Positions 1 through 38,056 of a DNA stretch of 38,056 bases are shown piece after piece. The stretch is from Phycisphaerae bacterium (GTDB lineage: Bacteria > Planctomycetota > Phycisphaerae > Phycisphaerales > SM1A02), in contig PBAY01000052.1 of the NCBI GenBank assembly GCA_002717655.1, forward strand, positions 1 to 38,056. The letters run 5' to 3'. Position 1 is the stretch's first letter; every line of letters starts with the position of its first letter. The notes under the pieces were generated by a model that ran no database searches, had not been told where the DNA came from, and saw nothing but the letters and a program-made list of their open reading frames with translations. The position numbers and the translations under genes were made by a program.

Positions 1-946
1 GGAAGCCAAGCGAACCGGCAGGCCATGATCCTCCATCGTATTCGCGGAAGAACACGTAGCTGTCGTTGTCAAGAATGAGGTCGCCCACCTTGTCCGGATG
101 ACTTTTGTAGAGACGCCGGACGACGGTGAGGTTCAATGCGGTTGGATCAGCCAGACCTGATTCGACAAGTGAGACCCCAAGCCCCTTGTACTCACGGTCG
201 GTCTTGCCGTTGTAGCCGACGAACATGGTTGATCCATCTTCCATCTTGATCTTGGCGGAACCATTGACATGCGCGATATAGGCTGACAGTGGATCTTCCA
301 CCCAGACCAGTTCCGATCCATCGAAGAGATCGCGGGATTCGATTTCACGTCGACTGGGCCAGGATCTGATTGATCCATCAGACTGTCGCTGGCCGAGTGG
401 TTCTCCAGTTGCCGGGTGCGTCACCAGATCGTCGGGTCTTGTGAACAGTGGTGTGTCATCGGCATCATCAGGTGCTGTTTGTCCTTCAAGAACCGGTGAG
501 AAGTAGCCCGTGAAGAGAATCGTGCCTTCGCCATCGCAGCCCACTGATTCATAGACATCGAATTCGGCCAGCAGTCGATTACGGAAGGTTGCTTCATCAG
601 GAGCGGTTTCAAGAAGTTCACGCATCGCGACCACTGAAGCTCTGGCATGGGCGTGATCCACTCCGGCATGTGGATACCACTGGGTTGTCGATGGCTTGTC
701 GAACCACGTGATGCTCTCATCCATGGCATCGCGGAGGAAGAGATCTCGACTCGACCAGGCCGCCTCAAGATCAGGCAGCCGTGAAGGATCCGTGATCTTG
801 ATCAGCGCCTGTTGACCTTCTGACAGGGGGCGTGAATAGTCCTTGGCGGAGATATTGGCACCTTCAGGTGTTTCAACCTTTTCCGGGGAGCAGCCAGCCA
901 GCCCGGCCAGCATGCCGAGACTTGTCAGATAGGTCAGATTTCGCAT
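1..946 (-). CDS. mltA: MltA-family lytic murein transglycosylase, lipoprotein (C-terminus cut by window edge)
   Basis: The reading frame is open from an ATG at 946 to the left edge, giving about 315 residues. A good Shine-Dalgarno GGAGGAA precedes the start. The N-terminus is a lipoprotein signal with lipobox LAGC (Cys19). The body carries MltA landmarks: GYFSPVLEG near residue 150, then a DPLSAYIAHVNGSAKI stretch, an MFVGYNGKTDREYKGLG stretch and finally DSYVFFREYDGG, the NPSYVFF-like motif. MltA enzymes cleave the beta-1,4 MurNAc-GlcNAc bond of peptidoglycan, forming anhydro-muropeptides, from an outer-membrane anchor. The catalytic aspartate (Asp308 in E. coli) lies C-terminal to these motifs and so falls outside the window. 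It is divergent from tatA. The family call is firm; activity cannot be judged from this fragment. Confidence 0.85.
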   Translation of the reverse strand, partial: MRNLTYLTSLGMLAGLAGCSPEKVETPEGANISAKDYSRPLSEGQQALIKITDPSRLPDLEAAWSSRDLFLRDAMDESITWFDKPSTTQWYPHAGVDHAHARASVVAMRELLETAPDEATFRNRLLAEFDVYESVGCDGEGTILFTGYFSPVLEGQTAPDDADDTPLFTRPDDLVTHPATGEPLGQRQSDGSIRSWPSRREIESRDLFDGSELVWVEDPLSAYIAHVNGSAKIKMEDGSTMFVGYNGKTDREYKGLGVSLVESGLADPTALNLTVVRRLYKSHPDKVGDLILDNDSYVFFREYDGGSWPAGSLGF

Positions 947-1038
947 CACGCTCGTTCCTCCTTGAATCACACGTCAACTGGCCGTTCATAGGGCCTGCGA
1001 CGCTTCTATCGGCCTCTCTTGGCCTTCGTTTGCAGAGT

Positions 1039-1060
1039 TCCAGAGCCTCAATGCTCTGGA
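1039..1060 (+). promoter_or_regulatory. Hairpin in the tatA leader
   Basis: TCCAGAGC and GCTCTGGA form a perfect 8-bp inverted repeat around a 6-nt CTCAAT loop, about 40 nt upstream of the tatA start in the divergent mltA-tatA gap. No T-run follows, so it is not a classic terminator. It could be a leader hairpin or an operator; the role is unknown. Confidence 0.3.
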
Positions 1061-1101
1061 CCCGGTAGACTGTACCTGAACCCGTTCCCGGAGGACTCGA
1101 C

Positions 1102-1407
1102 ATGTCACTATCCACAACCCTTCCATTGCTGCTCGGAATCGGCGGTATCGGCACAGTCGAGATCATCGTGATCCTCGTCATTGGTCTCTTGATCTTCGGC
1201 CGCAGGCTCCCTGAAGTGGGCCGCAACGTCGGTCGAAGCCTCGTGGAGTTCAAGAAGGGGGTCAAGGGTATCGAGGACGACATCGACAATGGCAGCAAGC
1301 CCGCGACGGCTCCCAAGTTGTCTGATCAGTCTGTTGCACGTGAAGAAGTTCAGGCTGCGGCGGACAAGATGCATGCTCCAGGTGGCGATCGACCTGCCTC
1401 GGACTGA
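1102..1407 (+). CDS. tatA: Twin-arginine translocase subunit TatA (TatA/TatE/B family)
   Basis: A 101-residue protein with the TatA plan: a short periplasmic start, a transmembrane helix at roughly residues 17-35 with the conserved Glu in GTVEII, the FG hinge (IFGRRLPEVG), an amphipathic helix (RNVGRSLVEFKKG) and an acidic, disordered tail. TatA oligomers form the conducting part of the Tat system, which moves folded proteins with twin-arginine signals across the inner membrane. The start is fixed by GGAGGA at 1090-1095, 6 nt before the ATG. No tatC is seen nearby, so it appears to be an orphan tatA, common in Planctomycetota. TatB is possible, but the length and the FGRRLPEVGR hinge fit TatA better. 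Confidence 0.9.
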   Translation: MSLSTTLPLLLGIGGIGTVEIIVILVIGLLIFGRRLPEVGRNVGRSLVEFKKGVKGIEDDIDNGSKPATAPKLSDQSVAREEVQAAADKMHAPGGDRPASD

Positions 1408-1445
1408 GTGCGGATCCGGACACCAGATATCATTCAACATTCCTC

Positions 1446-1519
1446 GGGCGATTAGTTCAGTTGGCTAGAACGCACGGATCACACCCGTGAGGTCACAGGT
1501 TCGAGTCCTGTATCGCCCA
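1446..1519 (+). tRNA. tRNA-Val (anticodon CAC)
   Basis: A full 74-nt cloverleaf can be drawn. The acceptor stem GGGCGAT/ATCGCCC is perfect, the D-stem is GTTC/GAAC, and the anticodon stem CACGG/CCGTG encloses the loop ATCACAC with anticodon CAC (reads GTG, valine). The T-arm is ACAGG-TTCGAGT-CCTGT. The discriminator is A and no CCA is encoded. It lies between tatA and upp in the same orientation. Confidence 0.93.
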
Positions 1520-1591
1520 TTCTCATGTCTGATCGGGGCCCTTGCGGGGCTCGACTCATGGTCTGATTCTTGCAGCAGGTAACATGGTTGC

Positions 1592-2233
1592 ATGCCTGCA
1601 GAGTCACATCCCAATCTGACAATCCTTGATCATCCCTTGATTCAGAACAAGATGGCCCGTCTTCGTGATGAAGCGACGTCGCCCGAGGATTTTCGACGCT
1701 TGACTTCTCAGGTTGCAGGGCTGATGACGTTTCAGGCTTGCCGCGATCTTCCATCTCGTGAGACGACTGTTCGAACGCCGCTTGAGGAAGCGGTTGCGTT
1801 CAGGTTGTCGGCGCCCATCACCTTGGTTCCTATTCTTCGTGCCGGTCTGGGCATGGTCGAAGGAATCATCGCCTTGATGCCCGAAGCCAATGTGGGTCAT
1901 GTTGGTCTCTATCGAGATGAGTCAACGCTTGAAGCGGTGAACTACTACTGCAAACTTCCTCCTGAAGTTGCCGAAGGTCCGGTGTTCCTGGTTGATCCGA
2001 TGCTTGCAACCGGTGGTTCCGCAATTGCCGCGACCGACCATCTTCTCAAGCACGGTTGTCAGGACATCCGGATGATTGCACTTGTTGCAGCGCCTGAAGG
2101 TGTGAATGCCATGGCTGAATCACATCCAGAAATCCGGGTGTATGTTGCCGCGCTTGATCGTCAATTGAATGAGAACGGGTACATCGTTCCCGGCCTGGGC
2201 GATGCCGGCGATCGCATCTTCGGAACTCGATAG
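1592..2233 (+). CDS. upp: Uracil phosphoribosyltransferase
   Basis: A 213-residue, full-length member of the UPRT family. It converts uracil and PRPP to UMP in pyrimidine salvage in the cytoplasm. The PRPP-binding signature is visible as VDPMLATGGSA near residue 135, preceded by ITLVPILRAGLGMVEG, and the uracil-binding C-terminus has GYIVPGLGDAGDRIFGTR. It begins 72 nt after the tRNA and converges almost directly on the DUF3500 gene (1-nt gap), so it is probably monocistronic. No SD stands out before the ATG. Confidence 0.97.
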   Translation: MPAESHPNLTILDHPLIQNKMARLRDEATSPEDFRRLTSQVAGLMTFQACRDLPSRETTVRTPLEEAVAFRLSAPITLVPILRAGLGMVEGIIALMPEANVGHVGLYRDESTLEAVNYYCKLPPEVAEGPVFLVDPMLATGGSAIAATDHLLKHGCQDIRMIALVAAPEGVNAMAESHPEIRVYVAALDRQLNENGYIVPGLGDAGDRIFGTR

Positions 2234-2234
2234 C

Positions 2235-3281
2235 TCACGGATTCCTGGAAGGTGTGTCTTCATTTTCTGAAGATGGCGGATGGTGTCTTTCATGGTGTCG
2301 CTTCAGCGGGTCAGCGCCCATGTTTCGTTCAGGATCATGCCAGACCATGTGCACATGTTCTGGATCTCCGCCCACGCAGTCATATTCAAGAATAAAGCTG
2401 GGGCCCTGCAGCCTGAAGTAATGTGACTGGTCCGGCGTCAACTTTCCCATCCAGGCGAAGTGGAGGTTGTCGAGGCCATGTTGAGTGATCCGGTCCAGTT
2501 CAATCTGTGCCACAGGTCCTTGCAGGATTCGAGCATAGGATTCGAGAATGGCCATCGCCATCATCTTCTGATTCATGTTGAGCGTGCCGAGTTTCAGCCC
2601 CTCGGGTTTGTTCAGTCGATTCTCTCTGCCGGGCATGGTCAGAATGTCATGGGGGGTTCGGTCTGAAAGAATCGCTTGCTTGCGTTGTTCATCATCAAGG
2701 CTCTGCATGAACTTGAAGGCAAGATCCGATTCGTCGCCCAGGACTCGAGTGCCTTGCAACGGACCCTCTGGAAGTTCGAATGGGGCAACACCGATGAAAA
2801 GAGGCGTCACGCAGACTTCTTCGTTGATATGCGTGAAGTTCAGAGAAAGATGATGTCCTTCATAGTGCCAGGCCCAGATTGGTTCTCCTGGAGTGCCGAA
2901 GATGGCGAGCTCATATTGATCTGGATCTCGCGTTGGATCTTCGTGCCCACGCCGTCGCGATTGTTCACGCAAGGCTAGTTCCATGGCATAGATGCCTTCG
3001 AGATCTCGCATGCCGTGTTCTGAAAGCATCGTTGCCAGCAGGTCATTCGCTCGCTTTCTCTGGTCCTTGTTCATGTCTCGCAACGGCAGTCCCGCACGGG
3101 CTCCAGGTAGATACATCCAATGGAGTCGCTTTGAATCCTCGAAGGAATACACCGCCTGCGCCATCTGTTCATCATCAAGAGATTCAATGAACGCCTTGGC
3201 TGAATCCGTGGAGTCGGGGTGTTCTGCGGGGTGGGCATGGCCCAGCACGCCGGCAATCAGGGAGAAGATCAAGATGAGCAT
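2235..3281 (-). CDS. DUF3500 domain protein, probably exported
   Basis: A 348-residue protein with a hydrophobic N-terminus (MLILIFSLIAGVLGHAHP) that looks like a signal peptide. The rest fits DUF3500, a family of unknown function: LHWMYLPGARAGLPLRDM, the tract PIWAWHYEGHHLSLNFT near residue 140, and SHYFRLQGPSFILEYDC near the C-terminus are hallmark segments. Two similar SLDDEQ..QA segments (about residues 34 and 194) suggest an internal duplication. The C-terminus is His-rich (KRHHERHHPPSS). It is divergent from the YHYH gene and convergent with upp. Family recognised; function unknown. Confidence 0.85.
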   Translation of the reverse strand: MLILIFSLIAGVLGHAHPAEHPDSTDSAKAFIESLDDEQMAQAVYSFEDSKRLHWMYLPGARAGLPLRDMNKDQRKRANDLLATMLSEHGMRDLEGIYAMELALREQSRRRGHEDPTRDPDQYELAIFGTPGEPIWAWHYEGHHLSLNFTHINEEVCVTPLFIGVAPFELPEGPLQGTRVLGDESDLAFKFMQSLDDEQRKQAILSDRTPHDILTMPGRENRLNKPEGLKLGTLNMNQKMMAMAILESYARILQGPVAQIELDRITQHGLDNLHFAWMGKLTPDQSHYFRLQGPSFILEYDCVGGDPEHVHMVWHDPERNMGADPLKRHHERHHPPSSENEDTPSRNP

Positions 3282-3450
3282 GGGTTTAGGCTATCAGCAA
3301 CGGACTTTAGGGTGGCGTCACCAGCAATTACGGCTATCTTGAATCGATGGGGATGGTCTGCTTGCAGTCATCCGTATGGCATGAGTGAAGGTCCTGCGGG
3401 TGGTTCTGTTGGGCCGAATCTTGAAACGACGGCCATGAGGAGCCACTTGG

Positions 3451-4512
3451 ATGAATTCTGGAAGATTGATGTCATTGGCCGTCATGCTCACGATTCTTGC
3501 TGCAGGTGCAGCGTTGGCGGACAGTACGACACGCCTGGGTTGTGATTCCGATCTTGATGGTGATGCACAGGTCACGGTCAATGATGTTCTGGAAATCGTG
3601 GCCGTCTGGGGCACGCCGGATCACGACACCGATGGCGATGGTGTCTGTGGCGTCGGTGAGATTCTTCAGGTTCTTGCCGAGTTCGGTTCCACCTGTCATC
3701 CCTTCACCAATGGTGTGATCGTGACGATGGACTATGACGCCGGTGTGGCGATTGTCCAGGGGACGGGCCTTGCCGACCATCCCATGGGTCCCTTTGACGG
3801 AAGTGAAGGCTGCTTCAATCCCAACACTCCGACGGATCAGAACTTCACCTGGCGTATCCCGCTGAATCCCGTCTACACAAACAATCCTCCAGTGAACCTC
3901 TTGAATACGTTTGGTGCGGTTGGTGTCTGTACCAATGGCGTCTCCTGGTACAACCCCTATGACGGCGGTGGTGTCGATGCCCCCAGCACGATCTGCATGG
4001 ATGAGTTCAATGCCCATCCGTCTCCGGATGGTTCCTATCACTACCATCAGGCTTCTGACTGGGCGTATCCCACCGATGCCTCCGGCCATTCGATTCTCAT
4101 GGGCTATGCGTTTGATGGATATCCGGTGTATGGCCCCTATGAAACCGAAGGCGTTTTCGCCAAGGATCTGACCGGAGACATGGCGCTGGATGAATGCAAT
4201 ACGCATTCGGATCCTGTTCGTGGCATTCACTACCACGCGATCTCGTTCGAACTGGACCAGAGTGGCTTCCCATGGATTGCCGGCTGCTATCGCGGCGTGC
4301 CTGATGAAAGCAACTTCATGGGTGGCGGAGGTGGACCACCTCCAGGTGGCTGCAATTCCGGCTGTGGTGCCGCCATGGCGCCTCCTCCGGTATGCATGTG
4401 TCTTCAGAACAATCCCGAGTATGCCTATTGCTGCACGGACTGGGACATCTACTGTTGTATTCAGGCTCAGCAATACTGTGGTTACAACCCGCCAGGCGGC
4501 GGCTGCAACTGA
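3451..4512 (+). CDS. Secreted YHYH-domain protein with N-terminal dockerin-like repeats and Cys-rich tail
   Basis: A 353-residue protein with a signal peptide (to about ALA-D24). Directly after it come two dockerin-like calcium loops (DSDLDGDAQVTVNDVLEI and DTDGDGVCGVGEILQVL), an unusual N-terminal placement. The central region is a YHYH domain, with GSYHYHQASDW near residue 197, DGYPVYGPYE and GIHYHAISFE. The tail has a Gly/Pro linker and then a dense cysteine cluster (VCMCLQNN, YCCTDWDIYCC, QQYCG). SD GAGGAG lies 9 nt before the ATG. YHYH-domain function is not established. Export is likely; the cysteine tail may be a disulfide-knit surface module. Confidence 0.85.
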   Translation: MNSGRLMSLAVMLTILAAGAALADSTTRLGCDSDLDGDAQVTVNDVLEIVAVWGTPDHDTDGDGVCGVGEILQVLAEFGSTCHPFTNGVIVTMDYDAGVAIVQGTGLADHPMGPFDGSEGCFNPNTPTDQNFTWRIPLNPVYTNNPPVNLLNTFGAVGVCTNGVSWYNPYDGGGVDAPSTICMDEFNAHPSPDGSYHYHQASDWAYPTDASGHSILMGYAFDGYPVYGPYETEGVFAKDLTGDMALDECNTHSDPVRGIHYHAISFELDQSGFPWIAGCYRGVPDESNFMGGGGGPPPGGCNSGCGAAMAPPPVCMCLQNNPEYAYCCTDWDIYCCIQAQQYCGYNPPGGGCN

Positions 4513-4623
4513 TCTGGTGCCCCTGTTTCAATATTCCTGATTCAATTGGTACAGCGGCTCCTGAGGATCTCTTTCAGGACATCATGCGGAGACCTGAGTA
4601 TGCTTCCCTCAGGAGGTTCTTAG

Positions 4624-5190
4624 ATGAGAATCCTGATACTTCTGTCCTTGATCATGATGTCCGCCGGGTGTGCCAGTCCACAGCACACACCTGCAGCAAA
4701 ATCTGAATCGATGCGTGTGCTTCAGGGCCAGCCGGGCGAAGTCGTGCTTCTGGTCTTCGGCAGTCCCGATTGTCCCATCTCCAATGCGCTGTCGCCCGAG
4801 TATCAGCGTCTTCACGAACAGCTTCGTGAGCGTGGTGGTCGATTTTATCTGGTGCATGCCCGCCCGGATGTCACCATGGAGAAAGCCAAGGCGCATGCCA
4901 GAGATTACCGGCTCAACATGCCGATTGTTCTCGATCCGGATCATGCGCTGGTGAAGTCCATGGGCGCCACCGTGACCCCTGAAGCCGTGGTGCTGGTGCT
5001 TGATGGCGATGGATCATATCGAAAGGTATATCAAGGGCAGGTCAACAACCTTTATGCTTCTTTGGGCAACCGCCGTGATCACGCCACCGAATTCTGGGCA
5101 CGTGATGCCATCGATGCTTCATTTGACGGCGGTGAGGTCGAGGTGGCTTATCGCAAGCCTCTGGGCTGTTACATCGAGCAGCAACGTTGA
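4624..5190 (+). CDS. Thioredoxin-like (redoxin) lipoprotein
   Basis: A 188-residue protein with a lipoprotein signal (lipobox MSAGC, Cys16) and a thioredoxin-fold domain. The active-site position reads FGSPDCPISNALSPEY: Cys50 is present, but the second Cys of CxxC is replaced by Ser (CPIS). This type is common in Planctomycetota next to haem c/monooxygenase-like genes. A C-terminal GCYIE supplies another cysteine. A perfect AGGAGG precedes the start. Its TGA is embedded in the TTGA start of the next gene, so the two are probably translationally coupled. It may act as an extracytoplasmic thiol peroxidase or reductant for its partner; that role is inferred. Confidence 0.8.
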   Translation: MRILILLSLIMMSAGCASPQHTPAAKSESMRVLQGQPGEVVLLVFGSPDCPISNALSPEYQRLHEQLRERGGRFYLVHARPDVTMEKAKAHARDYRLNMPIVLDPDHALVKSMGATVTPEAVVLVLDGDGSYRKVYQGQVNNLYASLGNRRDHATEFWARDAIDASFDGGEVEVAYRKPLGCYIEQQR

Positions 5191-6524
5191 TCAGTCTTCT
5201 CTGCCTGATGCTGAATGTCCCGGTTACTCAGGCGATACCGGATGAAGCCGTCCCGACCTGGCATGGTGAAATCGAGAAGATCATTGTCGCGCACTGCGCT
5301 GGTTGTCATCAACAGGCTGGCTCAGCACCATTTCCGTTGACGACCTATGAAGAAGTCTCGGCACGTTCTGCCTTCATCGAAGCAGTTGTTCAGGCGGGTT
5401 TGATGCCGCCATGGCTTCCATCCGATCATGGGTTGCCGCTCCGTGGCAGCAGGGGATTGTCCGATTCGCAGATCGAACTGGTTTCCAGATGGATTCAGGG
5501 CGGCAAGCCAAAGGGTGCAGTCGGATTGCCCGTTGAGCGGCCTCCAGTCACTTCGCCGCGTGAACCGGATCTTCGTGTCTCCATGCAGGAGGCCTGGCGG
5601 ATTCCAGCCGAAGGTGGGCCCAACTGGGGTCGACGTGATCGTGACAAGCGTTCCTTTGTTGTGCCCATGAATCACAACCGCACCTTGAAGGTCTCGAGAT
5701 TGATGCATCGCTCCGCGTCGCCACAGGCGATTCATGCCATGACCATGCTTGCGGATACCACTGGCGGTGGGCGGTACCTCGATAATCGTGAGGAGGGGCC
5801 GGGGTACTACATGCCCGGAGATATCCATGATCGTCCCAGCGGTTCATTAGGGGGATCCGGAGTCGGAAGCAGATCACTTGTCTTGCCTGATGGATACCAC
5901 TGGAGTCTGCCTGCTGATGCGGATCTCCTGATGCAGGTTCATTTCAGGCCAACGGGTCGGGCGGAACATCTTCAGGAATCTGTGGATTTCTGGGTAACGG
6001 ATGATCCCGCGAGTCGGCCGCTGCAGACCTTGATCAGCATGGTCTGGAGAGTTGATGTTCCCGTTGCAGAGACCCGGCGACTGATGGAGTCATGGACTCT
6101 GCCGGTAGCAGTGGATCTGGTGGGGATGACCCCTCGTGCCAATGGTGTCGTCACTTCCTTGAATCTGAACGCCACATTGCCAACTGGTGAACGGCTGAAT
6201 CTTCTTGATATTCCCGAGTATGACCCGCACTGGCGCATGCCTTACATGCTTCTTGAGCCGCTTCGACTGCCAGCAGGGACGCAGGTGAATTCATCCTGGG
6301 TGCTCGCCAATACTACGGAAAACCCTCGAAACCCGTTTGTGCCTTTGAAACCTTATATAACGGCTCGTCGTACGGGAGTGGTTGCGATGCTGCTGCATGT
6401 TGCGACTCTGAATCAGGACGATCAACAGGCATTGATGAGCTGGCATGACGAGATGCTTCGCTCACGGCAGCGACCTCGAAGATCCGTTAAATCTGGATTG
6501 GAACCATCCGACACCAGTCGTTGA
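5187..6524 (+). CDS. Haem c domain plus degenerate copper type II monooxygenase-like protein
   Basis: A 445-residue protein starting at TTG and overlapping the previous stop by 4 nt. After a short signal peptide there is a haem c site CAGCH (Cys37, Cys40, His41) with a probable axial Met in LMPPWLP near residue 73. The remainder follows the two-domain plan of PHM-like copper monooxygenases: SPQAIHAMTML, VLPDGYHWSLPADADLLMQVHF, LNATLPTGERL and LRLPAGTQVNSSWVLANTTENPRNP-type segments in order. Most expected histidine copper ligands are absent; the usual HxHLLG-like motif is replaced around PRANGVV, and the C-terminal Met motif is not seen. It is probably exported and may be an electron carrier or binding protein rather than an oxygenase. 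Confidence 0.75.
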   Translation: MISLLCLMLNVPVTQAIPDEAVPTWHGEIEKIIVAHCAGCHQQAGSAPFPLTTYEEVSARSAFIEAVVQAGLMPPWLPSDHGLPLRGSRGLSDSQIELVSRWIQGGKPKGAVGLPVERPPVTSPREPDLRVSMQEAWRIPAEGGPNWGRRDRDKRSFVVPMNHNRTLKVSRLMHRSASPQAIHAMTMLADTTGGGRYLDNREEGPGYYMPGDIHDRPSGSLGGSGVGSRSLVLPDGYHWSLPADADLLMQVHFRPTGRAEHLQESVDFWVTDDPASRPLQTLISMVWRVDVPVAETRRLMESWTLPVAVDLVGMTPRANGVVTSLNLNATLPTGERLNLLDIPEYDPHWRMPYMLLEPLRLPAGTQVNSSWVLANTTENPRNPFVPLKPYITARRTGVVAMLLHVATLNQDDQQALMSWHDEMLRSRQRPRRSVKSGLEPSDTSR

Positions 6525-6652
6525 CACGTGTTGTGCGTGAGCTCTTGAGTGATCAGGAGTTGCCTTGACTACTGATATTGCATTATGCTCGCGCATGTTC
6601 GAGCTGCAATTGAGGTTTGATTCGTGGGTCAAAGCCCTGGAAGGGGACGAAT

Positions 6653-7216
6653 ATGAGAACTGGCTTCAGCATCGCATCTGTGCTTCTTGCTTGTGGTCTC
6701 TTGAGTCTGTCGACCGTAATGGTCGGTTGTTCAACCGCACCGCAGACGGCGGTTGAGCGTGATCAGCTTGTATCTGATTCCGAGGCGACTGCTTCCAGAT
6801 TCCGTTCCGAAGATCCACGAACGCGTTCCTTCTTTGACAACGCATATGCCTACGTGGTCTTCCCGAAGATCACGCAGGGAGGCGTGGGGATTGCCGGTGC
6901 CTATGGTCGCGGTGTGGTGTATCAGGGTGGACGGATGGTTGGTTATGCCGGGATGACCCAGGGAACCATCGGCGCCCAGATCGGCGGCATGTCATGGTCT
7001 GAGATAATTTTCTTTGAGAATCGATGGGCCTTCGACAAATTCAAGAGTGGTCAGTTCGCGGCATCAGCCAATGCTTCATATGCAGGGCCCAAGCAGGGTG
7101 GAACCAATGCACTCAATTATGCAGAGGGCGTCATGATCTTCACCATGGACACGCGAGGCTTGGCTGTTGCAGCAGCTGTGGGTGGCCAGCAGTTTGAATA
7201 CGAGTCATCAGAGTGA
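6653..7216 (+). CDS. YSC84-like (lipid-binding SYLF) domain lipoprotein
   Basis: A 187-residue product from the ATG at 6653, chosen over one 36 nt upstream because GGAAGGGGACGA sits just before it and a clean lipoprotein signal follows (lipobox MVGC, Cys26). The body matches the YSC84/SYLF fold: FFDNAYAYVVFPKITQGGVG, GRGVVYQGGRMVGYAGMTQG, GAQIGGMSWSEIIFFEN and a C-terminal GLAVAAAVGGQQFEY. Bacterial members are exported proteins of poorly defined function; the eukaryotic domain binds phosphoinositides. The stop overlaps the GTG start of the next gene by 4 nt (GTGA). Family likely, role unknown. Confidence 0.85.
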   Translation: MRTGFSIASVLLACGLLSLSTVMVGCSTAPQTAVERDQLVSDSEATASRFRSEDPRTRSFFDNAYAYVVFPKITQGGVGIAGAYGRGVVYQGGRMVGYAGMTQGTIGAQIGGMSWSEIIFFENRWAFDKFKSGQFAASANASYAGPKQGGTNALNYAEGVMIFTMDTRGLAVAAAVGGQQFEYESSE

Positions 7217-7698
7217 CCAACACCGTGTCAGCACAGCATCAAGACCAATCGTCAGGCAGCAATTTGCACGATGTCGCCCCACGTGTTCGTGGAATCATCG
7301 AGTCGGCGATCTATGTCGATGACATGCAGCGTTCAGTCGATTTCTATCGAGAGGTAGTCGGTCTGGCTCAGGCGGATGAGGAGATTGCTCGACGTCTTAA
7401 TGCGATGGTTGTTGGTCCTTTTCAGGTGTTGTTGATCTGCAGTCGAGGTGGCGCGGTCAAGCCAATCGAATTCAGAGGCGGCCGTGTCCCTCCACATGAT
7501 GGATCAGGCCCTTTGCATCTGGCATTTGGAGTCGAGGAAGACAGTCGCGAAATCTGGCGTTCCAGGCTTGCCAAGTATCGCATCGCGATTACAGGCGAGG
7601 TTGATTGGCCCACAGGTGGATGGAGCCTCTATTTCGATGATCCAGATGGACATGTCATTGAATTGAAAAGTTCCGACTGGCACGGCAGGCCCATCTAG
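7213..7698 (+). CDS. VOC superfamily (glyoxalase/bleomycin-resistance-like) protein
   Basis: A 161-residue protein starting with GTG inside the upstream stop (GTGA overlap), so it is translated with the SYLF lipoprotein. It shows a single VOC module: SAIYVDDMQRSVDFYREVVG at about residues 35-55, LHLAFGVEED near 100, and a terminal YFDDPDGHVIELKSSDW. His and Glu in the latter two segments are likely metal ligands, whereas the first ligand position holds Ser/Glu rather than His. VOC proteins include glyoxalases, dioxygenases, epimerases and resistance proteins, so the substrate cannot be named. Confidence 0.88.
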   Translation: MTNTVSAQHQDQSSGSNLHDVAPRVRGIIESAIYVDDMQRSVDFYREVVGLAQADEEIARRLNAMVVGPFQVLLICSRGGAVKPIEFRGGRVPPHDGSGPLHLAFGVEEDSREIWRSRLAKYRIAITGEVDWPTGGWSLYFDDPDGHVIELKSSDWHGRPI

Positions 7699-7830
7699 GG
7701 TCAGGTCATGCGGCTCTGAAGCATCCACTGCAAGTTGAATTCAAGGAAACAGCGGATTGTGGCAGCTTCGATGGCCATGCTCGTCACGCAGTAAACCCTC
7801 GCGCTGCAGACTGAGCAGTAGGTGTTTGGT

Positions 7831-7971
7831 TCAAAGATTGACGACTACGACCATCAGGATGGCACATACGGCAGCCACCGCTCGTCTTGCCCAGCGTTCA
7901 AAACGCATGTTGCATTCCCTTCCAGACCGCTTCTCTTCCGGATCGACGGTCATTTCCTCATCGTTTACCAT
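7831..7971 (-). CDS. Putative 46-residue single-pass membrane protein
   Basis: A short ORF with a charged N-terminal half (MVNDEEMTVDPEEKRSGREC) and a basic segment (RFERWARRAVA) leading into a C-terminal hydrophobic stretch (AAVCAILMVVVVNL). That layout suits a small tail-anchored membrane protein. No good SD is visible (GGGGCT lies immediately before the ATG), and it stands alone in a gap between two plus-strand genes. The amino-acid pattern is the only support, so it is tentative and could be chance. Confidence 0.35.
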   Translation of the reverse strand: MVNDEEMTVDPEEKRSGRECNMRFERWARRAVAAVCAILMVVVVNL

Positions 7972-8107
7972 AGCCCCGTATCAGGCAAGGACAAGAAATC
8001 CTCCTCATATCCAAGAGAGATTTTCGTCAATCCTTCAGAAGGATTGCCTCAAGTCTCAAGGGGTGTCCACAGGTTGAATTGCGAGCCGGTAACCAAGGAG
8101 ATGTCGA

Positions 8108-8281
8108 ATGAGTTTGCTTCGTGTTCTGGTCTGTATTCTGCTTCCTCCGTTGGCCGTCATCGATCGCCCGATCATGGTGTTTCTGATCGTGTTGATGCTG
8201 ACCCTCCTTGGATGGATTCCAGGGATTATCGGGGCCATCTACTTCAATTCTCAGGATGCAGCTCCGGCAGACGGCCATTGA
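8108..8281 (+). CDS. Pmp3/YqaE (UPF0057) family small membrane protein
   Basis: A 57-residue protein with two hydrophobic helices. The first half reads LLRVLVCILLPPLAV, the characteristic LPP motif, and the second ends in LLGWIPGIIGAIYF, matching the LGWIPGIIHAIYV signature of the Pmp3/YqaE family. Members influence membrane potential or stress tolerance; the bacterial role is loosely defined. An AAGGAG SD lies 8-9 nt before the ATG, fixing the start. The phoD-like gene begins 13 nt downstream, so both probably form one transcript. Confidence 0.88.
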   Translation: MSLLRVLVCILLPPLAVIDRPIMVFLIVLMLTLLGWIPGIIGAIYFNSQDAAPADGH

Positions 8282-8294
8282 GGAGACTGGGTTG

Positions 8295-9650
8295 ATGTTG
8301 GATCTGATTCTGCCTCTGTTTGTCGCCTCAGGCCTGCTGGCTGCACCTCCGGATCCACTTGATTTCGAGGCAAAGCCCGTCAATCGGGTGGCCTTCGGGT
8401 CCTGTGCCAATCATGAAAAACCTCAGCCGATCTGGGAGGCCGTGGCGTCCTGGGCGCCCGATGTCTTCGTGTTTCTTGGAGACAACGTCTATGGCGACAC
8501 GGAGGACATGGAGGTTCTGGCGGCCAAGTATGGCCAGCTTGCAGCCAAGCCGGGATTCCAGGCCTTGAAGCGGAAGGCATCAGTCATCGGTACGTGGGAT
8601 GACCATGACTATGGGGCCAATGACGCCGGGCTTGAATACCCCATGAAGGAAGCTTCCAAGGAGGTCTTCCTGGACTTCTTTGAAGAGCCTGCCGGGAGTG
8701 AGCGCCGAAATCACGAGGGCATCTACACGTCCTACCTGCTTGGTCCGGAAGGCAAGCGGGTCCAATTCATCATGATTGATGCCAGAACATTTCGTACACC
8801 CTTGCTGAAGCGTGAGATTCCGGAGGCATACGAAAAGGGGTTCATCGGGCCCTATGCGCCTCGTGAGGATGAAGAGTCAACCATGCTGGGTGAAGCCCAG
8901 TGGAAGTGGTTGGAGGCTCAGTTGAAGATTCCGGCTGAAATCCGTCTGATCGGGATGAGTACCCAGTTTCTTCAGGAGTTCAATGGCTGGGAAGCCTGGG
9001 CCAACATGCCTCGTGAGCGTCAGCGTTTCATTGATCTCATCAGATCGACACGAGCCAATGGAGTCATCTTCATCAGTGGGGATACGCACTGGGCGGAGCT
9101 GTCTCGTGACGAGGAGCCGGATCTCTACCCGCTCCATGACCTGACCTCGAGTGGCCTGACTGAAGTCTGGAAGGGTATTGCTCCCAATCGCAACCGAGTG
9201 CTTGCACCATTTCTCGGGGCGAACTTCGGCACCGTGGAGATTGAATGGGATGACCATGATCGTGGCCCGAGGATTGTTCTGAGTATCCATGATGAGGAGG
9301 GTCAGATCGTCATCTCACAGGCGATCTGGCTTGATGAACTTGATTTCGATCTGGAGCCTGCTGATCCAGTCGCGCAGCGGATCTACTCCTGGAGCAGTCG
9401 CGGGGTCCTGCAGGCGACGTTTGATGGCGATCAGTTCACGGGAACCTTTGGCGGAAATGATGGAAAGCTCAGCGGGGTCCTGAAGGGACGTACGGTGACT
9501 GGAACGTGGTCCACGCCTGTGAATCAGGGGCCGTTCGAGTTCACCATCAGTCGTACCGGTGGCTTTATCCATGGTCGGTACGGGATTCAGGGCCAGGACG
9601 GGCCGGATTCAATGCCATGGTCATGGACTGCCAGTCCGAAGATCTGGTGA
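8295..9650 (+). CDS. PhoD-like alkaline phosphatase/phosphodiesterase family protein, secreted
   Basis: A 451-residue protein starting at the ATG at 8295, with TGAGGAGA just upstream; an in-frame ATG at 8208 lies inside the Pmp3 gene and is rejected. A signal peptide (MLDLILPLFVASGLLA) is followed by PhoD metallophosphatase motifs in order: VAFGSCANH (about residue 33), VFLGDNVYGDTED (60), GTWDDHDYGAND (102) and ISGDTHWAEL (about 268). These carry the expected metal-binding Asp, Asn and His residues. PhoD-type enzymes hydrolyse phosphate mono- or diesters outside the membrane using Ca and Fe. The C-terminal ~100 residues form a separate beta-rich domain (TFDGDQFTGTFGGNDGKLSG), perhaps for binding. 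Substrate unknown. Confidence 0.9.
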   Translation: MLDLILPLFVASGLLAAPPDPLDFEAKPVNRVAFGSCANHEKPQPIWEAVASWAPDVFVFLGDNVYGDTEDMEVLAAKYGQLAAKPGFQALKRKASVIGTWDDHDYGANDAGLEYPMKEASKEVFLDFFEEPAGSERRNHEGIYTSYLLGPEGKRVQFIMIDARTFRTPLLKREIPEAYEKGFIGPYAPREDEESTMLGEAQWKWLEAQLKIPAEIRLIGMSTQFLQEFNGWEAWANMPRERQRFIDLIRSTRANGVIFISGDTHWAELSRDEEPDLYPLHDLTSSGLTEVWKGIAPNRNRVLAPFLGANFGTVEIEWDDHDRGPRIVLSIHDEEGQIVISQAIWLDELDFDLEPADPVAQRIYSWSSRGVLQATFDGDQFTGTFGGNDGKLSGVLKGRTVTGTWSTPVNQGPFEFTISRTGGFIHGRYGIQGQDGPDSMPWSWTASPKIW

Positions 9651-9687
9651 CGCATGGACCGGCAACGGTCGGTATCCTCACCTGTTC

Positions 9688-10071
9688 ATGGAATTCATTC
9701 CCCACGAAATCGACCGAGATGTATTCGTCCTGATGGCTGATGGTGGCATCAACAGGGAGAATGCGCAGCAGTTCACGGATGACGTGGAGAAGATGGTCCG
9801 CAACGGATTTTCGAAGTTGATCATCGATTGTTCCAAGCTTGATTACATCTCCAGTACAGGTCTTGGCACGCTGCTGGTTCTTCAGCGGCGGATGAAGCAG
9901 GCCGGTGGTGATGTGAAGCTGTGCAGTGTGAAGGGATTGGTCGTTCAGGCACTTCAGATCATCAGGCTCGATCGAATGTTCGGGATATACCCTGATCTGG
10001 GACAGGCTCGACTGGCCTTCCGCCCTGAAGGTGACTCAGCAGCAGCAACCAGTGAGGATGGCGCAGGATGA
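9688..10071 (+). CDS. STAS-domain protein (anti-sigma factor antagonist type)
   Basis: A 127-residue protein starting at the ATG at 9688; the in-frame extension upstream lies within the phoD-like gene. It is a single STAS domain: DVFVLMADGGINRENAQQF, then KLIIDCSKLDYISSTGLGTLL with the phosphorylatable serine position at Ser55/Ser56, then GGDVKLCSVKG and QIIRLDRMFGIYPD. SpoIIAA/RsbV-type proteins release a sigma factor by binding its anti-sigma kinase when dephosphorylated; other STAS proteins act in lipid transport. No kinase or sigma gene is nearby. Its stop overlaps the SDR start by 4 nt (ATGA), suggesting coupled translation. Confidence 0.9.
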   Translation: MEFIPHEIDRDVFVLMADGGINRENAQQFTDDVEKMVRNGFSKLIIDCSKLDYISSTGLGTLLVLQRRMKQAGGDVKLCSVKGLVVQALQIIRLDRMFGIYPDLGQARLAFRPEGDSAAATSEDGAG

Positions 10072-10829
10072 CGGCGAACTTTGATCTCAAGGGTCGTGTG
10101 GCGATGGTCACCGGAAGTACGACTGGCCTTGGTCGGGCCATGGCCTTTGCACTTGCTGCCAATGGTGCCAAGGTGATCCTCAACTATGCGAACAACCAGG
10201 AGCGGGCGGAGTCCTGCTTCGCCGACTTCAAGGCGGCAGGTCATGAGGGCATGCTGATTCGAGGTTCGGTGATCGATGAGCAGGAAGTTGACCGGATGGT
10301 CGGCGAAGTCGAGTCGGAAATCGGAGGCGTGGACATCGTCGTGCTGAACGCGACGCCATCACAGCCGCAGCGGCCGATTGATGAGTACGACTGGGACTTT
10401 CATCAGGAAATGCTGGACTTCTTCGTCAAGAGCCCGTTTCTGATGACTCGTCGAGTACTTTCGTACATGCGTGCTCAGCAGTGGGGTCGCATCATCAACA
10501 TCGGTTCCGAAGTCTTCGCCCGAGCGACACCGAATTTCAGTGCGTATGTCGCGGCCAAGGGGGCTCAGAATGGCTGGACCCGAAGCATGGCGACGGAACT
10601 GGCGCCGCAGGGCATCACCGTGAACATGATTTCACCAGGCTGGATTCCGGTTGAGCGACATGCCGATGCGCATCCTGATCTGCTGGAAGCGTATCGATCA
10701 GCAGTCCCCATTGGTCGAATGGGTGTGCCAGTGGATCTGGCCGGTGCCGTGGTGTTCTTTGCCAGCGAGGCATCCGACTTCGTGACGGGGCAGAATGTCC
10801 ATGTCAATGGTGGCACAACCACTCACTGA
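10068..10829 (+). CDS. SDR-family oxidoreductase (FabG-like)
   Basis: A classical short-chain dehydrogenase of 253 residues. The cofactor motif TGSTTGLG sits at residues 15-22, NA at 94-95 stands in the NNAG position, Ser147 is in NIGSEVF, and the catalytic YVAAK has Tyr160 and Lys164. The C-terminal FVTGQNVHVNGGTT is the usual FabG-like end. Such enzymes reduce or oxidise alcohol/keto groups with NAD(P)H; candidates are 3-oxoacyl-ACP reduction or sugar dehydrogenation. It is coupled to the STAS gene by ATGA and ends 2 nt from the convergent symporter gene. The substrate cannot be told. Confidence 0.9.
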   Translation: MTANFDLKGRVAMVTGSTTGLGRAMAFALAANGAKVILNYANNQERAESCFADFKAAGHEGMLIRGSVIDEQEVDRMVGEVESEIGGVDIVVLNATPSQPQRPIDEYDWDFHQEMLDFFVKSPFLMTRRVLSYMRAQQWGRIINIGSEVFARATPNFSAYVAAKGAQNGWTRSMATELAPQGITVNMISPGWIPVERHADAHPDLLEAYRSAVPIGRMGVPVDLAGAVVFFASEASDFVTGQNVHVNGGTTTH

Positions 10830-10831
10830 AC

Positions 10832-12535
10832 TCAGGCCAGCCAGACGTAGAGTCCCGCGGTGATGAGAATCACGATGGTGCCGCATACCCAGACGTCCAG
10901 TGGAGTGCGGACGTCCAGTTTGCTGCGTGGCATGGTTCGTGCTTCAGGCAGCGGATACGCGGCTCTGAGGATCCACATGATGCCGGCAACCGAGAGGAAG
11001 ACCACGAGCAGATGGTGCAGGAATGACAATTCGAAGAACCACGTGGTCGATTCCGTTGTGATGAGCCCATCGCCCATTCGACAAATGCCGTAGATGACCG
11101 GCCCGAGAATCAGTCCGGTGATGGCGGAGATCGGCGGCATCTTCGGATCGATCATTCCCACGACAAACACGGCCAGAATCGGGGCCGACACATAACCATT
11201 GATTTCCTGAATGTAGGCGAAGATACCTTCGAAGGAAGAGATCACCGGGGCCCAGAGGCATCCGAAAATGACCAGGAAGATGGTTGCGATCCGGCCGACG
11301 CGGAGTTCGCCCTGGGAAGAGAGTCCCGGTTGCAGCCAGCGTTTGTGCACATCGATGGTGTAGATCGTCGAGGCGGCATTGAGTCCCGAGTTGAAGGTAC
11401 TCATCACGGCACCGGCCAGCGCTGCGAGGAGGATTCCCCGAAGCCATGGCGGAAGCAGTTGCGAGATCATGTAGGGGTAGGCCTTGTCACCCAGATCCGG
11501 CTGTTGCTCGGCATAGAGTTGCCAGGCCAGGATGCCCGGGATCACTACGATCAAGGGAAGGTAGAGCTTCAAGGCGGCGGCCAGCATGATGCCACGCTGG
11601 CCTTCGGCAACACTCTTGGCTGCCAAGGCTCGCTGAGTGATGAACTGATTCAATCCCCAGTAGAAAATGATGGGAATCCAGATGCCGGCCAGCAGCACGG
11701 TCCAGGGCAGATTCTTGTCATCGGAATCCTTGATCAGATGAAGTCGTTCTTGACTGTGTTCCGTGAAGGCCGACCAGCCGTTGAGGAATGATCCATCACC
11801 AACGGCACAGACCGCGAACCAGAGCACGATGGTTCCGCCGATCAGCAAGGTGACGCCCTGAATGAGATCCGTCCAGATGACCGCAGGCAGTCCGCCCCAG
11901 GCGGTGTAGGCCCCGGCGATGAGGCCGATCAACCAGATTCCCGCAAAGGTCGACCAGAAAGAGGCCTTGTCTTGCCAGGAGATCACTTCGCCATTGGCGG
12001 TGCGTTCCGCGACTTCAGCTGGCGAGAGGAGGCCGAACCAGTCGGCAAAGTGGTTGGGAAGATCAAACAGGGTGTCGATGGCGACCGCGCCGCCATAGAG
12101 GGTCATCGCGAGCAGGCCGATCACGTAGATGATCAGCATGTAGGTCGCCATGATCGAACGGGTCTTGGCGTCGTATCGGAACTCGAGGTACTGGGGAATG
12201 GTATAGATGCCCGCAGAAAGAAAGCGGGGCAGCATGAACCAACCGACCAGTACCAGCGCGGAGGCTGCGATCCATTCCCAGGCGGCAATGGCCAGGCCCT
12301 GTTCGCCAAAGGCCCCGCCGGTCATGCCCACGAAGTGTTCCGATGAGATGTTGGACGCAATCAATGAAATGCCGATCAGCGGCCAGGTCAGTTTGCGACC
12401 AGCAAGGAAGTAGTCTTCGGAAGTCTTGTTTCCTCTGGAGGCCCAGAGGCTCACAACGACCACGAAGGCCATGAAGCCGAAGAAGACGATCGCATCGGTG
12501 GCAGTCAACGACATGGCGGCAATGAGAGTGGTCAT
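10832..12535 (-). CDS. Sodium:solute symporter (SSS/SLC5 family)
   Basis: About 567 residues and some 13 hydrophobic helices. SSS landmarks include SEDYFLAGRKLTWPLIGISL (residues ~41-60, the conserved sodium/substrate helix 1), SAGIYTIPQYLEFRY, the helix AYTAWGGLPAVIWTDLIQG, and STFNSGLNAASTIYTIDVHK near residue 385, the sodium-site helix of SGLT-like members. It drives uptake of a sugar, polyol or organic acid with sodium. The start is uncertain: ATG at 12535, GTG at 12541 and ATG at 12514 are all possible, and no SD is clear. It is divergent from the DUF6797 gene, so it may share that gene's substrate. Confidence 0.93.
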   Translation of the reverse strand: MTTLIAAMSLTATDAIVFFGFMAFVVVVSLWASRGNKTSEDYFLAGRKLTWPLIGISLIASNISSEHFVGMTGGAFGEQGLAIAAWEWIAASALVLVGWFMLPRFLSAGIYTIPQYLEFRYDAKTRSIMATYMLIIYVIGLLAMTLYGGAVAIDTLFDLPNHFADWFGLLSPAEVAERTANGEVISWQDKASFWSTFAGIWLIGLIAGAYTAWGGLPAVIWTDLIQGVTLLIGGTIVLWFAVCAVGDGSFLNGWSAFTEHSQERLHLIKDSDDKNLPWTVLLAGIWIPIIFYWGLNQFITQRALAAKSVAEGQRGIMLAAALKLYLPLIVVIPGILAWQLYAEQQPDLGDKAYPYMISQLLPPWLRGILLAALAGAVMSTFNSGLNAASTIYTIDVHKRWLQPGLSSQGELRVGRIATIFLVIFGCLWAPVISSFEGIFAYIQEINGYVSAPILAVFVVGMIDPKMPPISAITGLILGPVIYGICRMGDGLITTESTTWFFELSFLHHLLVVFLSVAGIMWILRAAYPLPEARTMPRSKLDVRTPLDVWVCGTIVILITAGLYVWLA

Positions 12536-12704
12536 GTGCACATGGTGGCCAGTGTGTCTGCAGAGTGCAAGCGACCTGAAAACCTGAATGTTCAGGCCTG
12601 CCTCAGTGGCGGGAAGGCGCCTTCCGAGGGTTCAGGCCGTAGACTGCGATGAAGCCTTTTCTGGATCTTCCAGAAGGGGATCCGCTCTACCAAGGAGACA
12701 TCCC

Positions 12705-15700
12705 ATGAGCCTGAGTCACACCGCCCACGCACTTGCTGGAGTCCTTTTGTCGACGCTGGTCGTTCATGCACAGGATCTTCCGAAGTGGGAAGCGATGGAC
12801 TATGGCCCATTTCTTTCAGCAGCGATTGAAGTGGATTCCGGCAACATGGCCTACAAGGGCATCGCGGTTCCGCTCGGCGACAGTCCTGATGGCGACATGA
12901 CCATGCTTTTTGATACGGACCTGCTTCGTTGGGCAGCCGGGTGGCGAGGCGATGGCGTGGCCCTTCGTGGCATCGTCTATGACGGACCTCACGGGATTCA
13001 CCCCACGATCGATGGCGAACCTGACTGGGCTACGAATCAGGCCCCCGGTGCAAGTGTTGATGGAGAATTCGTTGATCTCCGTTCGTGGCGATATGGTCCG
13101 CTTGATCGGGAGCGACTCCACTGGAAGGGGATCCATCTTCGTGACGAAGATGTCATTCTCGAGTATCAGGTTGGTCGTACCAGAGTTCTGGAGCATCCCG
13201 CTCGGATCATCGACGGCGATTTGATGGTCTATGCCCGCGATATCGAGGTAGAGGGGACGGATCAGGAACTTCTGCTGGAAGTCATGAAGGCGCCACGTCA
13301 ATCTCTTCGATCGATGGAATCAATCGGAGTTGCATTAGCCGCAGAAGGCCCGGTCAATCTATCGACTCGATGCATTGGTGCGGTCATTGTTCGTGGCCAG
13401 TCGCCACTGATGGCGCTGGGTGTGGTGCAGGCGATTGACGGTCAGGCTCGACTGCTTCAGAAAGATGCCAGTGTTCGCCTCCAATTGCACCCTGATCGAA
13501 GCCAGTATCCGGTCTCGGCTCGCTTGTTCATGGCGAAAGTCGAGTCGATTGATGAGGTCAAGGATTTTGCTGTGATGTTGAACGGAATGAGCCCACCTTC
13601 ACCATTGCTGCCTTCATTGGCTCCGCTCGACCCGGATCACGTGGTTCCACAGGTTGAAACGGCTGGTGTTGTCGATATCGACTTCTTCTATCGCGAGGAT
13701 GCCACTCGTATCTCCTGCAAGGCGGATGAGGAGCCCAGAGACATCTCTCTGACGCAGGACCGGATCACCGGTATGGAAATCATGGACTTCAGTGGCAACC
13801 CGATGTCTGGGGCTGATGTCTCCGTGCAGGACGGGTATGTTCAGATTGAGTACACCGGTCAGTCTGCAGGTTCGCCGATTGCTTCATGGACCTTTGATGA
13901 AGGTACCGGTGATGCGATGCGCAATGAAACGACAGGCAAGCGGGATCTTGCGCTGGATGGCGTCACCTGGCGGCGTGGGATCAAAGGCCGAAGCCTCGAC
14001 TTCGATGGTACATCGCGTGCCCGATGGACCGGCGGTGATCACATGGACTTCATGCAGGAGGATCTCACTTTTTCCGCGTGGATCTACACCACGGCAGACG
14101 GCACGATCATGTCGAAGACCCGGCCAAAGGGAAAGTGGGTTCCGAATGGGGTGACGTTCTTCATTCGTAATGGGAGTCTTGCGTTTGATGTGGGATGGGT
14201 GGGAGCAGTTGAGGGTCAAGCTACCGTCGCTGATGGTGAATGGCATCATGTTGCGTTCATCTGGAACCATCAGAATGGTGAAGTGTCACTGTGGGTTGAT
14301 GGTGAGCGTGATGCCTTGGCTTCGCTCCCGCTTTCGGATTCAGTTCCAGAGGCCGAGGTGCAACTTGGATTCACAGCAAAGGATTTTCCTGCAACGACCT
14401 GGTTCAGCGGTTTCATGGATGGAGTGCAGATCTTCAACAGCGCGCTTGATGAACAGCAACTCATGCAGGTCGCAGCCAGTACTGGTACGCCACTTGTTCA
14501 GGCATGGTTGATTCGTGGAGATCTTCCCCTGGCCTCCTGGAGGCGAATGGGAAATGGAGAGATTCTTCTGCATCTTGATTCGGAGCCACAGGACTGTCAG
14601 GCGGATCTCTTGACCTGGCGTGGCCCCTCGTTCAGTCTCAAGGATGCCATCGCTCGATTGCATGGTGGGAAGCAGACTCAGCGGTCCGCCTTTGAAATCG
14701 ATGAGCTGATTCGTCCCGAAGAGAATCCATCCAATTCCTGGATGAGATTCGGAGCATTGGATTTTCTGCCCGGTCGGGATGCCATGGTCGCTTCAACCTG
14801 GAGTGGCGATGTCTGGCTCATCGAAGGGGTCGATGATGATCTCGACACGCTCACCTGGACTCGGATTGCCTCGGGTCTGAGCCAACCCCTTGGACTTCGT
14901 GTGCGTGGAGATGAGATCTTCGTTGCGGGAAGAGGGCAGATCACCAGACTTCATGATCAGGATGGTGATGAAGTGGTGGATTGGTATGAGAACTTCAACA
15001 ACGATGTCATGAACTCGGAACACTTTCATGAACCGGTCAGCGGACTCGAGACCGATGCGTTGGGGAACTTCTATCTTTTGAAAGCGGCTAGACATGCCAA
15101 GGATGCCTGTCATCCGCACCATGGCACGTTGATGAAGATTCATGCGGATGGTTCCAGAGCCGAAGTCGTGGCTTCCGGCTTCCGTGCTCCAAATGGGCTT
15201 GGGATCGAACCTGATGGGGTGTTCTTCGGTTCTGATCAGGAGGGTCATTGGATGCCGGCCAACCGTATCAACCGGATCGTGCCCGGTGGGTTCTACGGCA
15301 ACAACTGGACTGGAACGCCCGAAGAGGATCTTGACGCGTACGATCTGCCACTGGTGTGGATTCATCCGAAGGTTGATCGTTCACCTTCTGCTCAGGTACG
15401 AGTCAACATGCCTTCATGGGGCGATCTGAACGGCCGTCTGCTGGGTCTTTCGTATGGAACAGGTGAGGTCTATCTGATTCTCGAAGACGAAGTCGATGGT
15501 GTTCACCAGGGTGGTGTGGTTCCGCTTCCGATCAAGGTTCCAAGTGGGATCATGTCAGGCCGATTCAACCCTGCTGATGGTCATCTCTATCTGGCGGGAC
15601 TCGTTGGCTGGTCTTCCGATGCCACTGAAGACGGAGGTCTGTATCGCGTACGCTCGACCGGTCCACTTCCCGTGCTGCCTGATGAAATACGGGCAGTCAA

Positions 15701-16040
15701 GGATGGGCTTGTCGTCCACTTCACACAACCACTGGATCCAGCAGCGACTTCGATCGATGACTGGGATGTGACGGCGTGGAACTATGAATGGTCGGAGCGA
15801 TACGGTTCGCCCGACTACAAACTTGATGGGGGGCAGGGCCGAACAGTTCTTCCCGTCACGCAGGTGCTGTTGTCGGATGATCGACGGACCGCCTGGCTTC
15901 GCATTCCATCAATGGAGCCGGCGATGCAGATGCAGCTTGACTACGTGGTGCCTTCCGGTGGCAAGGAACATGAAGGCTTCGCGCATCTGACCGTGCATCG
16001 ATTGTCAAAGGAAAGCGGCCGTTCCCTGCTCAGCAAGTGA
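12705..16040 (+). CDS. DUF6797-type secreted protein with LamG lectin domain and sorbosone-dehydrogenase-like propeller
   Basis: A 1111-residue protein from the ATG at 12705, which follows AAGGAGA; an in-frame TTG or ATG 117 nt earlier lacks an SD and breaks the signal peptide (HALAGVLLSTLVVHAQD). The N-terminal third resembles DUF6797, a Planctomycetota/Verrucomicrobia family. Residues ~392-590 are a concanavalin/LamG module (ASWTFDEGTGDA, GEWHHVAFIWN, WFSGFMDGVQIFNSALDE). Residues ~665-980 form a PQQ-dependent-dehydrogenase-like propeller (GFRAPNGLGIEPDGVFFGSD, NRIVPGGFYGNNW). The C-terminal segment (WDVTAWNYEWSERYGS) is typical of the family, but no CxxCH haem site is present. It probably binds or oxidises carbohydrate outside the cell; the substrate is unknown. 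Confidence 0.82.
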   Translation: MSLSHTAHALAGVLLSTLVVHAQDLPKWEAMDYGPFLSAAIEVDSGNMAYKGIAVPLGDSPDGDMTMLFDTDLLRWAAGWRGDGVALRGIVYDGPHGIHPTIDGEPDWATNQAPGASVDGEFVDLRSWRYGPLDRERLHWKGIHLRDEDVILEYQVGRTRVLEHPARIIDGDLMVYARDIEVEGTDQELLLEVMKAPRQSLRSMESIGVALAAEGPVNLSTRCIGAVIVRGQSPLMALGVVQAIDGQARLLQKDASVRLQLHPDRSQYPVSARLFMAKVESIDEVKDFAVMLNGMSPPSPLLPSLAPLDPDHVVPQVETAGVVDIDFFYREDATRISCKADEEPRDISLTQDRITGMEIMDFSGNPMSGADVSVQDGYVQIEYTGQSAGSPIASWTFDEGTGDAMRNETTGKRDLALDGVTWRRGIKGRSLDFDGTSRARWTGGDHMDFMQEDLTFSAWIYTTADGTIMSKTRPKGKWVPNGVTFFIRNGSLAFDVGWVGAVEGQATVADGEWHHVAFIWNHQNGEVSLWVDGERDALASLPLSDSVPEAEVQLGFTAKDFPATTWFSGFMDGVQIFNSALDEQQLMQVAASTGTPLVQAWLIRGDLPLASWRRMGNGEILLHLDSEPQDCQADLLTWRGPSFSLKDAIARLHGGKQTQRSAFEIDELIRPEENPSNSWMRFGALDFLPGRDAMVASTWSGDVWLIEGVDDDLDTLTWTRIASGLSQPLGLRVRGDEIFVAGRGQITRLHDQDGDEVVDWYENFNNDVMNSEHFHEPVSGLETDALGNFYLLKAARHAKDACHPHHGTLMKIHADGSRAEVVASGFRAPNGLGIEPDGVFFGSDQEGHWMPANRINRIVPGGFYGNNWTGTPEEDLDAYDLPLVWIHPKVDRSPSAQVRVNMPSWGDLNGRLLGLSYGTGEVYLILEDEVDGVHQGGVVPLPIKVPSGIMSGRFNPADGHLYLAGLVGWSSDATEDGGLYRVRSTGPLPVLPDEIRAVKDGLVVHFTQPLDPAATSIDDWDVTAWNYEWSERYGSPDYKLDGGQGRTVLPVTQVLLSDDRRTAWLRIPSMEPAMQMQLDYVVPSGGKEHEGFAHLTVHRLSKESGRSLLSK

Positions 16041-17252
16041 TCATCGTGCACCGGCAGGTTGTTGTGGCTGTCCCCACGCCATCTGCAGATCACCCTCCTG
16101 GTAGGGGCGAGGATGAGTCAGTGATGAGGTGACCCGAGGGCGAACGTAGAGTTCGTCTCCGACGAATCGATACGAGGCACTCGTGCCTGTTGCGGTTTGC
16201 AGCACGGCGGGGCTGGTCCATCCATCATCTGTTTTCCGCACACCAATGAACTCGGTCGTGTAGGTCGCATCCGGTTGCTGGATGATCTTCAGCCGGATGG
16301 TTCGCCCATTGGAGGTGATGTCTTCCAGTTCGACCCCTGAGGAAGCATAGAAGTCGCCGCGTTTCATCGCCGGTATCAGATCTTCGGGTGTACAGGTGGC
16401 GGCACGGACCATCACCCAGCCACGGCCGGGAATGGACTGCAGATTCGTTCCATGGTGATTGTGCGCGTCATCCGTGGCCAGTGCATAGAGCGTTTCACCA
16501 TCGCCTGCTCCATGGGCGAGTCGCTTGACCAGTGCTTCGTCCCACATTTCATCAGTGGAAGGATGCGTGTCGTCACCATGGTTGTTGACGCTTCGATGGC
16601 CGTTGTACACCTCGAAGAAATGTTCACCATGGATGTCCGCCAGATTGTCGGCGGTCAAGGACCACACATAGTTGGGGTGGTTGATGTGGGCCATGACGGG
16701 TCGGTTGTATTCACGTCCATTGGCGATGATCGCATCGAGGTTGCGTTGGATGGTGTCCTGAACGGAATCGCCTCGCTGGGGAGGAATGAGTCCCTTGTTG
16801 TTGATCGCATTGATGTGCACTTCGTGTTTCTTCCAGCGATCCGTGACTTCTTCGCCTGGAATCAGTGTCATTCCTTCAGCGGCACAGAACGCCTGAAGTT
16901 CCTCGAGATCCTTCAGTCGCATTTCGCGTACGCCATCACGCTCGCGAACTTCGACCCAGCCCGGTCCGAACCGTTCTTCGATCTGGTCCACGTGCTCCTG
17001 TTTCAATGGAAGGCTGCCGGTCTCCCTGATGGGGTGCCAGCGTTCACCTTCCTGCATGATGTTGTGATCTGAGAGGACGAGAAAGTCGTAGTCGTGATCC
17101 ACGTACCAGGCGACGATCTGATCCGGTGCCGCATCACCATCACTCCAGTAGGTATGGGTATGGGTGTTGCCCTTGTGCCAGGAATGCTGATTGCAGCCGG
17201 CAAGCAGGACTCCGAGGCAGGGGATCAGTGCGATTCGAAGGGTGTTGTTCAT
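16041..17252 (-). CDS. PHP-domain metallophosphoesterase-like lipoprotein
   Basis: A 403-residue protein with a lipoprotein signal (lipobox LLAGC, Cys20). The PHP fold is evident: KGNTHTHTYWSDGDAAPD (metal-binding HxH at about residues 30-33), YDFLVLSDHNIM, EVTDRWKKHEVHINAI, RPVMAHINHPNY and YALATDDAHNHHGTN supply the conserved His and Asp ligands in order. PHP proteins hydrolyse phosphoesters using two or three metal ions; surface lipoprotein members are common in Planctomycetota with unknown substrates. Its stop abuts the stop of the DUF6797 gene (shared TGATCA), so there is no room for a terminator between them. It sits between carbohydrate-related genes. Confidence 0.87.
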   Translation of the reverse strand: MNNTLRIALIPCLGVLLAGCNQHSWHKGNTHTHTYWSDGDAAPDQIVAWYVDHDYDFLVLSDHNIMQEGERWHPIRETGSLPLKQEHVDQIEERFGPGWVEVRERDGVREMRLKDLEELQAFCAAEGMTLIPGEEVTDRWKKHEVHINAINNKGLIPPQRGDSVQDTIQRNLDAIIANGREYNRPVMAHINHPNYVWSLTADNLADIHGEHFFEVYNGHRSVNNHGDDTHPSTDEMWDEALVKRLAHGAGDGETLYALATDDAHNHHGTNLQSIPGRGWVMVRAATCTPEDLIPAMKRGDFYASSGVELEDITSNGRTIRLKIIQQPDATYTTEFIGVRKTDDGWTSPAVLQTATGTSASYRFVGDELYVRPRVTSSLTHPRPYQEGDLQMAWGQPQQPAGAR

Positions 17253-17315
17253 GGCTACATGCTACGTCAAGGCGGGGATCCTGCTCAGGAGTCCATCTGC
17301 GGGTAGGCTTTGGGC

Positions 17316-18755
17316 ATGATGCTCAACACCCTTCTACTGTGCTTTCTTGCAATTCAGGCTCCTGAGTCACCCAAGGTCGAAACTCCCAACATCGTCATCA
17401 TGTACGTGGATGACATGGGATGGGGTGATCTGCCGTCACAAGGCGCAACGGGATGGACCATGCCCAATCTGGATCGCCTCCAGCAGGAAGGGACCAGATT
17501 CACCGAGTTCCTCGTGGCGCAGCCCGTGTGTTCCGCTTCACGTGCCGCATTGTTGACGGGTTGTTATCCCAACAGGCTGGGCATCCATGGTGCCTTGGCG
17601 CCATCAGCGAAGCATGGTCTTCATGAAGATGAAACGACACTTGCGGAGATCGCCAAATCCAAGGGTTATGCCACCGGCATGTTCGGGAAATGGCACCTTG
17701 GTCATCACAAGCAGTTTCTTCCGGTGCATCATGGATTCGATGAGTATCTCGGCATTCCCTATTCCAACGACATGTGGCCGGGACATCCGGGGACCTCCAA
17801 GAACTGGCCGCCACTTCCCTTGATCGAAGGTGACGAGACCATCGAGATCATCGAAGACTATGACGATCAGGATGTGATCACGCGTCGGCTCACCGAAGGC
17901 GCCGTGGACTTCATCAACCGTCATGCCGATCAACCGTTCTTCCTCTACGTGCCACATCCGCAGCCTCATGTCCCGCTTGGTGCTGATCCGAAATTCAAAG
18001 GCAGTAGTGAACAGGGTTTCTACGGTGATGTCATGCAGGAGATCGACTGGTCCATGGGCCAGATCCTGGAAGCACTGGATCAACACGATCTGGCTGACAA
18101 CACGCTGGTGATCTTCAGTTCCGACAACGGGCCCTGGATCAACTACGGCGACCATGCCGGCACCACGGCACATCTGCGTGAGGCCAAGGGTACGACCTTT
18201 GATGGTGGTGTACGGGTTCCCTGCATCGCTCGCTGGCCTGGAAAGGTCAAGGCGGGACATGTGAATGACATCCCCTGGATGACGATCGATGTGCTGCCGA
18301 CGATGGTCAACATCCTCAATGCGGAGATGCCTGCTCGTTCGATTGATGGTCGTGATGCGTTGCCGGTTCTGGTCAGTGAGCCGGATGCGACGTCACCGCA
18401 GGAGGTCTACTTGTTCTATTACGGCCGGAACAATCTGGAAGCGATCCGCTGGGGTCGATGGAAGCTGCACCTGCCGCATAACTATCGATCCATGGAAGGC
18501 CGTCCGGGGGGTACCGGTGGCAAGCCGACGAAGTACACCTATGGCATGAAGCAGGAACTCGCGTTGTATGACGTGGAGGTCGATCCAGGTGAGACGACTG
18601 ATGTGAGTCACGCCAACCCGGAAGTCATGGCCTACATGCTTGAACTGGTCGAGGCGGCTCGTGCCGATCTTGGTGACAATCTCGTCAAGCGGGAAGGCCG
18701 TGGCGTTCGTGAGCCAGGCCGAATTCCTGAAGAGAAGAAGTCGGGGCAGGGGTGA
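17316..18755 (+). CDS. Sulfatase (arylsulfatase A-like, formylglycine type)
   Basis: A 479-residue sulfatase with a short signal peptide (MMLNTLLLCFLAIQA). The signature CSASRAALLTG at Cys72 fits C-x-P/A-x-R, where the Cys becomes formylglycine. Metal ligands are visible in YVDDMGWGD (residues 30-37) and IFSSDNGPW, and catalytic-site segments include GKWHLGHH and PFFLYVPHPQPHVPLGA. The enzyme removes sulfate esters, typically from algal polysaccharides in marine planctomycetes. The start could be TTG 17310, ATG 17316 or ATG 17319; the SD is weak. A formylglycine-generating enzyme must be encoded elsewhere. The substrate class cannot be told. Confidence 0.94.
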   Translation: MMLNTLLLCFLAIQAPESPKVETPNIVIMYVDDMGWGDLPSQGATGWTMPNLDRLQQEGTRFTEFLVAQPVCSASRAALLTGCYPNRLGIHGALAPSAKHGLHEDETTLAEIAKSKGYATGMFGKWHLGHHKQFLPVHHGFDEYLGIPYSNDMWPGHPGTSKNWPPLPLIEGDETIEIIEDYDDQDVITRRLTEGAVDFINRHADQPFFLYVPHPQPHVPLGADPKFKGSSEQGFYGDVMQEIDWSMGQILEALDQHDLADNTLVIFSSDNGPWINYGDHAGTTAHLREAKGTTFDGGVRVPCIARWPGKVKAGHVNDIPWMTIDVLPTMVNILNAEMPARSIDGRDALPVLVSEPDATSPQEVYLFYYGRNNLEAIRWGRWKLHLPHNYRSMEGRPGGTGGKPTKYTYGMKQELALYDVEVDPGETTDVSHANPEVMAYMLELVEAARADLGDNLVKREGRGVREPGRIPEEKKSGQG

Positions 18756-18760
18756 AGGAA

Positions 18761-18790
18761 CAACGCCTCGGCCGGATGACCGAGGCGTTG
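18761..18790. terminator. Bidirectional hairpin terminator between convergent genes
   Basis: CAACGCCTCGG and CCGAGGCGTTG form an 11-bp perfect stem around an 8-nt loop, 5 nt after the sulfatase stop and 28 nt from the end of the minus-strand propeller gene. Neither side has a long T-run (TGTG on plus, TTCCTTC on minus), but position and stem strength favour a two-way terminator. Confidence 0.65.
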
Positions 18791-18818
18791 TGTGAATCAC
18801 GTGATCGACAAACCGGTA

Positions 18819-19988
18819 TCAGGGCGTGACGGCACAGGCCGAGCTTCCCCACTCTTCGAGCAGCAGAAGGATGTCGTTGACATTGACTGCTCCGTCTTCG
18901 TTGACATCAGTATCGCAGTACGCAGGCCAGTCGTCGGGATCGAATCGGTACATGTTGCCTTCATAGAACGTGCAGAAGTAGATATCTCCGCCGATGACTT
19001 CGATTCCGGTGGGCAGCCACAATCCACTTCGAACAGTCGTGACCGCTCCACTGGTCAGGTCGACCCGTTGGATCGAACCCGTGCCGGGGGCAAAGATGTT
19101 GCCCGCGAAATCAAACTCGCCCGCGGAGCAGACCAGAAGCGATCCATCGGCATCAAGTTCACAGTCCACGAGGGTGCTGAGCCCGCTGGCGAGAACCGAA
19201 ATGGTTCCATCATTCGTGGCTCCCCATACACGAGCCTCATTCTGGAAGAACGGGACCCCGGTCAGCTCGACGATGATGAAGGCCGTCGCATCAGGTGATC
19301 CATTGTTATTGACATTGATCATCCTTGTCGGGACGGATTGCACATTGATATTGGAGTCGGGAAACACCGCGAAAGTAGACAGCGTTGAATTCGTATTGCT
19401 GATCTTGATGATTGCATTGGCACCAGCATCGGCAACATAGAGATTCCCGTTGCCGTCTTCCGCGATGGAATAGGTGTTGCTTTCGACCACATCAGGAATC
19501 GTTGTCGCGTATCCGGCTGTCGTGACCATCTGGAGCAGAGGTGCACCATCTGGCTGATAGCTCTGGCCCTCAACTACGGCAGGGGTGATGTCATAGCGGA
19601 CCGCACCGCCGAGCATGGAGTCGATGGGGGGACCTCCGGCGGCCAGCAGCAGATTGCCATTGGAATCGATGTCGATATGCGCAATACCAGCGGCTTCACC
19701 ATTGAAGGGGTTGATCGCAATTGGATAGTTCTCGATGAAGAGATTTTTGCCGGACGTTGCTTGATTCACATAGAACCAGCTGATGGTTCCATTGCCTGGT
19801 GCAACGGGTGGACCCATTTCCGAGAGCCATGCTCTCGCTCGATTGTCGGTTTCAAGTCCGATGGGGCCAGCCAGGCCACTCATGACCAGTTCGGCACCGC
19901 CGCCGCCAACAGGTGCGCCCGCGAGGGCAGTTCCAGTAGACAGTGCAACGGCCGTAGAAATGGCGGCAAGTGATGTAAGCATGTTCAT
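18819..19988 (-). CDS. ScyD/ScyE-like beta-propeller protein with dockerin-like tail
   Basis: About 389 residues from the ATG at 19988, preferred because GGAGA lies 8 nt upstream and a normal signal peptide (MNMLTSLAAISTAVALSTG, cut near ALAGA) follows; the ORF could begin at 20009. The body resembles ScyD/ScyE-type NHL-like propellers: LVMSGLAGPIGLETDN, YSIAEDGNGNLYVADAGANA, VWGATNDGTISVLASGL and GDIYFCTFYEGNMYRFD. The last 33 residues are a single dockerin-like loop (DVNEDGAVNVNDILLLLEEWG) bounded by cysteines. It is probably exported; the propeller may bind a ligand or be structural. Function unknown. Confidence 0.82.
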   Translation of the reverse strand: MNMLTSLAAISTAVALSTGTALAGAPVGGGGAELVMSGLAGPIGLETDNRARAWLSEMGPPVAPGNGTISWFYVNQATSGKNLFIENYPIAINPFNGEAAGIAHIDIDSNGNLLLAAGGPPIDSMLGGAVRYDITPAVVEGQSYQPDGAPLLQMVTTAGYATTIPDVVESNTYSIAEDGNGNLYVADAGANAIIKISNTNSTLSTFAVFPDSNINVQSVPTRMINVNNNGSPDATAFIIVELTGVPFFQNEARVWGATNDGTISVLASGLSTLVDCELDADGSLLVCSAGEFDFAGNIFAPGTGSIQRVDLTSGAVTTVRSGLWLPTGIEVIGGDIYFCTFYEGNMYRFDPDDWPAYCDTDVNEDGAVNVNDILLLLEEWGSSACAVTP

Positions 19989-20187
19989 CGACAAAGTCTC
20001 CATGTGCATTTGATTGACGAGGAGCTTTTCAATGGGCTTCCATCCATTCTCCCCCCTCCTCCATCTGTAGTGGATCCAGTGTAGGGCAGTACCCCTGAAT
20101 CCTTGAAGAGAGGATTTGAATTTTTCATTTCCAACGGATTCTCCTGACTTGGATGCTGTTGAAAGGGGGGTTCAATCAACAAGCTGA

Positions 20188-20216
20188 CCGGAGTTTCCTC
20201 TCTCGGGAAACTCCGG
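20188..20216. terminator. Strong hairpin downstream of the 20251-21792 gene
   Basis: CCGGAGTTTCC and GGAAACTCCGG form a perfect 11-bp stem with a 7-nt loop, 35 nt beyond the minus-strand gene's stop. Read on the minus strand it is followed by TCAGCTTGTTGATTG, a weak T-rich tail. It is most likely a terminator separating two minus-strand propeller genes. The rest of the 19989-20250 gap shows only a pyrimidine-rich stretch and no gene. Confidence 0.6.
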
Positions 20217-20250
20217 CCAGCATGGTGAGGAGGCTTCGTTGACTCGTAGC

Positions 20251-21792
20251 CTAGGCTTCGCATCCGCCCCAGTATTCGAGCAGCATCAGCAGATCGGATA
20301 CGTCGACAGATCCATCGTCGTTCAGATCGGCAGCTGGCATGGTGTCGGTGCCGAAGGTGGCCAGCATGCTGAGCAGATCAGTTACATCGACAGCACCATT
20401 CTGGTCAAGATCGCCCAGACAGAAGGTGTCCGGGAAATGGCAGACGATTCCCGAGTATCGGAAGTTGATGTATTCGCCGCGGCCACAGAAGTAGAACTCG
20501 TTGTTCTCGTCGTAGCAGGCATCAGTGATCTTCTCATGTCCTGGATTGTTGTTCCAGATTTCGATCGATTCGATCGAGCCATCGGAATACCATGTCGTCA
20601 TCAGATGCGCGGAATTCTGGTTGGCGATCCAGCCACTACCGTAGACATGGACGCGTCCATCAGGTGAGACCGCAAGTCCGGTGCTCTGAATCGACCAGGC
20701 GGTGGCAATCGTGCTGGTCGCATTGTTCCAGAGTGACTGTCCTTCGCTGTCCAGTGCAACAGCATGGAATCCGCCATGGAAACTTCCTTCGCCATCAGGC
20801 TCGTAGAAGTGTGCCCCGACGTAGACATTACCGTTCTCTGCAACCGCCATCTCGGATGGGAAGAAACTGGCGTCTTCCACATCCAGGTTGTACTCCCAGA
20901 GCACGTCACCCTGAGGATTGATCTTGGCGACATGGAGGGTGTGATCGAAGTTGAGGTTCACGAGATCGCCACAGACATGCAGATTGCCCAGCTGATCGAT
21001 GGCAGCGCCGCCTTCCTGAAGTCCATAGACGACTGGAGTGCTGAAGATGCGAGACCATTCAAGTTCACCGGAAGCGTTGATCGACGCGGCCAGCATCCCT
21101 CGGTCCTCGCTCGCTCTCATGATTTCACCCGAGAGCATCGCACGTCCATCAGGACCGGCGACCAGATCAGTGATTCGGATGAAGGACGCATCAACCAGTA
21201 CATCATGCAAATCGAGTTGCCAGTCGAGCAGGCCATCCGATCCAATGGACATGACAGCAGCGGTACTGAAATTGCTGTCTGATCTGGAGACAAGAAGGGT
21301 TGCATCATCACTCATGGCCATTTGGATGGATTCGACAGCGGCATTGCTTCCAGCGTTCCAGTCAAGGTCAGTCGTGGAGATGACATTGCCAGACGGATCG
21401 ACCTGAGTCACGGTCAGTCTGTTTGAGATGTCGCCGGAGAGGTCCTGGTCCAGATAGCTGGCCAGAATCGCCAGGCCACCGTCCGCGCGAACGGCCGCGT
21501 CAATGAAACGATCTGCACCGTTGTAGGGTTCCGTTCCGAGGAGTTGTCCCTTCCACTGGTGTGACCATTGGACGGCACCATCTCCATCAATTGCCGAGAC
21601 GTAGATGTCTGAATCGGACAATGATTCTTCTGTTCTGGTCTCGCCCATCACGATGACGCCGCCACCATCTCGTGGAACCATCTGCTTGAATTCAGTTGCG
21701 AGTTGGGTATGCGTCCAATCAGGACTTTCGGCTGATACAGCGGCACTGCCAGCGAGCATGGCCAGTAGACAAGTAGTTGTTTTGTGTTTCAT
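20251..21792 (-). CDS. PQQ-like beta-propeller protein with paired dockerin-like repeats
   Basis: About 513 residues from the ATG at 21792 (GAGGAGACCTGAA upstream; a second ATG at 21807 overlaps that SD). A signal peptide (CLLAMLAGSAAVSAE) is followed by six or more blades of the type AVDGDG..QWSHQW, INASGELEWSRIF, INPQGDVLWEYNL and LDSEGQSLWNNA, the W-docking pattern of PQQ/delta-60-type propellers. The C-terminus has two dockerin-like loops (DLDQNGAVDVTDLLSML and DLNDDGSVDVSDLLMLL) ending WGGCEA. It is probably secreted and either anchored through the dockerin or structural. The function of the propeller is not known. Confidence 0.85.
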   Translation of the reverse strand: MKHKTTTCLLAMLAGSAAVSAESPDWTHTQLATEFKQMVPRDGGGVIVMGETRTEESLSDSDIYVSAIDGDGAVQWSHQWKGQLLGTEPYNGADRFIDAAVRADGGLAILASYLDQDLSGDISNRLTVTQVDPSGNVISTTDLDWNAGSNAAVESIQMAMSDDATLLVSRSDSNFSTAAVMSIGSDGLLDWQLDLHDVLVDASFIRITDLVAGPDGRAMLSGEIMRASEDRGMLAASINASGELEWSRIFSTPVVYGLQEGGAAIDQLGNLHVCGDLVNLNFDHTLHVAKINPQGDVLWEYNLDVEDASFFPSEMAVAENGNVYVGAHFYEPDGEGSFHGGFHAVALDSEGQSLWNNATSTIATAWSIQSTGLAVSPDGRVHVYGSGWIANQNSAHLMTTWYSDGSIESIEIWNNNPGHEKITDACYDENNEFYFCGRGEYINFRYSGIVCHFPDTFCLGDLDQNGAVDVTDLLSMLATFGTDTMPAADLNDDGSVDVSDLLMLLEYWGGCEA

Positions 21793-21905
21793 TTCAGGTC
21801 TCCTCATGGTTTCGTTTCGTGTGAGTGTTGGACATCCTTATCGAGGGCGTGTCCGTTCATGAGGGCTGCGAACAAAGTCGGACCGATCTGTCAGCAAACA
21901 CGGTG

Positions 21906-21946
21906 AAAAAACAAAAAAAGCCTCTGAAGTGCTGTTCAGGGGCTTT
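21906..21946 (-). terminator. Rho-independent terminator of the GNAT/pseudoprotease unit
   Basis: On the minus strand AAAGCCCCTGAA pairs with TTCAGAGGCTTT (12 bp, one mismatch) around a 6-nt loop, followed by TTTTTTTGTTTTTT. It lies about 20 nt after the GNAT stop. This is a classic intrinsic terminator. Confidence 0.88.
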
Positions 21947-21966
21947 CAGGAGTGATTTGATCCTGG

Positions 21967-22443
21967 TCAGGGTGCCAGATATTTGATGTATTGCAGGCAG
22001 GGATTCCATTCATCCCAGAGGGTGGGAAAGATCTCCAGACGTTCGAATCCCATGGCCTCGTACCAGTATCTCGTCAGGGCATAGTTCGGGTCGGGATTGT
22101 CCTCGGAAACGGTCTTCACCTGAAGGAAGCGGATTCCATTGGATCTGGCCCATTGCTCGGCTCTTTCCAGCATCCTCCTGCCAATACCCTGGCGATGGAA
22201 GTCGGCAAGGACGCCAAGCACATACAGTTCGCCTGAGGCAGGTCCATGTTGCTTCAGAGACATGAACCCCACGACCTGATCGTCGACTTTGGCGAGTATG
22301 GTCGGGAGTTGATCGATCGCCTCGGTGTATTTGACGATCGCATCCTCCATCCCGAACCACTGAGGGATAGCACGCATGACGGTATCGCCATGCGTGCCAT
22401 GCCCGAGTTCAGGATCAGTGATGACTGGTTCAGTCGCGGTCAA
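21967..22443 (-). CDS. GNAT-family N-acetyltransferase
   Basis: A 158-residue single GNAT domain. The acetyl-CoA-binding motif A is LYVLGVLADFHRQGIGRRML (residues ~72-91, with RQGIGR as the R/Q-x-x-G-x-G/A signature), preceded by ILAKVDDQVVGFMSLKQH and followed by RYWYEAMGFERLE. It transfers an acetyl group from acetyl-CoA to an amine of a small molecule or protein; the acceptor is unknown. The ATG overlaps the stop of the upstream pseudoprotease gene by 4 nt (ATGA), so they are co-translated. A strong terminator follows. Confidence 0.92.
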   Translation of the reverse strand: MTATEPVITDPELGHGTHGDTVMRAIPQWFGMEDAIVKYTEAIDQLPTILAKVDDQVVGFMSLKQHGPASGELYVLGVLADFHRQGIGRRMLERAEQWARSNGIRFLQVKTVSEDNPDPNYALTRYWYEAMGFERLEIFPTLWDEWNPCLQYIKYLAP

Positions 22444-23357
22444 TCGCTTTCGGTCTCGATGGCTGGCTCATTGTCGTCAGTTTCGCCTTCGGACTCCGTG
22501 TCCTTCTTGCGAACTCGCTCCAGAACCTCATTGATGTCCTTGGAAGGGATCAGGAAGACGCCACCGCCGCCACCGCCGCCACCGCCACCACCCATCATGC
22601 CCATGCCACGGCCACCGCCGCCTCGGCCACCTCTTGGAGCTTCAGCCTCGGATCGCTGGTTCGTGAGCACGCCGATGGCCTGTCCATACATGTTGAACAG
22701 GGGGAGGCCTCGGCCACTGAATCCACTGGTGACGCTCCACATGAGACGGGGCTGTTCGACACGTCCGGAGATCCGGGTCCAGCCGATGTAGGGGGCGTAA
22801 TCATGCCCTTCATTCATACGATTGATCCCGAAGACTTCTTCCCCGACACGCATGCGATCAGGTGTCATGAACGTCACGGGTGGAATGTCCGAAAGTGCTT
22901 CGTAGTCGTCGATCTTGACGAAAGCCAGTCCCAATGAGGAATCCTTGGCGATCAGTTGAGCATCATATTCATCAAAATCGCTTCCGATCATGACGCGGAT
23001 GTCGACGGGTTCAGCTTCGATGTTCATGCCTTCGCCGCCGCCGCCGCCGCCGCCGCCGCCTCGGCCGCCACGCCCGCGACGCGAGTTGTTCATGCGGTTG
23101 GCCATGTCCATGGAGCTGGATGAGAGCATCACCATGCCGTCACGGGAAACAAGTGTGCCGGTTGCTTCCATGGGCAGTTCGGTGTCCATCTGTCCGCCAC
23201 TGATTTCAAGGATGAAGGAAACCGTGCAGATGGCATCGGAATTATGAGCCAGAAAGACGCCGAATGGATCGGTACCGTCATGGCTGTGTCCATCGTGGTC
23301 CTGCATGGGCATTCCCAGAGCGAGTGTGGCGCTGAGCATCAGTGTTGTTGCAAGCAT
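22440..23357 (-). CDS. HtrA-like trypsin-fold pseudoprotease with polyglycine inserts
   Basis: A 305-residue protein with a signal peptide (TTLMLSATLALGMPM) and a trypsin-like core that aligns by eye with the neighbouring HtrA. GTLVSRDGMVMLSSSSM replaces GVIVSPEGHVLTNFHVA, KDSSLGLAFVKID replaces LDPLTDLAVLQLQ, and GFSGRGLPLFNMYGQAIGV replaces GNSGGPLVNLEGQVVGI. Thus the catalytic His becomes Ser81 and the Asp becomes Gly143, with only the Ser (Ser214) kept. Two low-complexity Gly/Arg inserts (residues ~93-110 and ~240-265) interrupt the fold. The C-terminus is charged, with an acidic tail. GGAG lies 8 nt before the ATG. It is probably a non-catalytic regulator, binder or scaffold; function unknown. 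Confidence 0.75.
   Translation of the reverse strand: MLATTLMLSATLALGMPMQDHDGHSHDGTDPFGVFLAHNSDAICTVSFILEISGGQMDTELPMEATGTLVSRDGMVMLSSSSMDMANRMNNSRRGRGGRGGGGGGGGGEGMNIEAEPVDIRVMIGSDFDEYDAQLIAKDSSLGLAFVKIDDYEALSDIPPVTFMTPDRMRVGEEVFGINRMNEGHDYAPYIGWTRISGRVEQPRLMWSVTSGFSGRGLPLFNMYGQAIGVLTNQRSEAEAPRGGRGGGGRGMGMMGGGGGGGGGGGVFLIPSKDINEVLERVRKKDTESEGETDDNEPAIETESD
22561..22590 (-). repeat. Interrupted GCC/ACC trinucleotide tract encoding polyglycine
   Basis: A 30-nt stretch of GCC and ACC triplets with a rough 9-nt period encodes most of an 11-glycine run in the pseudoprotease. Interruptions by ACC should lower slippage compared with the pure tract at 23034. Confidence 0.8.
23034..23060 (-). repeat. 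(GCC)9 microsatellite encoding nine glycines
   Basis: Nine uninterrupted GCC triplets on the plus strand (GGC on the coding strand) encode Gly9 within a Gly/Arg-rich insert of the pseudoprotease. The length is enough for replication slippage, which would change the protein by whole glycines without a frameshift. Confidence 0.9.
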
Positions 23358-23370
23358 GCTGTGATCTCCG

Positions 23371-23386
23371 GCCTGCTTGAGCAGGC
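23371..23386 (-). promoter_or_regulatory. Small hairpin between htrA and the pseudoprotease gene
   Basis: GCCTGC-TCAA-GCAGGC (minus strand) is a perfect 6-bp stem with a tetraloop, immediately before the SD GGAG of the downstream gene. No T-run follows. It may be an attenuator, an RNA-processing site or a translation modulator within a possible htrA-pseudoprotease-GNAT operon. Confidence 0.4.
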
Positions 23387-23443
23387 ATGTTTTCCTGTTG
23401 TTGAGTCCGGATCAGATCTGATCGCGGGAATGTTCTGATTCAG

Positions 23444-25498
23444 TCAATCGAGCCAATCAGGCTCCATGAATACAAAAGTGGTTCGATAGCCACGGTGGAC
23501 AAAAGCCTTGACGACCGCAGGTTGGTCCTGTTCGATCTGGTCGATGGCAGCCTTGAAAGAAGCGGTGTCCGTCACCGGGAGGTCATTCAGAGAGACCAGG
23601 AGATCGCCACTGGCGAGTCCGGCAAGACTGGCCCATCCTCCATTTTCAACGGAAGTGACGATGACACCCTCGAGACCATGCTCCCATCGATTCTTGATTG
23701 AATCCATGTAGACCTGATCTCGTACACCGAACTCAAGCGACTCGCATTCGGCTTCATCAGCTTCGTTGGTCCCTGGCGGTGTTCCTTCAAGTGCAACAGG
23801 AAGGATGAGTTCTTCCTTGTTGCGGATGATGGTCAACTCGACCGGCTCTCCGACGGGCATGGCTTCAATACGTCGCGTGAGCCGTGAAGCATCCTGACTT
23901 CTTGAGGCTCTCAGTGATTTGCCATCTACCGCTGTGATGATGTCGCCGCGCTGAAGGCCGGCAGCCTGTGCTTCGGAATCAGGGTAGATGCGGGTAACGC
24001 GGAATCCCATGGTTTTGCCTAGCCCCAAGGATTCAGCGACAGGGCGGGTGAGTACCTGGGTTTCAATGCCGAGCCATGCTTTGGCGAGTTCCGACCCACC
24101 TCTTCGTGTCTGTCGCTCACCCGTGGTTTCCACGACGGTGAGCATTTCGGCTTCGCCACGTCGAAAGTTGACGAGACTCTTGGTTCCCGGCGTGATGGAC
24201 TTCATGAGCGATTCGAATTCAACGAGTTGCTGAATATCCTGGCCATCGACAGCAATGATCACATCGCCTCGTTGAAGGCTTGGTTGTGCCTTTTCGCCTG
24301 GTCTTCCAGGACGAACGCCGGTGATCATCACACCATTGGCATCTTGATATTTGCGAGCCAGCGCCATCTGAATCGTCACATCCTGGACGGTGATTCCCCA
24401 GGGGTCGATGACGGACTGTTCCCCCAGATACTGTTCCAGTGGTGCAGCAGTGAGCGTGGCGGTCATGGATTCACGATCACTTTTCCTGCCTGTTTCATCA
24501 GCGGTGGCATCGGGTACAAGTCTGGTCCAGGAAAGTGAGGCGGATGTGCCGGGTTTGATGTCCGCCATGCGTTTGAGCAAAGGTGGGATTTCTTCGAAGG
24601 TGGAGACGTGGATGGATTCGCCATCGACTTCGGTGAGGATGTCGCCTGCCTGAAGTCCAGCTTCATGGGCAGGTCCGCCTTCCACGACCCAGGTGATCAA
24701 GGCGCCTTGCTGATCATCCATCTTGTCCACAGGTTTGAAGGAAAGTCCGAACCAGCCACGACGGACTTCTCCATGTTCCAGTGCTTCACTGAGGACATCA
24801 GCTGCAATATTCGAAGGAATGGCGAAGCTCATGCCGCTGCCGCCACGGTCATTGATTCCAACGACCTGGCCTTCAAGATTCACGAGTGGGCCTCCGCTGT
24901 TGCCGCCGAGAATCAGTGCATCATGCTGAATCCAACGCGTGAAGATGCCGGTTCGTTGGCCGCCGCCAAGATCGGTCTCTTCCATTTCCGCACCAGTGAA
25001 GCTGGTGAATACACGGTGTGGATTCGCCACAATGCCACGGGTCATGGAGCTTGAAAGCGTCATGGGATTGCCCATCGCAAGAACATCGTCACCTACTTGA
25101 AGCGATTCAGAATCGCCCAGTCTGGCGAAAGGCAGCGCTGCTTCATCATCTCCTACCTGCAACTGCAGGACGGCCAGGTCCGTCAACGGGTCCAGCACGA
25201 GGGGCTCCGCCTGAAAGCTTCGACCGTCGGGAAGAGTGCAGGTGATTCTTGTTGTTTCACCAGCCACATGGAAATTGGTCAGCACATGTCCTTCGGGAGA
25301 CACGATCACGCCACTGCCTGCAGCAGGAAAGCGTCGCAGGCGGCCGTTCTGGTACTGGGTACCGACGACGGCGATATTGACCAATGCCGGGTAGACGGCT
25401 TCGCGAGCCGTATCGACTTCATTGCCCGCCTCAAGACCGGTCGTCGTCATCATCAGGACGAATGCGACGAGGCATGATTTGATCCAGATCGTGATCAT
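23444..25498 (-). CDS. HtrA/DegP-like serine protease with four PDZ domains
   Basis: A 684-residue exported protease with an N-terminal signal (MITIWIKSCLVAFVLMMTTTG). The catalytic triad is complete: His77 in VLTNFHVAG, Asp107 in DPLTDLAVL and Ser201 in GGNSGGPLVN. Four PDZ-like modules follow at about residues 245-350, 365-465, 478-575 and 590-684, recognisable from AGLQAGDILTEVDGES, PSLQRGDVIIAVDGQD, AGLQRGDIITAVDGKS and AGLASGDLLVSLNDLP. DegP-type enzymes usually have one or two PDZ domains, so four is unusual, although planctomycetes often carry extended forms. It probably degrades or refolds misfolded envelope proteins. GAGGAGAG precedes the ATG. The pseudoprotease and GNAT lie downstream on the same strand. 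Confidence 0.93.
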   Translation of the reverse strand: MITIWIKSCLVAFVLMMTTTGLEAGNEVDTAREAVYPALVNIAVVGTQYQNGRLRRFPAAGSGVIVSPEGHVLTNFHVAGETTRITCTLPDGRSFQAEPLVLDPLTDLAVLQLQVGDDEAALPFARLGDSESLQVGDDVLAMGNPMTLSSSMTRGIVANPHRVFTSFTGAEMEETDLGGGQRTGIFTRWIQHDALILGGNSGGPLVNLEGQVVGINDRGGSGMSFAIPSNIAADVLSEALEHGEVRRGWFGLSFKPVDKMDDQQGALITWVVEGGPAHEAGLQAGDILTEVDGESIHVSTFEEIPPLLKRMADIKPGTSASLSWTRLVPDATADETGRKSDRESMTATLTAAPLEQYLGEQSVIDPWGITVQDVTIQMALARKYQDANGVMITGVRPGRPGEKAQPSLQRGDVIIAVDGQDIQQLVEFESLMKSITPGTKSLVNFRRGEAEMLTVVETTGERQTRRGGSELAKAWLGIETQVLTRPVAESLGLGKTMGFRVTRIYPDSEAQAAGLQRGDIITAVDGKSLRASRSQDASRLTRRIEAMPVGEPVELTIIRNKEELILPVALEGTPPGTNEADEAECESLEFGVRDQVYMDSIKNRWEHGLEGVIVTSVENGGWASLAGLASGDLLVSLNDLPVTDTASFKAAIDQIEQDQPAVVKAFVHRGYRTTFVFMEPDWLD

Positions 25499-25784
25499 CA
25501 GGGTCTCTCCTCTCTGCCATTTCTACAGGCAGGTCGTCCAGCCTAACGACTCCTCAAGGAGGTGGAATCTTCCGGTTGAGAACCCCTTTTTTGGCCAATT
25601 GAGGAGGGGTCACTGCCGAAATACGCGATTTCCCGGATTTGCCTGTGAGACTCGAAGGCTCCATGCAGAGGACTGATAGGCAGGGAGCTTCTGGTGCGTA
25701 GGAAGCTCTTCCGATCTTCGGATCGGAGCAGGGTGATGGAGCCCGCGGCTGTCTGAATTGGAAACCCGTGCTGGAGACGAACAC
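25499..25784. promoter_or_regulatory. Divergent intergenic region between htrA and the Cys-module gene
   Basis: This 286-nt gap separates two divergent genes and must hold both promoters. No convincing -35/-10 pair is clear. It contains a runny C/T patch (AACCCCTTTTTTGGCC near 25580) and the cUUCGg hairpin listed separately. No convincing small gene is seen on either strand. Confidence 0.5.
25710..25727 (+). promoter_or_regulatory. cUUCGg tetraloop hairpin in the leader of the Cys-module gene
   Basis: TCCGATC-TTCG-GATCGGA is a perfect 7-bp stem closed by C-G over a TTCG loop, which in RNA is the exceptionally stable cUUCGg tetraloop. It lies 58 nt before the GTG start, so it may be in the mRNA leader, where it could protect the transcript or pause polymerase. 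There is no T-run, so termination is unlikely. Confidence 0.5.
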
Positions 25785-28571
25785 GTGAATATCAACCGAT
25801 CAACCTATAGCTCAATCAAATGGTCCATCATCAGTGTGGCCACCTTGTCTTTGAGTTCGATGGCCATGGCTGAACCGGAAGGTGCCTGTTGTCACGAATT
25901 TGGTGGCAATGGCATGATCTGCGAGCAGCTTACCGAGCATGTCTGCACCGACTATCAGGGTTACTGGTTTGGCGATGGTGTCAACTGCAACGATCCTCAG
26001 GTGGATTGCCACAATCCGCCTTTGACCGGTGCCTGCTGTTATGAAGATCCTCACCATGGTCTGGTCTGTGCTGAATTGATTCAGGAATTCTGCATCGATG
26101 CCAATGGATACTGGTATGGGCCAGGTGTCAGCTGCAGCGATGCCCAGGTTGAATGCAATCCCCTCAATGCTGAAGGCGCATGCTGCTACAAGGATGCAGA
26201 CAACAATCCTGTCTGTGATCAGTTGATCGAAGAACACTGCCTTGATGCGAATGGAGCCTGGTACGGGCCTGGTGTCGATTGCACTGATCCTCAGGTTGAC
26301 TGTGGCACTCCTTCCTATGAGACCGGTGCCTGCTGTTATGACGATGCCACCTTCGGGTTCATCTGCTGGGAACTCACTCAGGACAACTGTCAGAGCATGG
26401 GTGGATACTGGTACGGCCCCGGTGTTTCCTGCAACGAGCCGTTCGTTGAATGTGAACTTCCACCGAGTCCGGAAGGCGCCTGCTGCTATGAGGATCCTGA
26501 TCAGGGTGTCATCTGTGCCCAGTTGATCCAGGAGCACTGCCTTGATGTCAACGGTGTCTGGTATGGCATCGGAGTCGACTGCAACGATCCACAGGTCGAC
26601 TGTGGCGGTTCGAGCTCTGACAAAGGTGCCTGCTGCTACGCCGATGCCGATGGCACGCTCAACTGCATCGAGATCAATGTTGCCGACTGTGAGAATCTCA
26701 GTGGCACCTGGTACGGCGTCGCCGTGCTCTGCTCCGATCCCGTAGTCGAATGCGACAATTCATCCAACGAAATCGGTGCATGCTGCTACGAGGATGCGAC
26801 CCTTGGTTTCATCTGTGCCATGCTCACGAGTGATCAGTGCCTCAGCCTTCCTTCCGGCTACTGGTACGGTGCCGGTGTCGTCTGTGGTGATCCACAGGTT
26901 GAATGTGATCTTCCCGTCGGTGGCGACTGCATCATCGAGCCAGGAGCAAACTGTGCTGGACGTCCTGCATATCAGGATCCTGCTTTCTCACAGGTCTTCG
27001 GCAATGGTGAAGTAGCGATTCAGACAGCCTCGCCAAGCATCTTCGGTGGCTCCGTCGTCACGGTGTTCGATCTCTCAGGTGCCAATTCGGCTCCAGTCAA
27101 CAGCTGGTTTGCCTTGAACCGCTACAGCGACTCCGACTGGAATCAGAACACCCTTGGCAGCGTCTATGGTCTTGCAGTTGACGGCGAAGGCAACATCTTC
27201 GTGACCACAACTCGTTCATGGTTCAGCGACTATGTCGGCATTGGCGGATGGGGTGCCATCTACCGTCTGGATGCCATCACCGGTGATGTCACGATCTTCG
27301 CTGATCTTCCTAATCTCGGAACCGGCCTCGGCAGCATCACCTATGACTGCGATCACGATGTGTTCTTCGTCAGCAACATGGAAGACGGTTTGATCTATCG
27401 GCTTGATTCAAACGGCAACGTTCTTGACACCTTCGATCCAGCACTGCCCTGGACTGGTGCAGCAGGTCCTGTCGCGCTCGGCGATCGCCCATGGGCTGTC
27501 GAGGTTCATGCTGGACGTCTCTACTTCTCCATGTGGAATGAGCACTACAACAACGCAGTTCCGGGTGCGGCAAATGAGATCTGGTCCGTCCAGCTTGATG
27601 CTTCTGGCATGCCTGTTGGTCTGGAAACCCTTGAGGTTTCAATTCCTTCCTACTCCGCTTCTGTCGAGTGGAGTGCTCCGGTCGGTGACATCCGCTTCTC
27701 ACCACGTGGCACCATGCTGCTGGCTGAGCGTGGCATGATGAACTTCACTCAGCTTGGTGCACATCAGGCTCGGGTGCTGGAGTATGTCTGTGAGGCAGGC
27801 AGCTGGGTCGCCAGTGCAAGCACGTTCGAAATCGGAGAAATCGCTGGTTCCAACTCATCCGGTGGTGTTGATGCGGACATGACGCGTACCTGGGCTTCCG
27901 GTGATGCACTGCATGTCAATCATCCTGCACCGTATCAGAACATCTACGGATTCCAGGGTCTCCCTTCCACCGGTGGTGATGTCACCAACAGTCTTCTCAT
28001 CGACTATCAGGACAACATGATCGGTCAGGACAAGACCATGATCGGCGACCTTGTCGTGACTCATGCAGAGGCTGGCCCATGTCTCAACACCAACTTCTTC
28101 GATGTCAACTGCAAGTTCCATCATCACAATGGTGTGTATCACAAGGTTGAATTCGGTTTCTCAGCCATGGGTTCCGGAACGATCGCTGAAGTGCAGGTGT
28201 CGGGTCCTGGCGTGAACATCAATCCAAATCCAATCGTGGGTCCATTCCCCCCGTATCAAAGCTATCCAGTCGACGTCCGGATGTATGGTGCCACCGGTGG
28301 TCAGTCGATGTGCCTGACGCTTACGGCGATCTTCACCGACGGTTCGATCTGTGTCGGCGAGATCTGCTTCGAGGTTCCTGTCTGCTCCGAGCCCGGGCCT
28401 GGCGACACCAACTATGACTTCAAGGTTGATGTCACCGATCTGCTCTCCATCATCGAAGCATGGGGTAATCAGTGTGGCGAGGATGATGACTGCACGGCTG
28501 ATCAGGATGGCGACGACGTCATCGGCATCGGCGATCTCCTGATCGTTCTGGAGAACTGGACCTCCCGCTGA
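25785..28571 (+). CDS. Secreted protein with seven six-cysteine modules, beta-propeller and dockerin-like tail
   Basis: A 928-residue protein from the GTG at 25785 (GGAGA 8 nt upstream; an in-frame TTG at 25758 lacks an SD). A signal peptide ends near MAMAEPE. Residues ~33-374 are seven tandem ~49-residue modules, each opening GACC and following C-C-x(8-11)-C-x(6-7)-C-x(5)-G-x-W-[YF]-G-x(3)-C-x(6)-C. Next comes a ~300-residue propeller-like region (GLAVDGEGNIFVTTTRSW, FFVSNMEDGLIYRLDSNGN), then a beta-rich domain, and finally dockerin-like loops (YDFKVDVTDLLSIIEAWG, DVIGIGDLLIVLENW). It is probably an extracellular structural or adhesive protein stabilised by disulfides. A perfect terminator follows. 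No function is known. Confidence 0.85.
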   Translation: MNINRSTYSSIKWSIISVATLSLSSMAMAEPEGACCHEFGGNGMICEQLTEHVCTDYQGYWFGDGVNCNDPQVDCHNPPLTGACCYEDPHHGLVCAELIQEFCIDANGYWYGPGVSCSDAQVECNPLNAEGACCYKDADNNPVCDQLIEEHCLDANGAWYGPGVDCTDPQVDCGTPSYETGACCYDDATFGFICWELTQDNCQSMGGYWYGPGVSCNEPFVECELPPSPEGACCYEDPDQGVICAQLIQEHCLDVNGVWYGIGVDCNDPQVDCGGSSSDKGACCYADADGTLNCIEINVADCENLSGTWYGVAVLCSDPVVECDNSSNEIGACCYEDATLGFICAMLTSDQCLSLPSGYWYGAGVVCGDPQVECDLPVGGDCIIEPGANCAGRPAYQDPAFSQVFGNGEVAIQTASPSIFGGSVVTVFDLSGANSAPVNSWFALNRYSDSDWNQNTLGSVYGLAVDGEGNIFVTTTRSWFSDYVGIGGWGAIYRLDAITGDVTIFADLPNLGTGLGSITYDCDHDVFFVSNMEDGLIYRLDSNGNVLDTFDPALPWTGAAGPVALGDRPWAVEVHAGRLYFSMWNEHYNNAVPGAANEIWSVQLDASGMPVGLETLEVSIPSYSASVEWSAPVGDIRFSPRGTMLLAERGMMNFTQLGAHQARVLEYVCEAGSWVASASTFEIGEIAGSNSSGGVDADMTRTWASGDALHVNHPAPYQNIYGFQGLPSTGGDVTNSLLIDYQDNMIGQDKTMIGDLVVTHAEAGPCLNTNFFDVNCKFHHHNGVYHKVEFGFSAMGSGTIAEVQVSGPGVNINPNPIVGPFPPYQSYPVDVRMYGATGGQSMCLTLTAIFTDGSICVGEICFEVPVCSEPGPGDTNYDFKVDVTDLLSIIEAWGNQCGEDDDCTADQDGDDVIGIGDLLIVLENWTSR
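25881..26906 (+). repeat. Seven tandem ~147-bp repeats encoding six-cysteine GACC modules
   Basis: Seven in-frame copies, each starting at a GGTGCCTGYTGY-type codon string and ending in VxC (mostly QV[DE]C). The best conserved are copies 2, 3 and 5 (ELIQEFCIDANG, QLIEEHCLDANG, QLIQEHCLDVNG). Copies 4, 6 and 7 differ more, so the array is old rather than freshly expanded. Each copy has six cysteines, compatible with three disulfides. Confidence 0.9.
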
Positions 28572-28608
28572 TTCACATCCAATGCGTTTGACATCTCGTG
28601 TTCTACAT

Positions 28609-28636
28609 CGCCCCGGTCAGGCAACTGGCCGGGGCG
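28609..28636. terminator. Hairpin terminator with GCAA tetraloop
   Basis: CGCCCCGGTCAG and CTGGCCGGGGCG form a 12-bp stem (one G-T wobble) closed by a GCAA GNRA tetraloop, followed by TTCTTC on the plus strand. It lies 37 nt after the Cys-module gene and 4 nt before the convergent pyrophosphatase-like gene's end, so it can serve both. Confidence 0.85.
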
Positions 28637-28640
28637 TTCT

Positions 28641-29081
28641 TCATGACGAGCGGGTGATGTTCCAATTGTGCTGCATGGAGTGCCGCAGAACCAGTCTTCC
28701 TTCAAGCAGTTCTCGATCGAAGTTGATGAAGCCATTGACCAGATAGATCTCGGCGGGGCTGCAGTTCCACAGCAGGTCGACCTCCCGGTCCTGTTTGACA
28801 TGGTCGCGAGTGATGATGATGCCGACCAGGCCATTGTCCGCTGTTCCACACCAAACATCCACTTCATCGCCATCTCCACCGAGGGTCTCCGGGAGATGTC
28901 CGTAGTCAATCGGATAGATGATCGAGGGATGATCAGGGTGTGCTGATCCGCTAGGTCGATCGATCACGACGCCTCGTTGCTTGAGCAGTGATTCCCAGTG
29001 GTCCCACGCGAACGCCGTGAGGCCATCATCGACACGGTCGGGAATGGGGGGGAGTTGATGCCAGGTGAGTTTGTCGGTCAT
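28641..29081 (-). CDS. Small inorganic pyrophosphatase-like protein
   Basis: A 146-residue protein resembling short bacterial members of the soluble inorganic pyrophosphatase family. Visible family segments are VVIDRPSGSAHPDHPSIIYP, IDYGHLPETLGGDGDEVDVW (the metal-binding DGDxVDV signature near residue 70) and VKQDREVDLLWNCSPAE. Family I enzymes split pyrophosphate to phosphate with Mg. Compared with E. coli PPase it is shorter, and not all catalytic Lys/Arg positions can be matched, so it may act on another substrate. An inverted repeat, CACGGT-GTT-ACCGTG, lies 8 nt upstream of the start. No SD is evident. Confidence 0.78.
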   Translation of the reverse strand: MTDKLTWHQLPPIPDRVDDGLTAFAWDHWESLLKQRGVVIDRPSGSAHPDHPSIIYPIDYGHLPETLGGDGDEVDVWCGTADNGLVGIIITRDHVKQDREVDLLWNCSPAEIYLVNGFINFDRELLEGRLVLRHSMQHNWNITRSS

Positions 29082-29089
29082 GGAAGTAT

Positions 29090-29104
29090 CACGGTAACAC
29101 CGTG
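29090..29104. promoter_or_regulatory. Perfect inverted repeat upstream of the pyrophosphatase-like gene
   Basis: CACGGT-AAC-ACCGTG is a 6-bp dyad with a 3-nt spacer, 8 nt before the minus-strand ATG at 29081. It occupies the expected SD position, so it may be an operator or a leader hairpin that hides the ribosome site. It could also be a remnant of a terminator. Confidence 0.35.
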
Positions 29105-29132
29105 GAGGACAGCTCGCTGATCAGGTTAGATT

Positions 29133-29912
29133 TCAGCAGGTGCCCCAGGCTTCGATCACCAGCAGGATATCCCCGATATCAACCTGGCCATTCCCATCGA
29201 TGTCAGCCTCGCTGTTGGTTTCTCCGAAGGCGGCAATGACCTGCAGTACATCTTCCACGTTGATCATCTGGTCGCCATTGAGATCAGCGGGGCATTCACA
29301 TTCATCTGGGATGCCGTTTCCGTTGACATCCTGTGACTCGCCTTCGGCGATGTCCTGTCCATCTCCGATTCCGTTGCCATTGCAATCCTCGTCAAGGCTC
29401 AGCACCAGGCAAAGCTGTTGGATGGTGCCTGAGTCGACAGGCGAATCATCGAATACCGCGATGGTCCATGTTCCCTGGGCGGGATGTCCATCCAGTGCCG
29501 AAAGAGGTTCTGCTGGAAGGACGTTTCCTGCAATGACGGGAACGGTGCTGGTTGAACACATTTCTTCAGCGGCGGTATCCGCTTCGTCGTTGAACATCCC
29601 GTTCACATCATCACCACCACATCCCCAGGGTCCGATCCAGCCGCCTTCAGGCATGCCTGGTCGATCCATCAGTGTGATCATCATGCCATCCGGTGCGGTC
29701 AGTTCCATGCGAAGATCACCGACCCATGGGTGCGTGATCTGCGTGAAGAATCGAGCATCGGTCACGATTCCATCTGAGGTGACTTCAATGGTCCATTCGA
29801 CACTGTTGCCGGTGCCGTCTGGAATGGCGGGGCTTCCTGATCCACAGTAGGTGTCAGCCTGTGTCAGCGAAGCAATCAGCAGTGTGGAAGAGATCAACAT
29901 GAGGTGTTTCAT
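29133..29912 (-). CDS. Proprotein-convertase P-domain protein with dockerin-like tail
   Basis: A 259-residue protein with a signal peptide (MKHLMLISSTLLIASLTQA). Residues ~25-170 are a P/Homo B domain: ARFFTQITHPWVGDLRMELT, APDGMMITLMDRPG and GTWTIAVFDDSPVDSGTIQQ are diagnostic. No subtilisin or other protease domain is attached. The rest is a D/N-G-rich linker (DCNGNGIGDGQDIAEG) and two dockerin-like loops (DLNGDQMINVEDVLQVI, DIDGNGQVDIGDILLVI) ending WGTC. P-domains normally stabilise a fused protease or contribute to binding. It overlaps the alpha/beta hydrolase gene upstream by 4 nt (ATGA), so the two are co-expressed. Confidence 0.87.
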   Translation of the reverse strand: MKHLMLISSTLLIASLTQADTYCGSGSPAIPDGTGNSVEWTIEVTSDGIVTDARFFTQITHPWVGDLRMELTAPDGMMITLMDRPGMPEGGWIGPWGCGGDDVNGMFNDEADTAAEEMCSTSTVPVIAGNVLPAEPLSALDGHPAQGTWTIAVFDDSPVDSGTIQQLCLVLSLDEDCNGNGIGDGQDIAEGESQDVNGNGIPDECECPADLNGDQMINVEDVLQVIAAFGETNSEADIDGNGQVDIGDILLVIEAWGTC

Positions 29913-31834
29913 CGTGCCGCCTCCGCATCCATTTCAGAGGATCGATTCGTATCGTTGACTTCACGTGGCTCAGCCATGTTCTTGATATGGCACCAGCCAA
30001 TGGTGGTGCCCATGTTGTTGCCGCCATCGAGGTCGCCTTCGGAATTCTCAACCACACCGTCCTCAGGATCCCACAGAATCAGATCGGTCAGAATGTGGCA
30101 GTAGTCATAGGACCACCAGTTGTCCTCGAAGGTCGAGGTCCACGTCCAGGTAGCCTCTCTCGCGACGGTGGGAATGTAGGAGAGCCACTGGGTGGCTCCG
30201 TCATAGGTCATGTCGTAGTTGACGCCGCAGCCGAAGCCGAACAATTCTCCGAGAACCGAGATGTCGCCGGCAAGTGAGGTGCCGGTGAATGGTGTGCCAA
30301 GCGCCTGGACGAGACGTCCATCGCTGGCCCAGTCAAGGCCACTCCAGTAGAAGGCGTAGAGATGCAGGGCTGCATTGCCTCCCTGGGAATGTCCGACGAT
30401 TCCGTAACTCTTGTACTGCGTTCCATGGGAGAACAGATCAAGTGCGAATTCGTCGTGTGTGAAATTCTGATACGTGTTGATGTACATGCTCACATCGCCA
30501 CTGAAGTCCGCCTCCGGCCATGAGTCTGCATCCGAGCAGTAGCCATGGCTCAGAATCAAGTTGTGACCGCCGTACTGATCTGCTCGACTGATGGCGGTGC
30601 TGCCGGATTCAGGCGCGAGGAAGCTGGTTTGATCTCCAATTCCAAACTGCATGGCCTGAAGTGTCGTTTCATCAGGTGTGAAGCTGGATGGAAGTGCCAG
30701 GTCACCAAGATCGAGCCACTCGATGCTGCCGGAAGGTAGAAGTGGTTGGACGTTTCCCGGTGACGCGATGCGAACCGCTCGAAGTCGGGTGTTCTTGCCG
30801 TTTCCACCTTCAAGTGTGAGCCATCGACGATCAAGCATGAGGCGGACCTGCCCCTGCTCGAGCATCGCCATGCCGCCGATCCAGCAACGTGGCTGGAATC
30901 CATCTGCACCTTCGCACCACACCTCTGCGCCGAGCAGGAACTTCTCTCGGTCTGCTGCTTCGCCAATCTTCAGATCAATCGCAGTTCTGTTCTCGTCCAG
31001 TTCGGTCGTGGTGACCTGAACAAGATCGATCGCTTGATCAACGTGAAAGTGGTGGATGCCGGATCGAAGGAAGGTGTAGCCATCCGCATCAATGCCTTGA
31101 ACTTCGATGTGGCAGGAGTGGGGGCCAGTGGTCTGAGGGATGAAAGTCTGTTCCAGCCATGGGCCGCGCTGTTGAACTTCGATCTCGGATCTGGTCCCAT
31201 CCGGGCCACGCCATTGCATGGTTGCAGCAACGACGTTGAGTCCGATTGCCATGCCGTTGATCGAGTCAGCAAGCGGTGAACCGCTTTCATCCACTTCCGA
31301 GATGCATGCTCGAAGCGTAACGGGGTGTCCGACCAGTGCGACATGAGATGTGGGATGGGTCTGAAGTGCCGTGCCGGAGTGATCCCTGACCAGCAGGTAG
31401 CCTGTTGCACCAGGCTGCCCATCTTCAATCTGAATCGACCAATCTCCGGGAGTGGGGTTCGGTATGTCGAATCGGGTGGTCAATTGAGGGAAGAATGGTT
31501 GAAGATCTCCTTCCCGCACAATCCAGGTGCCATCATCGTCATGTCCATCCGGGTCGGTGATGTTCATCGACCATCGTTCACATCCGGGGCCGATGGGTAT
31601 CAGGGCGAGGTGGTTCGTGGGAGGGACAGGCAGACTGGTTGACCAGTCGCCGTTCTGATCCAGCAGGATCGGAATCATGGCATGGCCATAGGCGCGACCA
31701 ACTTCATGTGGTTCCGGAGCCTGCAGGCGTCCATTGAGCAGATCGGCAGCAGGAGCTCCAAGTTGTTTGGGTGTCACACTCTGGCCTGAGCCCGTCAGAA
31801 GGGTGCAGATCATTGCCACTACTGGTGTTGCCAT
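29909..31834 (-). CDS. Secreted alpha/beta-hydrolase (lipase/esterase-like) with beta-rich N-terminal region
   Basis: A 641-residue protein from the ATG at 31834, where GGAG lies 9 nt upstream and a signal peptide (MATPVVAMICTLLTGSGQS) follows; the longer frame to 31927 has no SD. Residues ~30-420 are beta-rich, with Ig-like segments such as PNPTPGDWSIQIEDG and HVALVGHPVTLRACISEV. The C-terminal hydrolase has the oxyanion tract LILSHGYCSDADSWP and the nucleophile elbow GIVGHSQGGNAA (Ser483), with a candidate acid in DLDGGNN and His616 in WCHIK. This suggests an esterase or lipase. It is followed by the P-domain/dockerin gene with ATGA overlap. The substrate is not known. Confidence 0.8.
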   Translation of the reverse strand: MATPVVAMICTLLTGSGQSVTPKQLGAPAADLLNGRLQAPEPHEVGRAYGHAMIPILLDQNGDWSTSLPVPPTNHLALIPIGPGCERWSMNITDPDGHDDDGTWIVREGDLQPFFPQLTTRFDIPNPTPGDWSIQIEDGQPGATGYLLVRDHSGTALQTHPTSHVALVGHPVTLRACISEVDESGSPLADSINGMAIGLNVVAATMQWRGPDGTRSEIEVQQRGPWLEQTFIPQTTGPHSCHIEVQGIDADGYTFLRSGIHHFHVDQAIDLVQVTTTELDENRTAIDLKIGEAADREKFLLGAEVWCEGADGFQPRCWIGGMAMLEQGQVRLMLDRRWLTLEGGNGKNTRLRAVRIASPGNVQPLLPSGSIEWLDLGDLALPSSFTPDETTLQAMQFGIGDQTSFLAPESGSTAISRADQYGGHNLILSHGYCSDADSWPEADFSGDVSMYINTYQNFTHDEFALDLFSHGTQYKSYGIVGHSQGGNAALHLYAFYWSGLDWASDGRLVQALGTPFTGTSLAGDISVLGELFGFGCGVNYDMTYDGATQWLSYIPTVAREATWTWTSTFEDNWWSYDYCHILTDLILWDPEDGVVENSEGDLDGGNNMGTTIGWCHIKNMAEPREVNDTNRSSEMDAEAAR

Positions 31835-32000
31835 GCTCAACGCTCCATGAGGGGGCAGGTCGTTCGATGGCCCGAGTATAGGCTTGAGCGAGGGGGTTGC
31901 GGGTGTGAACTTCGGGATCTCGTTCAAGCTTCAGGAGAGGCATGGGAGGCCTCACGTATAGTGTGACTGCCCTGCGAAGGGCTCTTGAGAAGGAGAGATC

Positions 32001-32897
32001 ATGGAACTGCGATTGGCTGCCCACAATTGGATGAGGCCCGAGCCTCTGGAAGTCACCCTGGAGCGACTTGCCCGTTATGGCTATGAGGGCATCGAGATCA
32101 TGGGTGAGCCGGACAAGTATGAGCCCAAGGAAACCCGCCGGCTTCTGGAGAAGCATGGTGTTCGTTGCTGGGGGGCGGTCTCGATCATGCTTCAGTGCCG
32201 TGATCTGATCCATGCTGATCATTACCTTCGTCTGGGATCCATCGAGTATCTCAAGGACTGCATCACGATGGTCCATGAACTCGGCGGCGAAGTCATGTGT
32301 ATTGTTCCCAGCGAAGTCGGCAAGATCACGCCAATGGCGGATCCTGAAACGGAATGGGGCTGGGCGGTCGAGAGTCTCAAGCAGGTGGCGGATCATGCAC
32401 GAAAACAGAACGTGCGCATCGCCCTCGAGCCTTTGAACCGATTTGAAACGAATTTTCTCAATCGGCATGATCAGGCGCTGTGTCTGGCAGATGCGGTCGG
32501 TGAGGATGTCGGCGTATGTCTTGATGCATTCCACATCAACATCGAAGAGGCGGATCCCTATGAAGCCATTCGCGCCGTGGGCAGTCGACTGACTGACTTC
32601 CATATCGCCGACACCAATCGACGGGCCCCGGGTGAAGGAGCCTGGGATTGGAAGAAGCTTCTGAAGACTCTTGATGAGATCAACTACACGGGTTGCCTCA
32701 CGACTGAATTCGTGAATCCCTCCGATCGATCGCCACTTGGTGGTGATCGTCGTGATGCAGGAACCGAGGGTTCGGCGGAAGAACTCAAGTTCATACGTGA
32801 TCACGGGAGTGATCTGCAGGACAACGAAACCTACAGCGCCTCATTCGAGCAGACCGCTGAATATCTCAAGTCCTGCATGCCACAGGCGGCTTCATGA
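32001..32897 (+). CDS. Sugar-phosphate isomerase/epimerase-like TIM-barrel protein
   Basis: A 298-residue protein of the AP-endonuclease-2/xylose-isomerase-like barrel family. Metal and catalytic segments are visible: RIALEPLNRFETNFL (Glu), VCLDAFHINIEE (Asp, His), LTDFHIADTNRRAPGEGAWDW (His, Asp) and CLTTEFVNPSDR (Glu). These fit a divalent-metal-dependent epimerase or isomerase of a keto-sugar, such as tagatose/psicose 3-epimerase or IolO-type keto-gluconate epimerase. AAGGAGAG precedes the ATG, and a TATAGT at 31957-31962 could be a -10 box but lacks a clear -35. It is the first gene of a four-gene operon and overlaps the next by ATGA. Confidence 0.88.
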   Translation: MELRLAAHNWMRPEPLEVTLERLARYGYEGIEIMGEPDKYEPKETRRLLEKHGVRCWGAVSIMLQCRDLIHADHYLRLGSIEYLKDCITMVHELGGEVMCIVPSEVGKITPMADPETEWGWAVESLKQVADHARKQNVRIALEPLNRFETNFLNRHDQALCLADAVGEDVGVCLDAFHINIEEADPYEAIRAVGSRLTDFHIADTNRRAPGEGAWDWKKLLKTLDEINYTGCLTTEFVNPSDRSPLGGDRRDAGTEGSAEELKFIRDHGSDLQDNETYSASFEQTAEYLKSCMPQAAS

Positions 32898-34177
32898 CCC
32901 GCCGACGTCCGGTGGTGCTGTGCCTCGGGACTCTGGATACCAAGGGGCCGGAAACCCGCTTCATCGCGGAATCGGTTCGTGCACAGGGTTGTGACACGCT
33001 GGTTCTTGATTGCGGAATTCTGGGTGAACCCCAGGACATCGTTGCAGACATCACTCGTGAAGAAGCCGCCAGGGCAGCTGGTACAACGATCGAAGCCCTG
33101 CGTCAGGCGGGATCACGTGGCGTGGCGATCGACGAGATGATCAAGGGCGTCAAGGCGCTTGGTGAACAGTTGCATCAACAAGGCCGCATCGACGGCGTCG
33201 TAGCGCTGGGCGGCGCCGAGGGATCAGTGCTGGCTGCTGCAACGATGACATCTCTTCCCGTGGGCCTGCCAAAGCTCCTTGTCTCGCCCATTGCTTCGGG
33301 GCGAAGAAACTTCGGGCCTTTCGTAGGAACCCGCGATGTGACGGTGATGCACTCGGTCGTTGACATTCTCGGGCTCAATTCCATTGCAATGGAAGTCTAT
33401 GAGAATGCGGCATCGGCCATTGCTGGAATGGCCAGTGCGCATTTCAGGCGCCAATCACAATCAGAAAAGGTGTCCACCAGACTTCAGGTAGCCGCGACCA
33501 TGCTTGGCAACACGACGAAACCTCTGATGTGGATCCGTCAGCAGATGGCAGCGGATCATGAAGAGCTTGTCATCTTCCATGCCAACGGAGTCGGCGGAGC
33601 GGCCATGGAGGAATCTCTGGATTCAGGCCGGTTTCAGGGAGTCATTGACTACACCTTGAGTGAACTTGCAGGTGAGGTGGCAGGCGGATTCCATGTCTGT
33701 GATTCGTGTGAACGTCTGTCAGCTGCCTCCCGTCTTGGTCTACCGCAGGTCGTTGTCCCCGGTTGCGTGGATTTCTCGGTTCATGGCGCTCCTGAGGAAG
33801 TGCCCGAGTCCATACGTGAACGACCCAGTTACTACCACAATCCTGAATTCACACTTGTGCGACTCACGACAGAGGAGCAGTGTGAGGTAGGACGTCGAAT
33901 CGTGAGTCGTCTCAATGCCTCGACCGGGGAGGTCATCGTGGTCCTTCCGCTGCAGGGACTTTCGGTTTCAGACCGTCGTGGTGGAGTGTTCGAGGCCCCT
34001 GAGATCAGCCTTCAGTTCCAAAGGATTCTGCATGAGGGACTTCGCGAGGGCATTGAAATCCGTGAAGTCGATGCACATATCAATGATCAGGCCTGTGCCG
34101 AAGCAGTTCTGTCAGCATGGCAAAGCCTGGCTTCGGGACGTAAGGTGGGGCGATCCCATGTGGAAGGAGAAGCGTGA
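32894..34177 (+). CDS. Tm-1-like / UPF0261 family ATP-binding protein
   Basis: A 427-residue protein of the UPF0261 (Tm-1-like) family. Typical segments are VVLCLGTLDTKGPETRF at the start, DGVVALGGAEGSVLAAATM near residue 100, a nucleotide-loop-like SPIASGRRNFGPFVGTRDVT (135-155), VIFHANGVGGAAMEES and QVVVPGCVDFSVHG. Plant Tm-1 binds ATP and blocks tobamovirus replication; bacterial members have no established reaction. It is coupled to the upstream epimerase by 4 nt and overlaps the creatininase gene, so it probably takes part in the same metabolic route, perhaps as an ATP-dependent or hydrolytic step. That role is inference. Confidence 0.88.
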   Translation: MTRRRPVVLCLGTLDTKGPETRFIAESVRAQGCDTLVLDCGILGEPQDIVADITREEAARAAGTTIEALRQAGSRGVAIDEMIKGVKALGEQLHQQGRIDGVVALGGAEGSVLAAATMTSLPVGLPKLLVSPIASGRRNFGPFVGTRDVTVMHSVVDILGLNSIAMEVYENAASAIAGMASAHFRRQSQSEKVSTRLQVAATMLGNTTKPLMWIRQQMAADHEELVIFHANGVGGAAMEESLDSGRFQGVIDYTLSELAGEVAGGFHVCDSCERLSAASRLGLPQVVVPGCVDFSVHGAPEEVPESIRERPSYYHNPEFTLVRLTTEEQCEVGRRIVSRLNASTGEVIVVLPLQGLSVSDRRGGVFEAPEISLQFQRILHEGLREGIEIREVDAHINDQACAEAVLSAWQSLASGRKVGRSHVEGEA

Positions 34178-35190
34178 TGAGTCGCAAGGACACGGTTCGA
34201 ACACTCGGCAATCAAGGTGGAAACGGCGATCCCAACGGGATGGCCAGCATGACCAGAGATCAGCTTCCCGGCGAAGCCATCTTCCAGGACGAGGCTCATG
34301 CGCCTCGTCGTGACACGCTCGATCTTGATTTCCCTTCATTCTGCATGGGTGATCTGACGTGTGTCGATGTCGCCGAGTATCTCAAGCACTCCGATACGAT
34401 TCTGATTCCCAAGGCCAGCCTGGAACAGCATGGGCCTCATCTTCCGTTGTACTGCGACACCATTACATCGTTGGAAGTCGCCAGTCGAGCAGGTGAGCAG
34501 GCAGGCATCATGTACACGCCACCATTGTGGTTGGGCTATTCGCCACAACACATGAGAGAGCCTGGCAAGGGAACGGGGACCGTCACCCTTCGTGTCGAGA
34601 CCTATCTGAATCTACTTTACGACATTGGTCGCAGTCTGGTGCATCACGGCTTCAACCGTCTGATCTTCGTCAATGGTCATGGGTCCAATGTCAAGGTCGT
34701 TGATCCGGTATTGAGGAAGCTGCGTAATGAGACAGGCGCACTGGTCGCCTATTACAAGCCGTATGCAGAGCGCTACATTGGAATGCTGCAGGATATTCTC
34801 GAAGGACCGGTGGAGGAGACCCCTGGATGGCATGCCGGTGAACTGGAAACCAGTCAATGCCTGTGTCATGACCCTTCGATTGTCCGGATGGATCGTGCAG
34901 AGGTTTCCCGGGCACATGCGCCGAAGTGGCTTGGTGAAGCATGGGCCAAGAAGGATGGCATGCCTGATGCCGAATTCCAGGGTTATCAGTATTTCAACTT
35001 CCCCTTCGAGCATGCCGAGTTCACCGAATCAGGCGTGATGGGGAACCCGGAACGGGGTACGGCAGGCAAGGGTGAAGTGGCCTTCCGTCGATTCAGTAAT
35101 CATCTCATTGACGCCGTTCATGAACTTGAGAAAGTTGATGTGAACGTGCATGACCGTGATTGGACCAAGGGCAAGACCATGTCCGCTTGA
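34177..35190 (+). CDS. Creatininase-family metal amidohydrolase
   Basis: A 337-residue protein starting at the ATG at 34177, sharing one base with the upstream stop (TGATG); AAGGAG is 7 nt before it, and a GTG at 34174 is the alternative. The metal ligands of the family are present: Glu83, His85 and Asp94 in SLEQHGPHLPLYCDT, His in FVNGHGSNV, and Glu in HAGELETS. Family members open cyclic amides or cleave C-N bonds, and IolN-type members cleave 3-dehydro-scyllo-inosose. About 49 extra residues precede the fold compared with creatininase numbering (Glu34). Context with an epimerase and an FAD oxidase points to carbohydrate rather than creatinine metabolism. Confidence 0.9.
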   Translation: MSRKDTVRTLGNQGGNGDPNGMASMTRDQLPGEAIFQDEAHAPRRDTLDLDFPSFCMGDLTCVDVAEYLKHSDTILIPKASLEQHGPHLPLYCDTITSLEVASRAGEQAGIMYTPPLWLGYSPQHMREPGKGTGTVTLRVETYLNLLYDIGRSLVHHGFNRLIFVNGHGSNVKVVDPVLRKLRNETGALVAYYKPYAERYIGMLQDILEGPVEETPGWHAGELETSQCLCHDPSIVRMDRAEVSRAHAPKWLGEAWAKKDGMPDAEFQGYQYFNFPFEHAEFTESGVMGNPERGTAGKGEVAFRRFSNHLIDAVHELEKVDVNVHDRDWTKGKTMSA

Positions 35191-35211
35191 TGACAGAAGG
35201 CGAGTTGCGAG

Positions 35212-36681
35212 ATGGATACATCAGCTATTGATCCGGGCGCCACTGCATCGCTGCCAAGCATGCTTGCTGCCATCGTGGGCGATGATCATGTGTTGGATCA
35301 GGAAGCTGCCGCCAAGGTCCATACCGGCGACATGAGTTGGTTGACGATCTCGGCAGCAGCGAGTGGTAAACCATTGAGTCGGCCGGATGCGATCGTCTTT
35401 CCAAGGACGGCTGAAGAAGTATCCGACATCCTCATTCTGGCGAATCGTCTGGGTATTCCGGTGACTCCATTCGGAGGAGGCTCGGGTGTTCAGGGCGCTG
35501 GCAACGCCGATCGAGGTGGCATCATCCTTTCGCTCAAGCGAATGAATGCGATCCGCAGTGTTGATCGCGAGTCCATGACGGCTGTGGTTGAAGCGGGACA
35601 TGTCATTCGTGAGCTGGAAGCAGGATTCAATGCCGATGGGTTGTCCTTTACGCACTACCCTGCGTCCGCTGAATGGGCCACGCTCGGTGGTTGCATCGCA
35701 GCTCGTGGCAGTGGTGTGCTGTCCACGAAGTATGGAAAGATCGAAGAGCATGTTCTCAGCCTGGAGTTGGTTCTTCCAACGGGTGAAATCGTCCACACTC
35801 CAGCGGTGCCAAGGCATGCGGCAGGTCCGGAATTGACGCAGCTGTTCGTCGGGGCAGAAGGAGTGCTCGGTGTAGTCACGGCTGCAACCATTGCGTTGCG
35901 GCAGGTTCCGTGTACTCGCATCTTCCGATGTCTGCTCTTTGATGATCTTGATGCAGGCATCGCCGCAGGTCGTGACATCATGGTCGATGGACTGCGTCCA
36001 CCAGTCATGCGTCTGTATGACAAGGCGGCGGCCACCGGTTCACTGGAACGTGCCGTCGACTGTGGTATTGACCGTGCCGCGATGGTTCTGATGTTCGACG
36101 GTGATGTTGAATCAGTTGTTGAGGCCGAAGCTCAGGCAGGTATTGAACGATGCCTGCGTCATGGAGGCATCGACCATGGATCCGAGCCCGGCGAAATCTG
36201 GTGGAAACGTCGTTATGACTTCTATTACCCACCGCATGCTCCGGAACTGCCTCAGATCTGGGCGACCATGGATGTCGTGGCTGACTTTGCACATATTCGC
36301 GGCGTCTATGACGCGGTCACGGAAGCCATGATGGGCGCCATTGATCCCAAGTGGAACATGACGCTCAAGACGCATTTCTCCCATTGGTATCCCTGGGGCT
36401 CCATGATCTATCCAAGATTTGGTGTGCCCAAAGGTCCTGATGATCGAGAGGAGGCATTGGCGCTTCATGACGCCATCGTGAAAGCCGCGACTGAAGCAGC
36501 ACTCGAGTCGGGTGCCGTGATCAACGATCACCATGGTGTGGGGATGCGGTTGAACGACTATCTCGGAGATCAGCTTGGCGAAGGAGGCATGGCCATGCTG
36601 CAGGGAATCAAGTCCGGATTGGATCCCAACAACGTTCTATGCCCCGGGAAGATGGGGCTGAAGGTCTCTTCGACTGACTGA
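35212..36681 (+). CDS. FAD-linked oxidase (GlcD/alkylglycerone-phosphate-synthase-like)
   Basis: A 489-residue flavoprotein. The FAD-binding loop is VTPFGGGSGVQGAGNADRGG (residues ~83-102), followed by ASAEWATLGGCIAARGSGVL and FVGAEGVLGVVT of the PCMH fold. The C-terminal cap has MTLKTHFSHWYPWGSMIYP and the INDHHGVG motif, recalling the His motif of alkyl-DHAP synthase and D-2-hydroxyacid dehydrogenases; the end PNNVLCPGKMGL is typical. It probably oxidises a 2-hydroxyacid or a hydroxy group of a polyol, passing electrons to a carrier. GGCGAG is a modest SD. It starts 21 nt after the creatininase gene as the last operon gene and is followed by a strong terminator. Confidence 0.9.
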   Translation: MDTSAIDPGATASLPSMLAAIVGDDHVLDQEAAAKVHTGDMSWLTISAAASGKPLSRPDAIVFPRTAEEVSDILILANRLGIPVTPFGGGSGVQGAGNADRGGIILSLKRMNAIRSVDRESMTAVVEAGHVIRELEAGFNADGLSFTHYPASAEWATLGGCIAARGSGVLSTKYGKIEEHVLSLELVLPTGEIVHTPAVPRHAAGPELTQLFVGAEGVLGVVTAATIALRQVPCTRIFRCLLFDDLDAGIAAGRDIMVDGLRPPVMRLYDKAAATGSLERAVDCGIDRAAMVLMFDGDVESVVEAEAQAGIERCLRHGGIDHGSEPGEIWWKRRYDFYYPPHAPELPQIWATMDVVADFAHIRGVYDAVTEAMMGAIDPKWNMTLKTHFSHWYPWGSMIYPRFGVPKGPDDREEALALHDAIVKAATEAALESGAVINDHHGVGMRLNDYLGDQLGEGGMAMLQGIKSGLDPNNVLCPGKMGLKVSSTD

Positions 36682-36706
36682 TTCGTATTCATGATTCATC
36701 AAATTA

Positions 36707-36736
36707 GAACCCCGGTCTCCTGAGAGACCGGGGTTC
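36707..36736. terminator. Bidirectional terminator closing the four-gene operon
   Basis: GAACCCCGGTCTC and GAGACCGGGGTTC form a perfect 13-bp stem with a 4-nt CTGA loop. It is followed by TGTTGTTGTT on the plus strand and TAATTTGATG on the minus strand. It lies between the oxidase stop and the convergent VWA gene's stop and can serve both. Confidence 0.9.
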
Positions 36737-36757
36737 TGTTGTTGTTGGCGCATCTGG

Positions 36758-38056
36758 TCAGGGTCGGCATGAACCCCAGTGATCGAAGATCAGAAGCAGA
36801 TCATTGATATCGATCACTCCATCAGGGTTGATGTCAGCAAAGCTGCATTCGAACTCGCAGCCCCAGACCTCGATGATTCCGAGCAGATCATCGACGTTGA
36901 CCTTCAGGTCATTGTTGATGTCTCCAGGACACTCGCAGGAGTCAGGGATGCCGTTGCCATCCGCATCCGGTGTAATGCCGAGTGTGATCTCACAGCTGTC
37001 TGAAATTCCATTGTCATTGCAGTCCTTGTTGCAATCGCCATTCTCGCTCGACCAGACCCCGCCAAGCTGGAAGAGGCACAACTCTTCGCTGATTGCAGCG
37101 ACGCATTCGCCGGTCGTGAAGCAGCAGAGGCCGACTTCCGGCATTCCGTCCTGAACGACTTCCAGTGCTTCGCGGATACCACGCAGAAACTCGACGGTAT
37201 TGTCGCCGGCATAGATCAGCTTTCCGCCAGAGGCTGCAGCCAGTTCCGTGGCCTGCATGTGCAAGGCATCATCATCACCGGGTGTTCCATCATGGCCATC
37301 GGTTCCGCCCCATGCACCGGAGGTGATGGAGGGCCTGTTCCAAGCGGCATTCAGTGTGAAGATACGTGGTGCTTCCGCCATCGTGGTCGGTGCAGCGAGT
37401 TCAGCAAGGAGTGCCATGCGGCCAGCAGCTTCTCCGGCACCTGTGGGGTAATCTTCAAGATCGGCATCATGGAAGTCGGCGTCCGTCATGAGGAAGATGA
37501 TGGGGGCGCGAGTCGCATCCCAGGACAGGGGCTGTGGCGCAATCTCGCCAAGGTCCAGATAGTCACCATCATTATTGAGATCAAGACCTGCGCCGGTCAT
37601 GGCCTGATAGATGGCTTCATACTGTGATTCCGGAAGGTCAGCGCCACCACTTGCCGTCAAGGCTGCCAGTGAATTCGCGACGGCAACGGAGTTGAACGTG
37701 AAGTCAAGATCAACCATCCAGGCGTAGTCGGATCCGTTGCCCGCAGGTGCGATGGGGAAGTCCTTGAAGTTGGCCACTGCATATCGGGGATTGGGGAAGC
37801 TGGCAGCGATCTCGGTCATCACCGAAGACATCTGAGCCTGCATGTTCGGCAGGTCATCCCAGTAGCTGCCCGAGGTATCGAAGACGAAGAGGACGTCCAG
37901 TGGACGAGGCTCGGTGATCGGCAGTGGATTGACCGAGAGATCGATGGTCATGGTACTGCCACAGTTGGAGACATTGGACAGCTTCACGCCTGTATCGATA
38001 TTGGAATACGGGCGGGAATTCGGAAAGGTCGTCGGATCAAACAGATTGGCGGGGCC
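36758..38056 (-). CDS. VWA-domain protein with Cys module and dockerin-like tail (N-terminus beyond the window)
   Basis: The frame has no stop up to the right edge, so at least 432 residues are visible and the true start lies outside; a GTG at 37987 is not a convincing start. The von Willebrand A domain begins LDVLFVFDTSGSYWDDL, with MIDAS residues DTSGS, and continues with PRYAVANFKDFPI, GGADLPESQYEAIYQAM and IIFLMTDADFHDAD. It is followed by one six-cysteine module (VGLCCFTTGECVAAISEELC), a DG-rich linker (NKDCNDNGISDSCEI) and two dockerin-like loops ending DHWGSCRP. The segment before the VWA (about residues 1-45) could end an upstream domain. It is probably exported; VWA domains mediate metal-dependent protein binding. 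Confidence 0.8.
   Translation of the reverse strand, partial: GPANLFDPTTFPNSRPYSNIDTGVKLSNVSNCGSTMTIDLSVNPLPITEPRPLDVLFVFDTSGSYWDDLPNMQAQMSSVMTEIAASFPNPRYAVANFKDFPIAPAGNGSDYAWMVDLDFTFNSVAVANSLAALTASGGADLPESQYEAIYQAMTGAGLDLNNDGDYLDLGEIAPQPLSWDATRAPIIFLMTDADFHDADLEDYPTGAGEAAGRMALLAELAAPTTMAEAPRIFTLNAAWNRPSITSGAWGGTDGHDGTPGDDDALHMQATELAAASGGKLIYAGDNTVEFLRGIREALEVVQDGMPEVGLCCFTTGECVAAISEELCLFQLGGVWSSENGDCNKDCNDNGISDSCEITLGITPDADGNGIPDSCECPGDINNDLKVNVDDLLGIIEVWGCEFECSFADINPDGVIDINDLLLIFDHWGSCRP

Follow-up and report, generated by a model that had tools for sequence, protein, structure and literature searches.

A conserved four-gene unit of Planctomycetota and Chloroflexota, possibly for keto-sugar breakdown, with UPF0261 as predicted kinase

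Four tightly packed genes (32001-36681, plus strand) lie in a 38,056-nucleotide stretch of Phycisphaerae bacterium DNA (contig PBAY01000052.1), hereafter the window. Do they form a functional unit, and which compound would their products degrade? All four open reading frames are found as the earlier note had described them, overlapping or at most 21 nt apart: the first three genes overlap in turn by 4 nt (ATGA at 32894, GTGA at 34174), and 21 nt separate the hydrolase gene from the FAD gene. The 13-bp hairpin noted at the end of the operon is also present. It is GC-rich, with the sequence GAACCCCGGTCTC-CTGA-GAGACCGGGGTTC; direct reading gives 13 pairs and the scan, which includes G-T, gives 15 (36705-36738). 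The scan returned seven terminator-like sites versus 3.1 (sd 1.8) in shuffles; in the remaining six, the stems are 5 to 7 pairs long.

Table 1. Features of the four-gene unit in the window.
Feature	Coordinates	Strand	Evidence
Ribosome-binding-site-like sequence AAGGAGAGA	31990..31998	+	direct reading; 2 nt ahead of first start codon
TIM-barrel sugar epimerase/isomerase (D-tagatose 3-epimerase / IolO superfamily), 298 aa	32001..32897	+	Pfam AP_endonuc_2, IolO model, conserved site residues
UPF0261 (Tm-1-like) protein, 427 aa; predicted small-molecule kinase	32894..34177	+	
Creatininase-family metal-dependent hydrolase, 338 aa, GTG start	34174..35190	+	Pfam Creatininase, putative metal ligands, own clade
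FAD-linked oxidase/dehydrogenase, VAO family, alkyl-DHAP-synthase-like site, 489 aa	35212..36681	+	FAD_binding_4 and FAD-oxidase_C, best PDB match 2UUU
Terminator-like hairpin at end of unit, 13-bp perfect core, CTGA loop	36705..36738	+	scan and direct reading

The four genes are a real unit, grouped beyond chance, because all of them are present at 32 of 37 loci from other genomes; such conserved co-occurrence was what the earlier note had asked to be checked. The order TIM-UPF-CRE-FAD (epimerase, UPF0261, creatininase-family hydrolase, FAD enzyme) is kept in 28 of these 32 complete loci and was confirmed in L035, L036, L095 and L114. Complete units are distributed over Planctomycetota and Chloroflexota, and their presence is patchy. 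Of the five incomplete loci, three (L054, L060 and L096) run into a contig end; the contigs of the other two, L104 and L113, are short (5,958 and 11,509 bases). The eleven named carriers are all metagenome bins, and many of the others are on short contigs. The counts leave out L115 (same genome as L062, also L093) and repeat copies of counted genomes or of the window (L063, L066-L070, L072, L078, L080, L092); the short loci L003-L007, L064, L065, L071, L073-L077, L079, L081-L091 and L094 are represented by the longer stretches L032-L036, L095-L114 and L116, which cover the same sites.

In other Planctomycetota genomes, the hydrolase gene stands beside UPF0261 at 5 of 5 loci of the operon's UPF0261 clade versus 0 of 24 others; these 29 loci cover about 1.5 kb per side where the contig allows, and the 24 are those returned from 92 genomes with a UPF0261 match. 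One of the 24, L024, has a weak TIM match. Fifteen larger regions around other UPF0261 genes contain no TIM, CRE or FAD homologue. The window's genome has exactly one match each to UPF0261_C, to the creatininase family and, at E≤1e-10, to the FAD protein, all located in the operon.

The first enzyme points to a ketose. Its AP_endonuc_2 score (Pfam) is 152.5 bits against a cut-off of 31.1, and the IolO model NF041099 gives 140.9 bits, below the curated cut-off of 300. Residues E143, D175, H201 and E236, which we take to be metal ligands, and E149, H178 and R207, presumably sugar contacts, show at least 97% conservation among 34 operon TIM proteins; this is the residue set of the D-tagatose 3-epimerase / IolO superfamily (E, D, H, E and E, H, R). 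The operon's HIADTNRRAPG aligns with HVADSNRWAPG of IolO (TM0416), whose active-site residues are the closest among the five structures compared. By its residues, the protein retains a complete IolO/D-tagatose 3-epimerase (ketose-epimerase) active site.

The second protein scores well above the family thresholds: 185.5 bits for UPF0261 (PF06792) and 206 for UPF0261_C (PF23189), each with a cut-off of 27, and 416.7 for NF002674 (cut-off 335). The operon proteins form their own clade (support 100/99) in a tree whose paralogues, from L019-L031, L037-L051 and second copies in operon loci, are a subset of all UPF0261 found. According to the accessible part of PMC5028733, the Tm-1-like domain occurs in bacteria, archaea, fungi and plants, and was called uncharacterized in 2016. 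The accessible parts of PMC11837543, PMC13406360 and PMC12632266 mention no role for it, and titles and opening lines of abstracts in the open literature yielded no bacterial reaction.

The description of UPF0261 as a protein without known reaction is nevertheless outdated. A relative, 9MPY, has been solved with bound acetovanillone, whose catabolism in Novosphingobium aromaticivorans begins with the single-component kinase MarK (accessible part of PMC13101465); MarK substrates are phenolic compounds, not sugars. We infer that Saro_1862 (9MPY), a UPF0261 protein of that species, is probably MarK. We predict a kinase role for the operon protein because this relative binds acetovanillone and its species uses MarK; judged by fold and residues, UPF0261 is likely the kinase of the pathway. 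The two proteins are identical at 134 of 398 residues (34%), and 29 of the 36 family-invariant residues recur in 9MPY. The other seven differ, which, together with the phenolic substrates of MarK, weakens the prediction of a keto-sugar kinase. HpeHI/AcvAB was rejected as a two-component model, being a rifampin-phosphotransferase-like dikinase (accessible part of PMC12167813).

UPF0261 could instead act here as a lyase, mutase or structural partner, a role otherwise taken together with a PEP_hydrolase protein. The accessible part of PMC5028733 reports that UPF0261 co-evolves with PEP_hydrolase/TBST elsewhere, and the two adjoin within 300 bp at 11 of 15 non-operon loci. Yet at none of 34 operon loci is PEP_hydrolase within 300 bp of the operon-clade UPF0261 (nearest 893), and PF09370, present in 13 of 17 carrier genomes, is absent from the four others, the window's included, the bins being incomplete. 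We consider such a non-kinase role unlikely.

Gene neighbourhoods were counted at the 37 loci, up to about 8.5 kb, with part of the neighbours annotated; because the query proteins were taken from these same loci, the count of a family includes the locus that supplied its query. A sugar-type ABC transporter with solute-binding protein and both permeases is found at 5 loci, a MalK-type ATPase at 11, a levoglucosan/inositol-dehydrogenase-like Gfo/Idh protein at 9 and an IolE-like TIM barrel at 8. A CCG iron-sulfur protein is encoded between the FAD and TIM genes at 4 loci, and the dihydroxyacetone-kinase domain Dak1 occurs at one. Six loci have a small glyoxalase/dioxygenase-superfamily protein after the unit. 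Transporters and GntR, DeoR or ROK-type regulators are near the unit in many other genomes. None of the sugar-type neighbour families, and none of the transporter and regulator families, occurs elsewhere in the window or in the stretches of its nearest kin, L052 and L062, and the sugar-type neighbours are seen only at part of the Chloroflexota loci, which weakens a sugar reading.

The hydrolase belongs to the creatininase family (Pfam Creatininase, 194.6 bits, cut-off 31.3). Its putative metal ligands E84, H86, D95, E223 and E225 are invariant in a 27-row alignment, with H169 in 25 of the 27; the predicted structure is weak (mean pLDDT 69). The operon hydrolases form their own clade (support 99/100) in a tree whose backbone is unresolved, whose bootstrap is unsettled and whose branches outside the clade are very long; it was built without the further copies L126 and L129-L140 and is used only for the unity of this clade. 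As judged by the two trees, the UPF0261 and hydrolase clades are specific to the unit among the sequences compared. The enzyme does not score as a creatinine or formamide hydrolase, the grouping that the earlier note had set against its own proposal: creatininase TIGR04448 gives 106.2 bits (cut-off 235) and MftE TIGR03964 gives 96.1 (cut-off 172), and the tree holds no known creatininases or formamide hydrolases. Ser171, also invariant in the 27 rows, occupies the position of creatininase Glu122, presumably an active-site residue of that enzyme, for which E122Q entries exist.

That note had drawn an analogy with the Thermotoga inositol route. In a variant of this route, the operon hydrolase, acting like IolN, would open an inosose or another cyclic ketone, and the epimerase, acting like IolO, would convert the product. 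The analogy holds for the epimerase site and for the sugar- or inositol-type neighbours in part of the Chloroflexota loci, including the dehydrogenase-like proteins counted above. Moreover, the alignment has E, H, D, NGH and H..E in IolN, and the operon hydrolase retains the ligand positions E, H, D, H, E, so metal-site loss gives no argument against likeness to IolN. The analogy breaks down at the hydrolase, which is not IolN: it scores only 75.9 bits with the IolN model NF041098 (curated cut-off 245), and an authentic IolN, L117 (527 bits), falls outside the operon clade, on a very long branch of the poorly resolved tree. No inositol 2-dehydrogenase exceeds its cut-off in the nine operon-carrying Planctomycetota genomes, the window's included, although weaker relatives occur in all nine. 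A variant of the inositol route is thus improbable.

The fourth protein has both domains of a flavin-linked oxidase (FAD_binding_4, 133.1 bits, cut-off 26.4; FAD-oxidase_C, 83.6, cut-off 21.2), and its best PDB match is alkyl-DHAP synthase 2UUU (152 bits). Residues H388, S390, H391, Y400, R402, H440 and H441 reach at least 97% conservation over 35 rows. Aligned with 2UUU and 4BBY, they include the Y and HHG of the synthases and the H-x-S-H of 2UUU, which we take to be active-site residues of alkyl-DHAP synthase; this is a likeness of motif, implying no activity, and 4BBY has different residues at both His of H-x-S-H. The model for GlcD / D-2-hydroxyacid dehydrogenase, TIGR00387, gives 183.7 bits, below its cut-off of 567.9, and DHHGVG stands where 8JDB has GEHGIG. 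By its motifs, the protein has an alkyl-DHAP-synthase-like site and lacks the D-lactate-dehydrogenase motif.

Vanillyl-alcohol and eugenol oxidases match the FAD domain at lower score. Together with the acetovanillone bound in 9MPY and the small glyoxalase/dioxygenase-superfamily protein of six loci, this would fit degradation of a phenolic compound, UPF0261 phosphorylating the phenol as MarK reportedly does and the FAD enzyme, a member of the vanillyl-alcohol-oxidase superfamily, oxidising a side chain. The retained ketose-specific residues of the epimerase argue against it; the annotated neighbours, a part of all, are mostly sugar-type and include no recognised aromatic ring-cleavage enzyme or carboxylase. 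We regard aromatic degradation as very improbable. Equally doubtful is the repair or removal of a damaged metabolite rather than growth, which the patchy presence of the unit and the absence of those transporter and regulator families from the window and the stretches L052 and L062 would suit, but against which the transporters and regulators near the unit in many other carriers, as in inducible catabolic loci, argue.

We therefore return to a conserved operon for the breakdown of a keto-sugar or keto-sugar acid, with UPF0261 as predicted kinase, a proposal to which we give a little less than even confidence. The best reading of the unit is as a mobile catabolic cassette. The TIM-barrel enzyme would first epimerise or isomerise a substrate ending in CH2OH-CO-CHOH, and UPF0261 would phosphorylate a hydroxyl (or enol) with ATP. 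The FAD protein would oxidise the product, passing electrons onward through the adjacent iron-sulfur protein in some genomes. Finally, the creatininase-type binuclear-metal enzyme would hydrolyse what the FAD protein has oxidised, either opening a ring or, putatively, cleaving a C-C bond, in place of an aldolase. The order of the last three steps is a guess. It is rather unlikely that the scheme holds in its most specific form, an undescribed, aldolase-free phosphorylating keto-sugar-acid route, mobile between phyla, in which the flavoenzyme oxidises a phosphorylated ketose and C-C cleavage is hydrolytic.

No description of the four-gene unit was found in the open literature, subscription papers being outside this scope. 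The unit ties one UPF0261 clade to three enzymes of predictable chemistry, with PEP_hydrolase absent in 4 of 17 genomes, and thereby makes the role of UPF0261 testable. Were the kinase reading true, the family would gain a second kind of substrate, and a catabolic cassette would be defined in two environmental phyla.

Several known systems resemble parts of the operon. With plant Tm-1 and the UPF0261 and PEP_hydrolase (TBST) pairs it shares the UPF0261 family, over Pfam cut-offs, but the operon proteins form a separate clade, and an epimerase, a creatininase-type hydrolase and an FAD enzyme replace the adjacent PEP_hydrolase. Saro_1862 differs in its aromatic ligand; relative to it, two residues are inserted after ASG in the operon protein, which reads FHANGVGG in place of FHSSGAGG. 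In the PDB, the FAD protein matches the alkyl-DHAP synthases 2UUU and 4BBY best, and they share Y400 and HHGVG with it; they differ in gene company and have Ile or Tyr in place of the conserved R402. Four-carbon acid-sugar operons combine a DUF1537 kinase with the TIM-barrel isomerase OtnI, and likewise place a two-domain protein of about 420 aa beside a TIM-barrel isomerase; the operon, however, has no aldolase or NAD dehydrogenase, and DUF1537 is not among the matches listed by Foldseek or VIA-align for UPF0261. The Thermotoga maritima inositol pathway also joins a creatininase-family hydrolase to a TIM barrel of the D-tagatose-3-epimerase family, and the catalytic residues of IolO are identical to those of the operon epimerase. 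In contrast, the operon hydrolase lies far under the IolN cut-off in a clade without IolN, and the operon has an FAD enzyme and UPF0261 where the Thermotoga gene set has NAD dehydrogenases and a sugar kinase.

The four-gene unit, encoding a TIM-barrel epimerase, a UPF0261 protein, a creatininase-family hydrolase and an FAD-linked oxidase (TIM-UPF-CRE-FAD), is real and specific, and is probably mobile. Its four ORFs, 4-nt overlaps, 21-nt gap and terminal 13-bp hairpin all agree with the earlier note, and the genes on both sides run in the opposite orientation. The upstream flanking protein (672 aa) matched no Pfam or NCBIfam model at E≤0.001; the downstream one has a VWA match slightly below its cut-off. 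In the window's genome (3.07 Mb, 91.5% complete; the window is its contig C52), no second UPF0261, creatininase-family protein or FAD-protein homologue (E≤1e-10 for the last) was found at the thresholds used. HtrA-like proteases, one of which is encoded elsewhere in the window, usually carry one or two PDZ domains.

Features of the window and of L113, a locus from another genome
Location	Feature	Observation
window 23444-25498	HtrA-like protease	up to four PDZ-domain matches
window 25758-28571	937-aa ORF	GACCYED-like cysteine motif about 7 times in the N-terminal part
window 28641-29081	146-aa ORF	match to inorganic pyrophosphatase limited to residues 51-88; may be divergent or reduced
window 32001-36681 (+)	four-gene unit	
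L113:3394-4419	dihydroxyacetone-kinase domain protein (Dak1)	located after genes for UPF0261 and the hydrolase

The hydrolase, used as query against a genome collection described as covering 84,980 species, matched 11 loci, two from Phycisphaerales (89-91% identity) and nine from Chloroflexota (78-83%). Together with further genome-search matches they make 37 loci from other genomes, 32 with all four genes; the Phycisphaerales bins are the nearest named carriers. The window's gene order recurs in 28 of the 32; L035 and L036 (Planctomycetota) read UPF-CRE-FAD-FeS-TIM, and L095 and L114 (Chloroflexota) FAD-FeS-TIM-UPF-CRE, FeS being a CCG iron-sulfur protein. Occurrence is patchy: 3 of 201 sampled genomes of the window's order (its own included), 3 of 301 sampled Chloroflexota (counting the centre, G394) and 27 of 154 within G394's order. 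Operon UPF0261 proteins (n=35) form a single clade in a tree of 75 rows (support 100/99), as do operon hydrolases (n=38) among 67 rows (99/100). Planctomycetota and Chloroflexota sequences interleave in both trees, a pattern that would suit horizontal transfer of the unit.

UPF0261 itself is frequent, occurring in 92 of 392 sampled Planctomycetota genomes. Only the clade at least 49% identical to the window's protein adjoins the creatininase-family hydrolase (5/5 loci); none of the 24 other returned loci and none of 15 larger regions around other UPF0261 genes showed this arrangement. At one of the 24, L024, UPF0261 lies next to a TIM match, a weak one at 68 bits. Outside the operon, PEP_hydrolase (PF09370) lies no farther than 300 bp away in 11 of 15 cases, in agreement with the pairing and co-evolution described in PMC5028733. 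Beside operon UPF0261 it was found within that distance in 0 of 34, the nearest at 893 bp. Thirteen of 17 carrier genomes possess PF09370; the four in which it was not found are Chloroflexi CFX4, the window's genome and two Phycisphaerales bins.

PF09370 does occur in the examined neighbourhood of 14 of the 37 loci, all Chloroflexota and usually with a second UPF0261; such loci apparently hold two UPF0261 modules, which may serve one pathway. In the Chloroflexota loci L058, L059, L098, L101, L106, L107 and L108-L112, the second UPF0261 and PEP_hydrolase lie directly upstream of the unit, several of these loci also having ABC transporter and Gfo/Idh genes. Between the window and its nearest kin, L052 and L062, UPF0261 is 65-69% identical and its neighbours 86-93%; it is also the least conserved gene, less strongly, in four of five other pairs. 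The UPF0261 step is most likely a phosphorylation.

Over stretches of up to about 8.5 kb at the 37 loci, Chloroflexota neighbourhoods include components of a sugar-type ABC transporter (its solute-binding protein 5/37, MalK-type ATPase 11/37), levoglucosan-dehydrogenase-like proteins (9/37), IolE-like (8/37) and psicose-epimerase-like (10/37) TIM barrels, and GntR (8/37) or ROK (6/37) regulators; DeoR regulators occur in three Planctomycetota. Dak1, at one locus of 37 and likewise in Chloroflexota, hints at a short ketose as substrate. None of these families was found in the window or in the regions examined from its two closest relatives.

The unit likely catabolises a keto-sugar or keto-sugar acid. 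Polyol or keto-sugar chemistry, as proposed earlier, was a reasonable direction; the analogy with the Thermotoga inositol enzymes IolN and IolO holds for the epimerase only. Of 199 genomes searched, only G197 (Planctomycetota) exceeds the IolN cut-off; three authentic IolN proteins (431-527 bits) lie at L117 and two more places in it. The epimerase scores best with IolO (140.9 bits) and D-psicose 3-epimerase (125.2 bits), and is neither by curated standards, since both cut-offs are 300. Its metal and sugar-contact residues are all retained, and among five aligned structures its HIADTNRRAPG stretch is closest to HVADSNRWAPG of IolO. As these residues bind a CH2OH-CO-CHOH end in known relatives, we infer a ketose or keto-acid substrate.

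For the FAD protein the top-scoring curated model is GlcD, yet at 183.7 bits against a cut-off of 567.9. A CCG iron-sulfur protein neighbours its gene in 4 of 37 loci, which suggests that it would pass electrons onward rather than to oxygen. Each of H388, S390, H391, Y400, R402, H440 and H441 is retained in 97% or more of 35 rows. Among solved relatives, alkyl-DHAP synthases score highest (152 and 144 bits), with D-lactate dehydrogenase next at 140 and glycolate oxidase at 139; at the functional motif the FAD protein has HHGVG, like the alkyl-DHAP synthases, and not EHGIG.
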